A stretch of DNA of 64,000 bases. Origin: Chrysoperla carnea. Taxonomy: Eukaryota > Arthropoda > Insecta > Neuroptera > Chrysopidae. Positions 1 to 64,000 of this stretch are shown here, piece after piece (within the stretch, counting starts at the first letter, position 1; each line of letters starts with the position of its first letter). Where the stretch lies: the NCBI RefSeq assembly GCF_905475395.1, contig NC_058342.1:20804640-20868639 (forward strand). Reading direction: 5' to 3'. A program made the position numbers and the translations under genes. Under the pieces are notes generated by a model. That model had not been told where the DNA came from and did no database searches. It saw only the letters and a program-made list of their open reading frames with translations.

Positions 1-300
1 GATGTGGGTGGAGTCGGTTACTTCGTTCTTCCCCAAGTGACGACAGTGTGATCAATTTACCGTCCCATTAACTATTTTTGTCCAGACTGCCGCTGCCTGC
101 TTTGACGTCAACAGACTTTAGGTCAGAGAAGTCGTCAAAGAGAGGCTGACTCAAATAAATATATCTTCTAATGGCAAGAGCTGGACAGTGACAGAGAAGA
201 AATGAAGCATCGTCTCCTCCTCCTGTAAACTGTGATAACTCCTGCAATAGCAGTGATACACTGTCGGGCCCAGGCGTTCAACATGGCTGCCGCCCACCCA
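1..300. repeat. Fused dispersed-repeat fragments upstream of the first MAST exon
   Basis: Bases 1-100 match, in the opposite sense to a tRNA-type head, the body of the SINE seen at 17465-17620: both share a stretch around 'gatcaattta' and 'ccgctg'. Bases about 90-240 are a reverse-orientation copy of the repeat seen at 15785-15990 and 47690-47960, with the shared block near 'cagcctctctttgacgac' on the minus strand. The join near base 100 suggests a composite element or nested insertion. No coding sequence is seen here. The stretch 300-530 is AT-rich intron leading to the acceptor at 529-530. Confidence 0.55.
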
Positions 301-530
301 GTGTCCCCCTTAAAACCTTAAAATTTTCAGAATTTATCTAGATTTAGTCCAACGTCATATAAAAAAAAATCAAGCTTTTTATTTAAAATTGTCTTAGTGC
401 TCGTACATGCTTAAAATAATGAGGGATCGGGATTTACAGTAAATTTTGGAATATTCGTCGTTATAAACGATATTATTTGAAGTATTATAACCGATTTTGA
501 GTGTAATAAATTTTATTTTGTTTAATTCAG

Positions 531-3500
531 ATATCAAATGTAATGTCTGTTACTCCAACAATTGTAACACCACCGAATCATCATCGCAATCAATCATACA
601 TCCCACGTACCCCAGATAGTACCACATTCATAACAAATTCACCGATACGTGCTGGAGTTAGTACTACTGGAGGTGGTGCAGGTCCAGGTGGTTGTGATAA
701 CGTAATTGATCAACAACAACGATTTAGTAATAATTTTAGTGGTTGTAGTCCATTATCATTAAATTCATCATCTCAGTCATCATCACCGAGTTCATCAACT
801 CCAAACACACCAACAGCCAACAATAATAATGTTACATTGACATCATCTCCATCCTCAAGCTCGTCAACGTTGAATAACAGTATAGTCCAGAGGTAATAGA
901 CTTTTAATGAGAGAACTAAGAGAATTTTTTCATATTAAAGTAAATTTCCAATAGGGCACAATAATATTTTTTATTAGAAAATTTCCGGGGTGGATTAATT
1001 CCCAAGGGAAAATTGTTTTCTCGACATATTTAAGGCTTTACGAATCTCTAAAGTTTCTTCAAATTGAGTTTGCAATTATTAGATTGTTTAATCGAGGAAA
1101 TAAAATCTAAAACAGTCCCAGGAATCGACAGATGATTTTTATAGGAGCCGATGGAAAATGTTTGTCAAAGTGAGAAAGAAGTAGAAAAACGGTGAAGTTT
1201 GGTGCAAATGTCAAGGATCAGAAAATGCTTAGAATTGTCGAAAATATAAAATCCGAATATTAAATGTTAAATAAAGAGAATGTGATATCCGAAAATAGGA
1301 TACTTCTTCCCACTTTCTGGGCGTAAATTGAAAAAGCACAAGTTTGCATCAATATACAAACTCTTACTAGCTCCTATAAAAATCAACTAGCGAGAAGTCC
1401 TGGATCAAATGCCTTATTTCCTCAACTAGTTTAGACAGGATCAAAGAAGTGCTTCTTGGAGATGTCAACTTCCTAGCCTCCCTCTCCCTTGTTTGTGAAT
1501 GAGTAGGAGCGAAATAAGTTTGTATGAAATATATCAAGGTATAAGTTTAGTCCCAAAATTTGTAAGGCTTAAAAATATTGATGCTACGAACAAAATTTTG
1601 ATATAGGTGTTCATAAAATCACCTAATTAGTCCATTTCCGGTTGCCCGTCTGTCTGTCCTTCCGTAGACACGATAAGTTAGGTCGAGGTCGAGTTCGTAA
1701 ATGGGCAACATAGGTCAATTGGATATTGTTCTAGTTCAGTGAGGATGTGAGAAGAAAGATACTCTTATTACTTTATGAAATACTATATATGGTATTTCAC
1801 CAGTCAAACAATTGACTGAGTTAATTGATATACATATACAATATACATATTTTCGCTGACTTGTAAGAAACTCGAAAAAACGAATATATATTTAGTTAAA
1901 CTCGAAAAAACGTTTATATATTTAGCTAAATATGTTACTTCAGCCAAATTTTTGTTTGAAAGTTTTCTTGGAATATATTAACAAACTTTTTCAAATTTTT
2001 TTGGATTAGTAGTAGCAGTAGCAGTTTAACTAGTCCAAATATCAAGCAACAACAGCAACATTATCAACGTCCATCAACGTTGCACGGTCTTAAACACAAG
2101 TTGCACAGTTCAACTTGTTCAAAAAGTCTGCATAAATCAAGTCCGTCATGCGCTAGTGGTAATTCAAATACTAGTACTTCAACTGGAATTAGTGGAATTA
2201 GCACAATTGGTCCGATTGGCATTGGTATAGTGGGCCCATCACGCCGTAAATCCGTTGGACATATACCGCTATCACCGTTAGCACGGACTCCATCACCAAG
2301 TCCCCTGCCAATATCGCCAACTCGATCACCGTCGCCGTTGGCATTTACAATCGTTGGCCATCAACAAGGTAGTTCAAATACAACGCAATCGTATAGTCCA
2401 GGTGTTGTGATTGGTACTGGAATGAGTGGAAGTGGAACGAGTAGTATTGGAGTGGGTGGTCCATTAGCTAATACATCGTCTACATCGAATGTTGTGGGTA
2501 CTTTGAATAGTAATAGTAGTAGTCCGTCACAAAATAAGAAGAGTTATGTGCGTCCAAAGAGTGCTGAACCTGGGTCACCATTGTTGAGGCGTGCATTGTC
2601 ACCGGATCGATTACATCCACGTAGTGCTGAAGGTATGAGTTTTTTTATAATCTTACAATTAAGCTTCTATATTAAAATTAGATTTTCGGGGATCTGAAGA
2701 TTAAATCTTTCTTAAGGGGTTAGGTGTAATCTGAGGCATGAAAAAATGACAATTTAAAATTTTTTTTTTTTTTTTTTGCCAATAAATTATTTTATTTTAT
2801 AAAAGTAAAAACATAACATCATTAAATATCATTTCGACTTGACTTGACAGAAATGTGAAAAAATAAATTTAATAAATTTAAAAGTAATGGTCGTTTGTGT
2901 TGATTCAGTTCCAATCGAAGCTTCTTGTGGTGATCATACTAATCCTTGGAGATTCATTTAAAATCAATCGGATAAAATAATTTTTTTTAAGGCTTCACCC
3001 ATCTTTACAGGTTCTCCAAATTAAGCTAGAGAAACTAAATTTTTGCCGTTATTTAGACCCTCAGGGGAAAACAAAATTATTTACGAAGAAATGTTTCAAA
3101 CAAAAGTTTAATTTTTTATAAAAAACATTTTTTACACTGACACTTTTGTTCTATCTCTTATAGTTTACAAGATGGGCCCTACGGATCCAAGCCAAATGAA
3201 CTTTTGAACTTAAACTCACTTTTTATATCCTTAGCACAATATAAACAAATTTCAGCTCGAGATCTCTTTTCGTTTTTGAGTTATTGTGTTGATGGACAGA
3301 CAACCTCTCTAATTAGATTAGTTTTACGATTACCTATATCAAATAAAAACAAAATAAAATCATTTTTAAAAACAAATTTTTAGGAAAAGGGCTCCCATAA
3401 AATAAAAGAGAAAAAAAAACAAATAGCAGAAAAATAAATTTTTAGGCAAATGATTTCCACCAATATAAATCCGGACTCCAGTGTCTGCTAAACGAAAAAA

Positions 3501-4198
3501 TTTTAATCTAAATCCACGCCTGTTTTCAGATAAATTTATGATTAAATAAGTATAATTTTAAAATAAAAATAAATTTTGCGTTTTTTCTCCCATATTTTTA
3601 CTTGAACAAACCTAAAATTCATACTTTTCCTATTCTCCATAAATCAACTTGCCCCCCTATTTGCCATCGGCTGTCGACGCCCTTGCTTTTTATGTTAAAA
3701 TATCATCGTTTTCGATGTTTTACTTTAAATTATAGCGAAGTTTGATCGTATTAATTCTTGTATTTAGGTAAATGTACGTTAATCTCACCGTTATGCTCCT
3801 CAACAAGTGGTAGCGTATCTCGTGTATCAACCAGCACCGGTGGTGTTTGGCGTGCCGCTTCTGTTATCACCACAACAACCACATCAACTTCCTCCTCGTC
3901 AACAAGTACATTTACAAGTGGCATCAGTTGTACAACAAATACGAATCCCGTAACATGTACAAGTAACAGTAATTACATCACAATACCTGCAACCTGCACC
4001 GTCGACAAAGATAATAAACATGCACAAAATAACGAATATCTAGATAGTTCAATGCAAAACAGTGATAATCAACAAGCATCACAATTATCGTTAGCGCTAG
4101 TTGGTCCTAATGAATTATTACCTAGAATTGCTGAAGAGAAGGACTCACCAACAAATTCAAATCAAGAGAATCCGCCCTCATTAACAACAAGTAAATAG
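531..4198 (+). CDS. MAST-type microtubule-associated Ser/Thr kinase, C-terminal exons only (5' partial)
   Basis: Three exons are supported: 531-892, 2010-2632 and 3768-4198 (stop TAG). Phases join cleanly (AG|T and G|GT) to give 472 codons including the stop. The reading frame is already open at the acceptor at 529-530, so the gene starts outside the window. Recognition rests on the Ser/Pro-rich tail conserved in MAST kinases. In order it carries SSQSSSPSSS, a 'RPSTLHGL' block, 'RRKSVGHIPLSPLARTPSP', 'SPTRSPSPL', and 'RPKSAEPGSPLLRR'. These occur in the same order in vertebrate MAST1/2/3 after the PDZ domain. MAST proteins are AGC-family kinases that associate with microtubules and PTEN; the Drosophila member is drop out. 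The kinase and PDZ domains are not in the window. The final exon (about 143 residues, Ser/Thr/Asn-rich) is not recognisably conserved, so the C-terminus is less certain than the middle exon. Confidence 0.85.
893..2009 (+). other. MAST intron with a truncated dispersed repeat
   Basis: The donor is AG|GTAATA at 892 and the acceptor is GGATTAG at 2009. Bases about 1528-1840 hold a truncated, rearranged + orientation copy of the repeat family that is full-length at 31485-32010 (landmarks 'aaaatattgatgctacg', 'ccatttccggttg', 'caattgactgagttaa'). A short tandem duplication of 'aaactcgaaaaaacg' lies near 1868-1915. Nothing coding is seen. Confidence 0.6.
2633..3767 (+). other. MAST intron with a reverse-orientation repeat copy
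   Basis: The donor is GAAG|GTATGA and the acceptor is TATTTAG. Bases about 3085-3330 are a minus-orientation copy of the dispersed repeat family described at 31485-32010 (reverse of 'aacttttgtttgaaac', 'gggcccatcttgtaaac' and 'tcaaaaacgaaaagag'). A poly(T) run of about 18 lies at 2760-2777. Nothing coding is seen. Confidence 0.6.
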
Positions 4199-4424
4199 TA
4201 AAAATCTATTTAATAGTATAAGTATTAGAGAAAAACCATTCACATTGACCTCGAAAATGTTAGGGATTCGTTTGGAAATTTTGGTTATATGTAATTGAAA
4301 CGATATGCAATTACATGTTAAAAGCTATCTGCACGTGAAACGCTTATAAAATCAGATAATTACATGTAAACAAATTTCTAGAATAAAAATTGGCTGAAAT
4401 ATAATATTTTTTACAGCAAAAACA

Positions 4425-6032
4425 TATATTTATATATAAGGACGTGAAACTTCCAATGCCGAGCTATAAGCGCCCGTGGCTGAATTTACGACATCCATCT
4501 GGGTAGGGTCTAGTCATCGGTCGTTGCGTACTTGTATATATATGTAAAGTTTTGCTGGTTTGTAATAGAATGTCACGCACGAATTTTGAACAAGTGATAA
4601 GTGAAAACATCACGATTAACAAAAGTAACGAAATATTCCTTCATGTGTGATGATCATGTGTGAATGAATGGGGTTTCATTTAGCACGGAACATCTTAATT
4701 ATCAAAGTTTTGATTTGAGGATTATTAGCATAGGTCTTATAAATTTTCCAAACGTTCCACGTGACACCAACTTTAACATGTTTTTGTACATCTTATCAAC
4801 TAGCTACAAACAAAATATTCAGCACGTCCACAAAATGAGCTTAAAACCTCTATTGCTTGTACTATAACACAAAAAATTCTGGAATAATTTAAATTAATTA
4901 ATTGTTATATTTATTTATTTTCGAGGATAATTAGTAATTATTAGTGAAAAATGATTCTTTTTTGTTTTCTTTTTTTTTTTTTAGAGCTAATAATTCACTA
5001 GTTATGTAATTATTATGTAACCGTAGGTGTTAGTATAATTGTAAATTTAAACAAAAAAAAAAAAAAAAAAAAAATGAAACAAAAAAAATTTAACATAATT
5101 ATGGATATTGTTCAATTTTATGTTGTATACAAAAAAAAGTATAATCAACGTTTATTTTAATTATCATATAGTAGGAATACACATTGAGAGGAAATGATTT
5201 ATGTAAGATTTTACATAATACAACTATGATTGCCACCTCTAAGCTACGAGACGTTGGAAGATAAACCAGAAAAACAGGAGATATTGAAATTAATTTAATT
5301 ATATCACCGAATTATAATACTGTCCGACATTTTTGATGCCTTGTCTACTCAATTTTACCATAATTAAATATTTAAATAAATATGCTTCAAGTAATTTAAA
5401 ATAAAATCTGCTCAGAGTTGTTAAAATTACCTCAATGTAAAACAAATAATCAAAAAATGAAATTTTTTTTCTGGAGAAATCTGGAGAATTTATGTTGATA
5501 TCGAAAGTCGAGAGAGGCTAAACGATTTCATAAGTCTTCCGATCAAATCTGGAGAGCTGGCAACCTTAGTTGCAACATTTCAAAGACATTGCGTCATCTG
5601 ATAAACATTTGTTTTGTTTACTTAAATTCTGTTGAAAAACATTGATTTCTTCAGAAATTTCCATAAAATTTACGATGGATTATAACAGTTTATAAAAACT
5701 ACGATATTTGAAAAACATTGTCTGTAATTTTCAGTTGAAGGAAATTAGAAACTCGTCTCTCGCTTCCTTCAGTATCTATTAAACAAGATTGAATTAAAAT
5801 TTCTTTAAAAAACCTTTATATAAACCTGGGCGAGGTCTAGTCCTCGGCTGTTGCGTACTTTGTATTGCGCATCAGACTGTTTTTCGTTTTCAATCAATTA
5901 AAAGTGATTGGAAACAATTTCAACTGTTTTCAACGCAACGACCGGTGACTAAATCCCGTCCAGATAGGCGATGTAAATTCAGAAACGGGCGCTTATATCT
6001 CGACATATTAGTGTCACGTCCTTATATACATG
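4425..6032. mobile_element. Inverted-repeat element pair flanking about 1.4 kb downstream of MAST
   Basis: An arm at about 4430-4530 beginning 'tatataaggacgtgaaac' is the reverse complement of an arm at about 5935-6030 ending 'gtcacgtccttatata'. The match is clear over about 100 bases, including 'gcgcccgt' and 'ggtcgttgcgt' blocks. A third, partial copy of the inner part of the arm lies at about 5828-5860 and pairs with the right arm over a 70-base spacer. The right side may therefore be a small MITE of its own and the left a solo copy. The interior is AT-rich, with poly(A) at about 5053-5073, and I see no transposase. The left arm begins about 230 bases after the MAST stop and so may lie in its 3' untranslated region. 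Confidence 0.6.
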
Positions 6033-7660
6033 TGTTCTTGCCCTTATAGCTATCTAATTTTATTACTATTTTTCGCTTGATATTCCTTGCCCTCGATTAA
6101 TTTTCCTATTCATAATAATTATTAATAGTAGAGATATTAGTTGGGGTCTCTAAAACCTGGATTTGTAGAATACCTCTCTCATTTTTTTGAAGTAATTCAT
6201 AAATCTTACATAAATTTTTCCAGATACGTTCTAGATGGATAATTTTATAGAAATCTGGGCAAAGGAAAAAGCAACAATCATTGTAAGTGCTCATTCAATT
6301 GTGAAAATCTTTGATTGAAACCTTTCAAATATTACAGGCAATATGTTTTATATCCATTTAACCTACATGCGTTATTTTAAGTTGTTTTTAATATCAGTAT
6401 GATCACAGATGGAAAATACTTTCTAACTCATAAAACCTACGGACTTACAAATGTCCAACGACGCTTATTATTTGTTTAATATTTACTTTTAGAGTAAATT
6501 TAGCTTTATATCTTTAATAATAGTCATTCCTCTCTATATGTATACCTGCCATATGATTGTATATAGATAGAAAAGATGTTGCATACAATTATTACTTGTC
6601 TTGATTCTTATGTTTTAAATAATATGTTTCAAATTATAAACTGTCAAATGTCAGTATTTTGTATATATATATTAAATTTAGGAACGAAAAATACCTTTTA
6701 AAATCGCAATCGGAAAAAGAAAAAAAAAACTTAAAAGAAGTCGTTTTAGCCTTCACAAGAGTTTTATTTTATTCACTTTTAAGCGAATTTTAATACTCGT
6801 TTTTTTTTTTTAACTTCATTATTTAACAAACTGAATAAATTTTGCTACACGTCTAACAAATTGTATATTTTTAATTTTAATCGAAAATCGAATATTTTTA
6901 AAAAATCGAGGCTTTTTTTAAACAAATTTATTCATTGAAAAACTACGCTTATAAAAATTAATTTTAATTTACTTCTTTGAGATTTTAGATCAAATAAAAA
7001 AAATTAATCATCCGGCTGAGGCACACGACCAGTAAAATAACGGACGTTAATTTCAACGAATAATTTTAATGTATTTAACGATAACAACGCCTGAGAAAAA
7101 TCAGAAAATATTAAGGAAAAATGAATACTAGAATTGAATTCTGAAAACCTCATTCTTCATTGATATCTCAGAATGTATATTTCACCGTAATATTGTAATT
7201 TCCGTCCCATTGTAAACTAATTAGTAAAATTGTAAATTTATTTTTCAAAAAAGGGCCAAAAATCACATTAATTCGTGCTAAATCAACTCAGGTCAAATAA
7301 ACAAAACGCAATAAGTTGATTTTCGTTTAGAGATGTTAAGTTAGCGCTAGTTGGAGTGGTTTTTTGTAACCCGTTTACAATCTGACGGAAATTACAATCT
7401 GACATAGATTCAATTTATTTTAGTTTTCGAATAAAATATAAATTGTTTCGAACAGTCAGGGATTTAATACTATAATCATGAAAAAATCAGGGAATTTCAT
7501 AAAAACAATTCGATTGCTGCTCTGATTTAACAAAAAGTACGAGAACTCAAATATTAAAACAAACGGATATTGATTATAAATGATGTCTGAGACACGTTAG
7601 ACGTACGTTCGTATTCCCGTATCCTAAAATTCGGTTTAAATCGAGGTCCGTCATTTTGAA
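6033..7660. other. AT-rich intergenic DNA, nothing recognised
   Basis: No open frame with a recognisable product is present on either strand, nor any clear repeat boundary. Short open frames here are uninformative in such AT-rich sequence. Confidence 0.5.
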
Positions 7661-7669
7661 GGCTTGTGC

Positions 7670-8580
7670 TATGTACTCAATCTACAGTATACGAAGTGTC
7701 TCTAACGCATTAGAATAGCAAAAACGAATTACTTTGCAGATTTTAGATCCGATGAACTATTAACGAAATACGGCTTCGTTAATTATTGTTTGTGGGTTTG
7801 AGAATTTCTAATATTAATTTTTTTTCTCTACGATTAATATTTACTGAGATATTTTAAAACTTAGAGTAATAATAGAAGATAAAAACGAACTAAAACGTAA
7901 AAAACAAGTTTTATTAGTTAATCTGTATATAAAAAAACGAAATACCACTCATTTACACACTGACTAAACGGGTAAATAATATTATCATTGCAGTCGGGGG
8001 GGCGTTCTGTGGAATATTTTTTAATCTAAGATTTACACGTTTATTCAATGAGCAAATGAGTGGCCTTTGGTTTTTTTTTTTTTTTTTTTTTTATATACAG
8101 ATTGACCAATAAACTTGTTTTTTTACTTTTTAGTAAGTTTTTTGGTAGGTATGTTCGCCGTACGTCTAAGATTTTAAAGTCAGAACGTTCCCCCAACTAC
8201 AACAACAATTTTATTTATCTGTTTAGTGCACGTATTTCATCCCTGTCCGACTAAGGACATTTGCGCCCGTAGGCAGTTTAACAAATTATCACAGAAATTT
8301 TTATTAAAATTTTCCCTTTCTGCAGAAATTATATAAATTAGACTGTCTTACATTTACGTACCCCTTTGTAACCTCTCGTCTGTTAACTGGCACCTACTTT
8401 CCTTCTTGTACAATCCGCCTAAACGAAAAATATGAAAATTACAAACAACAAATAACGAAATCCTATTTCGTTAACGGTACATCCAATCTAAAATTTACAA
8501 ACTTTTTTGTTAGAATTCTTCTACGTCACCCTGCTTTTCGAATGCTAAAATTTATGGACACTTTGTATAGCAAGACGATT
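7670..8580. mobile_element. Foldback (long inverted repeat) element
   Basis: The left half (about 7670-7957) is an imperfect reverse complement of the right half (about 8043-8580), separated by about 85 bases. Matching blocks include 'gttaacgaaata' with 'attaacgaaatac', the 'tctgtatataaaaaaacg' block with 'tatatacagatt', and 'aaatgagtggcctttggt' with 'gaaataccactcattt'. The right arm holds a run of 22 T (about 8071-8092). No coding capacity is seen, and this is a non-autonomous hairpin-type element. Confidence 0.65.
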
Positions 8581-8640
8581 TAAGCAAATTAACTGGTAAT
8601 TGACAGAATATATTGGAATACATTCTCAATTTGTGAATTA

Positions 8641-8856
8641 CAATAGGGAAGTCGACTTTTTGTTTTTTTCTATAAATTCTATAAAATCGATTAGAGATAT
8701 TACAAAAAAAAATCGATAGATTACTATCAACTTAAATATCTCCAATTTCCAGCGCGCTATATAAACTTTAAACAGAGCTTAATATATAAAATTGTATTTT
8801 TACCAGAATATTCTAAGCTTTCGATCGATATTTTTCGAAATCGAACTACCCTATTG
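8641..8856. mobile_element. Short terminal-inverted-repeat element (MITE)
   Basis: The left end 'caatagggaagtcgac' mirrors the right end 'cgaactaccctattg'. The match continues inward imperfectly through 'tcgattag' and 'tcgatcga' type sequence. The length is about 216 bases and there is no coding content. Confidence 0.6.
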
Positions 8857-10600
8857 TTAATATATAATTGCAATTTATATAGATGAAAGATTATAGATAA
8901 TATATTTAGCTACTGTGTATTCTTTTGTTTTGTTCATGGATTCATTTTCATTTATTTAATCAAAATGTATCAATTTCTTTGTCTATCTTATTGAAAAGGA
9001 GAGAGATACTAAAAAGATCATAGAAATAAGAATATAAGAGGAAGAAGTATTTATAATAATTGTTTTTGTATTTATAAATAATATGTGTAAAAGTTTACAC
9101 ATATTAAATCGTAGTCTGTGTGTAAAACAGAGTGGCTACAATTTGGGAATTGACTTTTAAAACGAAAATTCAAGAGTGTCAAAAATCTCCTCAAAATATA
9201 GGGCTGTTTGTACTATTTGGACGATATCATATCAACCCGATTTTTGTAAATTTTGGTTCGAAATTGTCTTATAAACTGAATTTTATCAAAATCGGAAATA
9301 ATTATTTTTTCTCGGTTTTTTGCAATTTGCTTAAAGGGTAATACCCCTTAGAAAAAATCAAACTAATTTTATCGTTTCGGAATTTGATAAATCTCGGTAA
9401 GTTTGACCCAAAAAATAGAAAAATCGGTTATTTTACGACTGGATGCGTATTTTTTGAGCTACCACCTGAAATGTATGACCGAAGGGCGATATTTCGTAAA
9501 ATATACGCTCAATCGTTAAATGAATCCGATATATATATTTTTTGGGTCATAATTTCTTTATAAACAATTTTGATAAAGTTAAACTTGACCCAAAATATAC
9601 AAAAATGATTTAATGGTAATATTGATATAGTCCAAAATTTGAAATAAAAAGCAGCTTTTCGAATCGATTTCAGACAATTTCGTAAAAAATATGACTCTTA
9701 AAGTCAAATGATCTGAAAAATATGACTTTTGTATCTCAATTATTCATCAAGGAATTTTGAAAATTGATTTCTATAATCTATAAATGCGAAAATCAGTTAA
9801 TTTATAAAATAGTTATTCCACTTATATTCTTATTTCCATGGATTAAATAAACGAAAACTCGCGTTATTTCATATCAACTTTTTAAATAAAAAAACAATAT
9901 GGTTGAATTGTTCAATGATCATAAAAACAATTGAACAATATTTAATAAAAACAATATAAAAAAAATGAAATAAATGTATAAAACCTAAAAACCTAACCTA
10001 TAAAAATCTAACTATTTGATTGAGCTTGATATTTGATTAGTTTAAAATATTTCATTATTTATTTATTAATTATTAAATAATTATTGTGATTGACTAATTG
10101 TTTATTATTCATTAAACAGTTCTGCGCATCACACTTAGCCTCAACTAAACAAAATGGCTGAATTTAGGGTAATCAGGCTTTTTTTATCAAATGTCAAAAT
10201 TTTGCAGATGAAATAAATTTTACAGAATAAATTTATTTTGAAATGAGACTGCAATAGCAAACATATTTGAAATAAGGGAGTATTGCTCCATTTCAAAAAA
10301 ATTCGGTATACGTTTACGGTAAAAGGGTGGCGATTGACTTGGAAATGTCAAGGAGTTTTAGTAATGGCCAGGAAAAATGAAAAAAAATGTTTATTTCTTG
10401 AGTCTCTAGAATTCTAAAGACTTGGCCACATCACCATGGAGACAGGAGTCCACATTCCATGTAAACAAATGGCAGACGCAAATAAGATGTTAGTGGTGTT
10501 CCTTTCTATACCGGCATAGTTAAACGACTATAGGGCGTCGGTTTGATTGAAAAAGTTGTGCGTCAACTCCGACGCATGATTGGAGTTTACTCGTTAAGTG
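8857..10600. other. AT-rich intergenic DNA with degenerate internal repeats
   Basis: Bases 9130-9720 contain several variants of short phrases such as 'tttgacccaaaaaatag' and 'aaaatcgg' that recur in both orientations, consistent with an eroded hairpin element. No gene is recognised. Nothing is seen in 9730-10600 beyond low complexity. Confidence 0.4.
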
Positions 10601-10649
10601 TTGTATAGTGTGTTATGTTCGTCAGGGTATTGTCAGTTTCAAAAAATAT

Positions 10650-11050
10650 ATACGTTGCGCACCAAAAACATAACGAGGTCTTTCGATCAGTAGATTTTAC
10701 TCCTCATATTTTTTACATACTTCAAAAATATGACGTATTTTGTGCAATGCACTTCGGTGAAAAAGGAACACTAGCGACACCCACCTTCGTTTTTGGGTTC
10801 GATTTACCTTGATGTTTATCTTCTGTATTTTTCAAGAATTCAAGCGGGAGAATTGCTAAAATTTGCCAACGTAATGTCGACAAAGCATCTATTGTTTGAA
10901 ACTGGCAACAACCTGACGGACACAGCACACAATGTAGTTGTTACCCACCAATACAGAATAAACATTCAGCCAACGTACATCATACGTCTTCGTCTACGTA
11001 TAACAGACAGCATCTATTGTTTGAAATTGACAATAACCTGACGGAAGTGC
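10650..11050. repeat. Dispersed repeat with internal direct duplication, related to the element at 43293-43651
   Basis: Two direct copies of a roughly 35-base block ('catctattgtttgaaa' followed by 'acctgacgga') lie at about 10886 and 11010. The same block, in reverse orientation and with the same flanking 'gttgttaccca', is inside the terminal-inverted-repeat element at 43293-43651, as is the phrase 'gttgcgcaccaaaaa'. Open frames across this region are therefore most likely repeat-derived. Confidence 0.55.
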
Positions 11051-12740
11051 ATTGTACGAAATGAATACGAACATATACGAACATACAAACGAAATACTTC
11101 ATAAATGCGTCATATTTTTAAAATTAAGCTCGCGCTTTATTCTCCGCTCCACTATTTCGGTACAAAACACTACTGACTTCTTATTTGTGACAGTCATTTT
11201 TTTACATGAAGTTAGGTCTTCCCTCTCTGTGTATCATATTCATATATCTCTTTTTTTCAAAGTAAGAAAGACAGAAATGTAAATAATGAAAATTTTGATA
11301 TATTGTTATCCTAAAGTACATTTTTTAAGTGATAGTTAAGGTTATGCGAGAACTGGATTATATGATATGAATGATCTTTAATATTTAATATTTTTATGTA
11401 AATATTAAAAAAAATGCAAAATGATGTTCGCGTTCTTTTTGGTTACTGTTCAAAAAGTTTATTTAAATTAATTAATGTGTAATTGGGTGTGTGCATGGTG
11501 TAAATCTATAGAATTAGATTCATTCGAATCATAGATCTTAGTTAAACGATTGTACGCAAGATAAAGATCTCAAAATATTATCAACTCAGTGGAATACGGG
11601 TAAGCAGCTGTCGAGTCTGCTTCAGCAGCGTGTTATACAAAACGTTAATGCTCAGAGCGTTGATTTTAACCCACTATGTGAACTGATGCTCGTATTCACT
11701 CATTCTTAATTTAAAATGGTTTTGGTATTCAAAAGGTCAAGTTCGTTACTGAAAAAAATCGACAGATAAACAAGGGAATAGGGGGAGGGGGTGCGCAAAG
11801 TACAAAATTTTAAATTTTTTTCAAAATAAAAAATATTTTTGTATTTTTTTTATCAGTTTTAAGCAAGAAAGTAGTTTTGCGTTTTTTTCTCTAGAAGAAT
11901 AGTTTTCGAAATAAAAATTCTTGAAAAACTAAAAATGAAATAATATTCGATTTTAAAATGTGTTATTTTTCAATCTCTGAGCGAATGTGCTTAGCTAACA
12001 CAGCTCCTGCGTTACGATTTTGTTTTTTTTTTGTTTTAAAGTAATTAAAAGGGAAAGTCATATTTCCTTTTTGACTTTCCTTTATCAACCAGTGTTGCTG
12101 AGGGGAAAATTCAAATATCTCTGTCAAAGTTTGAAATATTTTCAAAATTTGTAAATAACTGCGAGACAATGAATAAGAATTTTACCAGAATATCCACGCT
12201 ATTGATAGTGCATTGCTTAAATACCCTTTATATACTAAGTTGTATATACGAACATTTCGAAAAATTTTCACACAAAAGTCATTTGGTTTTGATAAATATT
12301 TTACCATGAAATTTTTTCGAACCCTTACGATTTGGAACATAAGGATCGATTTTGTCCTTCAGCATGATATTTCTGAAGATTTCTATTTGTTTTTTCACAA
12401 TTATATTTCTAGTTCTAGGTTCCTTAGATGTTCTGAGTTGAACATCTAAGGGTCCATTTCAAACACGAACATCTTTAACGAGTATATCCAAGATTTGTAA
12501 CAAAACTGTCGTAGCAGTAAAAAACAGACAGTGTTTTCTTTGGTTGTAAACCAAATATTTGAAAGTATGTTTAACTAAGTCATAAGGTCTATGATCTATG
12601 AATCTTGTATGGTTGAGATAATATGTATGAACCAAAAAAGAACAATTTTTAAAAAATCAATTGAATTGAACAAATTAAAAATAATAGATCGATATTAATA
12701 TGATTGTAACAATATTTGTTAATACGTTTATTGTTTCAGC
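11051..12740. other. Intergenic DNA, nothing recognised
   Basis: The sequence is AT-rich and no conserved coding block is seen. A small imperfect inverted repeat ('agtggaatacgggt' against 'gctcgtattcact') spans about 11585-11704. It could be a small MITE, but the boundaries are unclear. Confidence 0.4.
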
Positions 12741-12742
12741 TT

Positions 12743-13085
12743 TAGTCCGTGCACTAGTAACACTTGAATGTCGTCATCTGCCAAAAATCTGATATTGATA
12801 TACGTATGGGGAGGGGATTGGTGGATTTTGATCCCCCCAAAACCCCGTGCTCACTAGCCTGTTTCATGTTATTTTCAATTTTTTCCGAGGATACTGATGG
12901 TCACTAATAAATAAAAAATAAATTTTTTTCTCTAACTTTTAAGGGGAAGGGGGTAGAGACATCTAGTACCACTCGGTGGATTGGAAATCATATGGAAAAA
13001 TGTGGTTCTGGTTTGATCTAAAACATATGTCAATATCAAATTTTTGACAGCTGACGACATTCAGGTGTTACAAGGGCACAGGCTA
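12743..13085. mobile_element. MITE with about 65-base terminal inverted repeats
   Basis: The left end, starting 'tagtccgtgc' and running through 'aacacttgaatgtcgtcat', mirrors the right end 'gacgacattcaggtgttac' to 'gggcacaggcta'. The arms stay complementary for about 65 bases. The interior holds G/C-runs ('gaggggattgg', 'ggggaagggggtag') and no open frame. Confidence 0.7.
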
Positions 13086-13485
13086 CTATAAATATTAAAA
13101 AAAAAAAACTATTCAACTGTTGATAGATTGATCAATGATCAATGATCAATGTTATAAATGTGATGATCAATATTAATTATTATAATAAATGTTTGTATAT
13201 AGGTAAACTATTTTTATGTTTATAATTCTTTTTTCAATCATTTTATGTATAAAAAAAAGCAAATTTAATTCAATTCTTATCGTTTTATTTTGTTTCTTTT
13301 TAGATTCGCCTCTAACTGGAATTGTGAAAAGACTTAATATCGAAGTTTATCGTAATATTTATTCATTGAATGATCGAAGTATAAGAAAAAATACGTTTTC
13401 AGTTATTGTCAGGATCTGTTTTAAGCTCTTTTGTTTTCAATTTCTTAAGCCAGAAAATATTTTAATCTTAGGGCTAACTGGATCG

Positions 13486-13860
13486 TAATCCCGGGTCGCC
13501 CAAGAGTTAACATAAAAAAACGACGACACCACTTGTAGGGCCTACATGGAGGATGATGAAACTTCCTTTCATGTAATTTTTACGCCAGATTCAGAATGTT
13601 CGAGTCTGAAACCTTGGATCCATCAATCCTGGGAGAGATCCCCTCGTAGAAGCTGTTTGATTTTGCGTGGCGTTTGGTGTCGGAAGAATCCGATAGCTTC
13701 ATCTGATTTTAATAGCATTTCTTACCTGAAAACTCGTCTTCGAGTGACTGTTGCTCTCAAGAAGGGTACAGAGGAATCCCTTAGTCCAGGTGCTAGGGAT
13801 CTACTTACCATGACACCTATCATTCAATTTGGTTATTGTTTCCTAAATGACAAATTTTAG
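13486..13860 (+). mobile_element. LINE 3' end fragment (+ orientation)
   Basis: This matches the 3' portion shared by the fragments at 25480-26020, 50490-51060 (reverse) and 57840-58860. Shared phrases include 'ttggatccatcaatcctggg', 'agcatttcttacc', 'agaagggtacagaggaatc' and 'aggtgctagggatc'. A 104-residue open frame through it is the retroelement 3' region read through, not a host gene. No poly(A) or target duplication could be delimited. Confidence 0.6.
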
Positions 13861-14194
13861 ACGTAGAAAAAACTGACAAGATAAATAATAGAATAATATT
13901 AAGAATACAAAGTTTTTAGTCCTTGATTTATTTGTGAGATATCGACCTTATACCTTGACTTCTCGTGTATCGACCTTGTACCTTGAATTTCGTACCTTGA
14001 CGACTAATTTAACAGGAAAATCACATAATTTCCTCAAAATACTAATTTTATTTAAAGTTAAAGAAGAGAAAATAAAAACCAATTGAAAACAAACAATTGA
14101 CTTAGTGAATTTTTGAAATACCATGTAAAGACAGTGTTGATTACCCAATCGTTTATTTTTTTTACGTCATGTAAACAAAGAAAAATCCAACCCA

Positions 14195-14440
14195 AGACCC
14201 AATTGACCTATGTTGCTCATTTACGAATTCGATCTCACTTTTTAAGCAGGCTATAAAACTTTTAGCTTGATATTTCCTTTCGTTTTTAAGTTATCGAGAT
14301 AACAGACGGGCACCTGAAAATGAACTTTTCAGGTGATTTTATGAATACCTATACCAAAATTGTATTTGTAGCATCAATATTTTTAAGCGTTACAAACTTG
14401 GGACTAAACTTAATATACCTTGATATATTCCATATATAAA
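14195..14440 (-). repeat. Dispersed repeat family A, minus orientation
   Basis: This is the reverse of the block found at 31485-32010. It carries the reverse complements of 'gggtcttgg', 'gagcaacat', 'aaaatattgatgctac', 'gcttaaaaata' and 'tatatcaaggtat'. It is truncated. Confidence 0.65.
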
Positions 14441-15479
14441 TGGTATAAAAAGTCCGAGCTATGTTGCATTGAACATTGAATACCCTTACACGACTCTGCT
14501 GTTCCAGCTTGTCTTTTGACAACGGAGCTTTTATTTTTAGTAATAATTCATGCTAATGAATAAATTTAAAAAATGGTCATTTACTGTGGGAACTAAAATC
14601 TATTTGCCGTTTTAACCGATGTATTTACATTTGGTTTTAGTTGGTCTTTGCTAGTTCGTTGTAATCACGAACTGTATTTGTTCCGGAAAATTGCTAAATT
14701 TAAACTCAGGTAAATGTATAATGAAAATGGGCTGATCCTGTTGTGAGAGGTGAGGGGTCAACCTGTAAGTTAAATGAATCAGGGAACAAATCAGGAACAT
14801 ATGTTTTCGCGTACTTCGATTGCTTCTTAATCGATTTATACTTCGATTGTAGGTTTTTGAATTATAACTCCAGTCAGCGCCTGATCTATTTGTTTTCTTT
14901 TAATTTCATTTATTTCTTTTTTGTATTAATTAATTGATTAAAATTAATTATTATAATTATTATTATTTTTGGTAATAAATATTTGTTGATAAGATAAAAA
15001 CATTTCGTTTTCGTTTTCATTTTTTTATTATTATTATTTGAGTCCTAACTCACTCTACTAACAATGTTCTCAATTATTTATTAAAAATAATAAACTAAAT
15101 TAAATTCATTTGGTTGTTTTTTTTTTTTTTTATTTTTTTATTTAAGGTAGGGTTGGCAGACATCTACAATAATAGATCTTTTGCATGAAAAACAGAAATG
15201 CTTTTTGTTAATTTTTTATGAAAATATAGGTCGAGTAGAGCCTGTAACTCGAAAATTACGCATTTTTAACAATAAAAAACTATGAAAAAAATTGTAAAAA
15301 AGTCACAATTTTTGAAATAATTTAAAACGATTTTTTTATGCTCAAAATTAATTTTTTTAAATTAAAAAAAAAAAAAAAAACTTAATTTTTTTTTTCAAAG
15401 CTGAGGTTTGAGGGCTCCCTGAGCTCCGGAGTCCTGGTGCACTGCACCACCTGGCCCTATGATAGCTACGCCACTGATG
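14441..15479. other. Intergenic DNA, nothing recognised
   Basis: The stretch is AT-rich with poly(T) at 15117-15132 and poly(A) at about 15365-15380. A short phrase at 15415-15480 ('gagctccggagtcctgg') is unusually GC-rich for the window, but I cannot assign it. Confidence 0.4.
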
Positions 15480-15705
15480 TTGTTTATTTACGAACTTATC
15501 CTCACTTTTTACGTCCTGAGCACGCTCAGTTAGTTATCGTATTCATAGACAGACGAACGGACAAGCGAAAATGGAATAATTAGGTGATTTTATGAACACC
15601 TGCACCAAAATTTTGTTCGTAGTATCAATATTTTTAAGCGTTACAAACTTGGGACTAAACTTTGTATACCTTGATATATATTACATATATACAGGATATA
15701 AAAAT
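15480..15705 (-). repeat. Dispersed repeat family A, minus orientation
   Basis: This second reverse copy near the 14195 copy carries 'tacgtcctgagcacgctc', 'gttcgtagtatcaat' and 'gcgttacaaacttgg' as reverse-complement landmarks. It is truncated at the distal end. Confidence 0.65.
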
Positions 15706-15784
15706 ACAGTTCATGTTACTTGCTGATAATGTAGCTTTATATAGCTGAAAGATTTTTTTCGAGTTTATCCATTATAACATTTGT

Positions 15785-15990
15785 GTTTGAGTCAGCCTTT
15801 CTTTGACTTGAAATTCGTTAAAGCATCGTTACGTCAAAGCATACCTGCTGTTCTTAAACAGCTCCACATGGTTCATGAAGTAGTGGCCGAGGATGAATCA
15901 ATATCTTTTTCGATATCACAACGGATCCTATGGTCTAAGTGTGTCTTACCACAGGACAGTCACATCAATCTAAAATCACATTGGTCGACC
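15785..15990 (+). repeat. Dispersed repeat family B, + orientation
   Basis: Phrases 'cctttctttgac', 'aacagctccacatgg', 'atatcacaacgga' and 'ctaagtgtgtct' followed by 'aggacag' are shared with 47690-47960, and in reverse with 90-240. The 81-residue open frame here is repeat-derived. Confidence 0.6.
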
Positions 15991-16494
15991 ACAGCCGATC
16001 ACATCAGCTGTAAAGTCGAAAAGTAACTGTGGTTTTGACAATTTTCTACTTTAAAAAAGTTTACGGGATCTTGGTCTAAAAAAATCTATTCTTAGGAAAA
16101 TCCTCAGGAAACATGGCCGACATTGAAAAAAAAAATGATTGTGTTCTCTGATAAACGAGATAACTGATAAGTGCTGCTCCTTATAGCCAATATCAGACAC
16201 TACACACACTTATGTGTCAATGTATTAAATAAATGTATTATTTTTGTTGTTCTGTCAAAATAAAATAAATAAATGTTAATAAATAATATTAAAATAAACA
16301 AATAACATTAAATTTTATAAACAAACAATTAATTATAATAATAAATTATATATATTAATATTAAATCAAATAAATGGTATTTGTAAATAACAATAAAAAA
16401 AAGTGGATCGTTGTAACCTCAACATTAATTTAAGGTGTTTTAATTCTAGAATTAAATCGATGTTTAGACAAATAAATATGAAATAAAATTAAAT

Positions 16495-19400
16495 ATGAGT
16501 TCAATAATGAATGTAGATTGGTTTCATAATAAATTAACACGAACTGAAGCTGAAACTTTACTTAAAAATAGTAAGTTTTTTTTTTTTGATTTAGGTATAT
16601 TAAAAAAATAATTTTTTGAAGTAAATTATAAAATGATAAATTTTTATAGATAAAACAGGTAAAGGTACGTTTTTGGTACGTGAGAGTAATTCATCGGTTG
16701 GTGATTATGTATTATCAGTTTTACATTCGAATAATGAAGTGATACATTATCAAATTCGTAAACATGGTGATGATGCTTTTTTTTCAATTGGTGAGTAAAC
16801 GATTTATATATTTTTCGTGTTCGAATTTTTCTAAACAACAAAAAACGTTTCAAATAATGATATGAGAGCATAAATTTCGTGGAAAATATGACTAAAAAGT
16901 GACTTTGAGTTCATGAAAAATCCAAATCAATTTTCCCCAAGCTTATTTAAATCGGACAAATACAAAAAATGTCTCATTAAAAAAAAAAAAATTGCTGTTT
17001 GGAACGTATTTACATAAATTCAATATTACTATCATCAAATTACAGTGGAACCAGTGTAATTCGGCAAACGTTTTGCAGCGCAGTGTCGAACTATCGAATT
17101 TATCGGATTATAGAGTATTGCCTAAGACCCCCTGTAGCCAGGGATTTTTTTACAAAAAGATTACCTTGTAATCCGACAAATCATAAATTCAATGATAAGA
17201 TTCTATATATATTACGTACGTCGTCAATAGACGTGCCTGATTACTGGGGTTCGACTGTATGTGAAATTTCGTATGATTTACTGAAGACTTACTGAGTGGA
17301 ATAATGACACCTATGCCAATTTTAAATTTTTTACCTGTATAATAAAAATTTTCATATGCGTAGAAAAAAAACGGATTATTTCGGAAAAATCAACGATTTT
17401 TATCGTTTTCCCATAATTTTTATTATGATCATATATTTATTAAAATATCGATTTTTCCGAAGACTTCATCCTTATCCAAGCGACGATAGTATGATCAATT
17501 TATCGCCCCATTAATTGTTTTGTTCACATTGCCGCTGACTGGATTCGAACCCACAACCTCCCAGCCAGTAGTCAAAGCAAGTAAGGACGTCTTATCTCAC
17601 TCGGCTATTGAGCTGCTAACTTGATAGGACTAAATGTTGCTTGAAACGTATACATTAAATTCAATGCATTTCAGTACATACAAAGTGTTTAAACAATTGA
17701 CAACTGGATTTTGTCGTTTTTGTTTTAGATGAAGAACATATAATCCATGGGTTAGACAGTTTAATTGAACATTATCAACAATTACAATTAATAAATAATA
17801 ACAATAATTCAAGTACAAATAATAAAATAGAACCAGAATTAAAATATCCAATACAAGGTAATCCACCCCCATATTACACGCGTAGACATGGACAAACGAA
17901 TCTATTTCATCGGGCTACAGAACGTAGTGGTTATAATGTGGTACGAGAAATGTTAAATTGTGGTTATCGTAGCATCGATGCAAAGAATCATGATGGACAG
18001 ACAGCTGCACATATAGCAAGTCGAAAGGGTGATAATGATATTTTAAAGGAATTAATTGAAAATGGTGCCAATATTAATTGTGTTGATGCAGCTGGATGTA
18101 CTCCATTACATGTAAGTTATACAATATTTAAGTCTGAAATTTAAACCATAACAGTCAATGAATGTCATGTTCGCTGGGCAATTTTAACTTAAAACAAAGA
18201 CTACCGCGATATAGCCTTCACTTCCCCTGCCCTCACCTGTCTCCCCCTTTTGTTCACAATTTCATGAGTTTTAATTTTGTGGAACGGAACCCTTATTAAA
18301 AAAAAAAATAAAATGTAGCCCATATATTTGCTGACAATTTAGCATTCTATAGGCAACAATTTTTTTAATGTTTTAAAGTAGTATATTCAAAAATGTCGTA
18401 TTTTTTACAAAATATCATACCTCTATTCCATCTCCTCGGATCGGGGGAAGAGGGGGGATTTTTAATAGCTATTCTGCTATTCGGGGCGGTTCGTTTCACC
18501 TACAATTTATTTGATAATAACTTTTGATCAGCGATTATTAATCTTAATTAACTTGCAGCTACAATAAATTGATAGCTGCACTTAGCCCACCCGCGACTAT
18601 TAGACAAACCTTTTGGAGCTCGCTGCGTTCGCATGCAGCTCCAGTAACCCCAGTTTATAAATAGCCATACTATGGTTGGTCCCGCTTGCCCGCCCGCTAA
18701 ACACATACTTTACTTCCATCTCTTGGTGAATCAGATAGTCTTCGGCCTCTATTTGGATTTCGGCCATGGAATTCGCACACAGCTTAAATTCGTTTTAATT
18801 TTTTGATGTGGAACCCTATTTTTATGAAATAAAATAAAGACTATTTTATTAAAGACTACTGCGTTATATCTCCTCCTTTTGTCCACAAGTTCATGGGTTT
18901 TATTTTTTTGGAACGGAATCCTTATTTTTTAGAAAATAAAAAGTAGCCCATGATACTTGCTAATAATTAAGCATTCTATAGGCAAATTTTTGTTTAAAGT
19001 TTTAAAGTAGTGTATTCAAAAATGTCGTATTTTCATGCAAAATGACACCACTAGCACCACCCCCCCCCTCACACATCCTTTGGCGCGGGAGGAGGCTTTT
19101 AAAATAGTTATTCTGCTATGCGGGGCGGAGACAAATAAAAAAAATCAAAAACCATGAAAATCAGTTGAGCCGTTCTCGAGTTATAAATGGTCGAACAAAC
19201 CCTACTTTCTTTTATATATTAAAATTACCTTGATTTAAAATGACTTAATATTATACATTAATTATTTATTTTATTTTTAATCGCCTTCGAAAAAAAGGAG
19301 GTTATCAATAAGTATGTATGCTAATTTTTACAAATCTGCCGTAACAGTTATATTAATTTTGTATATTTTATTAATTTTCTAGTACGCATGTCAAAGTAAT

Positions 19401-22400
19401 TTAATAAACACCGTTAAATTATTAATATTAGAAGGTAATGCCAACGTACAAATACGAAATCATGATACTGATTGGGTGCCATTACATGAAGCTGCAAATC
19501 GTGGTTATTACAATATTATCGAAACGCTCTTAGCTTTAAACGCACCAGCACGACCACGCACAAACAAAGATGACACACCAGAAGATTTAGCATACGCAAA
19601 TAAACATTACGCATGTGCACAATTGTTGCGTGAATATAAACAACCAGCAGCTAAGACGAGCAAAGAGGAATGGTATCATGGTACGTTAGATCGAAATGAA
19701 GCGAATCAAATATTCCATAAGTATGGAGTCACACAGCCGAATAATGTTATCAGGGATGGTACATATTTAGTACGGTATAGTGAACGAAATAATAATGCGA
19801 ATGATTCGATATCGAATGGAAATTATGTACTTACCATGATGGCACAGAATAAGACGTATCATTATATAATTGGCAGAAAGGTAAAGTTTTGTTTTCTAAT
19901 TATCAACAACATAAAATTGAGACTGCCGAAATCGTGTAGTTGTTTCTCTCAACTCCCGGTGTCAATATAAATACTTCAGAGTTCAGTAAATAAAATAATT
20001 TTTGATTATAGTATAGTCGAAAATTTGAAAATGGTGAAAAATAGAGATACTGCTCTTAAAAGTATGTGCGAAAGCTCGTTGGATTCGGAATGTCTAGATT
20101 CAATTCAATTTAAAATGAAAAACAAAGATAAATAGTTTTTCGCCAATATTTCATAAACTACACCGTGTGACAGTGATTTTGCACTTTTCAAAGGACCTAG
20201 TGTACATCATGAAAATGTGTTTCAAAATTGTCTTACACCCCCAAATATTCAAGTTATTGTGGAAAAACCGTTTTTCATATACTCCGCACACTTAAGCAAT
20301 TATAACTTCGTCAATTTTTAACCGATTTTAGATTGTTTAACGGTTTTGAAAACTAGAAACATTGAGCTTTTCCAATATATATATTTATCTATGGTTAGGT
20401 TAGATTATATTGGCTGTCAGCGAAGGACACACTTAGGCTATAGAGCCCGTTGTGATACCATATATGTGTTTTACCACCTTTTCCGCTGATAATTTCATTT
20501 ATCAGCTTCTCAATTTTAGAGGCTGAGTGCACCTCCTTCATGCATATACCATGCACTACACCAGCCCATTACAACTATTAATTATATTAATTTTTGTTGC
20601 GACGCCGGGAATCAAACTCGCTAATTCTCAAGAACAATTACTTTCTTATAGGTATTATCAACAAAATAGATTCTATCTCGATTAAAAAATGCTACGGGTT
20701 ATCAAAATCGGTTGAAAAATGTTCAAGCTACAACGCTTTTTCTAAATAAAAAAATCTGATTCTCTTCATGATGTCGATGTCGTGCCATGTCAGGATTGTG
20801 CGTATAGACCCAGAAAAATCCGTTGAGCATGATTAATTTTCGAAAGGAAACTTTTTTCAGGATCCCGTTTAAAACATGCTCCTGAACGTAAAAGTTCAGG
20901 TTGTCGGTGGATAACCTGGTAGGATTATTAAACCCGATAGAATTTATTACCGTTGTAAATTTATCTTAAAATTTATTTTTCTACAAGTTAGAAAATTGTT
21001 AACTTACACTTTGTCTTCATTGTAAACTAAAAAAAATGTTTAAATGATACGCGTAATATTTTTTGGCTTCGTGGAGCCCTTCTTATGTATATACTTAACA
21101 AGATCACGTCAAAAGAGTTTTAAAAAAATTTAATACTTTATACTAATTTTTTTAAATTAACAAAAAATGCGTGATTTCTCATTTTTTTTTTTTTTTTTTT
21201 TTAATTTAGGATTCGTTCTACTATATTGATAAAGGACCCTATTTTGAGTCATTAGAACATGTCATCGAATACTATAGTCATTTTTCGGATGGATTATATT
21301 GTAAATTACAATATCCAATCAAGCCATTACCAAAACCGCCCTTACCTGAGGTAAGTTTATATTTTCATTCTTTCATGTTGATGGAAAATTCTCGAAAAGT
21401 AAACTGGAAGTCGCAGGAAATTCCATAGTGGATCTCACATTAGATAATCAAGATTATTTGGCTGTTTCGATTCAGAATTTTTGGATTCAAACCTTTGAAT
21501 TTACCCCTCGTGAAGCCCATCAGAGAATATTCGAGCATTCTTGGTCATCGCAAGCCTCGATAGAGTTCTGTAATTGTCTTTGCCTGTAACAGGCAGGTAT
21601 CTATTGTATATATTTTAAATTTACACGTTACCTATATTATGTATGTGTTTGTTTATTACTATCCACTGAGGAAGTGAGAGGAAAGATACTCTTATTACTT
21701 TGTGTGTAAGAGTGGCTATCTTTCTTTACTAACATGCCGTAAAAAAAACAAACGATTGTGTAATCAACACTGTCAATACATAATATTTCAACAATTAACT
21801 CAGTCATTCCACCTATCTCCTTGACACATAAATCTTCACAAGGTAGCTACGTCTTTTGAAGAAAGTTCACTGCCTGTCTTCCGAGTAGGAGGTACGTTAG
21901 TCTGTCTGGTGTCCTGGTTAAGCAGACTCTGTCCCTGCGCCACAACAATGGGGAACCTACCAAAGAAAAAAACAACTAAAGAAACTGCAAGGGCTGTTAC
22001 TTGAAGACAATCTGATGCAATCTCAATGTACGAAGGGTGCCTATGATGACAGCCTTCTGTATTGCAGAGATAAAGTGAAGAATATGAGACCTTCAGACCG
22101 CAATTTTTTACGGGTTTTTAGCCCATTGGTGTACATAGTATATACCAAAATATAACGGTAATAATATAAAAATTGAAAAATATAAAAATAAAAAAATAAA
22201 AATAAAAAACAGAAAAAAAATTATTTGGTAATGATACTACAATTAAAGATAATAATAATAACGTAAATAATAGCAAATAGTTTAATTTGAGAAAGATTCG
22301 TCTCAAGAGTGGGACGAACTCCGCCAAGGCAACCGATAATGAAAACAACTATTTTGACTGAGTAGCCAGGGTGTATTATTATTATGTTGTTGTTTTGTTT

Positions 22401-24596
22401 TAGTTTTCAACAATACCAAGAATCGATCGGCTTACATTTAGGAGCCCCCTTACAAGTCCACTCAACCTGACCGCATCAACGACAATAACCGCACACCAAA
22501 CAGACCTAGATAAACAAATTAATTTAAACATAAGCAATAATAGTAATAATATAAGCATAGAAAAAGAAATCGAAGATACAAACACCTGTATTATAACAAA
22601 AGATGACGATATGAACAACGATGTTATGTCACAATTACAATTATACAACGATTTAATAATCGCTAAAGATCAATTAAAATTACAAAATATTATTGGAAGC
22701 GGTGAATTTGGTTTAGTTTATAAAGGTCTATACATGAATACGATACCGGTTGCGATTAAAACGTTAAATAATTATAACAGTGATTCGACGGATCCGACAA
22801 GCACGAGTGACACGAATTCAACAAGTAACGCATTTATTCATGAAGCGAAACTTATGTACAAGTTAAAACATCATTGTATTGTTAAGCTAATCGGATTGAG
22901 TTACGATTCTTTAAATAACACGCTGATGATGGTCCAAGAATTCGTTGAATTTGGTTCCTTGTTAAATTACATGCATTTACAACAACAGCAACCGGATACT
23001 GTGTTAAATACCACACAATTGTATATATGGTGTGCGCAGATTGCATGCGGAATGTTATATTTGGAGCAACAACAGTACGTACATCGAGATCTAGCTGCAC
23101 GAAATGTTTTGGTGGCGTCACGAAATCAAGTGAAAATCAGTGATTTTGGTTTATCACGTACATTTAACAATAATAGTAATTATTATAAAGCGTGTAGTGG
23201 GGGAAAATGGCCCGTGAGATGGTATGCACCTGAATCGTATAATTATGGAAAATTTACACATCAATCGGATGTTTGGAGTTTTGGAATTTTATTGTGGGAA
23301 ATGTTTACGTATGGGCAACAACCGTATGGTGATTTGAAAGGTGTTGAGGTAATGTATAGCCAAATTTGTAAACGAAAATTGGGGAAGATAACACAGTTCC
23401 GATAGAATTTTAATTTTGAATCTCTAGTTAATAAGGTAGTACGAGCGCTTAGGCAAGCTTAGACTTGTGGTTGAAATTATTTGTAATTTATTTTTAACTT
23501 TGATCATGAATTTTATTATAACTTTATAAATGTAGACGAAAAATAAGAATACAATTTTTTGATATCTCTTTTTATAGCCTTGGTTTTCGAAATATGGAAA
23601 CTTTCGATATTTTGAAAATTATTCCAGATATCGAAAAATTTTATTCTTACTTTTCGTCTTACATTGTCAAGTTATAACATAATTCATCAACAAAATTGAA
23701 AATATATATTTTCTAAATTTTTATCCCCACTACCGTGCTCATACATCCTTAATTAGTTGGATCCCTTCATCCCTTTAAGGATGTACCAGGCAATTTTAAA
23801 TAAAAAGCTAATAGAATAAAACAAAACCCTTCTCTCGAACATTCTTTTAACCAGAAGCCTCTAGAACAACCTCAGGGTATAAAAAAAGGCTCTCTCGGCG
23901 ACTTAAATCAGTCTTTCTTGAGAAACCACAGAGTTCGGATCTAAAAAGAAATCAAAGCGAGAATAAATGACATACACAATAAATATTCTAGAGTGTTCTG
24001 ATACTAGAAATTTCCGAATTCGACGATATATAAACAAAATCCAGTGACTTTCCATCAGTCTGATCGTGTTTACAGTCGAGAGAAGATTAATTGAAATTAA
24101 GAGTGAACAGTAATGATACAAATTCAAGTGATTTTGACAAGTGAAAAAGAACGAACTATTTGAATATTCTAGAGGGTTCTGGTACTAGAAATTTCGATAT
24201 TCGACGATATATAGAAATCTATAATATTTACGTTAAAAAATGGAACCTTAATTATTATTTATACCATTAAACATGCGATGTATTTTAACCCGAGCAACGC
24301 CGGGTTTGGCTGCTAGTGTATTTATAAAAATTCTATCGCAACTTTTACTACATATTTTGAATTTATAACAAAATTAATATCAAATGATTGATTTTTAGGT
24401 GATAAAATTAATTGATAATGGACAACGTTTATCAAAGCCCGCACATTGTCCAGACAAAATCTATAAAATAATGTTGGATTGTTGGCAACATGATCCACAA
24501 AAACGTCCCACATTTCAACAGTTATTTGACTTGTTTGCCGCTGAACCTGGTTACATGAACATACAAGAATTAATACATACAGACGATATTAGCTAA
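16495..24596 (+). CDS. shark: Shark-type non-receptor tyrosine kinase (SH2-ankyrin-SH2-kinase), complete
   Basis: Seven exons: 16495-16570, 16650-16790, 17729-18111, 19383-19880, 21210-21350, 22404-23348 and 24399-24596. All have GT-AG borders and total 2382 bases, giving 793 residues. SH2 domain 1 spans about residues 8-95 (WFHNKL; FLVRES with phosphotyrosine-binding Arg36). Ankyrin repeats span about 117-275 (DGQTAAHIA, GCTPLHYA, WVPLHEAA). SH2 domain 2 spans about 296-400 (EEWYHG; TYLVRYS, Arg331). The tyrosine kinase domain spans about 505-785. Its residues are intact: GSGEFG loop 511-516, VAIK Lys532, helix-C Glu560, HRDLAARN Asp642, DFG Asp660, WYAPES. Activation-loop tyrosines lie at about 673-674. 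Family knowledge: in Drosophila, Shark binds ITAM-type receptors such as Draper and acts in engulfment and dorsal closure. A Ser/Thr/Asn-rich stretch (about 534-556) lengthens the beta3-helix C loop. The start is the first ATG before the WF motif. Confidence 0.94.
17041..17259. mobile_element. Tigger/pogo-type MITE in Shark intron 2
   Basis: It starts 'tacagtggaacc' and ends 'ggttcgactgta', so the two ends are inverted and bounded by TA on each side, as in Tc1/mariner/pogo superfamily elements. The inner repeat ('agtgtaattcgg' with 'cctgattactgg') also pairs. The length is about 219 bases with no transposase. Confidence 0.7.
17465..17620 (-). repeat. tRNA-derived SINE (minus orientation) in Shark intron 2
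   Basis: Read on the minus strand, a pol III A-box-like 'tagccgagtgagataag' is followed about 45 bases later by a B-box 'gggttcgaatcc'. A non-tRNA body ('ccgctg' to 'gatcaattta' in reverse sense) then runs to about 17465. The head resembles a tRNA with an extended variable arm. The body recurs at 1-100. Confidence 0.65.
18150..19200. repeat. Two direct copies of a long repeat in Shark intron 3
   Basis: A block at about 18190-18480 ('gactaccgcgatatagcc', 'gttttaattttgtggaacgg', 'tttagcattctataggcaa', 'tattcaaaaatgtcgtatt', 'ctattctgctattcgggg') recurs at about 18850-19130 with the same order. The copies are about 660 bases apart. The 3' side ends near 'gagttataaatggtcgaac' and 'actttcttttatatat', a configuration common at insect retroelement or Helitron tails. 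No coding sequence is evident. Confidence 0.55.
20393..20640 (-). repeat. SINE-like repeat in Shark intron 4
   Basis: On the minus strand a B-box-like 'agtttgattcccggc' near 20600 heads a sequence that ends in 'cctaacctaacc' near 20393. A similar 'cctaacctaacc' tail occurs at about 47955-47968. The A box is less clear, so the assignment as tRNA-derived is moderate. Confidence 0.45.
21650..21820 (+). repeat. Dispersed repeat family A, 3' fragment (Shark intron 5)
   Basis: The stretch 'gaaagatactcttattac' to 'gtaatcaacactgtc' and 'aacaattaactcagtca' matches the 3' part of the copies at 31485-32010 and 35645-36155. The rest of the intron to 22403 shows no recognised feature. Confidence 0.6.
23826..23913 (+). 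promoter_or_regulatory. Heat-shock-type core promoter 1 (HSEs, TATA, initiator)
   Basis: Two three-unit heat shock elements are visible: tCTCt-cGAAc-aTTCt (about 23832-23846) and aGAAg-cCTCt-aGAAc (about 23853-23867), each with one mismatch to alternating nGAAn/nTTCn. A TATA box starts at 23878 (tataaaaaaag) and a TCAGTC initiator lies at 23908-23913. The initiator A is 32 bases from the TATA start, the normal arthropod spacing. The sequence after it ('gaaatcaaagcgagaa') is A-rich like heat-shock leaders. Sense is the same as Shark. Confidence 0.7.
23982..24060 (+). promoter_or_regulatory. Heat-shock-type core promoter 2 (HSEs, TATA, initiator)
   Basis: An HSE aTTCt-aGAGt-gTTCt begins at about 23985, followed by a perfect two-unit aGAAa-tTTCc. 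A TATATAAA box lies at 24027-24034 and a TCAGTC initiator at 24055-24060, with the initiator A 30 bases from the TATA start. The downstream stretch 24070-24160 is an A-rich, unstructured leader-like sequence ('agtgaacagtaatg', 'acaagtgaaaaagaacg'), reminiscent in composition of insect hsp70 leaders. No coding sequence follows it within the element. Confidence 0.7.
24162..24220 (+). promoter_or_regulatory. Third, partial heat-shock promoter copy (HSEs and TATA only)
   Basis: The block repeats the promoter 2 sequence ('atattctagagggttct', 'actagaaatttcgatattcg', 'acgatatata') about 178 bases downstream, with the HSE units retained. No TCAGT initiator follows at the expected distance, so this copy may be broken. 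Confidence 0.55.
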
Positions 24597-24638
24597 TTAT
24601 TAATGAATTTTATTTTAATTATATATATTTTATATTTT

Positions 24639-24644
24639 AATAAA
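24639..24644 (+). other. Shark poly(A) signal
   Basis: AATAAA lies 43 bases after the Shark stop codon, followed by a poly(A)-like run at about 24660-24670. It is the only canonical signal close behind the stop. Confidence 0.6.
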
Positions 24645-24670
24645 TATTTTATTATTTTATAAAAAAAAAA

Positions 24671-25479
24671 TGTCTTTATTTATGTCCTTCATGGTTTAGA
24701 AACAACCAGAGGTATAATTTAAGAGGCTAGTTGTTACCCGACCCTATTCGTTGAAGCTTTTTCAAATCCTATAAGTTGATAGAAAGGTGGAAAATTTTCT
24801 CAGTAAGGGTATCAATTTTAAATGAGCTTGTTCATTTAAATTTTTATTAAATATCTAAAAACGATCATTAAAGTATAACGGTTTACACGATTATAAAATT
24901 TCGAAATGAAGATGTGATTTTCTCAATTGGAAAGGGCTTTCTACAATATTTTGATCTCTGTAACCGTTTGGTGTGTGGTATGAAAACAGACACCATCTAA
25001 TACACGTAAGCACAATTTAAACCAAATTTACGCTTTTTACTCACGATTGCATACAGAAGCGGTATCCGTAAGGCAAAGTAGACAGGAGGTCTAAAGGGGC
25101 GATTACTTGGAAGTTTTTAAAAAAAGAATAATAATTAATAATAAATAATTAACAAATTATGTCAGGTATTTACAACGGATTACAGGCCAAAATAAAATAA
25201 GTATACCCTCCAACACAGAATCTACACCCTGAGAAGAAAGCTTTCTTGGATCTTTCGGCTCCTTCAAGATATTTACATAGGTATTTATATCCTACCTGCC
25301 CCAGAGACTTTTATTTTTTGAAAATCCTGTTAATTTTCCCAGTTTTCATTATATAGTATAGAACAGCCTTAATCGTTTTGAAGTTTTTCGATTACCGTAG
25401 TTCTATACTTTGAATTATACAAACGTTTAATATTTGGTTTTCAATTTATGTAAATTATTACCGTCAAAAGTTGTCTCAC
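24671..25479. other. Intergenic DNA between convergent genes, nothing recognised
   Basis: No recognisable coding block or bounded repeat is seen between the Shark poly(A) signal and the LINE fragment. Confidence 0.45.
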
Positions 25480-26020
25480 AAGGAAATGAAGCAGCGGATT
25501 CGTACGCACGAGAGGGGTCGTCTCAAACGTCGCTTTTATCCATGCCGGTTATTCTCATAGGAAGATGCTCCGTAATTTATTGAATCAAGGAATAGCTACA
25601 AGCCCATTTTGATTACTGAAACTTTGCGCAGTACATGCGACAGGCCAAACTGTGTATATACACAGTTAATTCATTTGACTGTGCTCGCCTGAAACTCACT
25701 AGAGCACAGTTGAGAAGGATGGTGGGACTCTTGATAGGACACTATCGATTGAACTACTACCTTCATACATTTTAGCTCTTAGGATCAGAATGTTTGGGTC
25801 CGAAATCTTGGATTTATTAATCTGGATGGACAAGCTGTCGGCTTTCCGTGTGGTGTCTGTTTTCAATTGAATCCTATAGATTCATCTGCATAAAATGGCA
25901 TCTCTTACCCGGAGACAACTTGAATTCGGGTGACAGGTTGTTCTTAAGAAGGACACAGAGGGGTCTTTGGTCTAAGTGCTAGGGACTCAATTGCGTTACC
26001 CCTTATATGTATTGTTATTA
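25480..26020 (+). mobile_element. LINE 3' end fragment (+)
   Basis: This carries the block 'gcgacaggccaaactgtgta', then 'agagcacagttgagaagg', 'gtgggactcttgataggac', 'tgtttgggtccgaa' and 'aagaaggacacagagggg', in the same order as at 57840-58860. It corresponds to the end of ORF2 after RNase H plus the 3' untranslated part. The frame is broken by stops, so this is a dead copy. Confidence 0.65.
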
Positions 26021-26684
26021 ACTCACAAAGCTGTGCCTCAATTTGTGTTCGTCCTAATTATTTAAAGCATTTTTAAACCAACAAGCGAAAGGAAATTTTC
26101 AAGAAAATTCAATACAATTAATATGGTTATTTCGATTTTATTACGAATTTTTGTTTATATTATAAAAAAAAGTTACATTGGTACATTGTGTGGAGGGGAG
26201 GGGTTATTTTTGCACGGTTGAATTCAACCGTTTTACAAATTGTATCGTTTTTTTTACACTTATTATAAATTTACATTGACATCAATATTATAGTAGGAAG
26301 AAGTTCTTATTACAATTAATTTAATTTTTAAATTAACATATTTAATTAGTTCACACATTCATTTATTCCATTCATATAAAATTAATTAAGTAAAATATAA
26401 GTCTATGTGTAATGAGATAGATAAATTTTTTGTTTTGTTTTTACAGCCAACTTAAATTAATTTGTAATTAAAATATAAAACAATTGACAAAAAAACTAAT
26501 TTATTAGTAAACAATTTGATTAATTACGACGATCGATTTTAACATATATAAACCAATTTCGATGTACTATCGAATGAAAACGTAATATTAGAAGTGTTTG
26601 GAGCAACCGATGTTTTTGCAATTTAAATTTGCAATTTTTTCTTGCACAAATAATTCGTGGAAGATTGAAAAGGAGAACCTTAAT

Positions 26685-26870
26685 TGTGGCCCATAGAAAA
26701 ATATTTGGAGAGGATGATCCAATTTTACTTAGAATTCTCTGACATTTCTATGTTTTTCAAGATGATTGCCACTCTAGAAGAGAGACATGCAAGACATTTG
26801 GAGAGGGTGATCGAATTTTACTTAGAGTTCCCTGACATTTCTTTCCCAAAACGATTGCCACCCTAGAAGA
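26685..26870. repeat. Tandem duplication of a roughly 95-base unit
   Basis: 'ggagaggatgatccaatttt' to 'gattgccactctagaag' (about 26705-26780) is followed by 'ggagagggtgatcgaatttt' to 'gattgccaccctagaag' (about 26799-26868). The 60-residue frame across it is coincidental. The rest of 26021-27570 shows nothing recognised. Confidence 0.6.
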
Positions 26871-27571
26871 TAATATTACATAATTCAATTCATCATGAAT
26901 TTTTTGAAAAAGTCTTGTAAACTCTAATCTAATGTCCCAAAAAATTGATTTTCTTGGGAAAAATCTGCAAATTTGATTATAAAAAAGGACCAAAAAAGTT
27001 AGGCTGTGTCTCCTTGTTCGAAGTTTTGAATGTTGGTGTAGCTTAAGAGTAAAGACTCAATCTTTTTTATAGAAATAAAGAAAAACTCTTCACATGTTTA
27101 AGAGTTCTGTGGAATAGTCGATCTCAAAAGTTCCACGTTTTTTGATTGAAGGCAACTTAAAAATTTTCCACATTAATTAAACACTTAGAGTAAAAATTCA
27201 TCCATTTTGTGTGCGGAATTAACGAACATCTACTTATCTGTTAAAAAGAGGCGAATGAGGGAGACGTAAGCCTAGAGCGGTAGCATTTGAGGGGCGCCGA
27301 AAAAAGTTACTAATATTATAAAAGTTACAAACTACTTAGAATTTTACGCCACTCGAATATTTTCGTTACAAGCCCAATTTACTCCGAATTACAAACTACG
27401 ATGAAATTAGAAAAATTTGTGCATCTGGTTGTTTAATACAATTCTTTTTACGTGATTCATTGCGAGTTAAATGCATTTCTAGGAAGATTAAGTGGAAAAA
27501 TAGTATAAAAAAGTCTCGGTTTATATTTCTTTCAATCCATCGAAATAATTAATCAATTTAAATTAAATAAT

Positions 27572-30500
27572 TTACAGTTCATCTTTTTCATCTAAAACAA
27601 CATCGGATAAATCGATATCATCATCTTCGGGTAATTGTCCATCTAAACCGTCCCACGGTTCAATAGTATCAATTTTCGGTATCGTTGAATGTTTAATCGG
27701 TGAAATATTTGCACCACGACCGAACGCTAAATCTCGTAAAAATTCATAAATACCATCTTTTGAAAATGAACCCTTAAACAATGAATATTTCATCTTTTTA
27801 AAGTTAACAACGACCATTGCGGGATACCCAAAACCACCCATTTCGAACGCTTCCTCAATATGAGGTTGTTTCAATGCACCATTCCATAACCAGCCCCATA
27901 ATTTTGTTTTAAATTTACCCGCGATTTCTTTAAGTGTGCTTATATAATTGTTACGACACTCGGATTGGCAATCCAAAATGTCGGGTAAAATTGAAATGAT
28001 ACACAATTGAATTTTATCTTTATCACAGACTTCGTTTAAGACCTTCTCATCGATTAACTCATGAATTTCCGGTGGAGGTAATGTATTGACATATTTATCC
28101 ATTGCCCAGTTAACGATTTCAGATGCAGATCGTCGACCGCCAGTGTAATCTTCAACCAAACTTTTATCATTCTTGTCGAAAAATTTAATTGTGGGATAAC
28201 CACTAACTTGATATCTGCCAGCGGTTTGTTGATGTACCGTTGCGTCCAAAGCACCAACTTTGATTTTACCCTTGAGTTCGGTGGCAGCTTCAGCCCAAAT
28301 TGGTGCTAAATTCTTACAATGTCCACACCATGGGGCATAAAATTCAACCAACCAGATATCATCTGACTTCATTACCAGTTCATCGAAGTTCTTATCAGTT
28401 AATTCGATTACATCTTTGTTATCTGATCCTTTATCGTAACTATCATCACCTCTGTTTTTATCCGATGATTTTTTTTTACTGCTACCGCCAGATAATTGAA
28501 TATTCACCTTTCTACGAGCCACGGAGAATGCAGCATCGATTATACTCTTGGCTGTACGATCTTGCTGATATTCGTCTGGTTTACTCTTATCAGCACCGAA
28601 GATTTTGATTGTTGGGAAACCTTGAACGCCATATTTACTGCCAATTGATTTGTGTTCGTCGACATTGATTGCACCGACTTTTATAACACCCTGAAAACGA
28701 AAATACAATTAGCTGAATATCATTACTGGGATTGGTGATAGGTGTTCCCAAATTTAGGATTTTCTTTAAGGCCTTGGGATGGTGACTAAATTTGTTTATT
28801 ACTTCACGTGAAGAATTCTCATTACACGGACAGAAAAGTGAAGTTGATTTTTGAAAATCTTTAGAAGAACGCAAAATATGAACGTTTAAAACTCCTAATA
28901 AAACAAAGAGGAAGATACTTTAAAGGTGACGTCATTGTTGGGTATCGCCATAGAGATAACACATAAAACTCTGTTTTGCAAGAAAGAGATGGGCAATAAT
29001 TTCTTCGTTTTTAATGAATTTTAAGTTAACTTTCAAATTTTTTTGTCATTTAACTCTTCTTCTCTCAACTGACTTCTACAAATTTCTCAATCCAAATCGC
29101 CAATCGTTTTGACCGGCGGACTGAAGGGCATACGGTAGTGGATTAATATGGCGATTTTATGCATTAAAAATACTCCCATCAAATTCGATGAAATTAACTG
29201 CTATTTGGGGTGCAGTAATATTAAGATTTTTACCTGTAGAATAATAATTTTTATATGCGCAGAAAATAAAAGAGTAATTTTGGATAAATCAACGATTTTC
29301 CTCAATTTTTTGCAATTTACTCTAAAACTATACGTTTTAGAGAAAAAATAGATCTGTCCAAAATTATCGGGCGACTAGTATATAATTTCTTTTTCTTATT
29401 TTTAGGAATTTTCTGAAAAATCTACATCAATGTACAATTTTCATGTTTCCGGTTTTTTTTAAATTTTCTTAAAATCTGCTCATTTTAGAGAAAAAATATT
29501 TCTGATAAAACTTGCTAAGCACAAAATTTTCAACCTGTAATATTTTGATTGTTCCCAATCTTTGCATTTTCGGAAAAATCGATATTTAAATAAAATTTTC
29601 TGCGTCTTTACGCAGTTTTTTAGAATTTATTCAAAAATTATGCATTTTAGGAAAAAAACACTCAAGTTCAAAGTTGTAGAGCGTAAAATTTTCAATCGAA
29701 ATGTATATATAGTTTTCCCCCCTTTAAATTTCACCACTAGAAGGCGGAAAATAAACATAAGAATGAATGCCTCGTATGTATTTATTTAAATATCGATTTT
29801 TCCGAAAATTCGAAAGATTGAAAACGTATTTTCCATGTTTTTGTAAAAACAATGATATATTGATGTAGATTTTTCAGAAAATATGAACCTTAAGAAAAAG
29901 TTTATACCTATGTACAAATCGATCGGAAATTTTATGCCCAATAACTTTGGACTTGACTATTTTTTCTCTAAAATGCATAGTTTTCGAGTAAATTGCAAAA
30001 AAATTACGGAAAAACGTGGTTAATAGTTGAATTTTCCGATTTTTTTTTTCTGCACATATAAACATTTTTATTCTACAGGTAAAAAAGCTTAAATTTGGCA
30101 TCAGCGACATTGCTTCCTCTACAACTTCAGTAAATTTCACCTAATTTGATCGAAGTAATAATAATTATAAATAATTACAGGCATAAAAAGAGTGTATACA
30201 TTTTTATGAAATACTGTATATGGAGGATAAAAAATGAAAATTATAGCCAGAATATTACAGTTCTAAGCTCATATATTGTTTGAAAATTGATGATTTTATT
30301 AGAATCACTTGGGAGGTCGATTCAACCAGTAAAGTGCCGTCGAAGGGTTAAAAAAATCCGATTTGTATAATATCGAGAAAAAAAGAAAACGAAAATTGAT
30401 ATTATTCAACTCGTCGAGTTGGCACCTAAGAAATTTGTAATAAATTAAAAAGTATTTACCTTGAGTGCTGTCGCTGCTTTCGAATATTCTGGCACAAGTT

Positions 30501-30756
30501 GTTGACAATGTCCACACCATGGTGCATAAAATTCGACAACCCAAACAGCATCTGATTGTAAAACTAATCGATCAAAATTTGCGGCTGTTAAATCAACAAC
30601 CTCTGAACTGGATGGATATAATCCGTGAACTCTTTGACATAAACATACAAACAACACAAACTTAAGGATATTATAATCTGAAATAAATTACTCAAATTAA
30701 TATAATTATGAATTTCAATTAAATGAAAATGAAATATTACCTAATTTCAAAATCAT
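27572..30756 (-). CDS. Protein disulfide isomerase A6 / P5-type (ER-retained), complete
   Basis: Three exons, in transcript order: 30741-30756, 30460-30677 and 27572-28690. They total 1353 bases, giving 450 residues, close to the roughly 440 usual for PDIA6. A hydrophobic signal peptide covers about residues 8-24 ([11 protein letters not shown]). Thioredoxin domain 1 has APWCGHC with Cys60/Cys63 and cis-Pro104 (GFPTIKIF). Thioredoxin domain 2 has APWCGHC with Cys200/Cys203 and cis-Pro244 (GYPTIKFF). A third, redox-inactive thioredoxin-like domain follows, then an acidic tail and a C-terminal KDEL retrieval signal. The enzyme forms and rearranges disulfides in the ER lumen; the Drosophila counterpart is CaBP1. 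The first coding exon holds only MILKL plus one base. Its ATG was chosen because it joins in phase to a convincing signal peptide, with consensus splice sites on both sides. Confidence 0.95.
29150..30150. mobile_element. Foldback element in PDIA6 intron 2
   Basis: About 29190-29350 is the imperfect reverse complement of about 29940-30115. Shared blocks are 'tttttacctgtagaata' with 'tattctacaggtaaaaa', the 'tatgcgcagaaaa' block, and 'gcaatttactc'. Extra copies of the 'aaaaatcgatatttaaa' and 'ttttccgaaaat' phrases occur between the arms. Related phrases occur at 17330-17460. No coding capacity is seen. Confidence 0.6.
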
Positions 30757-31480
30757 TTTTACTGATTTTATTTGAAAATTTTCACTGTTTTAAAACATAA
30801 AGACACGTCTTTTTTTTACCGGTATCAGCCAACTTGTTAATATTTTTGTTAATGTTGATATGTCTGTCTGTCTCACTATTTTAGTCTGTTTCAAATGATG
30901 TGTGCTATTATGTGCTTTCCGTATGTGATTTGGTGCATTTTGATTGGTTCAACTTGATGATTTGTTCATTAACTTCCTGCTACGGAGTTCTTTTTTTCAT
31001 CCAGAAAATCAAAATCGAAAATATTATATTTTAACGTTTGAGATATTATCCATGAAAATGTCGTTTAAAAATCTGTATGTTTTTGTGAACAAATTTGTAT
31101 CCGAGTTTACATGAAATTAACTCCATTATATTGATTGGCAGCCAAATTTGAGCGTAGAAAAAGAGAGTTTTGAAGATTTATACTATGCATACGCAGAGCT
31201 AGTGCCCAGGAGGATGATACAAAAATTTCTCCACGTTTAAGAATGTACGAGCGACAGAGCAATTTTAGGCTTAATTTTTTTTTAAATATGAAGTTGGACT
31301 AAGTCTTAATCAATTCTGAAAATTTTAAGGGGCGTTGATCAATTATTTAAATAAATAAATGACTTCAAAATAGGCATATTTAACATTGGTTTTATGGTAA
31401 AACGGTTAATGGAAATGTTTACATAGATTTCTCCAAAACTAATCGATGGAAATTAAATAAAAACTATTATACCATGTATA
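30757..31480. other. 5' flank of PDIA6
   Basis: The stretch is a divergent spacer upstream of the PDIA6 start. It holds no clear TATA/initiator pair. An inverted CCAAT box lies at 30943-30947. The remainder shows nothing recognised. Confidence 0.4.
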
Positions 31481-31484
31481 TATG

Positions 31485-32010
31485 TAATGTATATCAAGGT
31501 ATATTAAGTTTAGTCCCAAGTTTGTAACGCTTAAAAATATTGATGCTACGAACAAAATTTTGGTATAGGAGTTCATAAAATCACCTAATTATTCCATTTC
31601 CGGTTGTCTGTCTGCCCGTCTGTCATCACGATAACTCAAAAACGAAAAAAGATATCAAAGCGTAAAAAGTTCGTAAATGAGCAACATGGGTCAACTGGGT
31701 CTTGGACCTGTAGGACCCATCTTGTAAATCGTGAGAGATAGAACAGAAGTTTAAATGTAAAAAATGTTCCTTATAAAAAAATAAACAACTTTTGTTTGAA
31801 ACTGTTTACTCGCGAGAGCGCAAATTAGTCGCGAATTGTATAGTATGTAGGTATAATTGTATAGTATGTTCCCATATAGTATTATATGGGAATATTAGTT
31901 ATGTATGTGGACGTGTGTGCATATGTAATGTGATGTAATGTGATGTTTGTGTAATGAGCGTAATCAACACTGCCTATACATGGTTTTATAATAATTAACT
32001 CAGTCAATTG
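31485..32010 (+). repeat. Dispersed repeat family A, longest type of copy
   Basis: It begins 'atatcaaggtatattaag' and runs through 'agtcccaagtttgtaacgc', 'ccatttccggttgtctg', 'gtaggacccatcttgtaa' and 'aacaacttttgtttgaaac' to 'aacaattaactcagtca...ttg' in sibling copies. Eight copies or fragments lie in this window. There is no open frame of note, so it is presumably a non-autonomous element about 520 bases long whose class I cannot assign. Confidence 0.7.
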
Positions 32011-32639
32011 TTGGTTTTTCAATTTAAGTTAAAACCTTACAGTATGGTCTGAATTGGGTTATTCTTAGCGTACTTGTAGTACCACCGAAACAAATGGAAA
32101 CGGTACCTTCAGTACTGTTAGTAAAACGTTCTTCAGATAACCACTTGCAGATAATGTTGAATACTGAACAATTGTAATCATATATTAGACGTCTGATACC
32201 CTGACAAGCCACCACAACCATTAAATTACGGTATTTCCTCATGAAATGTTTCCATTTCCAGGCATTTTACTTATAGAAGTTGAGATAAACACATATACGA
32301 TGTTTGTGTGATATATAAAATTATTGGTTAACATCGAAAGCTCATATTCGCATGGCTCGTTTGTTTTTTATTTATGTTTATAAAACTGTAGAGTGCAGTT
32401 CTGTCGCTGCACACTACCGCTGTTTTATTTAATTTGACTAACTAAAAATTTATTTAAGGGCAACAATTCAAAATTTTAAACATGATATGTCGATTGTTGA
32501 ATTAATAAAGTAAAACATAGATTAGAAATTAGATAAATTGTGAGAATTGCCTATGAATTACCAAAATAATAAAAAAGCATGGATAACATCTTTTGATTCC
32601 TACTAAAGCTTAAAAACTCATTATTTTATTTAATAATCG

Positions 32640-32815
32640 CACCTCTATAACTGAAATAACCTGTATTCTGACCTCTATTAATGAAACCCTCTGTAAATGA
32701 GATATTCATTTATAGCTGGATATCTGAGACACTGTGTAAGTGGAATGCCTCTATAAGTTATACAAATTTGCATGTCCCGCGCAGGTCTCACTTAACCAGG
32801 TTCCACTATATTTGA
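32640..32815 (-). mobile_element. Internally deleted Tigger-like fragment
   Basis: The stretch 'ctgaaataacctgtattctg' to 'aaccctctgtaaatgag' matches the reverse of the left side of the Tigger/pogo element at 41595-42228. The right end 'cacttaaccaggttccacta' is a Tigger terminal repeat. Confidence 0.6.
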
Positions 32816-32839
32816 AGGATGCTTATTTTTATATTATGT

Positions 32840-33410
32840 TTATATGAAATATATCAAGGTATACTAAATTTAGTCCCAAGTTTGTAACGCTTAAAAATAT
32901 TGATGCTGACAACAAATTTTTTGTATAGGTGCATAAAATTACCTAATTAGTCCATTTCCGGTTGTCTGTCCGTCGGTAAACAAGATTAATCAAAAACGAA
33001 AAAAGATATCAAGCTGAAATTTTTATAGCGTGCTCAGGGCGTAAAAAGGTTAAGTTTGTGAATGAGCACCATGAGCCAAGGTCTTGGGTCCATAGGACCC
33101 AACTTGTAAACCATAAGAGATACAATGAAAGTTTAAATATAAAAAAATGTTTCTTATTAAAAATAAACATTTACCCTGGAGAACGCAGATTAGGACAAAA
33201 CTTTAGTGTCGATTTTCTTCAAAACTTTAAAAGCTAGGGAGCAAATTCCAGAAAATACTTTCGAAATTTTCGAAAATCAAATAAATGGCGTCCGAAAGGT
33301 GGCCATAGTTGTGTTAGTTTTTTAAACTCTTTATTAAAAAAATAAAATGCAATCACTGATATTAAACCCTTTATATACATGGTTTAATTAACTCAGTCTT
33401 TTGTTTGTTT
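32840..33410 (+). repeat. Dispersed repeat family A, + copy
   Basis: Landmarks are the same as at 31485, with a distinct middle: 'cgtgctcagggcgtaaaaa' is present and the distal half is diverged. It lies about 830 bases after the previous copy in the same orientation. Confidence 0.65.
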
Positions 33411-33549
33411 TCACTTGTTAAATTTTAATTATGGAAAAACTGGGTATATATATCGACTTTCTGCGTGGAATGAATATTATATAATTTTTATTAAATACAC
33501 GTTTCTATAATATTTCAATAAATTCATAAAATTAAGTAAAATGTAAGAT

Positions 33550-34030
33550 TTAATTAAATATTACTTTTTGTTTTTGTTTACTCGTAATCATGTATAAGTC
33601 TCTCGATTAAAATTGATGATTTTTAATATGATACATACAGCGTAAACTAAACACTGACTAACATCTTGTCTAGTAATCTTAATTAAAGAGAATTGAAAAA
33701 AATACACTCGAACCAGGACTCGAATCCGGACTTCTTGGATTCATGTCAAGTGCCTTACCAATTAGGCTATTCGAGTTCTAGACACAGAGTGCAATTTTTT
33801 CAATTCATTGAATTTTTATTTTTACTTTGTTTATTCTCTTATTTATTATTATTACTTTTTGTTTTTGTTTACTTTTAATAATGTATACGATATTTATTTA
33901 CATCATGGTCTCTCGATTATAATTGATGATTTTTAATGTGATACATACAGCGTAAACTAAATATTGACAAATATCTTGTCTAGTAATCATTATTATTAAT
34001 ATTAAAATTAATTAAAGAGAATTGAAAAGA
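33550..34030. repeat. Direct repeats flanking a tRNA-like segment
   Basis: A block of about 160 bases at 33560-33700 recurs at about 33865-34030. It includes 'tctctcgattaaaattgatg', 'gatacatacagcgtaaacta' and 'atcttgtctagtaatc'. The tRNA-like segment lies between them. The arrangement could be two overlapping SINE copies or a small composite element. Confidence 0.55.
33706..33776 (-). repeat. tRNA-like segment (pseudo-tRNA or SINE head)
   Basis: On the minus strand, 71 bases fold as a near-complete cloverleaf. There is a 7-bp acceptor (ACTCGAA/TTCGAGT), a D arm GCC...GGC containing 'tagcctaattggtaaggc', an anticodon arm CTTGA-CATGAAT-CCAAG, and a T arm with 'ggattcgagtcc'. Position 33 is A rather than T and two stems hold a mismatch. 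The apparent anticodon UGA (Ser) comes without the long variable arm a serine tRNA needs. I therefore call it tRNA-derived, not a working tRNA gene. Confidence 0.6.
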
Positions 34031-34039
34031 AGAATCGAA

Positions 34040-34240
34040 ATTTAATTGAAATAAATCGGGTTTAATTGGAAAAAAAATTCCAATTCATTCCGATTCAATT
34101 CAATAGAACTAATCGGAAATTTCCAATTGGTTGTAATTTCTAAATGGGATCGAATTGGAAATTTCATATTGGGTTATATTAGATTTGATTGAAATTCAAT
34201 CGGAATGAATTGGAAAGTTGAATCGGAATTCAAACGGACT
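34040..34240. repeat. Low-complexity block of 'attggaa'-type phrases in both orientations
   Basis: Phrases such as 'ttggaaatttc', 'aattccaattcattccg' and 'atcggaatgaattggaa' recur many times on both strands over about 200 bases, giving an imperfectly palindromic block just beyond the BTB-gene 3' end. Confidence 0.45.
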
Positions 34241-34262
34241 TTTTTTATCAGGGTTTCGACAG

Positions 34263-34268
34263 TTTATT
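34263..34268 (-). other. Poly(A) signal of the BTB-BACK-PHR gene
   Basis: AATAAA on the minus strand, 61 bases after the stop codon at 34330. It supports this short exon as the true 3' end. Confidence 0.55.
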
Positions 34269-34329
34269 AAATTATAGCATTTTTTTCAATTTCCACCGAT
34301 TTCTCACTGCCAGTTTTATAGACCTTGTT

Positions 34330-35584
34330 TTACGTAGCAAACGTTATAAATGCGAGTTGTCCAGAATTCACAGTTGACAAACCAATAATTCCAGATGATG
34401 AAAATTGAAAATTGACGTGTTTATCAAATACCTTACATGCAACTTTACTTTGCCCTTCAACGCCCCACCACTGACTAAGCTGTTAAAATAAAATACGGAT
34501 ATTATTTATTTATTTATTCATTTGAATTAAAAAAAAAAAAAAATTAAATATATTTCATTGCAATGTAAGAACATAATTATATCAAATCCAAAATGTCAAT
34601 AAAATACAAATATCAACATATAAGAAAAAAAAAAATAAGAACAAAAATACAAATGCTTTAGAAAGAAAAAAGAAAATAAAATAAATAATCATAGTAAAAG
34701 TAATAATAATAATAAAACATAAAGAATAACATTTCGAAAATAATGAGAAAAAACACACAAAAAACAGAAAACAAAACATAAGCCTTAAAGATAAAATTTT
34801 GGTTTTATGTATATATATTTTAAATACTCATATACGTCTCACAACTCTTCTAGGCTGTGTACATTTAGCATTTGCTTAGCAAAAGTTAGCCCTCGCTGAA
34901 TTAGTCTTTCACGCTGGGTTACCCGTGGTTCCCAAACAATCTTCCAACAAATTTTCCACGTATCATTAGCTTTACCACAGAGGGTACATATTCTGTTCCC
35001 GTCCACTTTGATAATTTCCAATTTAAAGCAAAACATACGAAAATTCACGAACAGCCGCCTCTCGTCCGTCTCCAGCTCGTTCAAATATCGCGCCCCATTC
35101 CTGTAAAGATTCAGTTTACCGAAAAACTGGAAGCTACTTTTAGTTTGGATAACCACGAGCGATGACAGTATACATTTTTCCTTTATTTTCGATTTCACCA
35201 GCAATTTACTTCTGCCAAGACCAATTTCATCCATTCCCGTAGCTCTAAGCACCCCGACAAACTGGTTATTCCAGTTCGATTTAAGACACACTTTCTGCAA
35301 CTCATTACTATTCCTCAAGTAACTGAATTAGTAAAAAATTGATTGAAAAGATACATAATCGACATAATTTCGCGCAAACCAAAACCAAGAAGAAGGAAGG
35401 GATTATTTATATAAAATGTTAATTATATAATACAATTATAAAATATTTGAAAATTAGATTTTTAACTTCCCATTATAGGAATGTAATAGGGTCCGATTTT
35501 CGAAATCGAAATTTTCAACATATGTTTAATTGTTTACGTTTCATATGGTTGGGACAAGACATTAAACACCAATTTTGTGATGAA

Positions 35585-35621
<37 letters not shown>

Positions 35622-38600
35622 ACCGTATGTATGTCCGTAGACACTTTTATATCATGTATATGAAATATATCAAGGTATACTAAGTTTAGTTCCAAGTTTG
35701 TAACGATTAAAAATGTTGACGCTTCGAACAAATTTTTGGTATAGATGTTCATAAAGTCACCTAATTAGTCCATTTCCGGTAGTCAAAAGTCAAAAACGAA
35801 AAATTATCAAGTTGAAATTTTTACAGTGTGCTCAGGACGTAAAAACTGAGGTCGAGTTCGTAAATGAGCAACATAGGTCAATTGGGAGTTGAGTCCGTAG
35901 GACCCATCTTGTAAACCGTTAGAGATACAAAAAAAGTTTAAATGTAAGAAATGTTCTTTATAAAAGAAATAAACAACTTTTGCTTGAAACATTTTTTCGA
36001 AAACATCACTGGTTACCCATGAGGTCGCAAATTAGTTTTGAACATTGTATATGGCTGGCTATCTCTCTTTACTTATATGACGTGAAAAAACAAACGATTG
36101 CGTAATCAACACTGTTTATACAAGATATTTCAACAATTAACCTAGTCAATTGTTTTTTCTTAAATTTTCTTCCGACCGATACAAAAAATGATACCGACTT
36201 TGCTGAAGCGTATTAACGGCAATGTGATACGAAAAAAAATTCATAACATTCGATCAAGTCGTTTCGAATCGAACGTGTTTTTATTTTTTTAAATTTTGTA
36301 TAACTTTTTAATGTGCTGAGAAGGTTATTTGTGTGGATCTCAAGGGTCGCACCAGACCCCATCCACGGCTTGTTAATTACAATAATCACTACTTTAGGAA
36401 TTGATAATAGATTATTAGGATTAGGATACAAAAAACAGTAATAATTATCACTCCCGATAAAGCAAAAGGGGCGGCATAGCAAACTGTGCCTAGGGTGGCA
36501 TCAAGCCTAAATCCGCCACAGAGAATAGCCTAAGTGTCAGGCCCGTGCGCAAGGGAATTTTGAACTAACAATATAGTCCTGTAAATGCACCCATTTATGA
36601 CACGTATTTCCATTGACGAATCAGATATCCATGCATATTTTGAGCTCTTTGAGCTTTGTTTTTGAATCGAGTACTTCAAACAGAAAACCTGGATCTTGGC
36701 AAGGCTATCGAACTAGCTGATGCTGCGAAACATATTTTAATCGAAAGAGGGAACATTGGAGAAAAGTTCAGGAATATCTACGATTAATACGACATAGAAG
36801 TGCGGAAGGCAAGGTTCACGTCATAACAAACTCAACGCTTGAGTATACAGACTGATTCAGTTGAAGATTATAGATCGAATTTCGAATCATCGCAATATTT
36901 TATTAAATTTAACTGGTCTCCTTCTAAATAAAATGAAAAATTTTGATGAAAACTCTTGCTCGACTTTTTGAACTAGAATATTCAATTTTGCACAATGATT
37001 CCTGTAACATCTGGGTCGACGAAGTTCAACTTTGGCGAAAACACATTGCCGGGTGAATTGCATATTTGCAATAAAGATACGTTCCCGAATGTCTACTAAA
37101 TGCTTCGTGTTCTGGCAGTTTTGCCTGTGATAACAGCGATGAATGAACGCTACTTTTCAACTTTGCGTTACAAAACATAACTTAGATCGACAGCGTCTGA
37201 AGATGAGCTAAACGGCTTGGTCCTGGCTCAATAAATATCGCGGTGTAGAAGTCGATGCGTACAGAGTTTTTTTTCTCTACCTGACAGAATTAACTTATTG
37301 AAAAACAGTGGCTGAATATTATTAGTTCTCTTAATCGAAAAAAGAATTTCTTGTATTATTGACTTTATGGCCTATCATGGCGAATAAAAGTTTGAACCCC
37401 TCCTTTGGATAATTCCTGCACACGGGCCTGCTAAGTGTTAAAATATTTTAAAAGGATAACTTACTGCTATTTCTGTTCTAGCGTTAATATAAACGGTAGC
37501 AGTATAATATGTGTGTGAAGTAATTAAAATTGATTCATCGAAATTAACTTGATACATTTGTAGTGAACCATCCGAACTAAATGAAATTTCAGTTGAACCA
37601 ACTATTGTGTCTGTATCTTTATGTTTTAACTCTAAATTTACATCCAATACAACAGATCCATGCGAATGTATCGGGCCAAACAAACCAAATCCAACAATAA
37701 TTACAGGACGGTCAACAATAAAATTTATACTACTATAAGAATTATCGAAGAGCTCTGTTTCGCTATAAAAACAATTTTTAAATATCTTCACTTTTTGTTC
37801 GATACGATAGGACTTTTCAAGGAATCGAGGTATATTGGAAAATTTAACACGTGGTTTTGGATGAACTGTGAAATATAAAAATAATTCTTTAACTTCACGA
37901 TCAGTCAATAAACCACTTTGAACAGGACCACCAGAAAATTCTTCAATGGTCATTAGAGGAAAACGTATTAAGTTAAATGCATGACCTAAAACAAACCGTC
38001 GATTTTCTGGTGATAAAGGTAATTGTTGTCTAACACATTCTGCTTCCGCCCATCTTAAAATAGCTTTATACAACTGTAATTCTTCAATTTCTATCGTGTT
38101 TCGTTCTAAGAGTGTAGTTAAAGTATTTAAATCCGTATCAATAAATCCGTTAGCAGATAAAGCTATCATTGCGTGTCGATCAATTATGTTTAAACATTTG
38201 TTTTCTAATTCTTGCTCATTGTAGATCCTAGCTTGTCGTAACAAATAAATCGAATTATATGCATCTAAATTAAATTTCAAAAAATTCACACATTTGCCTT
38301 CTAATTCTTGTTCATCAAAGAACCTGGCCTGCCGTAACAATAAAATGACATTATTTACATGAATATTGTTTTTCAAAAAATCCACACAAAAATCTGCTAA
38401 AACTATTACATTGTATTTTTTCCCTACATATAAAAGGAACATCACTGTTTCATAAGTAATTATATATCCATCGGAGCAAATAAATTTTAAAAATTCTAAA
38501 AATTCCAAAAATTTGATGTCTGGTAATTCCACTTGATGATATTTAGTTGTCAAAGATCCATAAAGCATTGCTTGAAACAAGTTACATGCAACTGATAAAA

Positions 38601-38640
38601 CCATTTCAATAACATTTGTATCCGACCTAATTGAATCCAT
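34330..38640 (-). CDS. BTB-BACK-PHR protein (BTBD1/2/3/6-like)
   Basis: Two exons in transcript order: 37465-38640 and 34330-34479, joined in phase 0 at GCA|GTAAGT...ACAG|CTT, giving 441 residues. A truncated BTB lies at about residues 1-80 (VLSVACNLFQAML; VELPD), BACK at about 85-260 (EIEELQLYKAILRWAEAEC; RFPLMTIEEF; SGLLTDREV; LFLYFTVHPKPR) and PHR at about 275-441. The short last exon supplies the PHR end (VNFQFSSSG...NSGQLAFITF), which fits the family's usual C-terminus and would be missing if the first exon were read through to 37438. Family members are adaptors for Cullin-3 ubiquitin ligases, acting in cytoplasm. Oddities: the usual first 40 or so BTB residues, including the dimer strand, are absent, so either an upstream exon was missed or the protein is truncated. 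Residues 85-116 are duplicated as 117-148. The 3-kb intron is full of mobile DNA. Confidence 0.85.
34839..35318 (-). mobile_element. Possible LINE ORF2 C-terminal fragment in the BTB-gene intron
   Basis: A 159-residue open frame contains 'YLNELETDERRLF', then 'ICTLCGKANDTWK' and an Arg-rich tail. The Cys-x2-Cys segment after a hydrophobic stretch resembles the zinc-knuckle-like end of non-LTR retrotransposon ORF2 proteins. No reverse-transcriptase motif is present, so the assignment is weak. It could also be an unknown host or element protein. Confidence 0.35.
35588..35618. repeat. (TG)n microsatellite
   Basis: About 15 TG/GT units lie immediately before a family A repeat copy. The open frames reading CVCVCV or THTHTH through it are artefacts. 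Confidence 0.95.
35645..36155 (+). repeat. Dispersed repeat family A, + copy in the BTB-gene intron
   Basis: The order of landmarks matches the copy at 31485, from 'atatcaaggtatactaag' to 'aacaattaacctagtcaatt'. It includes the middle section 'gcgtaatcaacactg', which is reduced elsewhere. It is among the most complete copies here. Confidence 0.7.
36538..37430 (+). mobile_element. hAT element, 893 bases, degenerate, with perfect 8-base target duplication
   Basis: The ends CAGGCCCGTGCGCA... and ...TGCACACGGGCCTG are inverted and flanked by CTAAGTGT on both sides. The 8-base duplication and CAG-type ends define hAT. The interior matches the fragment at 61090-61772, including the C-terminal dimerisation region ('ttctggcagttttgcctgtg', 'atgaacgctacttttcaac'), but stops and indels break the frame. 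The right end lies only 34 bases from the BTB-gene donor site. Confidence 0.85.
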
Positions 38641-38800
38641 CTTTAAATAAAATTAAAATAAGAACAAAATAATAATTGAGGTAGGTAATAAAATTAAATT
38701 AAATTTACCGTAATCAAAATTATATTTTGACAAAATTCAAAATGAAACCCACACAAAATGTACGGCGAATGAAAGACGCAGAAAGAATAAGTAGACACTG

Positions 38801-39109
38801 CAGTGTTGGTAGACCCGTGAAAAAATATTATTGTATCAGGGTCGTAAAATTATTATACTTTCAATAAAATTATTGTATTGATTGATAATTATGAAATCAA
38901 TCAGCAAGACTCATTTAGTTATTAAGTTATTAATATGGAAACCTTTTTTCAGTTATTGAGCTTGGGAATCCCCTTATGGGACCCTTTCTTACGATCGTTT
39001 AAAATTATTAAATTATTGTATTTTTACGCCTTAGGATGGGGGGGATTGTAAAAACCATGAAATTATTGTAGGTATGCATACAATAATTATTGTATGTCTG
39101 CCAACCCTG
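38801..39109. mobile_element. MITE upstream of the BTB gene
   Basis: The left end 'cagtgttggtagac' mirrors the right end 'gtctgccaaccctg', with AT-rich arms containing 'attattgtat' on both sides. The right portion ('aaaattattaaattattgta' to 'ccaaccctg') recurs at 40190-40290 as a separate fragment. Confidence 0.55.
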
Positions 39110-39831
39110 GTAGTATGGGTCGTCAACAGACCATCTTTTTTTCAAAATTTTAAATAGCGTACAAAATTTAATACACACATTACTATAATTTATCATAATA
39201 ATTAAACTGATTTTATAACAATAAATAATACATAAAATTCTATTACAAAAAAAAAAATAAATAGTATTTTGACCATTAATTTGATTAGTTATTGTAGTTA
39301 TAATTCCTATATTATCGACATATTATACTCTAGAAATCTTCTGTATCATAATGGAAATAATTGATTTGGTAACGTTAAAAGGTTTAAAGCGCCGAGTTAT
39401 GGTTCCTTAAAATTTTCGGAGTCGATTGTCTATTTTATAAAAACAATTTTTGTGACATATTAATTAAACTTGTCAATCGATGTCAACGACATCTGTTAAT
39501 GATTTTTAAAGTTATCATACTCATAATCAAACATACGGAAATTACAGTGTGAATAATGATTAATCGTTAATATTTTTTGATAATGATCGATAACATGTAT
39601 TTTTTTAATATATATGAATTCTTTAAACTTAAAGTTTTTTTTTGGTGAATTATTATGTGAACACAGTTTTTTGGAAATATGAGAATTTTGATCTTGTATA
39701 AAGAATAACGCACGGGATCCCATTAAGTCAATGTAAAAACTACGATTTTTAATTTTCAATATTTCATTAAAAAAGTCGATAAGGCATCCTCAAACTTGAA
39801 TAAAACATTACTTAGATGCTTATCTTTAATA

Positions 39832-40170
39832 CAGGGTTGCCAGGTTTTTTTTTGACTCGTCGCCGACCCATAGCGCTAAAGTCGCCCAAAGTCGCCGCTA
39901 TTAATTCAAATGGTAAAAATAAAAGAAATTTTTTTTCAATTCTGATTTATCAAGAATTATAGAATTATTATCATTATTATTATTCAACAAATTTTTAAAT
40001 ACGTATTGCAACTCAAAATAATGATTAATCTTATTTATTTTCCAAACATTAAATTAAAAATTTTCCATTTCATTTTTTAATTTCAAAAGTCGATTTCAAT
40101 AAAATTTTAATCGAAGAGCATTATCAAAAGTAGCCTAAAAGGCGATAAGTCGCCCTATCTGGCAACCCTG
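39832..40170. mobile_element. hAT-type MITE with 8-base target duplication
   Basis: The ends CAGGGTTGCCAG and CTGGCAACCCTG are inverted. The flanks are CTTTAATA and CTTTGATA, a target duplication matching 7 of 8 bases. The inner arm ('cgtcgcc' with 'ggcgataagtcgcc') pairs imperfectly. No transposase is present. Confidence 0.75.
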
Positions 40171-40299
40171 CTTTGATATAATAATTTCTCAAAATTATTA
40201 AATTATTGTATTTTTATGTCTTAGGTTTGGGAATTGTAGAAATTATGAAATTATTGTATGCATACAATAATTATTGTCATGCTGTCAACCCTGTTTGAC

Positions 40300-41210
40300 A
40301 GCACAGTTGATAAATGCAAAGTATAGCCAACCTTTTTTATTCCATTGAGTCACTGAAATTATTCCGAATCATTATATAATTATCATATATGTAATACTCC
40401 TATCTGATCAGTTGGCATGGGACAGAATGTCCCAACATAACGTTATCGAAAATATATTATTCTCTCTAATTATTATTTTTCTTGTTATATAATTTTGTAT
40501 TTCTTGGGGCCCACGTACGTGTCTAGCGTTCGGCTAAAAGCTCGTATTGCGGTTTTATTTCGCTATTTCAATGGAATTCAATAGAAGTCAAATCCTAAAA
40601 AAATATAGCTACTATCGTATTAAAAGGCGCCATTTCCTACTTAATAATTCAATTAATCTACGAAACGTATGGCAAAATTGTTATAAAAAAACAAAAAATA
40701 CTCTGTTATAGAAGAAAACAAGTCAAGAAACATAGTTTTTTATTTACGGCTAATCAATGGCTAAGTTAACCAAAAAAATTCGCAAAAGTAACGATTTAAA
40801 AAAAGTTGACGTCCAATACAAAAAAATTAAAAAATAAAGTTCTAGATCTCAAAAAAAAACCTATCGATTTACGACTGGTATGTCCAATTTGCATGCGTAA
40901 GTACCGAGAAACCTTGAAAAAATGAGCGAAAATAGTCGTTTTTATATTTGCTTATACATTTTTTTCTTTTTTGATTTTAAAGTTGATATTTAATGAAGTT
41001 AAAATATGTTAATATTTCAATAAACTTGTAATAATTCTGAGTGTAGACCAAAATAATGAAAAAATTACAAATGCGAATTTTGTCATGAATTAAATCGGCA
41101 TATGGGTATAAAAAATAGTCTAATCAACTTTTTCTAATAGCTTTTTTCGATATCTCTAACTATCTCTGACGCTAGGAAAAATATTAATAAAAATAATGAT
41201 TAGCTCCTAG
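40300..41210. other. Intergenic DNA, nothing recognised
   Basis: AT-rich sequence with no recognisable coding block or bounded repeat. Confidence 0.45.
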
Positions 41211-41214
41211 ACTA

Positions 41215-41584
41215 CATGGATTAATCCCTATATGTTATAAATGTGAAAGTAAGGATGTTTGTTTCTTTGTTACGCTTTCACGCAAAAACTAATGAATGAA
41301 TTTGAATGAAGCTTAACAATAATATAGCTCATACATCAGAATAACACATGAGCTATAATTTATAAAGATATATTTAAAAATAAATAAAATTTAATTTTAT
41401 CTGACATTTTTTTATGATCATCATTTTGAAACATAAATTAAAGATTTCTGTAAAAATTATGGCTATTTTACACTAAAAAAATTGGAAACTGCATATATTT
41501 TAGCTGTGTAATACAATGCCTTCGAGTGTTATAGAAGGGGAATAAGTGAGTTAAATTCAGTGAAGCGGGCGGGTATTAAGCTAG
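41215..41584 (+). mobile_element. Helitron-like fragment
   Basis: It starts near 'taatccctatatgttataaa', contains 'gttacgctttcacgcaaaaa', and ends 'gcgggcgggtattaag' followed by CTAG and T. The interior phrase is common in insect repeats. No strong hairpin precedes the CTAG end, so the class call is tentative. Confidence 0.4.
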
Positions 41585-41594
41585 TGTCATAATG

Positions 41595-42228
41595 CAGTGA
41601 AACCTGGTTAATTGAGCCATCAAGGAACCTGAAAATTTGTCTCAATTATCCAGGTATAAATAAATATCTGTCTCATTTACAGAGGGTTCCATTAATAGAG
41701 GTCAGAGTACAGGTTATTTCAGTCATAGTCATAAAGAATTATCAACATCATTGCTGCAACTTGTGCCCCCTTTCTTTATTTATCGGAACGTTTTTGTTCC
41801 GAAGTTGCTTGACCCAAGGTAGCAATAATTGTTTAAGTTCAGGATATTCTGATAAACATACACGTTTTAGTTTTCCTTGCCCTTCAGAACATTGTGATTG
41901 AATTTTATCTTTATTCTGAATGATTCTAGATTTTGGTACATTAAATTCGACACAGACTTCATTGCGGGTACAATAAGAATCAGTAAACAAACAAAACGAT
42001 GTTATCTCAGTTCTCAATTACAGAGGTTAATGCATATTAAGTTCACTCGCTGCCTAAGTTATAGAAGTAACGATAATGATAAAATCGAAACAACGAATCC
42101 CAGATATAGAGGTTTGCTTCGTCCCATTAGCAGAGGTAATTCAGTGCCAACGTGTTGGGACCTCATGAATGAGTTCCAGTTATGACGGTTTCACACTTAT
42201 CCAGGTCCCACTTAACCAAGTTCCACTG
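41595..42228 (-). mobile_element. Tigger/pogo element with remnant transposase N-terminus
   Basis: Terminal repeats are 'cagtgaaacctggttaa' and 'ttaaccaagttccactg'. On the minus strand, 41748-42017 reads 'CVEFNVPKSRIIQNKDKI' and 'YPELKQLLLPWVKQLRNKNVPI'. This matches the two CENP-B/pogo-type helix-turn-helix DNA-binding regions (psq-like, then the CENPB-type HTH). The catalytic DDE domain is missing, so the copy cannot move itself. Confidence 0.75.
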
Positions 42229-42232
42229 TATT

Positions 42233-43290
42233 ATTAAATGTTAAAAGTCACTAGTGATTAGTGACTAGTCGCTAATAAGACTTTTAAAATATACTTAAAA
42301 CGAACAATAACGAATCGAAGCGATTCAGCAGCTTTATGAAATATTTCAAATTATAATAGTCAGTGAGTAAAGTAAAAATAAAATAGTAGGTACCGTGCAT
42401 GTCCGTCTGTCCGCATTATTATATATTATTATATTATTACTACATTGTATATGGTTGATTACGAGCGTCGCGACGCTGTTCATTACAAAACGACGTCGAA
42501 CTTTGTTATTACTTCTTTATTAGATAGAAATGCACGATGTTTTAAAACGATTGTAAAATGTAGAAATAAATATATATTATTATTGAGAATCCATTTTTAA
42601 TTAGACATGGGATATTGATATTTATATTAATTATCGATATTTTATATATTAATTAGTAAGTAATTAATTTAATTAATTAATAATATTGATTAATAATTAA
42701 TAATAATAATAGTAATAAGTAGGCCAAACGATTTCAACAATGTGAGTGTCTCATCAATCTTGTTACTTAAATATATCTTTTAGGTGTACCACATTTTCCA
42801 AAGATATATTCATATAATTACAGGGTGTACGGGAAAAATAGTGTAAATTATTTAAAACGGAATTTACAATCGGAAAATTAATTGTTTTTCTGAAAATTGT
42901 GATTAATAAAAGTGCATTACATGTTAATAGTGCGTTTTTTTTAAAAAATGTTACAACCTTTTTATGAGGTTAAAAATCAGTTTTCTCTGAAAATTTTATT
43001 TAAAAATTATGTGGTGAATATAAAATTATGTAAAAAGTTCTCTTCTAAAGATACGTTTAAATCATTTTGTTTTTTGTTAGACTTTTTTCCGTAAAGGACA
43101 AACAGTAAAAAGTAGGTCTGGATGTTTGATAAATTTGCTCTCAAAAGTTCTTAAATTCTACCGACTTTGGGTATTTTTATAGTGTGGATCCTTTAATTTG
43201 CCTGAAAAAGGGCCTTGAAGTAAGCTACAGTTCTCTATGGCTCTTAAAAAAACGGTTTTAGATTTTTGAGCCGAAGTTTTTTGTTTTAAT
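42233..43290. other. Intergenic AT-rich DNA
   Basis: The stretch 42620-42720 is low-complexity 'aattaattaat' and 'aataataat' sequence. No gene or bounded repeat is recognised. Confidence 0.45.
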
Positions 43291-43292
43291 AG

Positions 43293-43651
43293 TTAAGGTT
43301 GATCGGATACTACACTGGAATTTTATAGTACACTCTAAATTTTTAGTAATTTAATAATTACATAATCCGATTACTTAAATAATTAATTTAGCTATGTAGC
43401 CATTCTGTACCGGTGGGTAACAACTGCACTGTGCGCTGTTCCCGTCAGGTTACTATCACTTTCAAATAACAGATGTTTTGTCGACAACACTCAAGAATAC
43501 AAGGTGTGCAAAGATGAGCACGACAGGTTGCGCACCAAAAAGAGGTCATTCCAGACCGGGCCCCTTGTATGAAAATCTATTCATAAGGAGTAAACTAGAA
43601 AAAATTTAGAGTGTACTGTAAAATTGCAGAGTGCTGTCCTATCAACCTTAA
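43293..43651. mobile_element. MITE with about 55-base terminal inverted repeats
   Basis: The left end 'ttaaggttgatcggatac' through 'agtacactctaaattttt' mirrors the right end 'aaaatttagagtgtactgt' to 'gtcctatcaaccttaa'. The interior carries the block shared with 10650-11050. A poly(A) run of about 24 follows directly at 43655-43678. Confidence 0.75.
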
Positions 43652-44270
43652 TGTTAAAAAAAAAAAAAAAAAAAAAAACATTTGCTGAAATATTTGTAAT
43701 TTTAATATTCTACTTCGCAATATTGCCATGGTAACTAACTGTATGAATTCTTATCAATCGAAATTGTTTGATTTATATTGTTGTATCAAGTAACTTTTGT
43801 TTTTATATTTTAATTATAGTCACCTGTTAAAACTTTGTAGGTATTCTTCTCGTACATCTTGTATATTTTCAAGTGATTGAAACGATACATAACGAATATA
43901 TAAATTCGTAACGATTTCGGACTCTCGAGATAGTCTATTTATAAACTTATAAGATAGTTTTGTGTTTTTTGTTTTAATAGTGTTAGTAGCTTTTAAATAT
44001 TTTCATAAACTTATTTTAAATATATTAATTCTTTTATAAAATTAGACAATTCTTTAAATTAATTACCCTTAATTAATTAAGCAATATTTGTAAGTATAAT
44101 TAAGTAATATGTGTAAATAAAGAAAAAAGAAAAGAGAATGGTTTTAAAGAAAGTTATTACGTCTTAGTTTGATACATAACTCATGTCTAGGGGTTAACTA
44201 AAAATAAATGAATAAATTTTCCTTTTACAGATTACCCTACTAGATAGAATTTTTTTTAAATTAGCCAAGA

Positions 44271-47200
44271 ATGCATCATCTGTATCCAACAGTGAAAGGT
44301 GATCCATTATGTCCATTAGGTTTTCATCCCCAAGTACGATGGCCAACAAGATGTAAACGTTGTTTTAGGTAAGTCTTAAATTTGTATACAGTGCTAGTGT
44401 GATTGAAAAATGAACTAAAATAAAGTTTTGTCACGTGTTTTGAATTTTTTTAAAGCAATAAAGTTTGGTTGATTTAAATTAACAATTTTAATTTTTTTTT
44501 AAATTTGCATGATAAATTTTACACCTGTTAACATACTTAACATTTTTTGGCAAGTTAAATGAATCGATTGAATATTTGTTTATTTTTGCTTAAAGTCCGG
44601 GTGTTTGAGCAAGTACGGTGAATCATTTTTTTTTTGCGGTAAATGACAGTTTAAAGTTCCTTTTGTGTCCTCTTGCGAGGCTAAATTGTGAATTATTTCA
44701 TTTTAAAATTGTGATTTTTAACACAGTACATTATGGAAGAACTCACAATAATGTCAATTGTTCAAAAATTAATCAGTGACTGAGCTTCAAAATAGTTTAC
44801 ATCATGAAGAAAATTTATCACAGACTCCATTTATGCAAAAAAAACTTTACCATACGGCGCTTTCCAGAAAGAAAACATAAAAAAACTATGGTTTTTGACA
44901 CTTTTACGATATTTTTAGAGAATTTTATTACATTTACGTCATGTAAATTGCCTAGTTGATTGGTTGACTAGTCACGTGACGGCCTATCCACGTTAATTAT
45001 CTTACGAGTACTGTTAGTATCTTTAATGCAGCCCTAAATAATTCTGGGAAGTTTTCAACCTAAACACGCTAAATTAAAACTAACTTATGTAGGTAAAAGT
45101 TTTGACCACTGATTTATATTACGCCCTAAATTTAATTTCCAATAAACACATGATGTTTTTGCTTATAAACAAGAAACTAATAAATAACGTGTTACGAAAT
45201 GAGTATCGCAACTATATTTTTTTCGTCTTTGAAATGAAACATAATTGAATCTATCTTTAAACTTTCAATGATTAATGACTGCTTTAAAAATAGACAGCTG
45301 TTTGAAAAAGTTATCTTAAAATAGTATCTTTTTATGTTTAGGCGAAACCACGCCTCCGATAGATTTTAATTAAAACTATTCGTACATGGATAGAATCTGT
45401 TATTAATTTTCCGACAAAAAATAAACTCGTAAACAGCATAGCTCATTCGCTAAGGTCATATTTCCCCTTCATTAGATGTTTTTTTATTACTATATGCATT
45501 TTATTGAAAAGACTGAAACGGAGGCCGGAAAAACGACACTATCAGAAAGCACTTTCTTAACATTAACTCAATTCTCAGATAAATGTGCAACTTTCTAATT
45601 CAATTTGGCAGACCTTTGGAGGCTGTAGAGGAGTACAAAGATTCAAAAATCATGAAAATCTGTGAAAATTTACCACAAAAAGCGGTAGCGAGGACTGGAA
45701 AGTTGACACCCTCAATAGACTCTTCCTTGACACTAACCCAACCTATATTTCGATTTTCAACTTATTAGTTCAATTTGGAGGGGCTGAAGAGCTGTACATA
45801 GCTATAAAAATGTCGGACAAATCAACCCCTACTTTAATATCATCGATTCGTCTAGTAACCCAGTACACATAACAATTTTAAGCACATTTTCCCTTACGGA
45901 GGCCGTTGGAGATCCCTTATTATATACCTTGTTTCTTCTTGTTTTAGAGATTATAAAGAACATGGAAATAAGAGAAAAGAAGATGAAGATGATTCGATTA
46001 GAAGAACTACCACTAGCAGTAATTTAAGACGAGATGATGTCACAATCTCATCACCAACTTTATCTACATGGAATTCCTCTTTATCATCACGGTAATCTAT
46101 TACAAATAATCGCCAAAACTTAATTACTTTTAGTTTGGCGATACTATAATCAGATTTTGTAGACGAAATATGACGAAATTTTTAGTCGATAAAGTATAGG
46201 CTAGGTTACGTTGCAGAGACTGTCCGTATGGGACACACTGTTGACTTTGGACAACAATTTAGATCAAATCTTGATTCACGGTATACTCAAACCGATAATA
46301 ATTCAAGCCACGATTTTGGACAACTATTTACAATATCTGTTGATTCAAGCCACACCCAAAATGAAAATCAATCAGATTCAAGTTATACTCAAACTAATGG
46401 TTCAACAAAACCATTCCTAGCAAACTTAAAACTAGACCAAATCATCTGTTGTTACCTTTACTGTCATTCCCATTTGTTTTGCCATCACTTCAACGGCAAT
46501 TTTTTCCTGAATGTCTTTATGGAGTTGATCAACTTCATCAAAAACCATAGATTTGTTCTTTTCCCCTTCAAACTCTTTCAAACGATTTGAGCAGCTAAAC
46601 GAAACCATTTATTCAGGTCGCTTTTACAGTGTCTTAAATGAGCTGGTGGAACAAATCAATGTAAACCTGGTATGGGTACCGGGTTCAGGGACATTCTAAG
46701 GAATTTTGAAGTCGGCGAGCTGATTAGAAATGGCACAAGGCTGTTGGGCATGAGTATCAATAGGCTCCCGAGAGTTCTCTTTGTGACTTGAAAGCTGCTT
46801 CCGAATGAGGAAGTTTTAAGAAAGGTCAATCTTAGATGGAAAAGGGAACGCAATTGTAATACTGCAAGACAGATATAGTCGGAGTACAACCATAAGTGTT
46901 CCGAAGATATTATCTTCAAAAAGTCTCTATGTAGGCGAAGAAATAAAGCAATGAACTGTGGATCTTCTGAGCAGTAAGACGGATCGGAACGAAGTTTTTT
47001 GGATTCGATTCGTGAGGGAGTCTACAAACTTTGTGAAGAAAAGTGATGAGAGAAAAATGAAAAACTGGAAACTTAAATATCACAACAAAATAGCCCCCGA
47101 GATATCTGGTACCCAGGGAGCGCAGTATACACCTCCTATCTTGGAGTTTTACGAGAATATGTAACATATTTCATCCCTAGGCGTCCCCCTTTCGTCCGCC

Positions 47201-50200
47201 CTGGGCGTCAGGTACTTTGAACGGCAATTTCGTAGTGATATTCGTGTTTAGTGGCCCCAAAAAATTCGAGTAACGAGGTTTGATATTAACGAGAAGATAC
47301 ATATTCTCGTAAAACTGCAAGAGACGAGGTGTATACTGCACCCCCCCCCCTCTGCACCCTGCACACCAGATACCTCGAGGACCATTTTTATGGTGATATT
47401 CAAGTTCAGCGACCCTTAAAATTCCCGAGTAGCCAAATTAGACTCATTTCCATCGATATATAGTTTCCAGTGTTTCATTTCTCCTTCATCACTTTTTCAC
47501 AAAAAACCGCAACTTGATCCGTCTTACTGAAAAACCGCAACTCGATCTATCTTACTGAAAAATCGACAGTTGACCCGTTTTTAGTGGTTAACTTCTTTGT
47601 CTAATAAGCAAAATCCTTGCAGTCACTACAGTACACTGGCTAGAAAATAGGCACACTGAACGACATGACATACCAGTTCATCACGATTATTGTAGGATCA
47701 CAGTGGGGAAGAGGAAGAGACGATGTCTCATCTTCATTGTCACAGTTCAGCTCTTGCCATGAAGAGATGAACCATTTGGTTCAGTCTTTCTTTGACGACC
47801 TCTCCGATCTGTAGTCTGTTGACGTCCAAGCTCTCTCACTGTTTTTAAACAACTCCAAATGGCTCATTATAATGCCCGGAGATGAGTAAAACCCTCTTTT
47901 CGGTATCACAACGGACCCGAAGGTCTAAGTGTGTCTCACCTCAGGACAGCAATTGTAACCTAACCTAACCGTCAGTGTCTCGATTCTAATTGCGAGTAAA
48001 ATTTTAATGATTTTAAAATGATGTTTTACAGGAATCGTGATAATTTTTATAGTAGTGATAATGTAGATAATTCAAGAAATTGGGCATCTAGTACAAGTTT
48101 ATCCACCGTACAAGATGACTACAAAGAAAGTACAAGACGTGTCAGTGGGAACACAACAAGTGATCATTCAAATAGTATAATTGATAGTAGTGGAAGTGGA
48201 GGGGGTGGTGTTACATCATGGACCTCAACACCAGATCTATCACATTTAAATAATAATATAACTAGTACAAGTGCAACGTCCAATCATGTTAATTATAGTT
48301 TGCCATTACCGAAAAAACGTACTCTAACACAACAATCATCTTTAGATAGTCATACTCAACCAAAAATTGATACCGGTCAGCAACATGAAACCAGTTAGTA
48401 TTATCTTAAAGTACAGCAAAAGATTTTTGGATAAAGGAAGGTCATTTAAAGGTGGACTCACATACGCGTCGATTTTGGCGCGGTTTTTCTCTAACACGCG
48501 ATGATTTAAACGGGTAGTTGTATGAATTTCATGGAGTAAATTGATCTTTAACGTGCAATGATTATGACGCCTGTTATTTAGCACAATGTATTAATAAAAG
48601 AAACGTTTTACGTATCGTGTTAACTTAGCATGATTGCAAATATTTAAAATGGTGACCCGTACAAAAATCTTTCTTTATCCGACGCGATCCATGAAACTAA
48701 ATTTAAATCCTGGCTAAGTGAGATTTGCAAAAGAAGGAAACCTCGATTTCTGACAAAATACCTCCAATATTGATTTCGAGTTACCGATCCCGCATTTTGA
48801 GACCTTCAAAGGTTTGTTAACCAATACTTTGAAAAATATGAGTCAAATTGTTAAATTACATACATCAGATAAAATTTGGCCAAATTTCATATAATATATA
48901 TAATTTAACCAAAAATTTGAAAATTGAGTAGAATTGCATGTACTTGGTTTATTAAAATTAGATCAAAGTTGCATTTGGCAGAGCGAATTCAATTATTTTG
49001 AGTTTTCGTGACGTCACCAGGTACAAAAAATCTATTTTTTTGATAATTTATCCAAATTTGATCTGATATGCAAAATTTAAACCAAAAATTTGGAAAATAC
49101 GGCCCATATTGAATGCGATAGAACAAAATCAACTTTTTTGAGTTTTGGTGATTTCACTTAACCAGGTTTTACTGTATTTTACTAAAGATTATTGATTAAT
49201 GAGAAATTGTTTATTTTTAGAAGTGACGTTAATACGTCCAGATTTAGTAATCAAAAAAACAGATACGTTAGCTGAGCGTGTGAAAAAAATGCAAGCACAA
49301 AAAAATGCCACAACAAATACAACGAGCAAAGCCCAAACCACAAAAACAACCACACCAAAACCGGAACCCGTAAAAACAACTCCAAAACCTGAAGTACCAA
49401 AACCAGCCACAAAAACAAGGGAAGAACTTGACAAAGAACAACAGAAAAACGATGTCCAATTTTTAATCCAAGTCAAATCAAAAAGTACGCTAAATAAAAA
49501 AATCGATACGGACGACGCAATCAGTATTGCAGATACAATCAGCATTGCAGACACAGATATCACAGATCGAACAGATACAACGTTAGTTGGCAACAATGAA
49601 TTAACGGAGCAAATAGAGTCACTAAAAAAAGAGTTGGAACAAATGAAACAAAAATGTGAACGTATTGAGCGAGAGAAAAGTGATATGTTACTGCGCAAAA
49701 TCACAACAAATGCATCAACGGATCGAACAAGTCGTGCCTACAAATCGAATCAAACGGATTTGTTAAAACTCCAACAAAAAGTTAACGAATTACAAACCTT
49801 AAATGAAGATTTACAAGATGACAAAAAATCGTTGCAGTTAAAAGTTAAGGAATTGGAAAGTGAATTAACGGAAGCGAAGCAAAATAAACAACTTGTTAAC
49901 GAATTGCAAACGAAGTTAACAGCAGCTGAGCAATTGTGCGAGGAATTAATGGATGAAAACGAAGACATGAAGAAGGAAATGAGAGATCTTGAAGAGGAGA
50001 TTGAAGAAATGCAAGATAACTTCCGGGAAGATCAAGCTGATGAATATACATCGCTCAAGAAGGAATTAGAACAGACCTCAAAGAACTGTCGTATACTATC
50101 GTTTAAATTACGTAAATCTGAACGTAAAATCGATGAGTTAGAAGCAATTAAGAGTGAGTTAGAACAAAAATTACAAAGTAGTGGGGGTGTTTCACCAACT

Positions 50201-53200
50201 GCGACAAATAATATTGAACGTATTAAACAGTTGGAGAGTGAATTAAGTCAATCGAATAATCAAGTAACGCAATTAAAAGAACAATTACTTAGTACGAATG
50301 ATAAGTTGTTGAAGTTAGAAGCAACTTCGACCAAGAAGAAACCACCGATGCTTGGTAATATTGGTAAATCTGCGTCATCGGGAGCTGTTGAAAATACTGT
50401 CCCAACTGTTGTAAGTTTTTTAATTTCGATGAGATTTCTTTCTAGGGAACTATCATGATAATAATAAAAACAATAATAAAACATAAGGGGGTTACCGCAA
50501 ATAGATCTCTAATCCCTAGACCAAAGGATCCTCTGTGCCTTCCTTGATAGCATCCTATCATTCGAAGGCGAGACGTCTACGAGTAAGAGATGCTATTTTA
50601 AGCAGAAGAAGCTTAATTTCTTCCACGATTGATAGATCCAAGATTTAGGACCCGAACATTCTGAGTCTGACACCCTGCAGATTTCTGCAATTGCAAATAA
50701 AATGTATGGAAGTCTCATCACCCTCCATCCAGATCCTACAAGTGGGATACTCAAAGATCCACATGTTATGAAGCTGGTAGTTCAATCGACAGTGTCTTGC
50801 TAAAAGTCTCACCACCCTTCTCAACTGTCATAGTGAGTTTCAGGCAAGCACAGTCGAATGGTCTAAAGGCATTATGGCTTGTCGTGGCCATTCCTTGATT
50901 CGGTAAATTACGGAGTATCTTACAATGAGAATGGCAAGTTCAGAAATCTTGATGCTACAAGAGCCTGAAGAGCGGTCTATCTGAGAAGATGCTGATATGT
51001 GCTCCACTGCAACCTTTCGTGTTACAGACCTGGACACCTCTCAGCATAGCAAAGATTTTTGATTGGAAAATCGTCACATATTGAAGGTTTTGGGATCGCC
51101 AATTTGGAGGCCTAAAACTCATTGTTTTACCCTGTAATTATGCAACCCATTAACCTCTCATAAACCATCGCCTGAAAATTATCCAGGCTCTTAAGAGAAA
51201 AAAAAATTTATGAGAAAATTTCGGCTCAAAGTTTCTGCATACTTAAATTTATCCAACACCTATTGAATGAAAATTAACTTTTATTTCTTTGTTAATTGAT
51301 TAGAAAATATCGAGAGAATCATTAATTCGAGGAAATTCACAAGATGATCCCGCACAATTAGCTAGAGATTTGCAAGATTCCATTGAGCGTGAAGCTGATT
51401 TACGAGAACAACTTAAATTTGCTGAAGAAGAGGTATCGTATTTTAATTTTATCTATCGTAATGGGACTACAGACCTCTGGAAAAAATATTTCAAAGACCA
51501 AAATCGGCCGAAAAAATTTTTTGTATTCAACGTGAGCTATCCAAATTAACATTGTTTTGATTAACTTGGCCGAATTTGAGATTTTTTAACGTTGAATACT
51601 GAATATTTTGTCTGCAACTCAAGTTTTGGTCGATTTTCTAGCGATTTTTTAGTCGATTTTTTTTCCAGAGATATATAATCCTGTGACCCTTATCCGTATT
51701 CAAGTACGTAGTCAGTGCAGATAAGGGGACTTTGCTTCTTTTAAAATTCTTAGAAACTTTGGAATCAGTTAAAATTTGAATTAAATCTCTCACAAAAAGT
51801 AATTGTGGCTACGAACTTGTAAATATGAACCTCATAACATATACTGGAATTTCGATTAGTCGAATACTTCTGTAAGACGAACAAGACTGACAGCTGTTGT
51901 ACCAAATCTGCAATAATACGGGAATCGTGTTCCCAAAAGACGTAGATTTATGAAGTCTTTTTAGTTAGTCACGTTATACAAAAATTATGAGAGTGAATTT
52001 TTATGATTTGCGCGCACATTACATGTTGAAGTTAGTTACAATTTTTTAATACCATGTAGTTAGTCAATAAACGTAATGTCACTCACAAAGTATCAGGCCG
52101 TAAGTGAGACAATAAATGGCTATGTCTATCTCTGTCGCAAAAGTCGACTCGATGTGCGCAAGTGTCACGAATCTATAATAAGTTAAGTTTGTATACGTTG
52201 TCATACACAAACTCACATTCTCGGACATGCGTACAAGGCTCGCCGTTTTGCAAGAAAGATAGATGGCTAAATGTCTGCACTGTAGGGGTTTCGCTCGGCT
52301 TCAAATCCCCACTAGCATTATTTGAGTTTATATATGGATAACATTCTAAATGTCGTTTATGAACATAAAAGATAGGTTAATTTGTTTACATTATTTATAA
52401 ATTATTATATTTGTAATTACCGAAGAAGTATAACTTTTTACGTGCAAATGTACACACATACTTTTTTTCTTAGTATATTTCCGAGTTGTATTAGTCGGAG
52501 GAAACTCTCGTAAAGTCATATACGAAAGTCTACACAGAATTGTTGTGTCCACGAAAATTTCTCGCTTCCCTTGCAATTTGACTAATCGAAATTCCTTTGA
52601 GATTATTTTAAAATGTCTAATGTTATATGAATTCAGTTCAAAATGCAATTATCTATAATCAAACTACAATATCTTCAACAATACCAGCCAAAACTACAAT
52701 CAACAGTCTCAACAATTACAGAAACAATATCAAAACAACATTTTGGTCAACAATTCAAAATGTCTGTTGATATAAAACACACTCAAACTGACGATAAATT
52801 CAAACAAGATTTTGGTCAACAATTTAAGTCAACTGTTGATTCACATCAATTTACTCAAACTGAGAATTCTAGACAAGACTTTGGACAACAATTTAGATCA
52901 AGTATTGATTCACAGTATACTCAAACCGATAATAATTCTAGCCAAGATTTTGGCCAACAAATAACAATACCTGTTGATTCAAGCCTTACCCAAACTGAGA
53001 ATCAATCAGATTCAAGTTATACTCAAACTGATGATTCAACAAAGTTATTCAGCAAAATTATTCATAGTAAACTTAAAACTAGACCGAATCAACTGTTGTT
53101 ACCTTTACTGTCATTCCCATTTGTTTTGCCATCACTTCAACAGCAAATATTTTCTGGAAGTCTTGATGGAGTTGATCAACTTCAATCAACTTCATCAAAG

Positions 53201-56200
53201 ACCTTAGGTTTGTTCTTTTTGACTTGTATGTACAGTCGAAACCGATTATAACGACAAACGCAGACTGAATCCAAATGTAAATACACCTGTGAACATACCG
53301 TTTATAACAACATCGGATAAAATGACATATCGGTTATATCGATTAACGATCATTAGAATTAGACGTCTATAACGACCAAAATTTACTATTTTGAACACTA
53401 TTCATTTAGCACGGCAGCACTCGCGTCAACCGTTCGGTAATCTTGAGTCGCGGGATGAGAGATTTACTCACGCGTTCTGCTCATGCGTCAAATATTCTCT
53501 CTGAAAGAATATTATTTCATTTAGATAAAATGTGTATATATTGCTTGTGGAATATAACACCTTTTATCGTATGTCCCTTCAAGTGTCTTTATAAGCGATT
53601 TTGACTGTATTTTTGTATTATCTATTTGTTTGTGATTAATTACAGGCGCAAAATTTGAGAAGGAAAACATCTAGAATTGAAGATGATAACGAATCATTGG
53701 TACTTCAACTCAAGAAAATGGCTACAAAGGCAAGAAGTATGTGTATCAGTGTGTTTTTTGTATATCTTTGTCTTACTATGCAGTTTTTGCATGATTATAA
53801 TTCATTTATAACGTTTTGTTATCTTTATCTAAATTCAATATCTAAGCCATTTTCTAGAGTTTTGTATTTTATATATGATGTACCTGCTACTAATCACTAA
53901 CACTACTAATTTTAAATTTTTAACTAGGTCCCCCGGCACTTTATCCATTTTTGGATTACCGAGTGAAAATTTAATCTAAGCTATGAATAAGAAAATACTG
54001 AAAAAGTTCAATAAAAATTCCAAGATTCCCCAACTTTTTTTGAAGTACAATAATTTGAAATTATTCTATTCGAAAAATATAGAATTCTCTATTTGCGTCA
54101 TATTCTGATAAAAAACCTTCACTAAGGAAAATCACACCCAAAACGAAGATTTCGTGATTAAAATTGATGCAGAAAAAATACTTTCTGAGATATCGCTGAA
54201 AAATAAAGTCTTCGGTATTCAATTCTGGAGACTCTCTCCCCTGATCTATACTAAATTTCCTTATCTTTTAATCCAGAATCTCAAAACTCCCCGAAATTTC
54301 CAGATCTTGCAGGTCAATTATCACCCTCTAAATATGAATAGGAGAAGGTGTCCTATAATGACCACCGTAAGAAAAAGTGTAATTTATAGCCAAAATATTC
54401 GAGTTATGTATAACGTCGAAATATTTTTGGTTTTTTTATTCACGTGTTGCAATATTGGCATGAAAATTTCTTTTAATTTTTTCAAAATTTTAGAACTATT
54501 CAATATTTCTCAAAAGGGATCGTTTTACTGACCTTGTAAGAATAGGTGGGTAAAATGATCCCAATGCATTTTTTACGAAACAGTTCACATAAAATATTAA
54601 TTGTTCTTTTACATTGCATCAACAATTAGTATAAAAAAATCACTGGTAAAATCATCTAAATCAACACATTCAAGATTCGCACCACATAATGGGTGATCAT
54701 TTTACCTATTATAATTTTACACACAAAATAGGGATCATTTTAGCGTATATAAAGAGGATCATTTTACTCGTAACGACATTATAATTAAAAGTCAACAGAA
54801 GCTATAGAATTAAAACAACCAGTCGGTGAAAAGTAACACAAAAAAGAAATTTGTCATTGAAATTTGTCTTACCATAGATTATAAGCAGTAAAATTAATAT
54901 TTTTGCCACGAAACACAAAATAGCTTATACATCGCCATAAGTCTTTGAGGGATCATTTTACACTAAGGGATCTTTATAGAGCACTTTCCTCTAAGTATCT
55001 GGCCTGGAGAGTTTTTTTCCTATCAAGTATTTATGATAAATAACAGACAAAGATCAGTTTTAGAAACCTCGAAAATAGAAATAGAAAAATATCCTTCCTT
55101 CTTAGTATCGTCATAGACAGGGACAGATTTTTCTTAAGTGTGGCTCTGGGGCACCCTGAAAAATGCCGCCCCATAAAATTTTGAATAGGCCCTTCCTCTA
55201 AGTGCCACTACAGACTTTGAATATACATACCTGACTTGATTACAGACTCTGGCTCTGAATACGGAGTCTCGATGACCAAGATGACTGTGGAGTACTTTAT
55301 TATCTTTCTCACAATTTGTTTTAGAACTACTTATGTACCTTTTTATTTGAAAGTTTGCATATTAACAATTCATTAATTAATATACAATTAAAACTAGTAA
55401 TTAAATGATTAATATATAAAATATTAATATTTTAGGTCGAAAATTAAGTCCAACTCCACGTCTATCGCCAGAATCATCGATTGACAAAGACGAAGGTATC
55501 TCTGATATAGAAGATCCAACCGAATTAAAATTATTGTTGGAATTAAATGAACAGGTAATAAATATAAACTTATCAATTTATTAGATTTAAAAACTGGACA
55601 ATTTTTCTTCTCGTCAGAATAATAACGCCAGAATTTTATACTGTCTATTTTTAGAGTTAAGATAGAAATTTCCCTTTGTGCGTGCCCACAAACTCACGTT
55701 TATCGAGAAAATAATCCAAGTCGTATGCGAAGAGTCTAATTGTTGATTAACACATGCCTTGCAAGTTCGAGTTTACGGAAGTCCATTCTCGCATATCTTC
55801 CGAGAAAACCAATAATCAAAATGATTTTTTTGTGTGGCAAATTTCTGATTTAAAATACCTTCTTCCTTTGAGAATCACAGGGGATAGCATTCACATCTAA
55901 GCAGAGTGAAGATTTTCAAAGCCTGATTTATCTTATTATTTCAAATTTCAGGAAGCTGCGGTTTTAAGACGTAAAGTTGAAGATTTAGAAGTTGAAAATG
56001 ACATGTTAAACAAAAAAGTGAAAGAACTGCATGAGAAAAAGTACAAATCGCCTATGACAACTACAACTACAACAACGACATCAGCGGATAAAAAACAAAT
56101 TAAAATGTTAGAACAAGAACTAAATGAACTTAAAAAGAAATTAGCAGACAAACAAAAGTCATCTTCATCGAATGACGAAGATAAAACAACAATTAACTTA

Positions 56201-59200
56201 AAAAGACAATTAGAAATAATGGAGCAAGAAACGCAGATCTTGCATGGTAAAATCAAAACTTTGGAGCATGATCATGATGAGTTGCTCAAAGAAAATAAAC
56301 GGTAAGTAGCCAAAGTCACTGAGCCGGTTACTGGTTACGGCCGACTTACCTATAATTAGCACCTGGATGCCCGAGCTTTGCTCGTTATTTATTTTAAGTG
56401 AAACCTATCTAGATTGGCTTTTTGTCTCCGAAATTCCCTGCATACTAAATGTCATGAAAATCGTTGGAGCTGTTTCCGAAATTAAAGTTTCCGAGAAAAA
56501 CGATGTTTTCTTAAAATAAAACCTACCTAGATGGATTTTTCGTCCCAAAAACCCCCTGCATACTAACCGTGTAACAAAACCATCTACCGAAACCTATTTT
56601 TAATGTTTCACTCTCGGTAAAGCAGTAAGAGTCACATTTTCCAGTTTGTTTCAGTTTTTCCTGAAAACACGGTTAAAACGACATTTTCAAAAAAAGAAAC
56701 CTAAATAGATTTTTCACCCCAAAAAGTCCCTGCTTACTAATTTTTATGAAAATCGTTGGAGCGGTTTCCGAAATTGTTGATTGATTTTTTTCTAATAGAA
56801 CGTTTTTCTTCTTAATTGTAGGTTACAATTGTTGAGCGCCACCACTAAAAAACCAACAACAGCAGCGTCATCTGATAAAGACAACAACGTACTAGCCGCA
56901 CTAAAAACCAACAAACTAAAGAATGAAAATGATCAACTTAAAGAACAAATAAAAACAATTGAAACCGAGAAAAATCAACTAAATGAACAATTAACTCAAC
57001 TAAAATCGTTGAGTTTAAAACAAATGAAAACAAAACGTACACCAAAGCATCCAACCGATTTAACAACAAAGTTACAATTAAAGAAGATGGTGATTGATTT
57101 AGAAAATGAGATATCTGATTTATTTATTAAATTTAAATATTTAGAAGATGATCAACAAAATCAATCATCAACAAATAAAAATAATAATAATAATAATTTG
57201 GATGATTACAATCAATTAAAATCATTGAATGAACAATTGAATAAAGACTTAGAGAATAGCAAGAAACAGTATACGTCTGATATAAATAAATTAAATGAAC
57301 AAATTAAACAATTAAATTTAGATATGAGTAAGTAATTGCAAATTTTATGTTAAAATATTAAAATTCTTGGCTTCAAATTAGTGGAAATTGATTCGAAAAT
57401 GCAGTCTATCTTAAGAACCAATCGTATGTTTCATTTTTTTTATTAAGGTTGGATAGAGAATTTTATGCCTTTTCAAATTAGGTATAACAAATTAGGGGGT
57501 GCCATTTGAAATTTCAAAGTTCAGGAGGCTAGGGACGAAGATGTTAAACCTAAAATTGTCTATGTATCATTTTTGAACTTCCCCCTCGATATCTAAATCG
57601 ACGCGTTTTCGCACAAAACAATAATCACATCAGGTCAAGATTTATTAAGGGTGGATACTTTTGAAATGAACACTTTATAATATTCGTATAATGATACGTA
57701 TTTATATGGATTAATTGCGTTATTTTTTCTAAAAAAGGATAAAACAGTCTTTTAAAACATATTCATTTTAAAACTGCCTCATTAGAAGAGGAAAATGTTT
57801 AGAAAGAAGTAGTAGGTTCCACGGGTCGGCAAGTCCCCTCCTCTGGTTCTAAAATGTGTTGAATCACATGAGAACTTGGATAGAACAAAAGAATGCTTAG
57901 CGGAGTACAGTGGAATGTAGGGCAATGAAACAGTTGACGAACTGGCTCATGAAGGAGCCACACTCCCATATCAAGGACTGGAACAATATCTAGGAATTAC
58001 TAAAAATCTTACTATCTCCACATTTAATGATTGAGTTGTTGAGTCTATGACCACAAAATCGAAAGGCATAGCAAGCTAAATAAATTATGGTCGAATACAA
58101 TGCCGCAACGTCAATCTGACTCATTGGCAAAAACCGATAAGATATAAACCTTCTGGTTGGGGTACTTACCAAACTTCTAGTCTCAAAAAGTATCTCCCGT
58201 GCATGGAGCTGGACAATATTCCGGATCGACTGTAATGAGGGAACTGGAAGAAATCAACCAAGTTTACTGAATAACACAGCCAGACTGATCTGGGTACCGG
58301 GTCACTCTGGTGTTAAAGAAAATGAAGCCGCGGACTCGTTGGCTCCGTAATCTACCGAATCATGGAACAGCTACGACAGCTCGCCTCAATTACTGAGACT
58401 TTGCGCAAGGCATGCGACAGGCCAAACTGTGTATAACCACAGCTAGCACACTCGACTGTGCTCGAATGAAACTTAAAAGAGCACAGTTGCGAAGGGTGGT
58501 GGGACTCTTAACATATAGATGGGGATCTCTGATGGTTCCACTTGTAGGACCTGCACGGAGAATCTCATTTGTAGGACCTCCATACATGATATTTGCACCT
58601 GCAGAAACCTGCAAGGCGTAAGGTTTAAATTGTTTGGGTCCAAAACGTTGGAACCATCAATCCTGGGAGCAATCCCGGTGTATAATCTGTGGGCTTTCTG
58701 CGAAGAATCTTATAACTTCATCTGCTTAAAATAGCATCTCTTACCCGGAGACGTCTCTCCTTCAGATGAAAGGTTGTTCTTAAGGAGGGCACAGAAGACT
58801 CCTTGATCTAGGTGCTAAGGACCCATTTGCAATACCCCTCTTATGTTTTATAATTATTATTATTAGGCCAATCAGATACAGCAGATATGGCGGGTAAATG
58901 TGGGGTCGTTAAAAAAAGACCTTATCTGTCTTTTTTTTTATCTTCTTCGTCGCAAAATCTGATGCGTTTGATTCACTTCACTAATTTTATCTAAAAGAAT
59001 CAAAATTTGTGAATACTTTTACATTAAGTGGATAATTAAAAAAATTTTGAATCAAAATTAATTTTGTTTTTTAGAAAAATATGAAGATTATGAAAAAATA
59101 ACAAAAGAATTAGCCACAATTAAAAAAGACATTCAAACAAAAGATAAAGAAATTCTTCTGCTAAAAAAACAAATCGATCAATCAAAATCAGAAAATGATA

Positions 59201-62200
59201 AATTCACACAATTAAATAAAACAGTAAGTGTATTAAAATACTAACTAAACTAAGAAGATTAAATTTTTAACAGCTAATATATTTAACACACTAACCTGTT
59301 ATAAAATGAGTGTTGCAACTATATGAATATTTGTTGTAGGTTGATGAGAAAACGAAGCAAATCACAAAATTAGAGAAGCAATTACAAGAAATGAAAGATC
59401 AAATAGCAACACATGAAAAAACAATTAGCAGTAAAAATACTGAATTATCGAAATTAGAAAAACAACAGACCAGTTATAGTTCGAATCAACTAGAACTAAA
59501 TAAAACCAAAGAACAAATTGAAACGATAAAAAAATCTAAAGATACTATTGAAAAGGATTTGAATCAATTGAAAAAAGACATGATTGTTTATCAAACTAAG
59601 AATAAGGATTTAGAAAATGATGTTAAGGTAAAAAAACGAGTCACAAGGGGTCTTAGAAATGGTTGCCATTTTATATCCAAATATGTAGATAGTAAAACCG
59701 ATGTTTTTCTGCCTTATTGCTTCATTTATTTCTGTAGGAATTGGTATTATGAAAAAAATTTTCTTTTTTTTTCTGCTGAAAATGGAAAGATCATATTTAT
59801 AAGTTTTATAACAAAACTGTTTTTATTTGTTCATGATAATTTTAAAGTTACAGACACTTGAAGAATTTTTTAAACGAGAAACGAAAACGCCGGACAAAAA
59901 AATGTTCGTAAAAGATCGTGTAACGTCATAATGTTAATTAATAATTGTACACAGTGTATACTATTCAACCTTTGAAAATACACTACTGGAATTGTTAACA
60001 GAGTGAGAACCACGTCTCAAAGTAGATTGACAAAGATATTAATGCCGAAGCATGGTCATAATACGCAAGTCTTAATATACAACATAATATCCTGGCGCGT
60101 ATTTAAAATAAGATTATACCACTTTAAATAAAATTAAAACAGTATATTTTGAAAAAAATTACCATTTTACCCTTTTACCATTTTTTTAAAATTTTTTTCA
60201 TAGAATTAATACAAAATTATCTAACAATATTACTCGTTTGAACAAAATAAATTTGTATGCAGGTATGAATGTGAAATATAAACAGATCATTGATGCAGCT
60301 GATTCCGGTCATATGATCATGCGCATTTAATACCATCCTTCGGTATAACGTGTTTCTCCGTCAACTGTTTGAATATTGTATTTTTGTCTTTGTTAATCTA
60401 CTCTGTGAAGCCAAAATATACATACTTGGTATACGCTGGGCTCATCTATTTAAAATATATGATCTAAGTATTTAACTAACATTATTAAGTCACAACGATG
60501 TTTTACGAACATTTTTTTTGTCGGGCGTTTTCGTTTCTCTTTTGGAAAGTTCTTTTCAAACTGTCTGTAACTTTAAAATTACCATGAAAAAATAAAAAAT
60601 AAAAACAGTTTTACTACAAAACTTATATATGATCTTTCCATTTTTGACAAAAAAAAATCCCAATTTGAAAACATGTTTGCCCTATCACAAAAATCTAATG
60701 AAAATTTCTACCTTTGCCCAAAATCCTGCTTGCAAACCTTGGATGTTCGAAACAAGCAAGAATTTTATGAATATTTCAAAAATAGCTTCGTTAATTTGTT
60801 TTTTATTATAGGCATTAAATGACCAAAATAGTAAATTAAAGGATAAGCACGAAAAAGAACTGAAATTAAAAGAATCAGAAATCAAACGGTTGGAGTTTAA
60901 ATTAAAAACTACACCATTAGAGAGTAAATTTAGCAAGAGTCAACCAGCTGTAGACGCAAACAAACTCAAAGAGTACGAAGAACAAATCAATAGTAAGTAA
61001 CAAAAAGTTCTTAAAGACTCAACCCTCAAAAACCTTCCCGTTCCAAGCTACGGCCCTTCAAATGTTATGCCTGAATTAGATATTTATTTTTGTTAAAATT
61101 TTTTTGAAAGTAGCGAAAACGTTGGAGAAGAGTTCAGAAAAATTTTCAAAACTGTGTCATAAGCTCGCGTCCAAACGGACATAAACGCTCGAATATGCAA
61201 TCTGATTTAGTTTAAGATTACATTGGTTTGTTTCTGACACATTTATAGAATCGATTTTTGAATTATCGCATTATTTTATCAAATTTGAAGACTCTTGCGC
61301 TCAACTTTTTTGATTATTTCCGTGACATCTGGATCAACGAAGTTCAATCTTGGCGAAATACATTGCCGGACTGACTCGATATATTCCATGAAGATGCGTG
61401 TCCAAATGTCTACCAATTGCTTCGCGTTCTGGCACTTTTGCCTGTGTCAACAGCGACAAATGAACGCTCCTTTTCAACTTTGGATCGTCTCAAATCATAC
61501 CTTAGATCGGCAATGTCTAAAGAATCGATGATGAGGAGCCTCGCTTATTATACATCACGGTGTAGAAATCGATGCGCACATAGTTTAGGAAAAGTTTTGT
61601 CCTGTAACTCACAGAATTAACTTATTGAAAAATAGTGACTGAATATCACATTTTGACATAATAAAATGTTCCCTTACTCGGAAAAAAGTCTCTTGTTTTT
61701 ATTGACTTTATGACCTAATATGATGAATAAAATTTTAATTCCTTCCTCTTGGATGATTCCTACGCACGAGCCTAACACGAGTGATCCCATACTAGTTCCT
61801 TCTTCCATCTTTGATGACGGAACTCTTATATGTGACATATCTAATTCAATAAAATTTTTTTATAGAATTAAAAGCAGAAATCAACAACGATAAACAAGAA
61901 TACGATGACTTAACACGTAAATACGAACTCTTAGAAGAAGAACATGTCGTTGTTAAAGCAGAACTCGTTATTGAAAAAGAGAACATTAACCGTCAACTTC
62001 AAGAAACCGAGACAAGTTTAAATGAGTTAAACGAATTAAACATGAAATATTTAATCGAAATACAACAACTTCAAACCAAGCTCAAAGAACAAGAGGCTCA
62101 AAATCAAGATGTCCATTTGATCGATATGCTCAACGATCAAATTACAACAGTTCGACGGGAAAACGATGTTTTGAAACAAAAATTGGATGATTACAATAAA

Positions 62201-63865
62201 GTCGATAAGATCCAACTGAACATTAACACTGATAACACAATCTTAAATCTTGAAAAAGATATTCGACAATTACAGAATAAGTTACAGAATCAAGAAAAGA
62301 TTCACAAGATTGAGCTGAACGAGAGTAAAATGCGTTACGATAAACAATTGACAATCGTTAATGATGAATTACAGCAATTGCAAATCCAGATGAAACACTT
62401 TAAAAGAGAGAGAGATCACTACAAAGATATGTTAAATGAATTGAATAAAAAGAATCAGCTAACGAAGCAAACGGATTCCAGTAAAAACGATAATAGTATC
62501 AATAATAACGATAAATTTATCCAATTACAGCAACATATCCACTATTTGGAGGATCAACTATCGGAATCTAACCTAGAAACGTCGAAATTAAAGACAGAAC
62601 TCTTAGCGGAACGTTCACAATGGGAGATTAAACTATCGGAGTTAAAAACACGTTGCAATGAGTTGGAGGAAGATCGAATACTTACTAGTGGGCGATCTAA
62701 GATACCCGGGCAAAGGACTAGAATGGAATTGGCTTGGCAGAAGGAACGGGAAGAACAACAGCGGTTATTACAAGAAACATCCACGCTAGCTCGTGATTTA
62801 CGTCAAACGTTGTTTGAAGTCGAAAGGGAACGTGATAAGGAACGTTTGGAATTCAAACGAAAACAGGAACAATTCCAGAAATTCATCGATGATGAAAATG
62901 ATGACAATAAGAAGAAATTAGTTGAAATCCAATGCGATTTATTGGAATTACGAGATGCTCATGCGAAATTACGGACTACAAATGAAAAACTACGTCGGGA
63001 AAAGGATAAATATGAACGAGAGTTTAATGATATTCGAATTCTCTTACATACCAAGAAACGAAACGATTTTGAGGAAGATAAGAAGTTAAGTGTACTTTTG
63101 GAGTATGTCGATGATTTAATTCAAGTTTTAAGTGGTCAAGGGGATGCGAAAGATGACGATACAAATTCGTTGTTAGCGATGACACCAACTGCACCAAGAC
63201 GATTTAAAAGTAAATCGCGAGAATCTTCTCCAGCACCGCCTAGCGATTCCGATAAGTTGAATGCATCTCGGAGTACCCGATCACAGAGTAAAGAACCATC
63301 TCCAGCGCCTTCAACAACTGCTACATCGCTTAAATCAAATTCAAATCGTATACAATTAACGGTAAATCGATTAATCGAGGCTACAAATGAACTACGTAAA
63401 TATCAACGATTAGATCGTGAACTGGATCGTGATCATTCGAATAAACGATCAAGCATGCGACGTGCAGCATCGATTGAAGCCGATAACACATCAACATCGA
63501 TCACATCGAATAATCTAAATCGTCGTAGTATATCGTTAAGTGGGCACACTAATAGCTCGATAAATAATCAAGAGGGTCCCGTATGGAAAACTCGAAGTAT
63601 CGATGATGATAATAGTTTAAGTAGTATACAATCGTTAGAAGCGAGTGGCGGTGTAAATGTAAATAGTAATTATTTAGATTCACGATTATCCGGTGGATCG
63701 ACCCAAAGTGATATTATAAATACGGGAAATGTTAAGAAGAAGAAGGGATTTATAGGAAAATTAAAGAAATTAACTAAGTCACATTCAATTGATGATTCCA
63801 CGAATATTGATTATCATCAAAGTCATTTAATGGTTTCGTCATCGTCGACAGTTTCCCAACAACAT
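44271..63865 (+). CDS. Large coiled-coil protein resembling the SOGA/MTCL family (3' partial)
   Basis: Thirteen exons, all phase-consistent, total 5607 bases (1869 codons), with the last donor CAT|GTAAGT at 63865 so the gene runs on: 44271-44368, 45948-46091, 48032-48393, 49221-50410, 51304-51432, 53646-53736, 55436-55554, 55952-56301, 56822-57327, 59075-59223, 59340-59627, 60812-60992, 61866-63865. The ATG is the first after an in-frame stop at 44262; an acceptor at 44230 implies a non-coding exon upstream. Residues 14-31 have a Cys/His set (CPLGFHP...CKRCF). Then come a Ser/Thr-rich linker, a Lys/Pro/Thr tract and long heptad-rich coiled coils. SOGA/MTCL-like blocks are 'LCEELMDENEDMKKE', 'SKNCRILSFKLRKSE' and 'LRDAHAKLRTTNEKLRREKD'. 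The end is Ser-rich and basic ('KKKKGFIGKLKKLTKS'). Family members are microtubule crosslinkers or autophagy regulators; that role here is inference. Confidence 0.85.
46228..46608. other. Module 1: TQTD repeats (+) with convergent 58-residue frame (-), intron 2 of the coiled-coil gene
   Basis: On +, 46228-46430 reads a 23-residue repeat of the type DFGQQFRSxxDSxYTQTDNNSSQ, with about two and a half units. On -, 46432-46608 is an ATG-to-TAG frame of 58 residues containing 'KNKSMVFDEVDQLHKDI' and 'AVEVMAKQMGMTVKV', with a stop directly before the ATG. A longer, broken relative is at 52643-53220. I do not recognise either product. The composition is protein-like, so this may be a captured gene piece or an element gene pair. 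Confidence 0.5.
46640..46930 (+). mobile_element. LINE RNase H remnant in intron 2
   Basis: Across frameshifts the sequence reads 'LVWVPG', then an aspartate/alanine-rich 'EADEL'-like segment, then 'LRWKRERNCNTAR'. This is the RNase H 'WVPGHSG' motif and the following linker of non-LTR retrotransposon ORF2. Several frameshifts make it a pseudogene. Confidence 0.5.
46965..47535. mobile_element. Foldback element in intron 2
   Basis: About 46972-47162 is the reverse complement of about 47300-47535. Paired blocks are 'gagcagtaagacggatc' with 'gatccgtcttactg', 'gaaaaactggaaac' with 'tttccagtgtttcat', and 'ttacgagaatatgta' with 'acatattctcgtaaaa'. A run of 12 C lies at about 47341-47352. Confidence 0.65.
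47690..47970 (+). repeat. Dispersed repeat family B, + copy, ending in cctaacctaacc
   Basis: Shared landmarks with 15785-15990 are 'tctttctttgac', 'aacaactccaaatgg', 'atcacaacggac' and 'ctaagtgtgtctcacc'. The 3' end 'taacctaacctaacc' is the tail type seen at the SINE-like repeat at 20393. Family B may therefore also be a retroposed short element. Confidence 0.55.
48705..49176. mobile_element. Probable Tigger-like MITE in intron 3
   Basis: The left 'cctggctaagtgagat' mirrors the right 'atttcacttaaccagg', with the right end finishing 'ttttactgta' like other pogo-type ends here. The interior has two similar blocks ('gaattcaattattttgag', 'ttgagttttggtg'). The left terminus is less well defined. 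Confidence 0.5.
50490..51060 (-). mobile_element. LINE 3' end fragment (minus) in intron 4
   Basis: This is the reverse complement of the block at 25480-26020: 'ctctgtgccttccttgatag', 'gagatgctattttaagcag', 'agacactgtcgattgaac' in reverse sense, and 'agttgagaagggtggtgag'. It is inactive. Confidence 0.6.
51846..52595. mobile_element. Terminal-inverted-repeat element, about 750 bases, intron 5
   Basis: The left end 'ggaatttcgattagtcgaa' mirrors the right end 'ttgactaatcgaaattcc'. No transposase reading frame is recognised inside. The end immediately precedes the TQTD module at 52643. Confidence 0.6.
52643..53220. other. Module 2: TQTD repeats (+) with broken convergent frame (-), intron 5 of the coiled-coil gene
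   Basis: On +, an open frame carries about four units of the 23-residue repeat: HFGQQFKMSVDIKHTQTDDK, DFGQQFKSTVDSHQFTQTEN, DFGQQFRSSIDSQYTQTDN, and a partial DFGQQITIPVDSSLTQTEN. The following 130 bases are about the same as module 1's minus-strand frame. Here that frame is interrupted by a short insertion that repeats 'gttgatcaacttc'-type sequence and brings in stops. It sits between a MITE (ending 52595) and another (starting 53231), in the same orientation as module 1. Confidence 0.5.
53231..53609. mobile_element. MITE with TA-type ends in intron 5
   Basis: The left 'tacagtcgaaaccgattata' mirrors the right 'tataagcgattttgactgta'. The ends resemble Tc1/mariner/pogo MITEs. It lies 37 bases before the acceptor of the exon at 53646 and so replaces almost all of that exon's upstream sequence. 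Confidence 0.7.
54505..54970. repeat. Cluster of 'ggatcattttac' words in intron 6
   Basis: The word occurs in forms 'ggatcgttttactg', 'gtaaaatgatccc', 'ggtgatcattttacc', 'gggatcattttagcg', 'aggatcattttactcg' and 'gggatcattttacact', in both orientations over about 460 bases. The spacing is irregular, so it is not a simple tandem repeat. The rest of 53737-55435 shows nothing recognised. Confidence 0.5.
56356..56810 (-). mobile_element. Helitron-like element (minus orientation) in intron 8
   Basis: On the minus strand the element ends with hairpin 'cgagcaaagctcg', then about 13 bases, then CTAA followed by T, matching the Helitron CTRR-T rule. The interior has three diverged direct repeats built on 'gaaaatcgttggagc' and 'cctgcatactaa' with 'tttcgtccc' or 'tttcacccc' variants. 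No coding sequence is present, and its other end is unclear. Confidence 0.5.
57840..58860 (+). mobile_element. LINE fragment: RNase H remnants and 3' end, intron 9
   Basis: Broken frames read 'ETVDELAHEGATLPYQGLEQ' near 57930 and a second 'WVPGHSGV...ENEAADSLA' near 58290-58345, i.e. two RNase H motifs. The 'QAKLCITTASTLDCARMKLK' segment, 'RFKLFGSKTLEPSILG' and the 3' untranslated part follow. This is the longest copy of the LINE family that also ends at 13486, 25480 and 50490. Two RNase H remnants suggest nested or tandem insertions. Confidence 0.65.
59750..60660. mobile_element. Foldback element, about 0.9 kb, intron 11
   Basis: About 59780-59945 is a strong reverse complement of about 60470-60655. 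Paired blocks are 'aatggaaagatcatat' with 'atgatctttccattt', 'aattttaaagttacagaca' with 'tgtctgtaactttaaaatt', and 'cgagaaacgaaaacgccgg' with 'gggcgttttcgtttctc'. It sits shortly after the donor at 59627 and before the acceptor at 60811, so it fills most of that intron. Confidence 0.75.
61090..61772 (+). mobile_element. hAT transposase C-terminal fragment, intron 12
   Basis: The frame at about 61417-61617 reads 'LRVLALLPVSTATNERSF' and 'LDRLKSYLRSAMS', the hAT dimerisation domain hallmark. The surrounding DNA matches the element at 36538-37430, and the right end 'cgcacgagcct' is a diverged version of its terminal repeat. The left end is missing. Transposase is incomplete and inactive. Confidence 0.75.
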
Positions 63866-64000
63866 GTAAGTTTATTTTAGTAACAATATCTCTCACTAGA
63901 AGCGTCAATGTAATACAAAGTCTTCAAGAATGTTTTCACTCAAATGTGTATCTATTTAAGTGAGTAATTACGAATCGCGCTTATAAACCTCGTTGAAACG
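63866..64000 (+). other. Start of the next intron of the coiled-coil gene
   Basis: GTAAGT follows codon CAT at 63863-63865. A stop (TAG) is met a few codons into read-through, which supports splicing rather than an early end. Nothing else is seen before the window edge. Confidence 0.6.

What the first reader, a model, noticed from the sequence alone, without database searches (positions are those of the whole stretch)
23826..24220. Tandem heat-shock-type promoters inside the last intron of Shark
Two complete blocks, each with three-unit HSEs followed by a TATA box and a TCAGTC initiator, have TATA-to-initiator spacing of 32 and 30 bases. A third partial block keeps the HSEs and TATA. Matching three element types at correct order, strand and distance twice over is unlikely by chance. 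Downstream sequence is A-rich like insect heat-shock leaders, but no heat-shock coding sequence follows. Promoters 2 and 3 share near-identical HSE/TATA blocks about 178 bases apart.
Basis: partly seen in the sequence, partly recalled or inferred. Interest (0 to 1): 0.82.

Follow-up and report, generated by a model that had tools for sequence, protein, structure and literature searches.

The report
Heat-shock promoters carried by a Helitron
The stacked heat-shock-type promoters in this gene's last intron are real, but they belong to a copied jumping element (a Helitron) present many times in this genome, and another Helitron there carries a heat-shock-type promoter in front of its own transposase gene.

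Summary
In detail: two complete HSE-TATA-TCAGTC modules and a third partial block lie at 23831-24213. No other such module occurs in the 64 kb; shuffles average 0.01. They are not a private Shark promoter. They sit in a 5'-truncated, non-autonomous Helitron, 23805-24316, with a 3' hairpin and CTAG|T end. About 85 places in the same 559 Mb genome hold parts of this family (capped lists). Fuller copies (consensus 1.13 kb) carry more HSE arrays. Motif bases are no better conserved among copies than other bases, so inserted copies look unselected. The promoters match six hsp70 upstream pieces and hsp83 only over motif-sized stretches. A different Helitron with a 1,462-residue RepHel frame has a perfect four-unit HSE 18 bases before TATATAAG, 0.44 kb before the RepHel start; 10 of 11 further copies are identical there. 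Three other RepHel upstreams show no such array. Best reading: some Helitrons here use HSF-type promoters, and the Shark copy is a passenger that may be heat-responsive. In the paper listings I saw, HSE-rich Helitrons are reported for Caenorhabditis only. Expression is untested.

The parts
23805..24316 (+). 5'-truncated copy of a non-autonomous Helitron family; fuller copies run about 0.5 kb further 5'
23831..23867 (+). HSEs of promoter block 1 (TCTCTCGAACATTCT and AGAAGCCTCTAGAAC)
23878..23883 (+). TATA box of block 1
23908..23913 (+). TCAGTC initiator of block 1, A+1 at 23910
23937..23942 (+). GGATCT at +28 of block 1, fits the DPE consensus RGWYVT as I recall it; block 2 has no such match
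   Evidence: (consensus), read; DPE consensus recalled
23985..24015 (+). HSEs of promoter block 2
24027..24034 (+). TATATAAA of block 2
24055..24060 (+). TCAGTC initiator of block 2, A+1 at 24057
24161..24213 (+). third block: HSEs and TATATA, no initiator here; complete in L041, and in L039 with an altered TATA
24287..24306 (+). Helitron 3' hairpin (AACCCG...CGGGTT)
24313..24316 (+). Helitron 3' terminus CTAG, followed by T at 24317
23349..24398 (+). last intron of the Shark-type kinase gene; exons end at 23348 and resume at 24399
23432..23761 (.). a second, unrelated repeat in the same intron with inverted arms 23486-23567/23626-23707

Best explanation
The promoters are the internal regulatory part of a non-autonomous Helitron. 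Shown: the family has hairpin-CTAG|T 3' ends and, where readable, A|TC 5' ends; about 85 places; an HSE-rich body; and two to three HSE-TATA-initiator units. Another Helitron of the same genome has an HSE-TATA promoter before an open RepHel gene. Inferred: HSF bound to these promoters drives, or in the ancestor drove, the Helitron's own RepHel transcript on heat stress; loss of the coding part left promoter-bearing derivatives that were still mobilised through their ends. The copy in Shark is a passenger in sense orientation. Its two intact promoters may start heat-dependent transcripts running into the last Shark exon, but nothing indicates host use.
For: Ends: of 36 3' ends read, 28 are CTAG and 33 are followed by T; flanks are unrelated except for two pairs. 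L016 flanks joined match an unoccupied related repeat in L037 across the junction, 248 of 350 bases. Consensus: 27 HSE units in chains of two or more against a shuffle mean of 6.1, 0 of 2000 reaching it. Modules: 0 of 1000 consensus shuffles reach two. Other Helitron: four-unit HSE score 17.6, the maximum, 0 of 500 shuffles; 1,462-residue RepHel frame without stop; of 11 further copies read, 10 are 100% identical over 192-217 bases of the promoter, five of these ten with the 1,462-residue frame and five with other frame lengths; its 3' end CCCGGGCGAAGCCGGGTTTTTAAGCTAG|T is of the same form as the family's. Positive control: of seven hsp upstream pieces, six have HSE scores reached by at most 17 of 500 shuffles. 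Precedent: C. elegans Helitron1_CE RNA rises on heat shock in an HSF-1-dependent way (PMC6765114, passages).
Against: No expression, HSF-binding or heat data exist here. The Helitron with the HSE promoter before RepHel is another family: its 5' part matches the consensus only over one 19-base HSE. No listed RepHel match lies within 56 kb of a listed family place (family lists capped at 40 scored candidates each), so the true partner was not found. Three other RepHel upstreams (L056, L057, L058) have HSE scores at chance level (352, 334 and 223 of 500 shuffles reach them), though the 5' ends of those elements were not located. Motif bases are not conserved above the rest (0.936 against 0.942; 588 of 824 circular shifts do as well). 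The eleventh copy read (L059) did not show the promoter in the stretch read.
Confidence: 0.72

Rival explanations
1. The Helitron captured the promoter of a host heat-shock gene and spread it.
For: Helitron gene capture is described in insects and other groups (PMC6544945, passages); HSE-TATA-initiator-leader order is that of a heat-shock gene; two to three tandem units.
Against: Only short matches, best E 0.009 to the upstream pieces of nine hsp70 genes (six pieces) and 0.003 to hsp83, in searches with E-values for these few kilobases only. Small hsp, DnaJ and hsp60-type genes were not compared, so capture from one of those is not excluded.
Confidence: 0.15
2. A host-used alternative, heat-inducible promoter of Shark, domesticated from the element.
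For: Sense orientation inside the gene; the motif bases of blocks 1 and 2 equal the consensus apart from one base at the TATA edge.
Against: The window copy is 95.6% identical to the consensus overall, so intact motifs are not surprising; no motif conservation across copies; what lies downstream is only the last 65 codons of the kinase.
Confidence: 0.07
3. Chance motif clustering in A+T-rich repeat DNA, without promoter activity at any time.
For: G+C only 31.8%; single HSE-like sites are common in the window; no expression data.
Against: Shuffle tests; a like architecture before an open RepHel gene in another family.
Confidence: 0.06

Closest known systems
Helitron-acquired HSEs of Caenorhabditis (Helitron1_CE, HelitronY1_CE; PMC6927752: abstract, sections 8, 9, 12 and passages; PMC6765114: passages)
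   Same: Helitrons with dense HSEs, both in autonomous copies (HSEs before RepHel) and in non-autonomous copies scattered near genes.
   Different: Another animal group (taxon here not identified, taken as insect); here also TATA and TCAGTC core-promoter elements in tandem units ('TATA' and 'core promoter' do not occur in the main text of PMC6927752). That paper scanned the metazoan genomes with annotated Helitrons at UCSC and found enrichment only in Caenorhabditis (section 9). HSF-1 binding and heat induction were shown there, not here.
alpha-beta/gamma heat-shock units at Drosophila 87C (recalled; one search found no paper on them)
   Same: Heat-shock promoters repeated without heat-shock coding sequence.
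   Different: There, as I recall, the promoter is homologous to hsp70; here it is not.
hsp70 and hsp83 promoters of the same genome (L048-L054)
   Same: HSEs and TATA boxes upstream of the gene.
   Different: No homology beyond motif-sized stretches.
ONSEN/COPIA78, heat-responsive plant retrotransposons (PMC5059998, search listing with start of abstract only)
   Same: Transposon with heat-responsive elements in its own promoter.
   Different: Plant retrotransposon of the Copia type.

Membership tests
Helitron (canonical type) | 3' terminus CTRR (CTAG) followed by host T | tested here: met
   28 of 36 ends CTAG, 33 of 36 followed by T; window copy CTAG|T
Helitron (canonical type) | 5' terminus TC after host A | tested here: met
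   Of 12 copies whose alignment reaches within 7 bases of the 5' end, a TC start after A can be read in 6 (L011, L016, L025, L029, L037, L044), with more than one possible start in some; in the other 6 the end is an A+T repeat without a readable TC. The window copy lacks its 5' end
Helitron (canonical type) | short hairpin just before the 3' end | tested here: met
   6-pair stem ending 6 bases before CTAG; folds at -6.2 kcal/mol, z -1.45, so only mildly better than shuffles
Helitron (canonical type) | insertion without target-site duplication | tested here: met
   One empty related site, L037 against L016 flanks, the only one found for six copies tried; 71% identity, so exact only to a few bases
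Helitron (canonical type) | RepHel protein (autonomous members only) | tested here: not met
   Non-autonomous: longest stop-to-stop frame 98 residues in the consensus. RepHel genes exist elsewhere in the genome; partner of this family not found
Heat-shock gene promoter | HSE array upstream of TATA with initiator at the right distance | tested here: met
Heat-shock gene promoter | homology to a heat-shock gene promoter of the genome | tested here: not met
   six hsp70 upstream pieces (nine genes) and hsp83; small hsp not tested
Heat-shock gene promoter | HSF binding and heat-dependent transcription | not testable with these tools
   no expression or ChIP data
HSE-bearing Helitrons as in Caenorhabditis | HSEs upstream of the RepHel gene of an autonomous copy | tested here: met
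   L055 and 10 of 11 further copies of that element; not seen for L056, L057, L058. Not shown for the family in the window itself

The most novel reading that the evidence does not exclude
Helitrons outside nematodes have recruited HSF more than once: in this genome two Helitron families with unrelated promoter sequence, one of them with an open RepHel gene and near-identical copies, carry strong HSE-TATA promoters, so heat stress would switch on RepHel and scatter heat-inducible promoters into genes, Shark among them.
Probability: 0.45. Interest if true: 0.78.

Novelty: new variant of a known kind. Interest (0 to 1): 0.62.

Why it matters
[quoted passage not shown] A second lineage with HSEs both before an open RepHel gene and in many short copies makes it testable whether heat stress mobilises Helitrons more widely, and whether they rewire heat responses by inserting whole core promoters, not only HSF sites. 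My seven searches of the held open-access library on Helitrons or transposons with heat shock listed no insect case; three of them listed only part of their hits (20 of 31, 20 of 856, 15 of 46), most listed papers were seen as titles and abstract starts only, and most subscription papers are not held.

Tried and rejected
Capture from hsp70 or hsp83: tested, only motif-sized matches. Selection on motifs in inserted copies: tested, none seen. Autonomous partner of this very family by its 5' and 3' parts: none within 56 kb of a listed RepHel match (only the best 40 of 106 and of 128 candidates were scored). Relatives in viral contigs by DNA pattern and by the first 374 residues of the RepHel frame: nothing. 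Small heat-shock genes (PF00011): the one request did not complete and was not repeated. Genome count of the L055 promoter: the requests did not complete; eleven short stretches were read instead. A search with the whole copy L016 did not complete; its 5' part was searched later. The first idea that the unit begins at 23826 was dropped.

Full report
Check of the observation. The window was read directly. Two complete modules of HSEs, TATA and TCAGTC lie at 23831-23913 and 23985-24060, and a third block with HSEs and TATATA at 24161-24213. The spacing from TATA to the initiator A is 32 and 30. An HSE matrix of my own weights places the 400-base windows with the most hits over this region. HSE-like sites as such are common in the window (48 with at most one mismatch, 35 expected). 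A composite test, defined after seeing the sequence, finds the module on both strands at these two places only; 100 dinucleotide shuffles of the window averaged 0.01 modules and none held two. The surrounding gene has ankyrin repeats, SH2 and a tyrosine kinase domain that continues over the intron 23349-24398, as expected for Shark (name by recall of that domain order).

It is a repeat. The region searched against its own genome (559.5 Mb; the window is on contig C6 of 38.6 Mb) gave 50 matches at 40 distinct places, with 40 of 106 candidates scored (merged). I fetched the other 39 places with flanks. Most alignments begin at or near window 23805 and reach 24317 or a little beyond. In other copies the similarity goes about 0.5 kb further 5', so the window copy is 5'-truncated.

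It is a Helitron. Of 12 copies aligned to within 7 bases of the 5' end, 6 show a TC start after A, such as TCTAATATATATA in L016; in the other 6 an A+T repeat hides the end. Of 36 3' ends that could be read, 28 are CTAG and 33 are followed by T, in unrelated flanks except for the pairs L032/L036 and L016/L040. A small hairpin precedes the end; its folding energy is only mildly below shuffles (z -1.45). The joined flanks of L016 match an unoccupied, diverged repeat in L037 across the junction (248 of 350 bases). Searches with the 5' part and the 3' part gave 40 places each, again capped. Merged within 3 kb they make 86 places; two elements, near C5:70.42 Mb (L040) and C6:12.98 Mb, are probably counted twice, hence about 85.

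Anatomy of the family. A consensus of 1,133 positions came from 22 of the 39 fetched copies; 7 were dropped by hand and 10 lacked one recognisable end. It holds HSE chains at 207-230, 264-283, 599-632, 803-831 and 980-997, TATA at 643 and 844, and initiator A at 675 and 875; 27 HSE units stand in chains of two or more against 6.1 in shuffles, 0 of 2000 reaching it. Block 1 has GGATCT at +28, which fits the downstream promoter element consensus as I recall it; block 2 has AGATTA there. L041 has a complete third block and L039 one with an altered TATA, while the other 20 rows have lost parts or all of it, so the unit number seems to change by internal deletion. No frame exceeds 98 residues: the family is non-autonomous. 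The rows lie about 4 to 9% from the consensus, and motif bases are not better conserved than the rest (0.936 against 0.942; 588 of 824 circular shifts reach the difference). So the promoters were built in the ancestor and decay in the copies.

Source of the promoters. The genome has hsp70 genes in divergent pairs and singly and an hsp83-type gene. The upstream pieces of nine hsp70 genes (L048-L053) and of hsp83 (L054) carry HSEs and TATA boxes; in six of these seven pieces the best HSE is reached by at most 17 of 500 shuffles, in L051 by 52. The consensus matches them only over short stretches, best E 0.009 and 0.003. Capture from these genes is therefore not supported. Small heat-shock genes were not reached.

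Helitrons with RepHel. The RepHel N-domain PF14214 gives 64 matches at 59 merged places; 11 share one score (197.5 bits), and seven lie in frames of 1,462 residues without stops. Upstream of one of these (L055, C5) the element starts at position 220; a perfect four-unit HSE lies at 553-572, TATATAAG at 591, and the first ATG of the RepHel frame near 1031. That HSE has the maximal score, reached by 0 of 500 shuffles. I read the matching 301-base stretch in 11 further copies: 10 are 100% identical over 192-217 bases of the promoter. Of these ten, five have the 1,462-residue frame and five have frames of 566, 1,116, 1,372, 1,467 and 1,528. The eleventh (L059) fell further 3' in a copy with an internal duplication, and is uninformative. 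Downstream, a Helitron end CCCGGGCGAAGCCGGGTTTTTAAGCTAG|T follows the frame, which makes the element about 5.3 kb long; the middle was not read. Its end is of the same form as that of the family in the window (21 of 28 letters alike by my count), but its promoter region is unrelated in sequence. Against generality: three other RepHel upstreams, L056, L057 and L058, have best HSE scores at chance level, though their elements' 5' ends were not located. The other RepHel families were not read.

Mechanism. Shown: the anatomy, the family, the promoter architecture, and its presence before an open RepHel gene of another family. Inferred: HSF drives RepHel on heat stress; deletion derivatives keep the promoters and were mobilised in trans. 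The Shark copy is a passenger that could start heat-dependent sense transcripts into the last exon. No result here shows transcription.

Comparison. In C. elegans, Helitron1_CE and others carry HSEs, bind HSF-1 and are heat-induced (PMC6765114 passages; PMC6927752 abstract, sections 8, 9, 12 and passages), and Helitrons upstream of one F-box gene affect thermotolerance (PMC12062965 passages). The 2019 survey found enrichment only in Caenorhabditis among genomes with annotated Helitrons, using the HSE pattern printed there. The present genome is a separate case with added core-promoter units. I therefore rate it a new variant of a known kind.

Noticed in passing
G000 contig C6: The family is concentrated on C6 (6.9% of the genome): 45 of 86 merged places, and RepHel matches too, 31 of 59. 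On C6 the family lies mostly at 12-24 Mb and RepHel mostly at 4-13 Mb. Caveat: the DNA lists are capped and their queries came from C6 copies. C6 might be a sex chromosome (guess).
   Followed up: partly
G000:C3:3767553-3809834: Seven PF14214 matches of identical score, five of six steps 5,813-5,815 bases apart, six of seven in open frames of about 720 residues: a head-to-tail array of Helitron-like units, perhaps rolling-circle concatemers.
   Followed up: no
window 23432-23761: A second repeat with 82-base inverted arms in the same intron; parts recur in L012, L013, L024, L026, L042, L043, L045 and L047.
   Followed up: no
L048, L049, L050: Three divergent hsp70 gene pairs with near-identical inverted upstream arms (99.8% in L048, 92% in L049, 95% in L050), suggesting gene conversion.
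   Followed up: no
L057 455-885: The Helitron at C3:1677173 has an upstream frame that reads like an OTU-type protease (by eye, not searched).
   Followed up: no
window 52733-52978: Four direct repeats of 39 bases with a 69-base period, and one more copy at 46306; by eye perhaps coding.
   Followed up: no
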